Source: a virus. Taken from it: a stretch of 23,322 nt of DNA. The stretch is taken from IMG/VR virus record IMGVR_UViG_3300024518_003623, positions 1 to 23,322 of that record. One strand, 5' to 3'. This document shows positions 1-23,322 of the stretch, piece by piece (position 1 is the first letter of the stretch; each line of letters starts with the position of its first letter). Under the pieces are notes generated by a model, which searched no databases, had not been told where the DNA came from, and saw nothing but the letters and a program-made list of their open reading frames with translations. The position numbers and the translations under genes were made by a program.

Positions 1-265
1 CGTTAGTGTCCGCATTACTTTCGTATTTAGTCTTAATGCTGGCGGCGGTTTCGTCGCCGGTGTTAGTGCCGGACTGCTGAGCAACGACGGCCTTTTCTGC
101 ATCGGTGTAGGCGTTAGTGTCCGCATTACTTTCGTATTTAGTCTTAATGCTGGCGGCGGTTTCGTCGCCGGTGTTAGTGCCGGACTGCTGAGCAACGACG
201 GCCTTTTCTGCATCGGTGTAGGCGTTAGTGTCCGCATTGCTTTCGTATTTAGTCTTAATGCTGGC
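1..265. repeat. 111-bp in-frame tandem repeat, left array (tail fibre)
   Basis: The same 111-bp unit restarts at 1, 112 and 223 with almost no differences. The last copy breaks off at about 265. The period is 37 codons, so copy-number changes keep the fibre in frame. The array continues beyond the window edge. Confidence 0.95.
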
Positions 266-778
266 AGGCGTCTCGGCCGTGCTCTCGCCTTGCTGCTTAA
301 TCCACTCCTGGTCTGAGCTGTCGAATATGTATTTCTCTACGTCCTGGCCTGGGCCGGCGTCCACATACGCATAGGCTCCCGCCGGCGCGGTGGGGTGCGC
401 CAGTTGTAGGGCGGCTAGTGTGGGGTACTCTCCCAGGAAAAGCGAATCCTCCAGGCCTGCGAGTTTGGCCTTTTCTGCATCGGTGTAGGCGTTAGTGTCC
501 GCATTGCTTTCGTATTTAGTCTTAATGCTGGCGGCGGTTTCGTCGCCGGTGTTAGTGCCGGACTGCTGAGCAACGACGGCCTTTTCTGCATCGGTGTAGG
601 CGTTAGTGTCCGCATTGCTTTCGTATTTAGTCTTAATGCCGGCGGCGGTTTCGTTAACTGCGCCCACTATCGGGTTAAGCGGGTCCGTGTTGTCTACGGT
701 CGGGCCCGTTACGCTCTCCACGCCTGCGCCTGGTGTGCCCCCACCCGCTGGGCCTAAATCGGGATAAAAGCCGCTCAT
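1..778 (-). CDS. Tail fibre or other tail-appendage protein, N-terminal part (runs off left edge)
   Basis: The frame is open from ATG at 778 to the left edge (259 codons), so the C-terminus is missing. After a Gly/Pro-rich start (MSGFYPDLGPAGGGTPGAG) it carries copies of a 37-residue unit containing TDAEKAVVAQQSGTNTGDET and IKTKYESNADTNAY. Sequences of the type NTGDET-IKTKY-NADTNA-TDAEK are a familiar signature of phage tail fibres and appendages, where they form trimeric shaft segments. Between two repeat arrays lies a roughly 50-residue non-repeat insert (LAGLEDSLFLGEYPTLAALQ onward) that resembles small phage carbohydrate-binding or linker domains. The ATG overlaps the stop of the upstream gene in an ATGA arrangement, which supports this start and translational coupling. 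The role in host adsorption is inferred. The receptor-binding tip would lie outside the window. Confidence 0.8.
   Translation of the reverse strand, partial: MSGFYPDLGPAGGGTPGAGVESVTGPTVDNTDPLNPIVGAVNETAAGIKTKYESNADTNAYTDAEKAVVAQQSGTNTGDETAASIKTKYESNADTNAYTDAEKAKLAGLEDSLFLGEYPTLAALQLAHPTAPAGAYAYVDAGPGQDVEKYIFDSSDQEWIKQQGESTAETPASIKTKYESNADTNAYTDAEKAVVAQQSGTNTGDETAASIKTKYESNADTNAYTDAEKAVVAQQSGTNTGDETAASIKTKYESNADTN
467..654. repeat. 111-bp in-frame tandem repeat, right array (tail fibre)
   Basis: Further copies of the 111-bp unit (anchor points at 490 and 601) are separated from the left array by about 200 bp of unique coding sequence. Several single-base differences distinguish copies, for example GCATTGC against GCATTAC. 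Confidence 0.9.
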
Positions 779-1062
779 GGCGCGACCACTTCGCGCACGT
801 TAAGCTTACCGTCGCAGTGCTGGGAATACGCCCAGGCCCCTGCGTCGCCTGCGGTGTTACGATAAAGCACCCCGTTAGCCCTGTTAATCACGTTATACGC
901 GTCGTAGCCTATTGGCGGCTCAGACGCCGCGACGGTAACGTAGACGTCCGCCGCGCCGATGTTTGCCACACTTAACGCGGTCCCTGCAGGGAAGCCGCTG
1001 CCGGCGTATAAGTCGACCCACTGCCCCGCAGGGAGTAGGATGTTTTGCGTGGTGTCTGCCAT
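775..1062 (-). CDS. Small probable virion protein
   Basis: A 95-residue protein starting MADTTQNILLPAGQWVDLYA. The pattern of a short polar start, LPAG.WVDLYA, alternating hydrophobic beta strands, a central GYDAYNVINRANGVLY and a final GAWAYSQHCDGKLNVREVV resembles small beta-sandwich proteins often found between capsid and tail genes in phages. No named function can be assigned. The start has a good upstream AAGGGG about 8 nt away. The stop overlaps the tail-fibre ATG as ATGA, so the two are probably co-translated and the product may be a decoration, neck or fibre-attachment protein (inference). A terminator lies just upstream, so expression may be partly separated from the capsid genes. 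Confidence 0.75.
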   Translation of the reverse strand: MADTTQNILLPAGQWVDLYAGSGFPAGTALSVANIGAADVYVTVAASEPPIGYDAYNVINRANGVLYRNTAGDAGAWAYSQHCDGKLNVREVVAP

Positions 1063-1084
1063 TTTTCGGGCCCCTTAACTAAAA

Positions 1085-1111
1085 AAAAAGGAAGCTTTTA
1101 GCCTCCTTTTT
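1085..1111 (-). terminator. Rho-independent terminator between capsid block and tail-fibre block
   Basis: Read on the minus strand this is an 11-bp stem (AAAAAGGAGGC / GCTTCCTTTTT, one G-U pair) with a 5-nt TAAAA loop, followed by a run of T from the nine A residues at 1081-1089. The plus strand also has a T-rich 3' side, so it could act in both directions, but no plus-strand gene feeds into it. It lies downstream of the 111-residue gene and upstream of the fibre genes, so it may lower fibre expression relative to capsid. Confidence 0.8.
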
Positions 1112-1137
1112 ATTCTGCACTAATAACGCGCTGAGCG

Positions 1138-1473
1138 CTACTTTTTGGCCGTGGTTTTCTTAGACGCTGCCGCTTTTAAAGTCGCCAGCTCCTCTTCCGC
1201 TGCCTTACGCGCGGCGGCTTCCGCGTTTAACTTGGCGCTCAGGTCGTCGACAATCGCCGCCATTGGCTCCGGCGCAGCCTCTGGCAGGCCGCTGGCGTTT
1301 AGCTTCTTAGCTTGCGCCGGATCACAGACTTTAGAGCCTAAGCTCTCGACCTGCTCGGGCGTAAGCGTAAGCTCTGTGCCTTTCTCGACGTGCTGCAGCT
1401 TGCCTTTAACGCTCAAAAAAAGGCGCGGGTGGCTAACGATTACTTTAACAGTTTTAGTTTTAGTTTTAGACAT
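1138..1473 (-). CDS. Small probable head-associated protein with charged helical tail
   Basis: A 111-residue protein directly downstream of the capsid gene. Residues 1-55 are compact and beta-rich (KVIVSHPRLFLSVKGKLQHV, then LTLTPEQVESLG). Residues 70-111 are Ala/Glu/Lys-rich and predicted helical or coiled coil (LNAEAAARKAAEEELATLKA), ending in a basic KKTTAKK tail. The start has a strong GGGGGAG ribosome-binding site. Small proteins with a G..L.LTPEQ segment often follow capsid genes in phages, including FluMu-like ones, but I cannot assign a named family. A head-completion or virion role is inferred from position only. Confidence 0.7.
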   Translation of the reverse strand: MSKTKTKTVKVIVSHPRLFLSVKGKLQHVEKGTELTLTPEQVESLGSKVCDPAQAKKLNASGLPEAAPEPMAAIVDDLSAKLNAEAAARKAAEEELATLKAAASKKTTAKK

Positions 1474-1540
1474 TTTTCTGGACTCCCCCAGGTTTTTAGG
1501 TTAAGCGGCCCGGCTGCCCGGGCCCTCCGTGCTTGGCTTG

Positions 1541-2602
1541 TTAGCCTGCGGCGTACATTACGCACGACTTTCCGAAGTAGTCCGTGCGGACCTCGTAGCC
1601 TACCGCGGACCACGTCACGAACTCATAATTGGAGTTATAGACCGGGCGAGGCATTGCGACGGTGTTGACGCCCATGCCTACTAGCGGGCGGATTTTAGAC
1701 TGGTCTAGCGGGAAAGCCATGAGCTCGTTACCCACTAGCTTGCTAGTCGGCTTAATAGCCGCCACGCCCTGCAGGGTTGCCAACTCGTCCAGGATTGTGC
1801 GCGACTCGTAGCTCGTTGAGAATTTGCGCTCAAAGTTGCTAATAATGTCGCGGCTCATGTAGTACGTCGCGTCCTGCTCGCAGTTGTTAGTTATCCACAA
1901 CACGTCGCGGAGCTGGATAAATGCCGCTTTAATCTCGGCGCCTGTTTTGGTCTGGTCGGTAAAATCGAAGCTAATGCCGCCAGCGCCGAGGTCCACCTGG
2001 TTAACGCGTGAGTCGTGACGCACACCACCCCAGCTGATATTGTCGACAGAAATTAGCGTCCCGCTAGGGTTGCGGTGGCCGTCGAGAAAGTTGTCCACTA
2101 GGTGGCGGCGCAGTGTTGCTACAGTCTCGCGCTGGTCGTCGATTAGCGCGTCGAAGCCTTCCGACTGCATGGCTAAAAACTCGCGCCAGTTACGATAAAA
2201 ACCCGCATCATGTACAGGCACGATAGACCCGTCGTACTTGTACTCGACTTGGTCCATTTTAGCGCCGATTTGCCCAGTCATAGAGCTTTGTGCGTTGCCC
2301 GCGTCGCTAGCCTGGCGGAATAAGTGCGTAAGCTTGCCCAAGCTGATGGGGTTAGAAAGCCCCATCAAATCGTTAAGGAATGTGTCCCCGTCGTCTGAGC
2401 GCATGCGTGTGACCGTCACGTTATCAAAGTCCTGGTAGACGTCCTTAGGGATAAGGCCCTGGTTTACTTGTAAGCCCTCCGCGCGCAGTGCGTTGGCGAA
2501 AAGTTTCTCTGTAACGTTAGCCGCGTTACGTCGCGCCTGTACAGCTTCCCATTGTTTAAGGCCCGTTTTGCTGTTGCCTAGTAAGTCTTTTTTAAATAGC
2601 AT
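1541..2602 (-). CDS. Major capsid protein
   Basis: A 353-residue protein placed after the protease-scaffold and decoration genes, the standard position for the major capsid protein. Size and features fit an encapsulin/HK97-like capsid: a helical N-arm (residues 1-50), an extended charged segment, an E-loop-like Gly/Asp-rich stretch near residues 100-130, and an A-domain-like C-terminus (EFVTWSAVGYEVRTDYFGKS). It resembles the large encapsulin-like capsid families of siphophages and podophages (DUF6260-like), although I cannot confirm the exact family by eye. A good ribosome-binding site (AGAGGGCG) lies 9 nt before the ATG. Residues 37-51 (NALRAEGLQVNQGLI) closely match residues 307-321 of the neighbouring protease-scaffold protein. 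Confidence 0.88.
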   Translation of the reverse strand: MLFKKDLLGNSKTGLKQWEAVQARRNAANVTEKLFANALRAEGLQVNQGLIPKDVYQDFDNVTVTRMRSDDGDTFLNDLMGLSNPISLGKLTHLFRQASDAGNAQSSMTGQIGAKMDQVEYKYDGSIVPVHDAGFYRNWREFLAMQSEGFDALIDDQRETVATLRRHLVDNFLDGHRNPSGTLISVDNISWGGVRHDSRVNQVDLGAGGISFDFTDQTKTGAEIKAAFIQLRDVLWITNNCEQDATYYMSRDIISNFERKFSTSYESRTILDELATLQGVAAIKPTSKLVGNELMAFPLDQSKIRPLVGMGVNTVAMPRPVYNSNYEFVTWSAVGYEVRTDYFGKSCVMYAAG

Positions 2603-2617
2603 TTTTAACGCCCTCTG

Positions 2618-3070
2618 TTATGCGAAGTAAACGCGGATTAATGTGTTTTCGGCTAGCGTTGGGACCTTTTCGTCGCAATACGCGACTATAACGTCCGTGC
2701 CGTCTGTAGCTGCCGCTTTGAGCGTGCCGTCGCCGTTACTGGTTAGCGCGAGGCCTTGCTCTGGGGTCTGCCCGCTAGCCACCAGCACGTTAAAGAACTC
2801 GCCGGAGCGTGGGCGGAAGGCCTGTACCTGGTCGCCGCTAACGAGAGAGTCGTCCACGGAGCGGGTGCGTAGCTCGTCCTTATCAGCGAGCAGCACCTGG
2901 GTGCCGAAAACCGTCGAGGCCTCGCCGTTTTCCAGTAGTGCGTTAGCAACTACCACAAGTAACGCGCCCGGGCGGATAGCTCCGCCCGCTATGCCTTCAA
3001 AAGTTAGCGGCTTATGGTTCGCGTCGTCCGCTGGTCCTACAAAAATTGTACGTTTTCCAATAGTAGACAT
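2618..3070 (-). CDS. Head decoration (capsid cement) protein
   Basis: A 150-residue, Ala/Val/Gly-rich, beta-strand-dominated protein located immediately before the capsid gene. Features typical of DUF2190-like or lambda gpD-like cement proteins are the GAIRPGALLVV segment, a Gly-Asp-rich middle, TSNGDGTLKAAATDGTDVIV, and a closing VRVYFA-like strand (TLIRVYFA). Such proteins bind the expanded capsid lattice and stabilise it against DNA pressure. The ribosome-binding site is AAGGGGAC, 6-7 nt before the ATG. The gap to the capsid gene is only 15 nt, so the two are probably made from one message in the high amounts both need. Confidence 0.75.
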   Translation of the reverse strand: MSTIGKRTIFVGPADDANHKPLTFEGIAGGAIRPGALLVVVANALLENGEASTVFGTQVLLADKDELRTRSVDDSLVSGDQVQAFRPRSGEFFNVLVASGQTPEQGLALTSNGDGTLKAAATDGTDVIVAYCDEKVPTLAENTLIRVYFA

Positions 3071-3084
3071 GTCCGTCCCCTTTT

Positions 3085-3504
3085 CTATTCAGGCATGGCG
3101 AAAGTGTCGCCGCCCTGGTTGTTGGTTTCAAGCTCGAAGCTGGCTAAGCCGTAGGACTCCTGGCAGTTCGCGGCCATGTTTTTTAAGGTGTCGACGTCTA
3201 GCTTTTTGGCCGCGTCCACGCCTAAACCTGGGAATTTGTCGTTATTGCCCACTAACTCCGCTAACTCGTCCAGCTCCTGGCCGGCAGCATTCTGCGCGTT
3301 ATTCTCCAACTCCGCCACTTTAGTGGCTATCGGCTCAACGGCTGCCGTGACGGCTGCGGCAATAGCCTCCGCGTTAGTCGCCAGGTCGTCGCCTGTTGCT
3401 TTCGCCTGTAGCTCGGAGTGCTGCGTTAACAGCGACTCGTCGCTTATGTCCTGGTTTACTTGAATGCCTGCGGCTTTCAAAGCGTTAATCATCAATTCGC
3501 GCAT
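3085..3504 (-). CDS. Probable nested scaffold protein from an internal start
   Basis: Codon 301 of the protease-scaffold gene is an ATG (3504-3502) preceded by a strong Shine-Dalgarno sequence GAGAGGG with a 7-nt spacer. It lies exactly at the boundary between the protease-like part and the helical scaffold part. The product would be 139 residues starting MRELMINALKAAGIQVNQ. Lambda C/Nu3 and related phages use the same arrangement to make excess free scaffold. The internal initiation signal is seen in the sequence. Its use is inferred. Confidence 0.6.
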   Translation of the reverse strand: MRELMINALKAAGIQVNQDISDESLLTQHSELQAKATGDDLATNAEAIAAAVTAAVEPIATKVAELENNAQNAAGQELDELAELVGNNDKFPGLGVDAAKKLDVDTLKNMAANCQESYGLASFELETNNQGGDTFAMPE

Positions 3505-4404
3505 GGGGTCGCCCTCTCGCTGGTTTGTTTTAGGTGAATAAGTAACTTTTCGCTCCACTGGGAGCGGTATGCCCACAAGCGTAGCACGTCCGCCGTCTAA
3601 ACGGTAGGGGACCTCGTAGAGGGCGCCGTCCACAGTGAAAACGACGACCTCCGAGAAAACCTCTTCGACATACATGTACTCGCTCGATTGTATTAGGGGT
3701 TCGAGCTCTAGCGCTGAGCGCAGCGCGTCGTTAATGTCTGAGAACGACGTCCCGCTCGCGTTGTCTATCAGCGCTACGGTGCCCGCGTGGACCTCTAAGT
3801 CGTCGCCTTCGTTGTTGACTGCTATGCCGACGCCCTGGTGGGGTTGTGCTGCGCCCACACTATCTAGGAGGATAGCGTCGTGGTCAAAAACCATGCCCCG
3901 AGCTATCCAGGTGTATTGGTCTCCGGCCGCGTTCGTGCGTGGCTCGTCCAAATCCTCCGCGCCTACAAACACACCCACGGAGGTATGTATGGGGCGGGCT
4001 TCGCTGTTTGTTTCTATCTCGACGACACGGTCTAAAAGCCGTTTCCCTCTGTCGCTTTTCTGAGCTTCCGGGACGTTGATAACTTTATCCAGGGCTATGC
4101 GGTCCCCTTCACGGCGGACATTTTCGTTAAATGCCCCCGCGTAGTATTCGTGTATAGCCTGCGGGTCGGTGGCGCTGATAAAGCGGCCGTTAGCGTCCAC
4201 AGGGTGCTCCACAGGGGCCAGGGTGCGGTTAAGCGATAAAATCGCCGCGTCTACCTCCTCAGTGGTGTATAAGCCCCCATTCATTACGACATTGTCAGGA
4301 AGGGTGTGCGAGCTAATGACGATATGTTCTACGCCCTCGCGCGTCTCGCGGCGCACTGCGTCGCGGCGCACTTGTGTAGAACAGTGTAAAAATATTCTTT
4401 TCAT
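3085..4404 (-). CDS. Capsid maturation protease fused to scaffold domain
   Basis: A 439-residue protein between the MuF gene block and the decoration/capsid genes. Residues 25-290 look like a phage head maturation protease of the DUF2213/assemblin-like serine type. A His in VEHP (H67), a His-Thr-Ser in PIHTSVGVF (H140, S142) and a DHDAILLD segment (174-181) are the likely active-site neighbourhood. Residues 300-439 are an Ala/Glu/Gln-rich helical scaffold-like region (EAIAAAVTAAVEPIATKVAE). In such fusions the scaffold part directs capsid assembly and is then degraded. The catalytic assignment is by motif only and should be checked with structure prediction. A second in-frame start at 3504 probably makes the scaffold alone. 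Upstream 4405-4468 is non-coding and A/T-rich. Confidence 0.78.
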   Translation of the reverse strand: MKRIFLHCSTQVRRDAVRRETREGVEHIVISSHTLPDNVVMNGGLYTTEEVDAAILSLNRTLAPVEHPVDANGRFISATDPQAIHEYYAGAFNENVRREGDRIALDKVINVPEAQKSDRGKRLLDRVVEIETNSEARPIHTSVGVFVGAEDLDEPRTNAAGDQYTWIARGMVFDHDAILLDSVGAAQPHQGVGIAVNNEGDDLEVHAGTVALIDNASGTSFSDINDALRSALELEPLIQSSEYMYVEEVFSEVVVFTVDGALYEVPYRLDGGRATLVGIPLPVERKVTYSPKTNQREGDPMRELMINALKAAGIQVNQDISDESLLTQHSELQAKATGDDLATNAEAIAAAVTAAVEPIATKVAELENNAQNAAGQELDELAELVGNNDKFPGLGVDAAKKLDVDTLKNMAANCQESYGLASFELETNNQGGDTFAMPE

Positions 4405-4468
4405 GTTTTTGGCCTGCGTGGTTTATATGTATTTGATCTTATTTTTAACACGGTTGCAAGTCGGGCCG

Positions 4469-4654
4469 CTATATGTAAACGCCCGGAGGTGTCTCCAGGA
4501 TGTCGCTGTCCTCCAGGGGGGCGCCTTCGTCTAGCGATTTTTTGAGTAGCGCAGTAACGCGCTGCTCGTCCTCCTCAACTGCAGCGTAGACCGTCTCTAC
4601 GGTTAGCGTGTGGGGGTATTTTGCTTGGTACTCGATAAAAACGTCTATAAACAT
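4469..4654 (-). CDS. Small unknown protein
   Basis: A 61-residue acidic protein with a Tyr/Val-rich N-terminus (MFIDVFIEYQAKYPHTLTVE) and a helical EEDEQRVTALLKKSLDEG stretch, ending PPGVYI. Its ATG overlaps the stop of the MuF gene (TAATG), so it is probably translationally coupled to it. No family is recognised. The arrangement directly after a gene with a putative enzymatic C-terminal domain would fit an accessory, chaperone or immunity partner, but nothing in the protein itself shows that. Confidence 0.6.
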   Translation of the reverse strand: MFIDVFIEYQAKYPHTLTVETVYAAVEEDEQRVTALLKKSLDEGAPLEDSDILETPPGVYI

Positions 4655-6564
4655 TATTCCATTTGCTCCTTTAATATTTCGACTAAGTTAGGCGCGAACT
4701 CCTGGACAAAAGCATTACCCAGGGGCCCCGCGTCTATTGCGTTAAGACTGAAAACCTGCGCGTATGCTTCTAGGTTTTGGCCGAAGCGTATAGGGCCCCT
4801 CTTAAAATCTCGGTAGTATTTCGCACTATGCCCCCCACCGTGTCGCAGGTTGGTTATTGAGCCCACCAGGTCGGTAACGTGCCCCGCCTCTCGCCATGTC
4901 TCCTGTAGGTAGTACCCGGCTCCTCCATCCCATAGGGCGCTAACATACCCGAGGGGGCGGTTAAACCTCTCGGCTGCCACTATCTCCGCTACCGTCTCTA
5001 GCCGTACCTGCCCGCCCCTGGGCGCCTCTTTGAGTTTATCTACCAGCCCCCTGGCTAGTCCGCCGGGGGTTGTGGCGTCCGCCGCCCAGTCTAATGCGGC
5101 GCGCCCGTCGGCCTTGGCTTCCAGGGACACCTCCCGCACTTTGTTGAGCCACACTATTGAGACCGACCGCTTAGAGTACGCGGGGGCTTTCCCGCCTACG
5201 TCAGACTTATGGGCGTTATAGAATTTTTTATCCCGGTTTTTAATAGCGCGGTCGGCCGCGTGGACTGCGGCGTTATAGCTCGACGTTGCTGTTATCGTAC
5301 CTTTGTGGTCGTCGTAGTAGTGCCCATACTCGTGCCGGTACGTCGCGTCGCCTGGGTTCCCTCCGGGGACGTATTTCTTAGGCATGTTAATAGCTTTAGA
5401 GCCCGGGGAAAAATACGCGCCGTCTTTTTTCTGAGTTACTGCCGGCGTGCCTGCGTCCTCCAGTGCGGCCCGGTAGCGGGGGTCTGTTATCCCGCTCGCC
5501 GCGAACTGGTCGCCTAAAGTGGCCGGGGGTGCCTTGCGCTCCCTCCTGCGCGCCGGTGGGCTGGCTGGCGGAGTAGCTGGCGGAGTAGCTGGCGGAGTAG
5601 CTGGCGGAGTAGCTGGCGGCTCGGGGTCAAAGAATGAGCGCTCCGCTTTTATCTCCTGTTGGAGCTCGATGTCGATAACTTTGCCCTTTTTGTCAATCAG
5701 TACGGACCGCGTCGAGCAGTGGCAGTTGATACGGTTAGCCCCTGTAGCCCACCACTGCCGTTGCTGTGCTGTAGTGTACGCGTTGCCGTGGCGGTTGGCG
5801 TGGTTGGACCGGGTCGTCGGTATTAGCGCAGACAGGTGAAGCGTCCCGGCGCGTAGCCCGCTGATACCTGCCGCGACGTCCACCGCGTCCAGGCGTGCGT
5901 CGTTATACGCCCAGTTGACCTCAGTGTCTGCGATGCGTTTAGCGCTGGAGCGGGACACGTCGAAGCGCTCGCCGATGTTTTTCGCTATCGTCCGGGGCGA
6001 CTCCTTAGCGGAGAGGCCGGCGTTAATGGTTTGGATTACTTGGTCGCTGGTGCGGTCGCTGAGGGTCCTAATGCCGTCGAAGTTACGGACATAAACCTTA
6101 TTGAGTGCGTCCTGGTACTCCTGCGACATTAGGACCGCCTGCACTTCTAAGCGCTGCGGCGTTAGTCCCGCTATTTTTCGGGCCCGGACCACTTCGGAGC
6201 TAATTAGCTGGTTAAACTGGATTACCTCCTCCGCAGACCCCTCCCTGTACGGCGGCTCTAATACCGACTGCCACCACCAGTTAGGGGGCATTCTGTCCAG
6301 CTGGGTCTCGACTAGCTCGTCGTTTATTACGCGGCGGACGCCCCTGTTAACTTGCTCCAACTCGTCGGCAGTTAGCTGGTAATCGTACACCGGGATAACT
6401 TTGCGGTTTACTAGCGGCGTTACGGTGCGGCGCTTGCGCGGTATGTCCTGCAGTATCGCGCGGACTCGCTTTTCTGCGCGGGTGCATCGGTTTTTTAATC
6501 GACGGGAGGCTGTACGGCGGTTTCTAGCCTGCCCGGTCGGGTCCTGCTTAGTCTTTTTTCCCAT
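4654..6564 (-). CDS. MuF-type head morphogenesis protein with C-terminal HExxH (zincin-like) domain
   Basis: A 636-residue protein, much longer than a plain MuF/SPP1 gp7 protein. Residues 60-290 form the MuF region: helical segments, then TTRSNHANRHGNAYTT and the typical RINCHCSTRSVLID Cys-x-Cys end (C281, C283). A flexible linker at 315-340 is built of repeated PPAT units and then a basic RRRERK. Residues 345-636 form a separate domain with HEYGHYYDDH (HExxH at 411-415), the zinc-binding and catalytic motif of metallopeptidases. A candidate third ligand is E599 in NLEAYAQVFSL. MuF proteins bind the portal, are packaged in the head and can be ejected into the cell. MuF fusions to enzyme or toxin domains are known. 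The metallopeptidase call rests on the motif. The start overlaps the previous gene by 17 nt. Confidence 0.85.
   Translation of the reverse strand: MGKKTKQDPTGQARNRRTASRRLKNRCTRAEKRVRAILQDIPRKRRTVTPLVNRKVIPVYDYQLTADELEQVNRGVRRVINDELVETQLDRMPPNWWWQSVLEPPYREGSAEEVIQFNQLISSEVVRARKIAGLTPQRLEVQAVLMSQEYQDALNKVYVRNFDGIRTLSDRTSDQVIQTINAGLSAKESPRTIAKNIGERFDVSRSSAKRIADTEVNWAYNDARLDAVDVAAGISGLRAGTLHLSALIPTTRSNHANRHGNAYTTAQQRQWWATGANRINCHCSTRSVLIDKKGKVIDIELQQEIKAERSFFDPEPPATPPATPPATPPATPPASPPARRRERKAPPATLGDQFAASGITDPRYRAALEDAGTPAVTQKKDGAYFSPGSKAINMPKKYVPGGNPGDATYRHEYGHYYDDHKGTITATSSYNAAVHAADRAIKNRDKKFYNAHKSDVGGKAPAYSKRSVSIVWLNKVREVSLEAKADGRAALDWAADATTPGGLARGLVDKLKEAPRGGQVRLETVAEIVAAERFNRPLGYVSALWDGGAGYYLQETWREAGHVTDLVGSITNLRHGGGHSAKYYRDFKRGPIRFGQNLEAYAQVFSLNAIDAGPLGNAFVQEFAPNLVEILKEQME
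5570..5617. repeat. 12-bp tandem repeat encoding the PPAT linker
   Basis: Four perfect copies of GGAGTAGCTGGC (plus-strand reading), with degenerate copies on both sides, encode Pro-Pro-Ala-Thr units on the minus strand. The array separates the MuF and HExxH parts. It can change length without shifting the frame. Confidence 0.95.
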
Positions 6565-7144
6565 TGCTAGGCCCTGTGCTCAATAGCGTATATGTGAAAG
6601 AGTCGCCGTACAGCGTTGCGGCTTTAGACGCAAGGGCGATAACGATGTCCATGTCGTAGCTACTCGCCAGCACTTGGCAGCCCGCCGACCATTTGCCCAC
6701 CACGGTGCTGGTGCCGTTTTTCCTAGACCTGTGCATATTGAACCCGCCGAGGGTGTTCTCGATTGTTGTCGCGTCCATGTCCAGGACCGCGTCCCTGTTG
6801 TTGTCCCGGTAAACGTTTACGGGTTTTACTTGTACTAGCGCCGGCTGCCCTTTGTGGAGCCCTAGGGAGAATAGCCCCCGGTGTTGCCCCGGCGCCATTA
6901 TGCCTGTGCCCTTCGGGTTTATAGGGTTAACCCGGTAATCGGTGCCCGGGTCGGTAGTGGCAGGGAACGAGAGACAACACTCCGCCCCCTCCCGGTCCTT
7001 AAAAGCTATGTAGACAAAGTCGTTAAAAGTATTGGCTCCGTCTCCTGCGGTGCGCATGCCCACGATATTTAGGTTATATGCGCCGGTGTTAAAAAAGCGG
7101 TACCCGGCCGCCGTGACTATCTGCCTAAGCTCGTGGTATTTCAT
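6548..7144 (-). CDS. L,D-transpeptidase (YkuD)-like protein in the head module
   Basis: A 198-residue protein. Residues 130-160 read GGFNMHRS, then KWSAGCQV: H138, S153, G155 and C156 match the YkuD catalytic pattern of a His followed about 15 residues later by Ser-x-Gly-Cys, where the Cys is the nucleophile. The preceding VNVYRDNNRDAVLDMD and GQHRGLFSLGLHKGQPALVQ fit a beta-rich fold. YkuD enzymes cut and join peptidoglycan stem peptides through a Cys. No signal peptide or membrane segment is visible. The gene sits between portal and MuF with ATGA coupling to the portal stop, so a packaged, cell-wall-acting entry protein is plausible (inference). The HGC usually seen in YkuD is AGC here, so it is a divergent or related family rather than a textbook member. 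Confidence 0.65.
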   Translation of the reverse strand: MKYHELRQIVTAAGYRFFNTGAYNLNIVGMRTAGDGANTFNDFVYIAFKDREGAECCLSFPATTDPGTDYRVNPINPKGTGIMAPGQHRGLFSLGLHKGQPALVQVKPVNVYRDNNRDAVLDMDATTIENTLGGFNMHRSRKNGTSTVVGKWSAGCQVLASSYDMDIVIALASKAATLYGDSFTYTLLSTGPSNGKKD

Positions 7145-8538
7145 GCGTCCAGGTCCTCGCTTGGGGGTGTCTCGTCGTCCTCGTCCTCGTCGACATCGTA
7201 GCCCGCCTCCTCGCGGATTTCGTTATCAGTGAAGGGGACCGGCTGGGCGGACTGGAAGGCTTTCTGGTTTATGTCTGCCATTTTGTCCGCGTTGCTGAGC
7301 TTTTGCTCCTTACTCGGGGCCTGGGCGTCGGGCCACTCTACGGCGTACGCGGTAGCCGGCAAAACGCCAAACTCTACGAGCCAGTCGATAGCAGCGACCA
7401 CTAAATCGGTGGCGAAGTCGTGGCGGCGCGCCTGCACTTGCCCTAAAAATCCGCGCGTGTCCTGGTCCCCGGCTAGCCGCCCTGTCTGGTTGCCGATTAG
7501 GATGTTAACGGGAGTGTCTACGCCTGCCGCGATAGCGTTAAGGCTGTTTGCTGCTGGGCCGGAGGGGTCTGCCATCGCCGCTTGTAAAACTTGCGCCTCC
7601 ATTCCAGGCGTCCACATGGCGCGGCGCATCCTGTTATGTGCAAAGTCATCATATTGCGTGTTGAAGTCGTCGAGCAGGGCCTTATTTTTTCCGGCGGCTG
7701 CGGGGTCTTTTAGATTGAAAACAATATTTTGCGCGGCGTTTTTGTAGAAGCCCTCAGCGCCCCCGCCTAACGTTTTCCGCAAGTCCATTAGGTCGTTATA
7801 AACCGCCTCCAGCACGGGCACGCCATAGACGCCGCCGTTATCACTGCCCTCCGCCGCTATTACAAGGCGGGAGGGGTGGATTCTAAAGTTAGTGGTGGCT
7901 TTCTCGTTGCGGTTGCCGGCGGCCGAGCTGCTGTACTGGTACATGGTGGGCTGGCCGAAGTTGTCGCTCTGCGGGTCCTGGTCTGTCTCGATAACTTCCA
8001 GCTGCGACTCGTAAAGGGGCATCATGTCGACGAGTGCCGCTAGCCCTGGGAGCTTCCCCTCGACTGGCTTGTCTGGGGTTTTGCCGTCCTTAACGCGCAT
8101 AAATAAACCGGCGTAACGGCCCACCCGCTGGCGCGTGTCTAGGCCCCTGAGCCTGCGGTAGAGCCCTTTGCCTCCGCTGGGTGCTTTCTCCTCGTCCCCT
8201 GCGCCTATGAGGGCGGCCAGGTCCCGGTTAAACTGGGGATTATTACTCGTAACAATAGGGTCGTCTAGCCAGGTCTGCTCTGGGTACGCACTCACGGCCC
8301 GCTTAGCGACCCCGAAGCGGCGAAACATATTATAAAAGTTGTAGAATTCCAGGCTGGCCGGGTAGCCATAGTCCTGGTATACGTTGTGCAGCGTGTCCGC
8401 GAAGTCGTAGCCCCCGGAAACCGCCGCCGCTAACTGGTGGCGCATGCTAACGGCCTGCTGGTCCGTTTGGTTGTGCATAAGGACAGCGTCCTGGAGGGCC
8501 ATGTGTGTAAGGCCTACGCTTTTATTGTCTTTTTTCAT
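7141..8538 (-). CDS. Portal protein (DUF1073-like)
   Basis: A 465-residue protein following the large terminase, of normal portal size. The early YNFYNMFRRFGVAKRAVSAYPEQTW segment, the central FRIHPSRLVIAAEGSDNGGVYG, the LRKTLGGGAEGFYKNAAQNI helix and TPVNILIGNQTGRLAGDQDTRGF match the anti-CBASS/DUF1073 group of phage portals. The dodecameric portal forms the DNA channel at one capsid vertex and binds terminase and MuF proteins. The very acidic C-terminal tail (DVDEDEDDE) is typical of an exposed end. Terminase ends 7 nt upstream of the ATG. The Shine-Dalgarno is weak (AGGTACG), which suggests coupling to terminase translation. Confidence 0.88.
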   Translation of the reverse strand: MKKDNKSVGLTHMALQDAVLMHNQTDQQAVSMRHQLAAAVSGGYDFADTLHNVYQDYGYPASLEFYNFYNMFRRFGVAKRAVSAYPEQTWLDDPIVTSNNPQFNRDLAALIGAGDEEKAPSGGKGLYRRLRGLDTRQRVGRYAGLFMRVKDGKTPDKPVEGKLPGLAALVDMMPLYESQLEVIETDQDPQSDNFGQPTMYQYSSSAAGNRNEKATTNFRIHPSRLVIAAEGSDNGGVYGVPVLEAVYNDLMDLRKTLGGGAEGFYKNAAQNIVFNLKDPAAAGKNKALLDDFNTQYDDFAHNRMRRAMWTPGMEAQVLQAAMADPSGPAANSLNAIAAGVDTPVNILIGNQTGRLAGDQDTRGFLGQVQARRHDFATDLVVAAIDWLVEFGVLPATAYAVEWPDAQAPSKEQKLSNADKMADINQKAFQSAQPVPFTDNEIREEAGYDVDEDEDDETPPSEDLDA

Positions 8539-8545
8539 ATCGTAC

Positions 8546-9961
8546 CTATTGATTAAGCGCCATTCCTAAAAGGGCGGCCAGTTGGTCCGGCATTTCGGGA
8601 CTATATGCCATGATAAAGGAGTCCGCGTCATTTGGCGAATCAACCTCCCGGGCTTTTAGGGCTTTCTTACTTTCGACCTTAACGCGCCCGGCCTCGTCGA
8701 AGTCTCGCAGGGGCGTGCTTAGTTGGGTGACTAGGTCCGCTAGCCCTGGGTACATGGGGTCTATGGCGATTAGCTCGTCCTCACTCCAGCCGGTCCGCCA
8801 GTCGCCGCCGTCACGGTGTACGGCTAGCGCGTTGAACGTGTTGCGGAAACGGTCCGCCACTAGCCACCAGCTTTGTGCTTTTAGGTTGCTAAAAAAATCG
8901 CGGTTTGTGACTTGCTCGTCCGGCGTGTCTATGTAAAAGCCGTCTGGGTCCACAACCTTAGCGCCGGCGTTAAACTTTTTATAACTCACGCGCCCGGCCA
9001 GCCCCTCCTCCTCTCGGGCGTCGTTTAGGTCGCTAAACTTGGCGCCCGCCGTAGCTCCGACGCCTATAGAATCGTAGGACACATCCGCCCCCAGCTCTAT
9101 GGCTTTGTTGTAGGCCCTGGTGCAGGATTTAAGGAGCTCGTCCTCGAAGCCCTTCCAGTTTTCGCCCCACAGCGCGACGATACCGTAGACGTACGCGGTG
9201 GCGTTTAGGTCGTTGCCGTCGTCCGCGACGTCGAAGCCCAGGCGGCGGCGCCCTGCAGGCACGATGCCCAGCTCATAATGCGCGCCGATAGCAGCCTCCA
9301 CGAATTTGCGCTTAATGACCGCCCTCTCGTCGTCGCTGAGCGGCTGGCCCCGGTATATGTGGTTGTACTCGTCCGGGTCGTCTCGTTTCATGCGCTCAAT
9401 TTTGCGCAGGGCCGTGTTGCTGAGGTAGGGGTTTTCGTCGTAGTTTATTTGGCGCACCAGGATGCCGTCCTCCGGCCTACTGCGGAACGTCTCGACAAAG
9501 TCGGTAACAAAACGGGGGTTGTATAAAATCCAGGCCTGGGCGCCCTCTTTGCGGAGCGTGGGCTCGATAATTTTCCACTGTTCTGCGGTTAGCCCCTCGC
9601 CTTCTTCTATCCAGCCAATGTCCGCACCCTCAAAGCCCTTTATCTCCTCGATGTTGCGCCGTATGCCGTAAAAGTGAAAGGACGACATCGTTACCCGGTG
9701 CGTTATCACGGTTTTTTGTATGTCGAATTCATGGTATAGCCCGAATTCATGTATGCGGGCCACTAAAATGGCGTAGACAGACTGCTCGATTTTATTCTGG
9801 AATTGTCGCATGCATAGGAATTTTACCGTGCAGGCCTGTGCCAAAAAAATCGCAAAGGCGGCAGCGTCCCAGGTTTTGCTCGACATCCTCCCGCCTTTTA
9901 GGATTTTTAGGTCCGCGCGGGCCTCCCAGAAAGCCCGCAGGGCAGGGTTAAGCGTCGCCAT
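8546..9961 (-). CDS. terL: Terminase large subunit (ATPase and nuclease)
   Basis: A 471-residue protein that pumps DNA into the prohead and cuts it. A variant Walker A is seen at residues 23-30 (GGRMSSKT). Walker B with catalytic acids appears as ADIGWIEEGE near residue 115. The C-terminal RNase H-like nuclease shows GFDVADDGND near residue 242, YDSIGVG near residue 300 and DADSFIMAYSP near residue 447, each with a conserved acidic residue. The form matches PBSX/Terminase_3-type enzymes. The start overlaps the small-terminase gene by 14 nt and has a GAGGGGG ribosome-binding site. The nearest packaging mechanism (cos or headful) cannot be read from the window. Confidence 0.95.
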   Translation of the reverse strand: MATLNPALRAFWEARADLKILKGGRMSSKTWDAAAFAIFLAQACTVKFLCMRQFQNKIEQSVYAILVARIHEFGLYHEFDIQKTVITHRVTMSSFHFYGIRRNIEEIKGFEGADIGWIEEGEGLTAEQWKIIEPTLRKEGAQAWILYNPRFVTDFVETFRSRPEDGILVRQINYDENPYLSNTALRKIERMKRDDPDEYNHIYRGQPLSDDERAVIKRKFVEAAIGAHYELGIVPAGRRRLGFDVADDGNDLNATAYVYGIVALWGENWKGFEDELLKSCTRAYNKAIELGADVSYDSIGVGATAGAKFSDLNDAREEEGLAGRVSYKKFNAGAKVVDPDGFYIDTPDEQVTNRDFFSNLKAQSWWLVADRFRNTFNALAVHRDGGDWRTGWSEDELIAIDPMYPGLADLVTQLSTPLRDFDEAGRVKVESKKALKAREVDSPNDADSFIMAYSPEMPDQLAALLGMALNQ

Positions 9962-10433
9962 TGTCTGCCCCCTCTAGCTCGTCGTAAAAGTCGCTCAATG
10001 TCCTGGTGACGATAGGGCCACCCCCTGGGCCGGTTAGCTCGCGTTTTTCCGCCGCGTAGTTGCCGCCCATTTTGTTAAGCTGGTCTAGTGCTTTTAACCC
10101 TGTTTGCGGGTCTAGTTGCTTAACGTACTGGTTGTCTCCCCGCCCGAAAGCCACCTCCTGGAAGCCTATGCGGGCCGTCCGCAGGAGCATCCGCTTAATG
10201 TCCGTAACTTCCACGTCGAAGCGCTCGCTCTGTCGCTCGATCACTTTGTCTATATAGTCTTTGACGTGTGGCCTGGCAAAAATTTGGCTAGCCTTGCTGT
10301 GCAGCGTAGCGGACTTATAGTTGTCTGTTTTGTATGCCGCCCGGATGCTCTCCGTTTTCGACTTCATACCAGTGGCGACGAAGTGCTCCACGGCGCGTTT
10401 CTCTTGTGCTGTTAGGTTCTTAACTCTTGTCAT
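9948..10433 (-). CDS. terS: Terminase small subunit
   Basis: A 161-residue protein at the head of the late block. The N-terminal LTAQEKRAVEHFVATGMKSK and following KSATLHSKASQIFARPHVKDYI match Terminase_2-type small subunits, in which an N-terminal helix-turn-helix recognises the packaging site. The middle is a helical oligomerisation region, and the C-terminal tail (SDFYDELEGADNGDA) is acidic and would contact the large subunit. The ribosome-binding site is GGGGAGG, with 8 nt before the ATG. It is the first gene after the divergent control region, so the late promoter must lie within 10434-10925. Confidence 0.92.
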   Translation of the reverse strand: MTRVKNLTAQEKRAVEHFVATGMKSKTESIRAAYKTDNYKSATLHSKASQIFARPHVKDYIDKVIERQSERFDVEVTDIKRMLLRTARIGFQEVAFGRGDNQYVKQLDPQTGLKALDQLNKMGGNYAAEKRELTGPGGGPIVTRTLSDFYDELEGADNGDA

Positions 10434-10459
10434 CTTTTCGGCCTCCCCGGCTTCTCGAC

Positions 10460-10489
10460 AGTCTACCGCACCCCCGCCCGACTTGCCAG
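10460..10489 (-). promoter_or_regulatory. Candidate promoter for the packaging/head operon
   Basis: On the minus strand CTGGCA (10489-10484), an 18-nt spacer and TAGACT (10465-10460) form a weak sigma70-like promoter 27-56 nt upstream of the small-terminase ATG. A 10-bp palindrome GCCAGCTGGC (10485-10494) covers the -35 element and could be a regulator site. Late phage promoters often match poorly and need an activator. Confidence 0.3.
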
Positions 10490-10508
10490 CTGGCCGCCTC
10501 CCAACCCA

Positions 10509-10524
10509 TTGACGTGAATGTCAA
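10509..10524. promoter_or_regulatory. Palindromic operator candidate TTGAC-N6-GTCAA, copy 1
   Basis: TTGACGTGAATGTCAA is a two-armed palindrome just upstream of the candidate late promoter. The same architecture (TTGACGCCGTTGTCAA, 12 of 16 positions identical) recurs at 20705-20720 in the other divergent promoter region. Confidence 0.45.
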
Positions 10525-10607
10525 CTACAGCCAACAGGTTACACCCCCGCCCGCCCTCGTGCGTAACGCTCTCAAAGCTCCGCCACCACTGGCTTACAGC
10601 CTTTCGC

Positions 10608-10620
10608 GTTACGTTGTAAC
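10608..10620 (-). promoter_or_regulatory. 13-bp operator/iteron candidate, copy 1
   Basis: Minus-strand reading GTTACAACGTAAC, a perfect 5-3-5 palindrome (arms GTTAC/GTAAC). It differs from the other two copies at one position. Confidence 0.5.
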
Positions 10621-10710
10621 GGTTACGCATGCTATTGTTTATATTGTTTTAACCCCTCTAGCCCTATATACCCTTATACCTTACTATTATTATTTTTAAA
10701 AGAGTATAGT

Positions 10711-10723
10711 GTTACAACGTTAC
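10711..10723 (+). promoter_or_regulatory. 13-bp operator/iteron candidate, copy 2
   Basis: GTTACAACGTTAC, on the right flank of the A/T-rich core. Twelve of 13 positions are the same as in the other copies. Confidence 0.5.
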
Positions 10724-10784
10724 AGCGCACAGGGCGCAAGGCTTTGAGGTGTTTTTCTAAGCGCTACGCCATGCGCAACAATGC

Positions 10785-10797
10785 GTTACAACGTGAC
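10785..10797 (+). promoter_or_regulatory. 13-bp operator/iteron candidate, copy 3
   Basis: GTTACAACGTGAC, 74 bp from copy 2 and in the same orientation (about seven helical turns). Confidence 0.5.
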
Positions 10798-10833
10798 AGG
10801 ACCCCGCCACTGCTGGCCTGCGGCCTTGTGTGT

Positions 10834-10860
10834 GCAGAAAAGCGCAGAAAAGCGCAGAAA
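10834..10860. repeat. 10-bp tandem repeat GCAGAAAAGC
   Basis: Two exact copies (10834-10843, 10844-10853) and a partial third (GCAGAAA) with a period close to one DNA turn, immediately upstream of the early promoter candidate. The A-runs repeat in phase, so local bending or an UP-like or protein-binding element is possible. Confidence 0.7.
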
Positions 10861-10864
10861 GTGG

Positions 10865-10892
10865 TTGCGTTATTTGAGTTAGGGGTTATATT
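10865..10892 (+). promoter_or_regulatory. Candidate early rightward promoter
   Basis: TTGCGT (10865-10870), a 16-nt spacer and TATATT (10887-10892) lie 34 nt before the first early ATG. The -10 sits inside an inverted repeat GGGGT-7-ACCCC (10882-10898), a possible repressor site. Confidence 0.4.
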
Positions 10893-10925
10893 TACCCCGC
10901 GACTCACGAAAAGGAAGGGAAAAAC

Positions 10926-11294
10926 ATGCAGCAAAAAATCGATACCATAACGGAAGTAACCCGCAAAGTATTCGGGCGGACTATCTCCTCAAGGACTGCA
11001 AACAGCGAGGCGGTTTTTACCTGGGGCGACCACCATGTCGCTATCCCGCTACACGTTTTTAAGCACAAAGGCTCGTATAGCTTAACCCTCTACGTGGTGC
11101 ATGAACTCAGCAGGCTACAGGCCAGGGCGGAGGGGGTTGCCGAACGTCTGCGCGCCGACCGTGCCCGGCTATTGTCTGAGAGCAATGCCGCGTCCCTCCG
11201 GGGAGATTTTTGCCTCCGCGACTCTTACGAGGATAAGATCACGTACGTCACTGCGCAGCTGGAGAAATACACCTCAGGGGTTGCGTCATGGTAG
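10926..11294 (+). CDS. Unknown early protein 1
   Basis: A 122-residue protein, first gene of the rightward operon. The ATG follows an AAGGAAGGGA ribosome-binding site. Residues 1-57 look like a small alpha/beta domain (VFTWGDHHVAIPLHVFKHKG, then SYSLTLYVV). Residues 58-122 are helical and charged (LSRLQARAEGVAERLRADRA and later DKITYVTAQLEKY), probably a coiled coil. No family is recognised. Being first behind the early promoter it could be involved in host takeover or early regulation, which is inference from position. Confidence 0.7.
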   Translation: MQQKIDTITEVTRKVFGRTISSRTANSEAVFTWGDHHVAIPLHVFKHKGSYSLTLYVVHELSRLQARAEGVAERLRADRARLLSESNAASLRGDFCLRDSYEDKITYVTAQLEKYTSGVASW

Positions 11295-11524
11295 AGCTAA
11301 CACAGGAAAGCGTCGACGGCAGCGCCCTGGAGTTGAGGGCTATGTGGGCCGAGCAGGTACGCCGGAGCGGCAAGTCCCAAGCGGTCTACATAGTGACGGA
11401 CACGACGGGCGGCGCTCGCGAGTTTTTGGCCCTGGTCCAACAAATAAAGGAGCACGTCGAGGAGGCGGGCCTGGTAATGCCTGCGATAGTCGACGGGGTG
11501 GTGGTGTCCTATGTGGAAAGTTAA
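11288..11524 (+). CDS. Unknown early protein 2
   Basis: A 78-residue protein overlapping the previous gene by 7 nt. It looks like a small alpha/beta protein: helix (ELRAMWAEQVRRSGK), strand (AVYIVTD), helix (GAREFLALVQQIKEHVEEAG), then strands (MPAIVDGVVVSYV). No recognisable motif or family. Confidence 0.65.
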   Translation: MVELTQESVDGSALELRAMWAEQVRRSGKSQAVYIVTDTTGGAREFLALVQQIKEHVEEAGLVMPAIVDGVVVSYVES

Positions 11525-11741
11525 GAGCTTCTGCAAGTTGCGCCCTAATGATGTCCTGCTGGTCCGCCGAGGGGACACCCGCGCCGTGGTCCTGGTTAAG
11601 GAAGTCGACCACCGCGCCGCAGTGGTTTCCGACGTGCAGACAGGGACCCGCGCGCTTTTAAGTAAGGGCCTGGTCGGCCCGGGCAGCACCGCCACCTTAT
11701 ATCTGATTGCTGCGGGGGCCCCCTGTGATACAGTCCATTAA
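11511..11741 (+). CDS. Unknown small beta protein, tandem paralogue A
   Basis: A 76-residue protein overlapping the previous gene by 14 nt, with a GGGTGGTGG region upstream of the ATG. It has an all-beta, SH3/KOW-like strand pattern: PNDVLLVRR, RAVVLVKEVDHRAAVVSDVQ, ALLSKGL, ATLYLI. The DVQTG and YLI segments match the next gene at equivalent places, so both probably came from a duplication. The function is unknown. A nucleic-acid or protein-binding small barrel is a guess. Confidence 0.65.
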   Translation: MWKVKSFCKLRPNDVLLVRRGDTRAVVLVKEVDHRAAVVSDVQTGTRALLSKGLVGPGSTATLYLIAAGAPCDTVH

Positions 11742-12027
11742 GCACAAGCACTTTACGCGTAAGCTGTCCCCGCCACACGTTCGCGTGTGTGACCTAGTGG
11801 CGGTAAAATATGACGTTTTCGACGGTATCCCAGGGGCGGACGTGTTGGCCGTGGTTACAGGCCGCACCGGCACCGCGTGGAACATCACCGACGTGCAGAC
11901 TGGCGAGAGTGGCGTTATACAGCGCGCCGACTTTATTCGCTGGGGCGTCTATCTTATCAGCAGGGACCGGCCGCAGTGTCCTCTAGCACTACACAAAAAG
12001 GTGCATTATGTACGAAATAAAATTTAA
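11725..12027 (+). CDS. Unknown small beta protein, tandem paralogue B
   Basis: A 100-residue protein read from GTG at 11725 (MIQSIKHKHFTRKLSPPHV). A TTG at 11707 is an alternative that would add six residues, but the G-rich stretch at 11713-11717 sits well for the GTG. The body, VCDLVAVKYDVF, ADVLAVVTGRTGTAWNITDV, QTGESGVIQRADF, WGVYLISR, aligns with paralogue A over the AVV...DVQTG...YLI core. It overlaps paralogue A by 17 nt. No known family is recognised. Confidence 0.65.
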   Translation: MIQSIKHKHFTRKLSPPHVRVCDLVAVKYDVFDGIPGADVLAVVTGRTGTAWNITDVQTGESGVIQRADFIRWGVYLISRDRPQCPLALHKKVHYVRNKI

Positions 12028-12175
12028 AAACGGCGAGGCTAAAACGCTCGCTACGCTGTGCGGCGCTGATCTAACCGGCGCTAAACTGTGCGCCGCTGAT
12101 CTACACGAAGCTAATCTAGCCGGCACTAATCTAGCCGGCGCAGACCTGTCCAACACTGAGGGGTTGCGACTATGA
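12008..12175 (+). CDS. Mini pentapeptide-repeat protein
   Basis: A 55-residue frame starting MYEIKFKNGEAKTLATL, followed by consecutive five-residue units of A(D/N)LxG type: CGADL TGAKL CAADL, HEANL, AGTNL, AGADL. Pentapeptide repeats form a right-handed beta-helix. Larger members such as Qnr and MfpA mimic DNA and bind gyrase. This one has only about six units, roughly one and a half helical coils, so gyrase mimicry cannot be assumed. The ATG has an AAGGTG site upstream and the TGA overlaps the ATG of the next gene (ATGA), which strongly supports it being real. Two of the very few GATC sites in the window fall in it. Confidence 0.75.
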   Translation: MYEIKFKNGEAKTLATLCGADLTGAKLCAADLHEANLAGTNLAGADLSNTEGLRL

Positions 12176-12354
12176 CCGACGAACTACTTAGCCCCGCAGA
12201 CGTGGCGGGCGTTTTGAAAATCCACAAGCGCACCGCGCAGGAGCTTTTCCGCTCGGGCGCTTTCCCGGTTATCGACATAGGCCACAAGGTTAAACGGGTC
12301 CGCCGTGACGACTTCAAAGCGTACCTAGAAAGGAAAACAAAGCCATGCAACTAG
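12172..12354 (+). CDS. Small helix-turn-helix DNA-binding protein (excisionase/MerR-like)
   Basis: A 60-residue protein. LLSPADVAGVLKIHKRTAQE, then LFRSGAFPVIDIGHKVKRVR, then RDDFKAYLERK is the standard HTH_17 winged-helix pattern (helix, turn, recognition helix, wing with a basic strand, C-terminal helix). These proteins act as excisionases, primase-associated DNA-binding adaptors or regulators. Directly before the primase gene (10-nt overlap), a role in replication initiation or early regulation fits best. The ribosome-binding site is GAGGGG. It is one of three candidates for the protein that binds the 13-bp sites at 10608-10797. Confidence 0.85.
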   Translation: MTDELLSPADVAGVLKIHKRTAQELFRSGAFPVIDIGHKVKRVRRDDFKAYLERKTKPCN

Positions 12355-14840
12355 CCCAGGCACTAAAAGCGCAAGGGGTTAACGTTTTCCCATGTGCGCT
12401 GTATTTAGATAATAAAAAAGGCCGGTACGTTAAGCAACCGATCACACCCAAGGACGTGAGTTGGCAGGACGTGGCGCGGCAGCCGCTAGAGTCCCAAGGC
12501 GTGGACTGGTCCAGCATCCAGGCCATAGGCATACCTATCCCCGACGATATTGTCGTTATAGACCTGGACACGTACAAACAGGGGTGTGACCCGGCCCTCC
12601 TGGGCATAGATGAAGCCACCTGGCAGAGGGCACACATACAAAGCACCGTAAGCGGGGGGCAGCACTACGCCTTTCGCCTTCCAGCGTGGACAGTCCGCCA
12701 GGGCTCAGACTTATGCGGGAAGGAGTCCGGCATCGACACGCGAGTCGCCGGCCTAGGTTTTATATGCAGCGGTAGCGGGTACAGCCCCAGCGCCGACGGC
12801 ATGGGGGTCCTAAAACTTGCGTACTCCCAGTCGTTGCCTGTGCTGCCGGAAAACACTCGCGGGTACCTGGAAAACTGCGCACCGACGGCGCCGGTACCCA
12901 CTGAGCTGCCAACAGGCGACAGAGACAGCGACGCTATTAAGGCGGCCCTCGCTTTTATCGACCCCACCGAGCGGGACACCTGGAGAAATACAGGTTTTTC
13001 ATTAAAGCACCACTACCACGACGACGAGGCCACGGGTTACGCCCTATGGGACGCGTGGAGCCGCGGGGACTACTGGGCGGGAGGCAGCCCCCCCACGTAC
13101 GCAGAGGAGACCCAGCCAGGCCAGTGGGCCAGCTTCCAGGCGGTTAAACCAGGCGCGACGATAACCATAGGCTCCCTTTTTCATGCTGCAGTAAAAGCGG
13201 GGTGGGTGCCCCCTGCTAAGTTCGACGTCTCCCAGGCGTTCGGGGACGGCCCCGTTAACGTGGAGGGGTTCCAGGCGCTTAGCGACCGCATACTGGCCGA
13301 AGGCATAAACCCCGTAGCCATGCCGGACCTTATGGCGGCGATACAAAGCTCCGGGCTTAACGAGGTCCAGGTCCTTATCCTCAGAAACCAGCTAAAAGCT
13401 ATGGTTAAAGAGGCGGGCGTGTTGGATAAAACACTCACGCACACCATAGACAAGGCCACGACCCCGCAAGGCACTACGGCGCCGGCCACCCCCGGCCAGT
13501 ACGGCAAAAACCACACGGAAAACGCTGAGGCCTTCCTCCACACGTACTACAGCGGCGGCGGCATTTTAAGAAAAGACGAAGTATTCTACAGGTTCAATGG
13601 CGTGTGCTGGGAAAGCTCCGTCGACGACTCTATTAAGCACCAGGTCGCGAAAGCACTACAACCCAGCCGCCCCAGCGCCGGAACCATAAACGGCACGGCG
13701 GACGTTATTAAAAACCTGGTATACCGTGACGATGTCGACATGTTGAAAAGTCCGGACGGTTTAATCGTTTTTAATAACGGCGTCCTGGACCTTAACACCT
13801 GGACCATGTCGCGGCACGACCGCAACTACTTCACCACTAAAGCAGTACCCTACGACTACAACCCCATAGCCCAGGCACCTACGTGGCTAAATTTCTTAAA
13901 TGAGATTTTTGAGGGGGACCCGGAGCGCATAGCATTGCTGCAGGAGTGGCTAGGGTACATGGTAAGCCCGTCCTACGAGTACCAAAAAATTATGTTATTA
14001 CTCGGCCCGCAGCGGTGCGGGAAAGGGACTATAGGCTCCATACTCGCGGACCTGGTGGGGGACTTAAATTACACCGGCGCCAGCTTGCGCAGTTTTTGCG
14101 CGGAGGACTTCCTGGAGAGTTGCATGCACAAAACCGTAGCTTTTAGCGGCGACACTGCGAAAAACGTAAGCCGGTCGGAAGTGGACGCCGTTATCGAAAC
14201 GATTAAAAAAGTTAGTGGTAACGACGCCGTCGACTTTAAACGGAAGTATAAAGGGCGTATGACTTGCAAGCTGCCCACGCGCATAACCCTGGCCGCTAAC
14301 CATATCCCCCGCCTTTTTGACGACTCCGACGCGCTGAGCGGCAGGCTTTTAGTCCTGCCTTTTAACGTCTCATTTTTTGGGCGAGAGGACCCGTCGCTCC
14401 TTAGCCGCCTAAGGGCGGAGCTGTCCGGGATAGCTACCTGGGCCCTGGTGGGGTTGGACAGGTTAAAAACTGCGGGCCGTTTTACTGAGCCGGCGGAGAG
14501 TAAAAAAGAACACGACTTTATCGCTGAGTCATATAGCCCGCTCCGTGCATTTATAGGGGACGTGTGCGCGCTTACTGGAGACAAAGCCGACCGCGTAGAG
14601 TGTGAGGACGTCTACCAGGCATATCACGCCTGGGCGGTCACGCGGGGAGAGGACCACATCCTCAACCGTAAAACATTCGTGTCTAGTTTCAAAGACACCA
14701 CACGCGGGAAAGGCCCCACATACGGGGCCCACCGCATGGAGGGCCACGACAAGCCGGTCCGGGGTTTTACCGGGCTACGCATAGGAAAAGTAGAAAGCTT
14801 GATAGAAAAGGCTTTTAGGCCGGAGGTAGTTAAGCCATGA
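12345..14840 (+). CDS. Primase-polymerase / D5-type helicase fusion
   Basis: An 831-residue replicative primase-helicase. Residues 1-190 are an archaeo-eukaryotic-type prim-pol domain: VVIDLDTYK carries the DxD metal ligands (D73, D75), and SGGQHYAF (H107) and GIDTRVAGLGFICSG are the other active-site strands. Residues 195-270 (DPTERDTWRNTGFSLKHHY) are a PriCT-2-like linker. The C-terminal half is a D5_N/SF3-type ATPase with Walker A GPQRCGKGT near residue 553, and TRITLAANHIPRLFDDSDA followed by LSGRLLVLPF near residues 645-670, typical of the P4-primase family. Together they open DNA and lay primers. The ribosome-binding site is AAGGAAAAC and the gene overlaps the HTH gene by 10 nt. Confidence 0.93.
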   Translation: MQLAQALKAQGVNVFPCALYLDNKKGRYVKQPITPKDVSWQDVARQPLESQGVDWSSIQAIGIPIPDDIVVIDLDTYKQGCDPALLGIDEATWQRAHIQSTVSGGQHYAFRLPAWTVRQGSDLCGKESGIDTRVAGLGFICSGSGYSPSADGMGVLKLAYSQSLPVLPENTRGYLENCAPTAPVPTELPTGDRDSDAIKAALAFIDPTERDTWRNTGFSLKHHYHDDEATGYALWDAWSRGDYWAGGSPPTYAEETQPGQWASFQAVKPGATITIGSLFHAAVKAGWVPPAKFDVSQAFGDGPVNVEGFQALSDRILAEGINPVAMPDLMAAIQSSGLNEVQVLILRNQLKAMVKEAGVLDKTLTHTIDKATTPQGTTAPATPGQYGKNHTENAEAFLHTYYSGGGILRKDEVFYRFNGVCWESSVDDSIKHQVAKALQPSRPSAGTINGTADVIKNLVYRDDVDMLKSPDGLIVFNNGVLDLNTWTMSRHDRNYFTTKAVPYDYNPIAQAPTWLNFLNEIFEGDPERIALLQEWLGYMVSPSYEYQKIMLLLGPQRCGKGTIGSILADLVGDLNYTGASLRSFCAEDFLESCMHKTVAFSGDTAKNVSRSEVDAVIETIKKVSGNDAVDFKRKYKGRMTCKLPTRITLAANHIPRLFDDSDALSGRLLVLPFNVSFFGREDPSLLSRLRAELSGIATWALVGLDRLKTAGRFTEPAESKKEHDFIAESYSPLRAFIGDVCALTGDKADRVECEDVYQAYHAWAVTRGEDHILNRKTFVSSFKDTTRGKGPTYGAHRMEGHDKPVRGFTGLRIGKVESLIEKAFRPEVVKP

Positions 14841-15127
14841 ACGAAATGGGCAGAGCGGAGGCGGACGCAATAGCCGCCGAGATACAAGCGAGCAGAGACA
14901 AAAAACAAAAACGCAAAAAGGAGGCCGATATGGCTAGCGAATCCGAAAGAAACCGACGTTTAAAGCGTCAACTGGCCGGTATGTCCACCCGCCTGGCTTT
15001 CTCAGAGGGCAAACTGGAGCGCGTAGTCGCGGCCACTAAAGAGACGGTACTGCTAACACTGTCCGGGGACGCCCTGGTCCTCGCGGAGGAAGTTAAGCAA
15101 ATCGCCGAGGAGGAGCTGGAGCTATGA
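14837..15127 (+). CDS. Unknown helical charged protein
   Basis: A 96-residue protein, ATGA-coupled to the primase, with a GGAGG ribosome-binding site. It is almost entirely helical and highly charged: IAAEIQASRDKKQKRKKEAD, a basic RRLKRQ stretch, then SEGKLERVVAATKETVLL and an acidic VKQIAEEELEL end. It could be a coiled-coil accessory of the primase-helicase. No family is recognised. Confidence 0.65.
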   Translation: MNEMGRAEADAIAAEIQASRDKKQKRKKEADMASESERNRRLKRQLAGMSTRLAFSEGKLERVVAATKETVLLTLSGDALVLAEEVKQIAEEELEL

Positions 15128-15378
15128 AGTTTATCTGCCCGGCCCCACACGCCCCCCTCGCCCCCCGGCCCACCATCGCGCGCCGTACCCTACGGGTAGA
15201 GTCGCGCCGGCTGCCGGCCAAACGCAAGCGCCTGGGGGCTGCTAAAGGCTTCCAGGGTTTTAAGCCTGTCCAGTGGGTGGGCCGCGACTGGTGGTACTAC
15301 GAGCAGGGCGTTATTGTGACCCACCCCCTAACGGCTGCAAAAATAGAAAAACAACGAAAGGAGAGAGAAAGTGCGTAA
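15124..15378 (+). CDS. Unknown basic protein
   Basis: An 84-residue protein, ATGA-coupled to its neighbour, with a GGAGGAGCTGGAG region upstream. It is very basic and Pro-rich at the start (CPAPHAPLAPRPTIARRTLR), then KGFQGFKPVQWVGRDWWYYE, an aromatic compact core, and a basic helix AKIEKQRKERE. Charge suggests nucleic-acid contact, which is inference. No family is recognised. Confidence 0.6.
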   Translation: MKFICPAPHAPLAPRPTIARRTLRVESRRLPAKRKRLGAAKGFQGFKPVQWVGRDWWYYEQGVIVTHPLTAAKIEKQRKERESA

Positions 15379-15643
15379 ATTTTTTAAAACAATTAAGGCC
15401 ACCACGTTGCACGACGTAGTAGCTATCGCCGCCACACACGACGAAACGGGCGCCCCGACTATACAGTTATATTTCCAGCCGGAGGGCCTGGACGTTTGTA
15501 GCATCGTTTTATCATACTCCGACACCGACAAGGGCGGGGCGGCCCGCGACAGGTTCCTGGAATCCCTAAACCCGGAGAGTGTTACTAAAATAATCGCGCC
15601 GGCGCTTGCCCTGGCTTCGGGCGTAATCGGGGGCGAGTCGTGA
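15371..15643 (+). CDS. Unknown small alpha/beta protein
   Basis: A 90-residue protein starting at GTG 15371, chosen because AAGGAG lies 8 nt upstream. It overlaps the previous gene by 8 nt. It shows strands APTIQLYFQP and DVCSIVLSY, then a C-terminal helical stretch ESVTKIIAPALALASGVIG that is hydrophobic enough to be a buried helix or a short membrane segment. No family is recognised. Confidence 0.6.
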   Translation: MRKFFKTIKATTLHDVVAIAATHDETGAPTIQLYFQPEGLDVCSIVLSYSDTDKGGAARDRFLESLNPESVTKIIAPALALASGVIGGES

Positions 15644-16005
15644 ATTTAGACATGGAGAAAGCCCTTACAGCGTTGGGCGCCACGGGTACCCTAGACGGGC
15701 TCAGCATTGAAGGCAACAGCTACAAAATAACCCAGCTCCTCGCGCTGCGGGAGCACCTACTAAACGCCGTGCAGGATGTCCAGTCGTACGACGTCGGCAG
15801 CCTCCCGGGCCCCTCGGATTTAAGCCTGGCGGAGTTGGTCCGCGCGTGGGGGTTTAGCAGTATTAGCGAAGTCTCCGCCCTGGTGGGTGGGGACCTCAGC
15901 CATAGGAGCCTCAACAATTGGCACAACGGTAAGCGGCAGCGGCACGACCTGCTAGTTATGGTTTTGATAGGGGCTAGGATAAAAAAGCGCGGCGGGGTAA
16001 CATAG
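15640..16005 (+). CDS. HTH-containing protein, possible phage regulator
   Basis: A 121-residue protein starting at GTG 15640 (GTGA overlap with the previous stop). An in-frame ATG at 15652 is an alternative. Residues 1-60 are helical, including YKITQLLALREHLLNAVQDV. Residues 65-115 (LAELVRAWGFSSISEVSALV, then SLNNWHNGKRQRHDLLVMVL) look like a Cro/C1-type helix-turn-helix in which HRSLNNWHNGKR would be the recognition helix. Its last-in-operon place just before a strong terminator fits a late-acting repressor or activator of this region, but its target is unknown. Confidence 0.7.
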   Translation: MNLDMEKALTALGATGTLDGLSIEGNSYKITQLLALREHLLNAVQDVQSYDVGSLPGPSDLSLAELVRAWGFSSISEVSALVGGDLSHRSLNNWHNGKRQRHDLLVMVLIGARIKKRGGVT

Positions 16006-16027
16006 GGGGAATTAACCCCCTTTTTTT
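16004..16027 (+). terminator. Rho-independent terminator ending the early operon
   Basis: A perfect stem AGGGGG / CCCCCT with a 6-nt AATTAA loop, followed by T7 (16021-16027). The stop codon TAG of the upstream gene forms the first bases of the stem. It separates the replication genes from the virion-like plus-strand cassette, whose ribosome-binding site starts right after the T-run. Confidence 0.9.
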
Positions 16028-16040
16028 GGAGCTTTTAAAA

Positions 16041-17249
16041 ATGATTTTTTCTAGTATTATCGGCCGGCTGGGCAAATTTAAGACACTAAAGAAAACGGGA
16101 GCGGCCGCAGGGGCGGACGACGTCCTCAACGTTTCGGACATGAGCTGGACCCCTGGGACTATCGCCGACGTTCTAACGGTTGGCGACGGTATTACCGACG
16201 CGGAGGTTACGCCCACCCCGTCGGGCGTAGAGGTCACACTCGACACCTCGGCGCCGATAGGCTCCGAGTTCTTTGCCTTCGCCTCCCCGCCCTTGGATTT
16301 TGCCGGCGCTGCACCGCCTGACGGCGCCCTCTACTTTAAAGTGGTTAGTACGTCCGCCGTGCCTAGCACTGGCGACGGTATTACCGTCATAGCGTACGAC
16401 GACCCCCTGGCGCCAAACTTCGGGGCAGAGCTGGTGTCCTTCACGCTGGAGGGGGGCGCGTGGACCATGCGGAGCATTACCGGCGGTACCCTGCGGACTT
16501 TCACAACCCCCGAGCTTTTATCCACCGTATTTGCTGTCGGCACTAGCCGCGCCGGCGGGACGGACCTTACTGTCTCAGTATACACGTCCCCCGTGGAGGT
16601 ATTCCCCGCCACGGCAAGCATTACCCCCGGCACGGTCCCCCGTTCGTTTTTGGGGCTGTACGTCGGCCCGTCCGCAGACAACAGGGGCGTAGCGGTCCAG
16701 CAACTAACAACCCCGCCCGTGATATACGCAGGGCTACAACCCTACGCCACCGGCGCCAGCGCCTCCCTGGACCCTGCCAGCTACCCCCCAAACAGGGCGG
16801 GGCGAACATACACCATACGGGGCCTAGCAGAGCCCCCCTCGACGGTACTGTCCGCCCTGGGCCCTGTGTCCGACGGCATGAGCATGGGCTTTGACCTGCT
16901 CGGGGAGCCGGCCGGGGTGTCATTGCCCAGCCTCTACGCCACGGGGGTCACGTACACCGCAAGCCACACGCTAGTCCCCGAGGACCACGGCAAAACTGTC
17001 CGCATGGACGTGGCGGGCTCCGAAAGTGTAACATTGCCCGCAGGTCTGCCGCCGGGTTTCCGCTGCCGTGTCGCCCTGGTCGGCCCTGGTGGAGCTAATT
17101 TTCTCGCCGGCAACGGCGCAGCGTTCGCAACATGGCCCCCGGGCGCCACGGCGATCTCCGAGCGGTATCTCTTTGCGGACGTCCTACTCGCAGACGCTGC
17201 GGGTAATGTTTTCGCAGTACAAGGGGCGTTAGCCCTGCCGGCTATTTAG
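16041..17249 (+). CDS. Probable virion appendage or tail-fibre-like protein
   Basis: A 402-residue protein. ATG at 16041 is chosen because GGAG lies 9 nt upstream. A TTG at 16026 is in frame but would sit in the terminator T-run. After a short basic start (MIFSSIIGRLGKFKTLKKTG), it is almost entirely beta-rich and low in charge, with Gly/Pro/Ser/Thr-rich turns. The C-terminal region TYTASHTLVPEDHGKTVRMD, then ESVTLPAG and CRVALVGPGGANFLAGNG resembles the small C-terminal domains of phage fibres (a leading D.GK.V, SVTLP, and G.GG..F.AG pattern). A fibre, spike or head-appendage role is likely but not proven. Confidence 0.7.
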   Translation: MIFSSIIGRLGKFKTLKKTGAAAGADDVLNVSDMSWTPGTIADVLTVGDGITDAEVTPTPSGVEVTLDTSAPIGSEFFAFASPPLDFAGAAPPDGALYFKVVSTSAVPSTGDGITVIAYDDPLAPNFGAELVSFTLEGGAWTMRSITGGTLRTFTTPELLSTVFAVGTSRAGGTDLTVSVYTSPVEVFPATASITPGTVPRSFLGLYVGPSADNRGVAVQQLTTPPVIYAGLQPYATGASASLDPASYPPNRAGRTYTIRGLAEPPSTVLSALGPVSDGMSMGFDLLGEPAGVSLPSLYATGVTYTASHTLVPEDHGKTVRMDVAGSESVTLPAGLPPGFRCRVALVGPGGANFLAGNGAAFATWPPGATAISERYLFADVLLADAAGNVFAVQGALALPAI

Positions 17250-17317
17250 AGGCTAACCTCGGCAGCCAGGTAAGTATCACCCTACAAAACACCGCAACCT
17301 AGAAAAAGGAGCACACC

Positions 17318-17662
17318 ATGCAAAACGTACTAACAATATCGGCAACAGCGACCCCCGTGTCTACTGAGCCCGTCGCAGGGGCCGGCAACTATGCGGCATA
17401 CTTCGACTTCTCTGCGATGCAAGCCGGCGACGCTATAGCCTTCGAGCAGCTTGTCGACATCGTGGGGACGGTGTCGCCTAAGGTAGTGAACTCCGCCGAG
17501 TTTACGGCCGAGGACCTGGCCCTGGCGTCCGAGCAAGGCGCGCTAGCCGTGCCGGTAACGCTAGAAGCTGGGCAAGTGCTGGGGTTTTCGCTCAGCCTCA
17601 GCGCCGGCACGGCGCCCCTGGAGGTGCCCTACCGTATAACAAACATACAGACGGGGGCCTAG
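17318..17662 (+). CDS. Unknown probable virion protein
   Basis: A 114-residue protein with a strong AAGGAG ribosome-binding site. It is beta-rich and low in basic residues (MQNVLTISATATPVSTEPVA, AIAFEQLVDIV, VVNSAEFTAEDLALASEQGA, PVTLEAGQVLGFSLSLSAG, EVPYRITNIQTG). The alternating pattern suggests an Ig- or jelly-roll-like fold. It sits between two other virion-like genes. No named family is recognised. Confidence 0.65.
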   Translation: MQNVLTISATATPVSTEPVAGAGNYAAYFDFSAMQAGDAIAFEQLVDIVGTVSPKVVNSAEFTAEDLALASEQGALAVPVTLEAGQVLGFSLSLSAGTAPLEVPYRITNIQTGA

Positions 17663-17663
17663 C

Positions 17664-17831
17664 ATGCTTACGTGGTTCCTCTCCCTTTTTGTCGGAGCGG
17701 GCGGCCCGGTGGACGTGGGCTGTGCGCCCATGTTGGAGGCGCCTATCGACCTGGATGCTATGCTGCTAGAATGCCCCATAGACAAAGACGCAATATTATT
17801 GGAGGCTAAACTATGCCCATGCGAAAATTAA
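17664..17831 (+). CDS. Small acidic protein with Leu/Cys-rich pattern
   Basis: A 55-residue frame that exactly fills the gap between the neighbouring genes and overlaps the next by 19 nt. The N-terminus MLTWFLSLFVGAGG is hydrophobic (possible short membrane segment or signal), followed by an imperfect internal repeat, MLEAPIDLDAMLLECPIDKD and AILLEAKLC, i.e. LLE-PID-D units. The ribosome-binding site is weak (GGGGGCC), so it is probably translated by coupling. No family is recognised. Confidence 0.5.
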   Translation: MLTWFLSLFVGAGGPVDVGCAPMLEAPIDLDAMLLECPIDKDAILLEAKLCPCEN

Positions 17832-18142
17832 AACTAAATGAGTACGGGCGGGTGCTGTATTTTAACGCCGGCGTGGACATTAGCCAGGCGACAGAGTACA
17901 CGCTGCAATTCACTAAACCCGACGGCGCCACCACCTACGAGGTGGGCGCGCTAGGACTCGTGGACATAACGGGAAAAAACATAGAATGCGAGGCCGTCAC
18001 GTACTTGGCGGGGCAATACGCCGAGTTTACAATCCCCGAGGGCCTGCTGGACGTGGCGGGGCGCTGGTCGTATGTGCTGCACGCCCCTACGCCTAGCGTG
18101 AGCGTGCCCAGCGCGTGCGGCAGCTTTCAAGTAACATGCTAG
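17813..18142 (+). CDS. Ig-like / BppU-like small tail protein candidate
   Basis: A 109-residue protein starting at ATG 17813 (GGAGG upstream). A second in-frame ATG at 17819 is possible. RVLYFNAGVDISQATEYTLQ, FTKPDGATTYEVG, TYLAGQYAEFTIPEGLLDVA, and GRWSYVLHAP match the common phage pattern of a beta-sandwich with an initial DIS.A..YTL.F.KPDG and a later D.AG.W.Y. This pattern is seen in baseplate/tail-tip adaptor proteins. Its stop TAG and that of the opposing gene share a CTAG palindrome. The role is inferred. Confidence 0.65.
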   Translation: MPMRKLKLNEYGRVLYFNAGVDISQATEYTLQFTKPDGATTYEVGALGLVDITGKNIECEAVTYLAGQYAEFTIPEGLLDVAGRWSYVLHAPTPSVSVPSACGSFQVTC

Positions 18143-18441
18143 AGCTCCATTTTTGCCAGGGTGCGTACTTCCAAGCTCAGCCCCAAGGCGGCCGGGTCCC
18201 GCAGCGCTATGCCCTGCGCTATAACTTTTAAGTTTTTGGTCTCAACGGCCCGCGCCATTATGCTCTCCCGCAGGGCCTGCATGTTGCCGACGTGGTGCTG
18301 GACATTAGGGCCGCCGATGTCTAACTCGCCGGCGATCATGTCGCGCGTCACCCTGGCATATCCGACCTCCTCAGCCAACCCCAGGGCCGTGTCGATAATT
18401 TGCCGGCGGCGTACTTCCCCGCTAATTCTCTTAGTTTTCAA
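18139..18441 (-). CDS. Mini TetR-like regulator (DNA-binding domain only)
   Basis: A 100-residue protein. ISGEVRRRQIIDTALGLAEE, GYARVTRDMIAGELDIGGPN, VQHHVGNMQALRESIM is the TetR N-terminal helix-turn-helix with its flanking helices (residues 8-62). Normal TetR proteins are about 200 residues with a C-terminal ligand-binding and dimer domain. Here only about 38 residues follow, so there is no room for ligand sensing. The start is TTG at 18441, supported by a GGGAGGG ribosome-binding site about 8 nt upstream. There is no ATG before residue 35. It overlaps the upstream nuclease gene by 11 nt. Likely a phage regulator. A natural but untested target is the palindromes at 20705 and 10509. Confidence 0.75.
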   Translation of the reverse strand: MKTKRISGEVRRRQIIDTALGLAEEVGYARVTRDMIAGELDIGGPNVQHHVGNMQALRESIMARAVETKNLKVIAQGIALRDPAALGLSLEVRTLAKMEL

Positions 18442-18928
18442 GGCTTAACCCTCCCGTCGTAAAGCAGCCGAAGCCGCCTATTTTATTTATTAATGCTAGC
18501 CAAGCAGCCTGCCCAGCCTCGCGTCCTTTGCCGGTATACGTCCAGCCCGGCGCCTTCATTTCTACGCTACCAAACTGTGCCAGCGTCGTGCCCACCATGT
18601 CCGGGGTTATCGTTCGCGGTATAGCCAGGATTAAATCGGAGCTTTTTATCTGCTTATTCAGCCGGCTAGAGTCGTTAGCTAAACCGTAGCGGACAGGCTG
18701 CTGGGGCGTCCCGCAGTCGGGGCACTTCGCCGGCGTGGCCCCCACATTGTTGCGCCAGGAAAAGGCGCCGGCGCGGGCGATGTCTAGGCGTGTTTGTTGC
18801 TGGGCCCAGGCTTCCGACTTGCCTGCGCTGCCTTCACCCACCACACACGCGGGGGCTATGACCATTTCTAACGCCCTGGCCGCCTCCGGGTATTGTGCCG
18901 CCCAGTAATCGTATGTGTAATCTGTCAT
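18431..18928 (-). CDS. VRR-NUC-type nuclease (PD-(D/E)XK)
   Basis: A 165-residue protein. The core SWRNNVGAT, VRYGLANDSSRLNKQIKSSD, LILAIPRTITPDMVGTTLAQ, FGSVEMKAPGWTYTGKG, GQAAWLALINKIGGFGCF matches phage VRR-NUC nucleases, with D in SSDLI, E and K in SVEMKAPGW as metal and catalytic residues and the final Gln (GQAAW). CPDCG (one CxxC pair) near residue 69 could bind a structural zinc with other residues. VRR-NUC enzymes act on branched DNA such as Holliday junctions. ATGA overlap with the helicase supports a joint processing role. The N-terminal 55 residues are unassigned. Confidence 0.85.
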   Translation of the reverse strand: MTDYTYDYWAAQYPEAARALEMVIAPACVVGEGSAGKSEAWAQQQTRLDIARAGAFSWRNNVGATPAKCPDCGTPQQPVRYGLANDSSRLNKQIKSSDLILAIPRTITPDMVGTTLAQFGSVEMKAPGWTYTGKGREAGQAAWLALINKIGGFGCFTTGGLSLEN

Positions 18929-20652
18929 GCTGCTAAGTCCTTGTCATATCCGCGCGTTATGCGCTCGATCAGTGCGTTTGTGTCTTTCTCATTTAGCTTG
19001 AAAGCGTTGCCGATGTCCACGCCGAAGCGGTAAAAGAAGCGCTTGTGTATTTCTGCCATATCACGCCCGAGGCCTTTGTCCTGGGCGCCCACCCACCACT
19101 CCACCATCCCCCGGAGCACTTTGCGCCGATACTTCGCAGCCTCGTGCGCGCGGGCCTGGCGGGCTCTCCCGACAGGGGGTACGTTACGTCGAGCCATGTC
19201 TGCGGCGAATTCCTCCGCGCCCATGTCGGCGGCCGCTATTTCCTGGAAAAGCGCGTCCATTGCCTCGACGTCTAAGTCGAAAAGGTTCCCGGCGACTTTT
19301 TCAGGGCTGGCGCGGCTTTCTGGGGCTGGGGCTGGCTCGCCGCAGTAAGGACACGCCGCGAGTACTTTCTCGTAAGGCTGGGTACATTTACCGCAGACGT
19401 GCATAGGTAGCGTGTCCCGAGGACCGGCGCGGGTGCCTTTTTCCCTGCTTGATAGTTTCCAGGCCCTCGGCCAGTGGGGCATCCCGTGGCGCTCCCAGTT
19501 GCGCACCGGGTCTATAACGGTGGCGGCGGGTTTAGGCCCTGCGGCCATAGCCGCCAGCCGCCCGGCCGCCGTCGTTAGGTCATATCCCGCAGCGTAAACA
19601 GGGCGCAGCGCCCTGCCGACCATTTGCAAGTACTTGCCCAGGGACGCGGTAACGCGCGCCAGGATTACCACGTCGACAGCCGGCACGTCAAAACCTTCAT
19701 CAAAAAGATCACAATTTACCAGGACACTGAGGTCGCCGCTTTCGAATTCGTCTATTGTCCTTTCGCGGACACCGTCGTCCGTGTCGCCGCTCAGCGCTGC
19801 GGCTTTCACACCCCGCCGGCTAAACTCCCGGGCTATATCTCGCGCCGTTTCCACGTCATTAGCAAAAACTATAGCCTTGCGGCCCGGTGTAAATTCGAGG
19901 TACTGGTCCACCACGTCGCCGACCAGACTAGACTCGACCACGCGCTTACGCATGGCCTCTGTACTAACTTCCCCACGGGCCGTAAGGGGAATGTCGTCCA
20001 GGTTTAAATCGGTGGAGGGGGCTTTGTAAACGTATTTGCTAAGGTAGCCCTCCCCCATAAGCCAGCGCATTGTCGGCCCTTCGACCATTACCTGGGCGAA
20101 CCCACCCCCTCCCAGCTCCGCACACCCCAGGCCCACACCGTCGGCCCGCTCGGGGGTGGCAGTAACAAAGAGGCGGCGAGCGTTACCTAAAAGCCTTACA
20201 GCACGCCCCCACTGCCCACCCCGGACGTAGTGGTGGCCCTCGTCAAAAACGGCGAGCGTGACCTGGTTAACCCAGGCCATCACGTCCGGCCTATTTGCGG
20301 CCCCCTTACTCGTCAAAGTCTGCGCCGATACGACGCCACAAGGAGCGGCCGGGTCTATATAGCAACGGCCTGACTTTTTTAAGTGCTTGCGGCGGATAAG
20401 GCCCTGGACTTTTTTAGGTGCTACAACCCTGTGCTTTATCCCCAGGGCCGCCAGGCTTAGACTAATTTGCGTTAATATCTCTTTACGGTGGACGACTGCA
20501 GCGCTAGCGCCGTTATGCTCGTTTATAAGCGCCGAGAAAGTGACCGTTTTACCCGCCCCGGTAGGCATCACCCCCAGCACGTCCGTATATCGGGCGAGGG
20601 CAGAATGGAGCCGCCCCTTAACTTCGTCCTGGTAGTGTCTTAATCGTAGCAT
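18925..20652 (-). CDS. SF2 DEAD/DEAH-like helicase with Cys4 zinc motif
   Basis: A 575-residue protein from ATG 20652. TTG at 20682 or ATG at 20667 would add 10 or 5 residues but MLRLRHYQDEV is the usual beginning of this family (Q-motif). Motifs seen: I MPTGAGKT (about residue 30), II FDEGHH (about 136), III TATPER, a second RecA lobe with IVFAND, NCDLFDEGFDVP and motif VI QMVGRALRP. After it, CGKCTQPY and CPYCGE form a CxxC-CxxC zinc motif near residue 430. This architecture (UvrB/RecG-like unwinding, phage replication) often accompanies VRR-NUC, DUF2800 and DUF2815 proteins. It would unwind DNA during replication or recombination. No clean ribosome-binding site is seen. Confidence 0.92.
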   Translation of the reverse strand: MLRLRHYQDEVKGRLHSALARYTDVLGVMPTGAGKTVTFSALINEHNGASAAVVHRKEILTQISLSLAALGIKHRVVAPKKVQGLIRRKHLKKSGRCYIDPAAPCGVVSAQTLTSKGAANRPDVMAWVNQVTLAVFDEGHHYVRGGQWGRAVRLLGNARRLFVTATPERADGVGLGCAELGGGGFAQVMVEGPTMRWLMGEGYLSKYVYKAPSTDLNLDDIPLTARGEVSTEAMRKRVVESSLVGDVVDQYLEFTPGRKAIVFANDVETARDIAREFSRRGVKAAALSGDTDDGVRERTIDEFESGDLSVLVNCDLFDEGFDVPAVDVVILARVTASLGKYLQMVGRALRPVYAAGYDLTTAAGRLAAMAAGPKPAATVIDPVRNWERHGMPHWPRAWKLSSREKGTRAGPRDTLPMHVCGKCTQPYEKVLAACPYCGEPAPAPESRASPEKVAGNLFDLDVEAMDALFQEIAAADMGAEEFAADMARRNVPPVGRARQARAHEAAKYRRKVLRGMVEWWVGAQDKGLGRDMAEIHKRFFYRFGVDIGNAFKLNEKDTNALIERITRGYDKDLAA

Positions 20653-20675
20653 GCAAATATTTCTCATTTTATTTG

Positions 20676-20705
20676 TTGACAATGCCGGAGGATGTTAACT
20701 ATAGT
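20676..20705 (+). promoter_or_regulatory. Strong sigma70-like promoter for the rightward gene set
   Basis: TTGACA (20676-20681), then TATAGT (20700-20705) at 18 nt, or CTATAG at 17 nt. The start site would be near 20711, about 33 nt before the ATG of the first gene (ribosome-binding site AGGAG). Confidence 0.6.
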
Positions 20706-20720
20706 TGACGCCGTTGTCAA
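20692..20720 (-). promoter_or_regulatory. Overlapping divergent promoter for the helicase operon
   Basis: On the minus strand TTGACA (20720-20715), a 17-nt spacer and TAACAT (20697-20692) form a good sigma70 match about 40-70 nt before the helicase ATG. It overlaps the rightward promoter, so RNA polymerase could not fill both at the same time. Confidence 0.5.
20705..20720. promoter_or_regulatory. Palindromic operator candidate TTGAC-N6-GTCAA, copy 2
   Basis: TTGACGCCGTTGTCAA overlaps the transcription start zone of the rightward promoter and the -35 of the leftward one. A protein bound here could affect both. It shares its arms, spacing and 12 of 16 bases with the copy at 10509-10524. Confidence 0.45.
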
Positions 20721-20743
20721 TTAATAAACCACAGGAGACACAC

Positions 20744-21493
20744 ATGGCACGTATTGAAATAGACACAAACGCGGACAGCCCCGCAGTTTTAAAAACCCTA
20801 GGCGCTACCATATTGGAAATGGCGCACGAGTTTGAGCGGGAAGGCCTCGCAAAAACCCCCGGCAAATCCGTCGAGCAGTTCGACAAAACTGTCGAGACGT
20901 TGGAGCCGCCTAAGGGCGCCGTTGAAAAAGAACTGGCCCGCCCTGGCGACACCGACACCGACGAGGAGACGCTGGGAAACGACAGCGCCGGCCAGGAGAC
21001 TGTTACACCCGGTGCGGGCGCTGCTCAAGATGCACAACGTGATCTTAACGGCGTAGAGTTTGACGGGGCATTCTGTAGCCGAGCGAAAGACCCGCACTAT
21101 GCTACCGGCAAGCGCAAAGGCCAGTGGAAAAAACGCAAGGGCGTCACGGACGAGCAGTACGACGCTTGGTACGACGGGCAGCTTAATGCCGGAGATAACC
21201 GCGAGTTTCTGGACGACTTGGCTGGCGCGGGTGACGATATAGACGTCTCCACCGCGTTTGGTGCTGCATCTAAGGCGCAGAAAGTTGCGGAGCGTGATTT
21301 TACAGGCGTGGGCGAGTTTATGGCCTGGACTTCCGAAAAAGTGGCCGCTCAGCTTCTGACCCAGGAGGACATCGGCGGCGCCTACAACCAGCTAGGCCTC
21401 GAAGCTATGGCCCTTTTCCAGCTGGCCGGCGCTGAGCAGTTGGAGGTTATCCATAGCCTTTATGATATTTTAGCCGTTAAGGCGGGCGCGTAA
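20744..21493 (+). CDS. Unknown phage replication-associated protein
   Basis: A 249-residue protein. The ATG at 20744 is chosen over an upstream ATG-less extension because AGGAG lies 8 nt before it. Residues 1-50 are helical (LGATILEMAHEFEREGLAKT), 60-95 are an acidic low-complexity linker, and the core GVEFDGAFCSRAKDPHYATG, KRKGQWKKRKGV, YDAWYDGQL is a compact motif often seen in unknown phage proteins next to DUF2800/DUF2815 genes. The C-terminal MALFQLAGAEQLEVIHSLYD is helical. No activity can be named. It is the first gene from the strong promoter. Confidence 0.65.
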   Translation: MARIEIDTNADSPAVLKTLGATILEMAHEFEREGLAKTPGKSVEQFDKTVETLEPPKGAVEKELARPGDTDTDEETLGNDSAGQETVTPGAGAAQDAQRDLNGVEFDGAFCSRAKDPHYATGKRKGQWKKRKGVTDEQYDAWYDGQLNAGDNREFLDDLAGAGDDIDVSTAFGAASKAQKVAERDFTGVGEFMAWTSEKVAAQLLTQEDIGGAYNQLGLEAMALFQLAGAEQLEVIHSLYDILAVKAGA

Positions 21494-21495
21494 CA

Positions 21496-22659
21496 ATGCC
21501 CTCGTATGCCTTGAGACCGAGCGCGGCACCCGTGTGGGGTAACTGCTCTGGCTCTGTTGCGGCGTCCGTGGGGCTGCCCAACATATCGGGCGAGGCCGCG
21601 CTCCGGGGTACAGCGGGGCACTGGGTTATTGAGTGTGTGCTGCATACCTTAAAACTGGGGGTACCTTGTGCCGCTGCCGAGTTTGTAGGCGAGAAGGCGG
21701 AAAACGGCGTCATTATCGACGAGGCCCTGGCGGAGTCCGCCCAGGTCTTTGTCGACGACGTAGTCGCCACGGCAGGCCCCCGCCTGCCCCAGGTAGTCGT
21801 CGAGAAGTGCATCCCGATGCCTACGATTAGCCAGCACAATGGGGGTACGCCGGACGCATGGCTCTGGGTGCCCGAGACGTTAACGCTGTACGTTTGGGAC
21901 TTTAAAAACGGGTTTTTAGAGGTACGCGCTAAGGATAACCTGCAGGTCGTAGACTACTCTGAGGGCATCCGGCACTATCTCGGGATAAGCGACGCGGACG
22001 CGATGCGCGTAACGCTGGACATGCGCATAGTACAGCCAAACAACTACCACGGCAGCGGCTCCGGCCCTGTGGATAGGCATGTCGGCGCGCTCTCAGACAT
22101 ACGCCCGCACGTTAACCGCTTGCGCATGAAAGCGGCGGAGGCTTTTAGCGAGCCTAAGCTTACGACGGGCCGCCATTGTCGGTATTGTCCCGCGCGTGTT
22201 GACTGCCCCGCGTCTAGGCGCTCCGTCTACGGTCTCTTTGATGTAGTCGACGCCCCGTACGACATGGACACCATAAGCATGGAGGACCTAACCGTCGAGT
22301 ATGACATCGTAAAGGCGGGCCTCGACCAGGCCCGTGGGCGCTTCGAGGCTATCGAGGAGACGCTAATGCACCGCATGCGCGGCGGGGAAGTAGCGCCAGG
22401 CAAGGCGCTAGGCTCAAAAGTAGGGCGTGAAGCCTGGCAAGTGGGCCCGGAAGTCGTGGAGGCGCTGGCGGGCCAGTTTGGGTTTAGTGTGTTGAAGGGG
22501 GAAGTTTTGACGCCTAAACAGTCCCGAGACCGGGCCCCCGAGGAAGTGCGCGAAGCTTTTGCCGAAGTTAGCCAGAAATTAACAGCCAAGCCCGCCAGGG
22601 GCCTGGCTATAATAAACGCGGACGACACTGTCGCCGCTCAAGTTTTCAAAAGAAAATAG
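21496..22659 (+). CDS. DUF2800 Cas4-like nuclease
   Basis: A 387-residue protein. PDAWLWVPETLTLYVWDFKN followed by LEVRAKDNLQVVDYSEGI is the PD-(D/E)XK core (D and K in VWDFKNG, Q and Y in the following helix). Cysteines at WGNC (residue 17) and HCRYCPARVDC (residues about 228-238) are placed to bind an iron-sulphur cluster as in Cas4/RecB-type nucleases. Phage DUF2800 proteins are predicted to degrade or process DNA ends in replication and recombination. It follows the previous gene by 2 nt and precedes the DUF2815 protein, the usual order. It is not evidence of a CRISPR system. Confidence 0.88.
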   Translation: MPSYALRPSAAPVWGNCSGSVAASVGLPNISGEAALRGTAGHWVIECVLHTLKLGVPCAAAEFVGEKAENGVIIDEALAESAQVFVDDVVATAGPRLPQVVVEKCIPMPTISQHNGGTPDAWLWVPETLTLYVWDFKNGFLEVRAKDNLQVVDYSEGIRHYLGISDADAMRVTLDMRIVQPNNYHGSGSGPVDRHVGALSDIRPHVNRLRMKAAEAFSEPKLTTGRHCRYCPARVDCPASRRSVYGLFDVVDAPYDMDTISMEDLTVEYDIVKAGLDQARGRFEAIEETLMHRMRGGEVAPGKALGSKVGREAWQVGPEVVEALAGQFGFSVLKGEVLTPKQSRDRAPEEVREAFAEVSQKLTAKPARGLAIINADDTVAAQVFKRK

Positions 22660-22669
22660 GAAAAAAATT

Positions 22670-23322
22670 ATGCCAATGTTTGATGATTCACACGTAAAAA
22701 TTGAGAACTGCTACCTACTATGGGACGGTATTACTAACCCCGAGAAAAAAGACGACGGGTCTGTTAAGTACTCGCTCAAAGTAGCCATACACCCTAATAA
22801 CCCCGACCTGGGCCTCCTGGACACTATGGCCCAGGCGACGCTTACGGCCAGCGAGTTTAAAGGTGTGCTACCTGCCGGCGGGATTATGCCTATAACTCAG
22901 ATAGCCCCCGGCAAATATAACGACCTTTTCGCCGGTTGGTACCAGGTAAGCCTTAAAACTAACCGCCTCCCTCAGGTTTTCGACGAGGCCGGCGTCGTTA
23001 TGGACCCTACGCAATACGCGCCCTATTTGTACGGCGCTCAGGTGGTCCACGTTGTGGCGCATTGTTTCTCATATAATAACAAGCAGAAAGGGGTTAGCGC
23101 CGGCCTCGACGGTTTTTCTATCGCGGTTAGTCAAAACGCGCAGCGCCACGACTTCGGTGGTGGTGGTGTTGACGTGTCGGGGGCTTTCCCAGGGGCGCAA
23201 GCTGCGCCAGGTATGCAACCGCAAGCTGCGCCAGGTATGCAACCGCAAGCTGCGCCAGGTATGCAACCGCAAGCTGCGCCAGGTATGCAACCGCAAGCTG
23301 CGCCAGGTATGCAACCGCAAGC
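22670..23322 (+). CDS. DUF2815 single-strand DNA-binding protein, C-terminus cut by the window edge
   Basis: Open from ATG 22670 to the right edge (217 codons). MPMFDDSHVKIENCYLLWDG, DDGSVKYSLKVAIHP, GKYNDLFAGWYQVSLKTNRL and YAPYLYGAQVVHVVAHCFSY match DUF2815 phage ssDNA-binding proteins (OB-like), which coat single strands during replication. The last residues before the edge are an eight-residue repeat, QAAPGMQP, at least five times: a flexible tail of unusual length. Such tails in SSBs contact partner proteins through their end. The ribosome-binding site is weak (AGGAAAA), and the preceding gene stops 10 nt upstream. Confidence 0.85.
   Translation, partial: MPMFDDSHVKIENCYLLWDGITNPEKKDDGSVKYSLKVAIHPNNPDLGLLDTMAQATLTASEFKGVLPAGGIMPITQIAPGKYNDLFAGWYQVSLKTNRLPQVFDEAGVVMDPTQYAPYLYGAQVVHVVAHCFSYNNKQKGVSAGLDGFSIAVSQNAQRHDFGGGGVDVSGAFPGAQAAPGMQPQAAPGMQPQAAPGMQPQAAPGMQPQAAPGMQPQ
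23197..23322. repeat. 24-bp in-frame tandem repeat at the right edge (DUF2815 tail)
   Basis: Five identical copies (23197-23316) plus the first 6 nt of a sixth, each coding for eight residues (QAAPGMQP). The repeat is cut by the end of the window, so its full copy number is unknown. Confidence 0.97.

Follow-up and report, generated by a model that had tools for sequence, protein, structure and literature searches.

Does the likeness between a segment of the major capsid protein and a segment of the protease-scaffold protein of this virus reflect a functional element common to both, and if so, which part of it is shared? The window (the whole stretch of DNA analysed, a 23,322-base IMG/VR record) carried on its minus strand genes for small and large terminase, portal, MuF-like protein, protease-scaffold, decoration protein and major capsid protein, best explained as a head-assembly module of the ES18/TW1/Sf11 type. 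Coordinates of capsid, decoration and protease-scaffold features are window positions, all on the minus strand. The capsid family (PF19774/phrog_771) and the protease-scaffold family (phrog_760) each occurred in about 330-340 phage records, ES18 included; ES18, Sf11 and TW1 all have this capsid type, and the hosts of the phages that carry it include Salmonella, Klebsiella, Pseudomonas and Vibrio. The head decoration protein (phrog_766; 2618-3070) served as a control family, and the motif described below was not enriched in it. Elsewhere in the window, the MuF-like protein (4654-6564; 636 aa) had an extension of ~300 aa beyond a PATPPATPPATPPATPPASPPA linker, with the stretch YRHEYGHYYDD (an HExxH pattern, cf. 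metalloproteases), which lies outside the region matched by the MuF family. Between the portal and MuF genes, an unusual location for a lysis-type gene, the window encodes a phrog_3000/endolysin-like protein (phrog_33083, lysis; 6548-7144). A minus-strand ORF at 415-615 contained a tandem MRTLTPTPMQKRP repeat and is probably repetitive DNA, not a gene.

The major capsid protein (353 aa, HK97 fold; 1541-2602) matched PF19774 (DUF6260; E = 1.5e-103) and phrog_771; its AF2 model had a pLDDT of 85, with PDB 9ocb (Sf11) and 5wk1 (TW1) as the best Foldseek matches. Sequence family and fold both agreed with the DUF6260 / ES18-Sf11-TW1 capsid type. Helices were predicted by AF2 at residues 12-34 and 36-41, a coil at 42-52 and a helix at 53-68, followed by the shell domain; residues 1-47 (2462-2602) form a helical N-arm and, judged from AF2 and Sf11 homology, a putative propeptide. 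The protease-scaffold fusion ORF (439 aa; 3085-4404; phrog_760, relatives annotated DUF2213) comprised a protease domain (residues 1-184; 3853-4404; pLDDT about 90), a small folded middle domain (residues 221-287; 3544-3744), shortened or absent in relatives L029 and L032, and a scaffold. Rows from annotated phage records were left out of the AF2 alignments. The protease domain had the herpes/T4-type protease fold, T4 gp21 being its only strong fold match (5jbl; E = 3e-5; TM 0.69 by target length). Conserved His and Ser were found; H67, S142 and D174-H175 were invariant in 43 sequences and are the presumed catalytic residues.

The preliminary description had paired capsid residues 37-51 (NALRAEGLQVNQGLI; 2450-2494) with protease-scaffold residues 307-321 (NALKAAGIQVNQDIS; 3442-3486), and the pairing was placed correctly: 9 of the first 12 positions were identical and 2 conservative (R/K and L/I). 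BLASTP of the two proteins gave E = 0.003 as a single comparison. With shuffled sequences, the best ungapped score between capsid and protease-scaffold (52) was reached 5 times in 2,000 (Gumbel p about 0.002). None of the other protein pairs in the window, of 190 compared, scored as high; the runner-up (50) was a visibly unrelated pair. Since it was the best of 190 pairs, at a score that 5 of the 2,000 shuffles also reached, the bare match on its own amounts to a look-elsewhere coincidence. Over the first 12 codons, 26 of 36 bases were identical and 3 of the 9 shared residues used different codons, which ruled out a recent DNA duplication of the segment.

Relatives comprised 76 distinct capsid/protease-scaffold pairs taken from viral contigs and phage records; a scan of genome contigs gave one locus only (L038, in a MAG of Candidatus Zixiibacteriota). 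Apart from L001, which is 97% identical, no relative shared the whole 12-residue match with the window. The capsid half (FANALRASGL) was present and the scaffold half absent in L018, and the scaffold half was present and the capsid half absent in L006 and L011. The two segments did not covary, likeness being 26.0 within phages and 25.9 between phages (permutation p = 0.45), and concerted evolution of the segments was thereby ruled out. With the match confined to two close relatives, its halves found separately elsewhere and no within-phage likeness, the 12-residue match is not a conserved element; absence from relatives was what the preliminary description itself had expected of chance. The capsid-arm linker that contains the NALRAE half is variable, and the NAL[RK]A[EA] likeness beside the core is a lineage-specific coincidence.

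Chance can be extended to the match as a whole, which would then be the best of many comparisons between two proteins with a high content of A, N and L, its core as meaningless as the rest. The shuffle frequency, the number of pairs available, the restriction to L001, the separated halves and the lack of covariation all favour this reading, and it accounts for the NALRAE half. It leaves unexplained the conservation of the Asn core, the protease column that headed the matrix ranking and the Asn-specific enrichment, and it is unlikely. The reported likeness is mostly coincidence, overlying a real shared element.

The core of the match, G-[IL]-x-V-N-[Q/A/E/S], was part of a conserved motif. A matrix built from the capsid Asn47 site alone was applied to 3,304 alignment columns from 17 gene families, and its best non-self column was protease Asn197 (6.44; next 4.56). 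Of 76 diverse relatives, 74 had Asn at the position of capsid Asn47 (GLQVN|Q); the preceding residue was mostly V, G, A or T, and the following one almost always A, E, D, Q, S or T. Asn197 (GIAVN|N; 3811-3828), directly C-terminal of the protease domain, was Asn in 73 of 76 relatives. In the AF2 model the protease domain ended near residue 184 and Asn197 lay in a linker predicted to be disordered (residues 185-215, pLDDT < 50); similarity to ES18-type proteases stopped at residue 197. A near-invariant Asn in a disordered linker beside the protease is as expected for a processing site, and Asn197 is a candidate autoprocessing (release) site.

Occurrences of [LIVMFY]x[AVGT]N[AQEST] were counted against shuffles. 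The last 145 residues of the 76 scaffolds held 172 (22.9 +/- 4.3 in shuffles) and the capsid arms 106 (9.7 in shuffles). Over whole families, the protease-scaffold had 307 against 63.5 (4.8-fold) and the capsid 206 against 49.7 (4.1-fold), with a milder excess (2.7x) at mature capsid positions; the remaining 15 families (among them portal, large terminase, decoration and MuF-like protein) were at 0-2.2-fold, without such an excess. When the central residue was replaced by every other amino acid, Asn was the sole outlier (z 31.5 and 36.9; next best 9.1 and 3.6). The shuffle z-scores overstate independence, since the sequences share ancestry, and the motif classes were defined with the capsids, and in part the scaffolds, already in view; these figures therefore gauge effect size better than significance. 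The Asn outlier was seen in scaffold, capsid arm and post-protease linker. The motif learned on close-clade capsids predicted other-clade scaffolds (42 vs 8.6), and the reverse cross-validation between clades was weak (29 vs 17.7 +/- 4.1). Protease, scaffold and capsid thus have a conserved motif in common, which may be a shared cleavage consensus of the T4 gp21 kind.

An Asn conserved for folding, because it ends or starts helices, would be in keeping with the several motif sites that lie at helix ends in the models. Capping would also favour Ser, Asp and Thr, which were unenriched in the same context in scaffold and capsid arm; it thus does not explain the Asn outlier, and a helix N-cap as the cause of the Asn was ruled out. 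Asn197, moreover, is in a predicted disordered region, and a structural role of this kind is very unlikely.

The motif, written [L/I/M]-x-[V/A/G/T]-Asn-[A/S/Q/E/T], probably marks cuts by the T4 gp21-like protease, with the scaffold made also from an internal start. The motif Asn would be the cleavage site, the cut following it. The analysis showed a motif that is conserved, confined to these two families and located in predicted coil, together with a conserved internal start signal. A protease recognition site had been one of the functions suggested for the shared segment; the suggestion holds up for the core G-[IL]-x-V-N-x, on the capsid-site matrix, the family-wide enrichment, the predicted disorder and the Sf11 structure.

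In the capsid, the candidate cleavage site is LQVN|Q (Asn47; 2459-2473), chosen on conservation, Sf11 alignment and its place in the coil at 42-52, which had the lowest AF2 confidence in the arm region. The authors of the Sf11 structure infer N-arm cleavage of the capsid protein (Sf11 gp39, 9OCB), the exact bond being unreported in their paper, and by analogy the N-arm would be removed here on maturation. N47|Q48 of the window aligned with Sf11 N45|A46, and the ordered Sf11 capsid model begins at A46, directly after the aligned N45. Sf11 tryptic peptides extend back to about residue 40, so that a cut solely after N45 would be incomplete; VFVN33|A34, upstream in Sf11, also matched the motif and fitted the peptides better than N45|A46. 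The TW1 capsid protein has 352 residues against 294 in the solved chain, a difference of 58, and its residue 58 is Asn (N58); if the 58 missing residues are the N-terminal ones, they would end at N58. In the literature searched, no description of the maturation cleavage sites of this capsid type was found, the Sf11 paper only inferring an N-arm cut. A second conserved Asn was observed at capsid residues 7-12 (2567-2584) in the window and relatives, in the pattern [LI]-[IV]-[GA]-N-S, which fits the cleavage motif and resembles the scaffold C-terminal [IL]-V-[GA]-N-S-[GD]-K.

In the scaffold, the frame from the internal ATG (Met301; 3085-3504) encodes 139 aa, mostly helical, with an SD-like GAGG 8 nt before the ATG (3513-3516). 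In 71 of 73 relatives the conserved Met301 followed an SD-like stretch of at least 4 nt, whereas the same held for 84 of 700 internal Met codons elsewhere; an internal in-frame start with its ribosome-binding site was thus kept in relatives, as in the lambda C/Nu3 arrangement. AF2 placed a disordered linker at residues 288-296 and helices at 300-311, 322-335 and 345-386. A separately translated 139-residue scaffold starting at Met301 is supported by start-site conservation and by the model. The preliminary description had placed the scaffold segment near the N-terminus on condition that the internal ATG is used, and this conserved signal gives that placement good support.

Three motif matches in the scaffold differed in conservation and position. 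IQVN|Q (Asn317; 3451-3465) fitted the motif and lay in the predicted coil between helices 300-311 and 322-335; it was kept in only part of the close clade, many close relatives carrying TEG there, and TW1 had an equivalent site (GLAVN|S). Asn317 is a possible, optional cleavage site. The further matches were LATN|A (Asn344; 3370-3384) and LVGN|N (Asn387; 3241-3255), the latter at the end of the long helix, Asn in 28 of 34 members of the close clade and the better conserved. In other clades, including the alphaproteobacterial and ES18-like ones, the scaffold start was replaced altogether by a different sequence. In relative L030, the protease-scaffold ORF contained the scaffold start twice, and the insert between the two copies, some 70-80 residues long (DERSDLIDRMASAGGIARDTLLAILAGDIETPPDERLRGFAEVLG), resembles a small helical module of the DNA-binding type.

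Besides the shared Asn site, the capsid arm and the scaffold start showed a weaker likeness at the level of the families. Their profiles scored above column-shuffled controls for most references with the window and L001 left out; the likeness was in register and modest (P between about 6e-5 and 0.03, according to the reference used), and in a set of about 190 profile windows drawn from these phages each was the other's best non-self match. This would be explained if the N-terminal helix-turn-helix of the scaffold imitated the capsid N-arm (helix, Gly-loop, helix), which is quite unlikely; equally doubtful is the step that the scaffold start docks at the N-arm's place on the shell and is displaced on maturation. 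The reciprocal match, the similar helix-coil-helix layout of arm and scaffold start in AF2, and a like pattern of acidic, hydrophobic and aromatic-Asp/Asn residues in distant clades speak for imitation. The significance is, however, modest and varies with the reference, the scaffold start differs in sequence in the alphaproteobacterial and ES18-like clades, the segments did not covary within phages, and helix capping patterns could produce the same signal. Because the profile likeness is modest and reference-dependent, assembly mimicry is kept as a minor rival; of the mimicry or co-assembly element proposed earlier, the in-register profile likeness survives, and the matched segments themselves were no more alike within phages than between them. 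A combined form, in which the scaffold helix-turn-helix both mimics the N-arm and bears the same Asn site, so that cuts would free scaffold and arm together, is very doubtful; if true, a shared docking place with simultaneous cuts would act as an inherent switch that turns the procapsid into the mature shell.

An ancestral duplication of a delta-type domain common to capsid and scaffold had been proposed as well. Local similarity and the N-terminal position in both products favour it, and nothing else does. The capsid linker holding the NALRAE half is variable, the scaffold starts are non-homologous across clades, having been replaced in some, 3 of the 9 shared residues have differing codons, and there is no DNA-level trace; these points ruled out delta-domain ancestry, and the duplication is extremely improbable. 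Nor did the arm correspond to an HK97-kind delta domain (about 100 residues, no separate scaffold), since it has about 47 residues and a separate scaffold domain exists.

Under the favoured reading, cleavage at a common Asn motif, one ORF would supply a T4 gp21-like maturation protease joined to scaffold, and scaffold would also be made alone from the conserved internal start Met301. The protease would release itself by cutting after the Asn of the linker that follows its domain; cuts in the scaffold coils would lead to breakdown and exit of the scaffold; and cutting the linker that joins the capsid's helical N-arm to its shell domain would remove a short delta-like arm. The Asn-centred consensus names concrete residues in protease, scaffold and capsid, which makes cleavage testable.

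The nested layout is that of lambda C/Nu3 and Mu I/Z, in which translation of the scaffold begins in frame at a start inside the protease gene; their protease and capsid families are others. Herpesvirus UL26/UL26.5 (assemblin R- and M-sites) has a layout like that of the window's protease-scaffold, with a protease-scaffold fusion, a release site after the protease and a scaffold from an internal start. Assemblin cuts Ala-Ser bonds, in contrast to the Asn-x candidate sites in the window, and the herpes capsid protein itself is uncut. T4 gp21 is the classic example of a single protease that cuts the capsid gp23 N-terminus, the scaffold gp22 and itself at one short consensus; its motif is L/I-x-E, against the Asn-centred motif here, and T4 has protease and scaffold on separate genes, whereas they are fused in the window. 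Sf11 gp39 (9OCB, Shigella phage) and TW1 gp57 (5WK1, Pseudoalteromonas phage) are capsid homologues at about 30% identity. In phage P2, gpO combines protease and scaffold in one protein, with release by self-cleavage, and the capsid is N-terminally processed, a pattern described for P2-like phages (PMC10612066). The P2-type portal is processed too, whereas the window gave no sign of portal processing; gpO shares with the window the joining of protease and scaffold in one protein, and its sequence family differs. If the proposed cleavage is true, this capsid type, carried by over 330 phage records in the collection, would be served by a protease of the T4 gp21 fold with a different specificity.

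Follow-up and report, generated by a model that had tools for sequence, protein, structure and literature searches.

A YkuD-fold protein and a MuF protein with an HEYGH-bearing extension lie next to the portal gene of an uncultured bacterial virus

Two putative hydrolases are encoded beside the portal gene on a 23,322-nucleotide stretch of DNA from an uncultured bacterial virus (IMGVR_UViG_3300024518_003623, positions 1-23,322; the whole stretch is hereafter called the window), and a sequence-only reading had proposed that they act as paired entry effectors, one on peptidoglycan and one on a host protein. We asked what each protein is likely to do, and whether the two form a matched pair. The portal gene (7141..8538, minus strand; PF06381) is followed on the same strand by genes for a 198-aa protein (6548..7144, minus strand) and a 636-aa MuF head protein with a C-terminal extension (4654..6564, minus strand), then by a 61-aa ORF (4469..4654, minus strand) and by a gene for a PHROG 760 protein of unknown function (3085..4404, minus strand), which is the next head-operon gene in relatives. 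The stop codon of the portal gene and the start codon of the 198-aa gene share bases in an ATGA, the end of the 198-aa gene and the start of the MuF gene overlap by 17 bases, and the MuF stop overlaps the ATG of the 61-aa ORF (TAATG).

The AlphaFold2 model of the 198-aa protein (pLDDT 92.1, pTM 0.89) is that of an L,D-transpeptidase (YkuD) fold. Structural comparison with VIA-align gave Z of at least 5 for 64 of 996 chains and, among the matches listed, all 45 entries were L,D-transpeptidases or their relatives (Z 6.5-8.9, 99-167 residues aligned; best match: Z 8.9, 135 residues, rmsd 4.1); some of these entries, including Csd6, Pgp2 and Bd1075, we take to belong to the same superfamily as the L,D-transpeptidases. 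A Foldseek search of the PDB with the same model returned nothing at E ≤ 0.001, the top rows being unrelated lectins with low TM-scores. The modelled protein shares its fold and a His...Ser-x-Gly-Cys site with members of the YkuD superfamily (LdtMt2, Csd6, Pgp2, Bd1075), but, unlike them, it has no match to PF03734, whose profile found nothing in the window, and its matches in a PDB sequence search were chance-like (the strongest, at E 0.002, was a designed protein).

The predicted catalytic residues are H138 (6731-6733), S153 (6686-6688) and C156 (6677-6679). His, Ser and Cys are retained in 51 of 51 aligned rows of the family (these are the window and 50 loci from a set of 51; L052, a fragment lacking a full match, was left out). 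GKWSAGCQ was itself one of six patterns used to find these relatives; three loci (L010, L011, L023) differ at this pattern yet retain the three residues, as do L062 and all six of the relatives that were read among 25 found in phage records by tblastn. Alignment A1 of the family holds 37 of the 51 loci, with near-copies and several long fusions left out. Shuffling the 198-aa protein produced the pattern H-x(10-30)-S-[HAG]-G-C 0.12% of the time, with a summed expectation of 0.02 over the 31 window genes (called by script, and the basis of all motif expectations given here), and among these genes the 198-aa protein is the sole match. The sequence-only reading had likened H138, S153 and C156 to the L,D-transpeptidase site and had named fold prediction and conservation of C156 in homologues as checks; the positions were right, the predicted fold is YkuD-type, and the cysteine is kept in every aligned row.

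The best family of the 198-aa protein is PHROG 3000, of unknown function (E 7e-31); it also matches PHROG 33083, "endolysin" (E 5e-19). A PG_binding_1 domain is present in two of four longer relatives scanned (L037 and L043; not in L008 or L034), and a BFVD match carries the name Lysin. The annotation of phage ACA1 names two holins but lacks an endolysin, and a relative of the 198-aa protein, gp35, is among its unnamed proteins. In the related phage L063, the slot of the 198-aa gene holds an M15-like peptidase, which also favours a lysin. We regard the 198-aa protein as most likely the phage's endolysin, with peptidoglycan as its presumed substrate. PhaLP (PMC8310338) counts YkuD among lytic domains. 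The PHROG 33083 match is shared with phage endolysins; what sets the 198-aa gene apart from them is its location, with portal and MuF on either side and no holin in view next to it, and a best-matching family to which no function is assigned. Holin families had no match among ten head-region proteins, the tail and lysis end of the genome lying outside the 23-kb fragment. A place next to the portal would suit a virion enzyme as well, which counts against the lysin reading, as does the location of relatives near terminase and portal in three crAss-like phages. Relatives of the protein resemble lysins and occupy varied genomic positions; on the L060 contig, a GH108 lysin is encoded elsewhere, which is in keeping with the lysin reading.

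Alternatively, the protein could be a YkuD-fold wall modifier rather than a lysin, acting for instance as an L,D-carboxypeptidase or in superinfection exclusion. Bd1075, Pgp2 and Csd6, which are among the best structural matches, are presumably L,D-carboxypeptidases that trim and do not lyse, and the wide variation in gene position among phages would suit such a role. We nevertheless consider it unlikely, given the PG_binding_1 fusions of relatives, the two lysin labels and the presence in ACA1 of holins with no annotated endolysin.

Turning to the MuF protein, its core (residues 1-310; 5635..6564, minus strand) matches PF04233 (E 5e-8, above cut-off) and PHROG 758, head morphogenesis (E 5e-68). 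A Pro-rich linker with PPAT repeats (residues 311-350; 5515..5634, minus strand), encoded in part by a 12-bp tandem repeat array at 5564-5619, joins it to a C-terminal extension of 286 residues (351-636; 4657..5514, minus strand) that carries HEYGH at residues 411-415 (5320-5334); ORF, motif and repeat had all been located correctly from the letters. HExxH occurred in 0.9% of shuffles of the extension (summed expectation 0.10 over the 31 window genes), and the stricter HE[FLIMVWYA]GH in 0.06% (summed expectation 0.003); for both patterns the MuF fusion is the sole match in the window. E599 (4768-4770), which had been put forward as a possible third zinc ligand, is present, but we doubt this role, since it lies 184 residues beyond H415, far for a ligand. 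By motif only, E482 (5119-5121) is the better candidate: it lies 67 residues beyond H415 within E-x-x-A-D, a pattern with a probability of 0.047 of matching by chance, and the arrangement may resemble that of M48-type peptidases.

The extension is probably an HExxH metallopeptidase domain, and it is the HEYGH motif, by itself, that suggests the name zincin. The AlphaFold2 model of the extension, built on a two-row alignment, was not usable (pLDDT 34.7). No Pfam or PHROG family matched convincingly: DUF2486 (E 0.03) was below cut-off, and PHROG 18947 (E 0.08) spanned the HEYGH stretch. A search for solved structures related by sequence found none. When homologues were sought in viral contigs, genome contigs, phages and plasmids, only the extension of L002 and one weak likeness were found; the MuF core had no match in genome contigs. 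HExxH is kept in two of two (window and L002), but these two extensions are 95% identical. The weak likeness is to the C-terminal part, in a Nodularia phage protein (gp194, 186 aa, without HExxH; E 0.03); a second comparison gave E 0.0012, for an ORF preselected as a BLAST hit. Matches to Microbacterium and Rhizobium were set aside as chance-like. A dN/dS of 0.11 indicates purifying selection on the extension.

To place the extension among relatives, we surveyed the best 80 of 180 loci, of which 38 (L002, L059 and L085-L120) form a clade whose PHROG 771 proteins are 52-97% identical. A MuF is visible in 28 of the 38 (none was found in 10, for some because the contig is cut), and within this survey it was short, normally about 300 residues, in 26 of the 28. 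A MuF was called "short" when the stretch from the C-x-C motif onwards spanned 100 residues or fewer; L107 (288 aa, lacking the motif) was counted by length, only the C-terminal MuF part is visible in L086 and L088, and the count includes near-copies or loci on the same contig (L103/L060, L120/L061, L087/L097, L098-L100 and L109/L113). The exceptions are L002, the HEYGH sister, and L119, which carries ADPrib_exo_Tox (E 9e-10). At the level of sequence, the clade shows exchange of the MuF C-terminal module between nothing, the HEYGH domain and an ADP-ribosyltransferase; absence of the extension in 26 of 28 and an ADP-ribosyltransferase in another fit an effector slot.

The 61-aa ORF is present in the window and L002, in none of four short-MuF relatives examined and in no other locus among the best 80 of 180. 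It had no Pfam match. This distribution shows a link to the HEYGH extension, and we treat the ORF as a candidate immunity or accessory protein. Short-MuF relatives in the clade survey also have small ORFs between portal and MuF, of which five were observed; a Pfam scan of four of them (that of L100 was left out) gave no match.

It is conceivable that the extension is no enzyme, HEYGH being accidental and the region contributing to head structure or to DNA binding in the head. Its lack of a family match and of a usable model, together with its single close relative, would be in keeping with this. The rarity of HE[FLIMVWYA]GH in shuffles and the clade distribution, in which nearly all MuF proteins end without the extension and one has an ADP-ribosyltransferase in its place, speak against this, and we give the non-enzymatic reading a small chance.

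Published systems offer close parallels. MuF polymorphic toxins of temperate phages have been described, and metallopeptidase domains are already reported among them (Jamet et al., 2017; PMC5576092). In common with the window, they have an N-terminal MuF, a C-terminal extension that is 100 residues or longer, modules that can be exchanged and a small downstream ORF. The MuF fusion and the 61-aa ORF have, judged by their arrangement, the MuF polymorphic-toxin layout; unlike them, the window extension matches no named toxin domain, and its toxicity, an immunity function of the 61-aa ORF and a temperate lifestyle are hypothetical for this phage. Bxa is a MuF-ADP-ribosyltransferase with two immunity proteins (PMC11699363); MuF with a C-terminal effector in the head region and adjacent small genes are common to both, whereas Bxa, like L119, has an ADP-ribosyltransferase where the window has HEYGH. 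Among the multidomain proteins that phages inject, HExxH peptidase domains and MuF domains both act as hubs (Iyer et al., 2017; PMC5512222). With the zincin-like MPTases of these polyvalent proteins, HExxH and MuF are shared, but the PF18818 (MPTase-PolyVal) profile had no match in the window. The combination had been thought undescribed; this holds only for the juxtaposition with the YkuD gene, as far as the open-access papers searched go, while metallopeptidase-type MuF extensions had already been published (PMC5576092).

Are the two genes a matched pair? A paired entry set would have both the YkuD enzyme and the MuF extension virion-borne, the former opening the wall during injection and the latter cutting a host protein. 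The genes overlap at the portal, and short-MuF relatives with a visible slot have no YkuD gene. Both features together are known from the window, from its sister contigs L002/L003 (which may come from different genomes) and from L062, where MuF is truncated, and from no other locus. However, the portal tree (without L059, whose contig lacks the portal) places the window and L062 as sisters (98/97), so their co-occurrence is possibly one event, and we rejected it as independent evidence for pairing. The MuF-core tree does not recover this pairing and leaves the order within its group of seven open. In L063, a related phage, an M15-like peptidase occupies the slot of the 198-aa gene beside a short MuF. 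Among 122 neighbours of 198-aa relatives at 39 other loci, no Pfam portal or MuF was matched (122 of 147 listed neighbours were scanned; the other 25 comprised 24 ORFs on the opposite strand and one more, near-copies were left out, and the PHROG assignments cover 25 of 65 families).

We therefore rejected paired entry effectors as the best reading, the pair being confined to these few contigs and the neighbour scan having found no other member of the 198-aa family adjacent to a portal or MuF that Pfam recognises; lysin-like relatives in varied places, the M15-like swap and the possible single event leave the earlier proposal unsupported, and we consider it quite unlikely. Two observations argue the other way: the relatives read in three crAss-like phages lie just upstream of the terminase with the portal within about 6 kb, and the relative in a Leptospira phage is about 2 kb from a portal-like gene. 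Less probable still is a matched portal entry kit comprising a YkuD-fold L,D-peptidase, an HEYGH-MuF of an undescribed metallopeptidase family and a 61-aa silencer in the producing cell, which we regard as improbable.

The explanation that we favour, with moderate confidence, is a head operon with two accessory functions, a probable YkuD-fold lysin and a MuF-borne, probably antibacterial effector module, the 61-aa ORF being presumably protective; as part of it, the YkuD and MuF genes are neighbours by history rather than established partners. The 198-aa cysteine enzyme would act on peptidoglycan stem peptides as an endolysin that is produced late, together with the head proteins, and relies on a holin encoded beyond the fragment. 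The MuF fusion would be a minor head protein, its extension an exchangeable effector module behind the Pro-rich linker; it may be packaged near the portal and enter the host with the DNA, where the probable metallopeptidase would cut a bacterial protein, and the coupled 61-aa ORF would shield the producing cell.

These findings suggest a likely function for PHROG 3000, so far listed as unknown, namely a YkuD-fold peptidoglycan enzyme and probable lysin, in a family with relatives in crAss-like, P2-like and very large phages. As the MuF tail switches within one clade and the small ORF accompanies the HEYGH version, MuF effector function is directly testable here as an effector/immunity pair.

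The window, an IMG/VR virus record of 23,322 bases, is probably a fragment of a virus genome, and its DNA-level likeness to 50,697 phage records is almost nil (two matches of 50–68 bases, in a helicase gene). On the minus strand, the head genes follow in the order small terminase, large terminase, portal, the gene of a 198-residue protein (6548–7144), MuF (4654–6564; 636 residues), a 61-residue ORF (4469–4654), a PHROG 760 protein, a decoration protein, and a DUF6260/PHROG 771 structural protein taken to be the capsid. Since these genes overlap end to start (portal and the 198-residue gene at ATGA; the latter and MuF by 17 bases; MuF and the 61-residue ORF at TAATG), portal, the 198-residue protein, MuF, and the small ORF are probably translated as a chain. 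At the contig edges, positions 1–778 (−) encode a repetitive protein, perhaps a tail fibre, that is built of repeats of 37 residues (tandem units of 111 bp at 1–270) and is truncated by the contig edge, and a 24-bp tandem repeat at 23196–23322 (+; 5.3 copies) encodes the QAAPGMQP tail ending a weakly Enc34-like ssDNA-binding protein.

The 198-residue protein had no Pfam match; its PHROG matches were to PHROG 3000, whose function is listed as unknown (E 7e-31), and to the endolysin family PHROG 33083 (E 5e-19). One scan found 51 relatives in viral contigs, and 25 records in the phage collection carry relatives, including crAss-like phages, Bacteroides phages, Pseudoalteromonas P2-like phages, and metagenomic phages >600 kb. 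His138, Ser153, and Cys156 were conserved in all 51 aligned rows. One of the six search patterns behind these rows contained the Ser/Cys motif; L010, L011, and L023 differ within the searched motif, yet retain the three equivalents, as do L062, a relative of the window, and six relatives that tblastn detected in phage records. The predicted model was confident (pLDDT 92.1, pTM 0.89). Foldseek against the PDB gave no match at E ≤ 0.001 (top rows: lectins, TM-scores near 0.2); VIA-align over 996 Foldseek chains gave 64 with Z ≥ 5 (best 8.9), and all 45 entries listed are L,D-transpeptidases or relatives that we take to be enzymes of that superfamily. Z values below 9 are moderate, yet the entries listed include no unrelated fold and the catalytic motif agrees. 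The L,D-transpeptidase-like site proposed from sequence is upheld by conserved residues and fold.

We infer that this protein is the endolysin of the phage. Of four longer relatives scanned, two (L037 and L043) have a PG_binding_1 domain at the N-terminus, and a structural match in BFVD bears the name Lysin. The annotation of Pseudoalteromonas phage ACA1 lists two holins but lacks an endolysin; the relative in this phage, gp35, is among its several hypothetical proteins, and its gene sits between those for tail tube and tail chaperone. The protein may alternatively serve entry or wall remodelling. In three crAss-like phages the relative's gene lies upstream of terminase, within about 6 kb of portal; among 122 neighbours from 39 loci of relatives there was no Pfam match to portal or MuF, and these neighbours include terminase, tape-measure, sheath, holin, one endolysin, and replication genes. 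Returning to the endolysin reading, lysins appear to come and go in the window's clade, because L063 has a 132-residue M15-peptidase-like protein in the portal–MuF slot (3390–3788, +; PF13539 E 8e-5, just under the cut-off) with a short MuF, and the L060 contig has a GH108 lysin beyond genes whose order suggests tail functions. The portal–MuF gap was thus used at least two times in the clade.

MuF residues 1–310 form an ordinary MuF head protein; 338 phage records match this core, and the 60 matches listed are all confined to residues 4–312. After the PPAT linker, residues 351–636 gave no clear match in family, phage, viral-contig, genome-contig, plasmid, or solved-structure sequence searches. 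The HEYGH motif (411–415) of the extended MuF seen in the sequence-only reading is improbable by chance in a shuffle test; it is conserved in L002, the sole close relative, which is 95% identical. The dN/dS between the two was 0.05 in the core and 0.11 in the extension, indicating that the extension is maintained. As fold prediction failed for want of homologues, "zincin" is here a motif-level statement. For the third ligand, proposed as E599, E482 in an ExxAD motif 67 residues past the second His would be the better candidate. Nodularia phage gp194 (L166:1168–1725, +) resembles about 60 residues near the extension's end (DLVGS.T...GHS..YY...N.EA.A), without HExxH.

The clade was surveyed by a PHROG 771 protein scan (best 80 of 180 loci), 38 of these being at 52–97% identity. 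MuF was found in 28 clade loci, of which 26 have the short form. The other two are L002, where the extension has HEYGH, and L119 (52% identity), whose MuF (293–2053, +) carries at its C-terminus, after a Lys/Pro-rich linker, an ADP-ribosyltransferase (PF03496 E 8.9e-10). Two small ORFs without Pfam match follow the latter gene. In the clade members L085, L108, and L116, no MuF was detected between portal and the PHROG 760 gene. A distant relative's MuF (L066:7256–9079, +) has an intein-like insert (PF14890 E 3e-5, below cut-off) at its N-C-x-C motif, and L078:9806–10603 (+) encodes a 266-residue protein of Cys-x-x-Cys repeats (CSDCSRC...) without Pfam match. The 61-residue ORF is present in the window and L002, in none of four short-MuF relatives (L059, L060, L061, L063), and in no other locus among the best 80 of 180. 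In PMC5576092, small downstream ORFs follow 89.4% of 191 toxin-type muf genes vs. 25.5% of 952 short ones, and metallopeptidase domains occur in 20% of putative MuF toxins; the window's extension and downstream small ORF have the same arrangement as reported there. Bxa, a MuF-linked ADP-ribosyltransferase, is described in PMC11699363 as experimentally antibacterial, with adjacent immunity proteins.

The two proteins had also been proposed as a matched pair of entry effectors. L062 (MuF-core identity 57–64%) carries the YkuD gene and the start of a Pro-rich extension, which the contig end cuts off. In L063 and in all 23 clade survey loci that show both portal and MuF, MuF is short and the YkuD gene is absent. 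As the window and L062 are sisters on the portal tree (98/97), the shared YkuD gene and extension could go back to a single acquisition; this point is not resolved on the MuF-core tree. What we observe is association in one lineage, and joint function is unsupported.

The original sequence observation was sound. The locus is best classed as a probable YkuD-fold endolysin gene, unusually placed next to a new form of MuF effector fusion that comes with a candidate immunity ORF. The surprise is moderate; what is useful is that PHROG 3000 gains a probable lysin assignment and that module switching can be seen within one clade.
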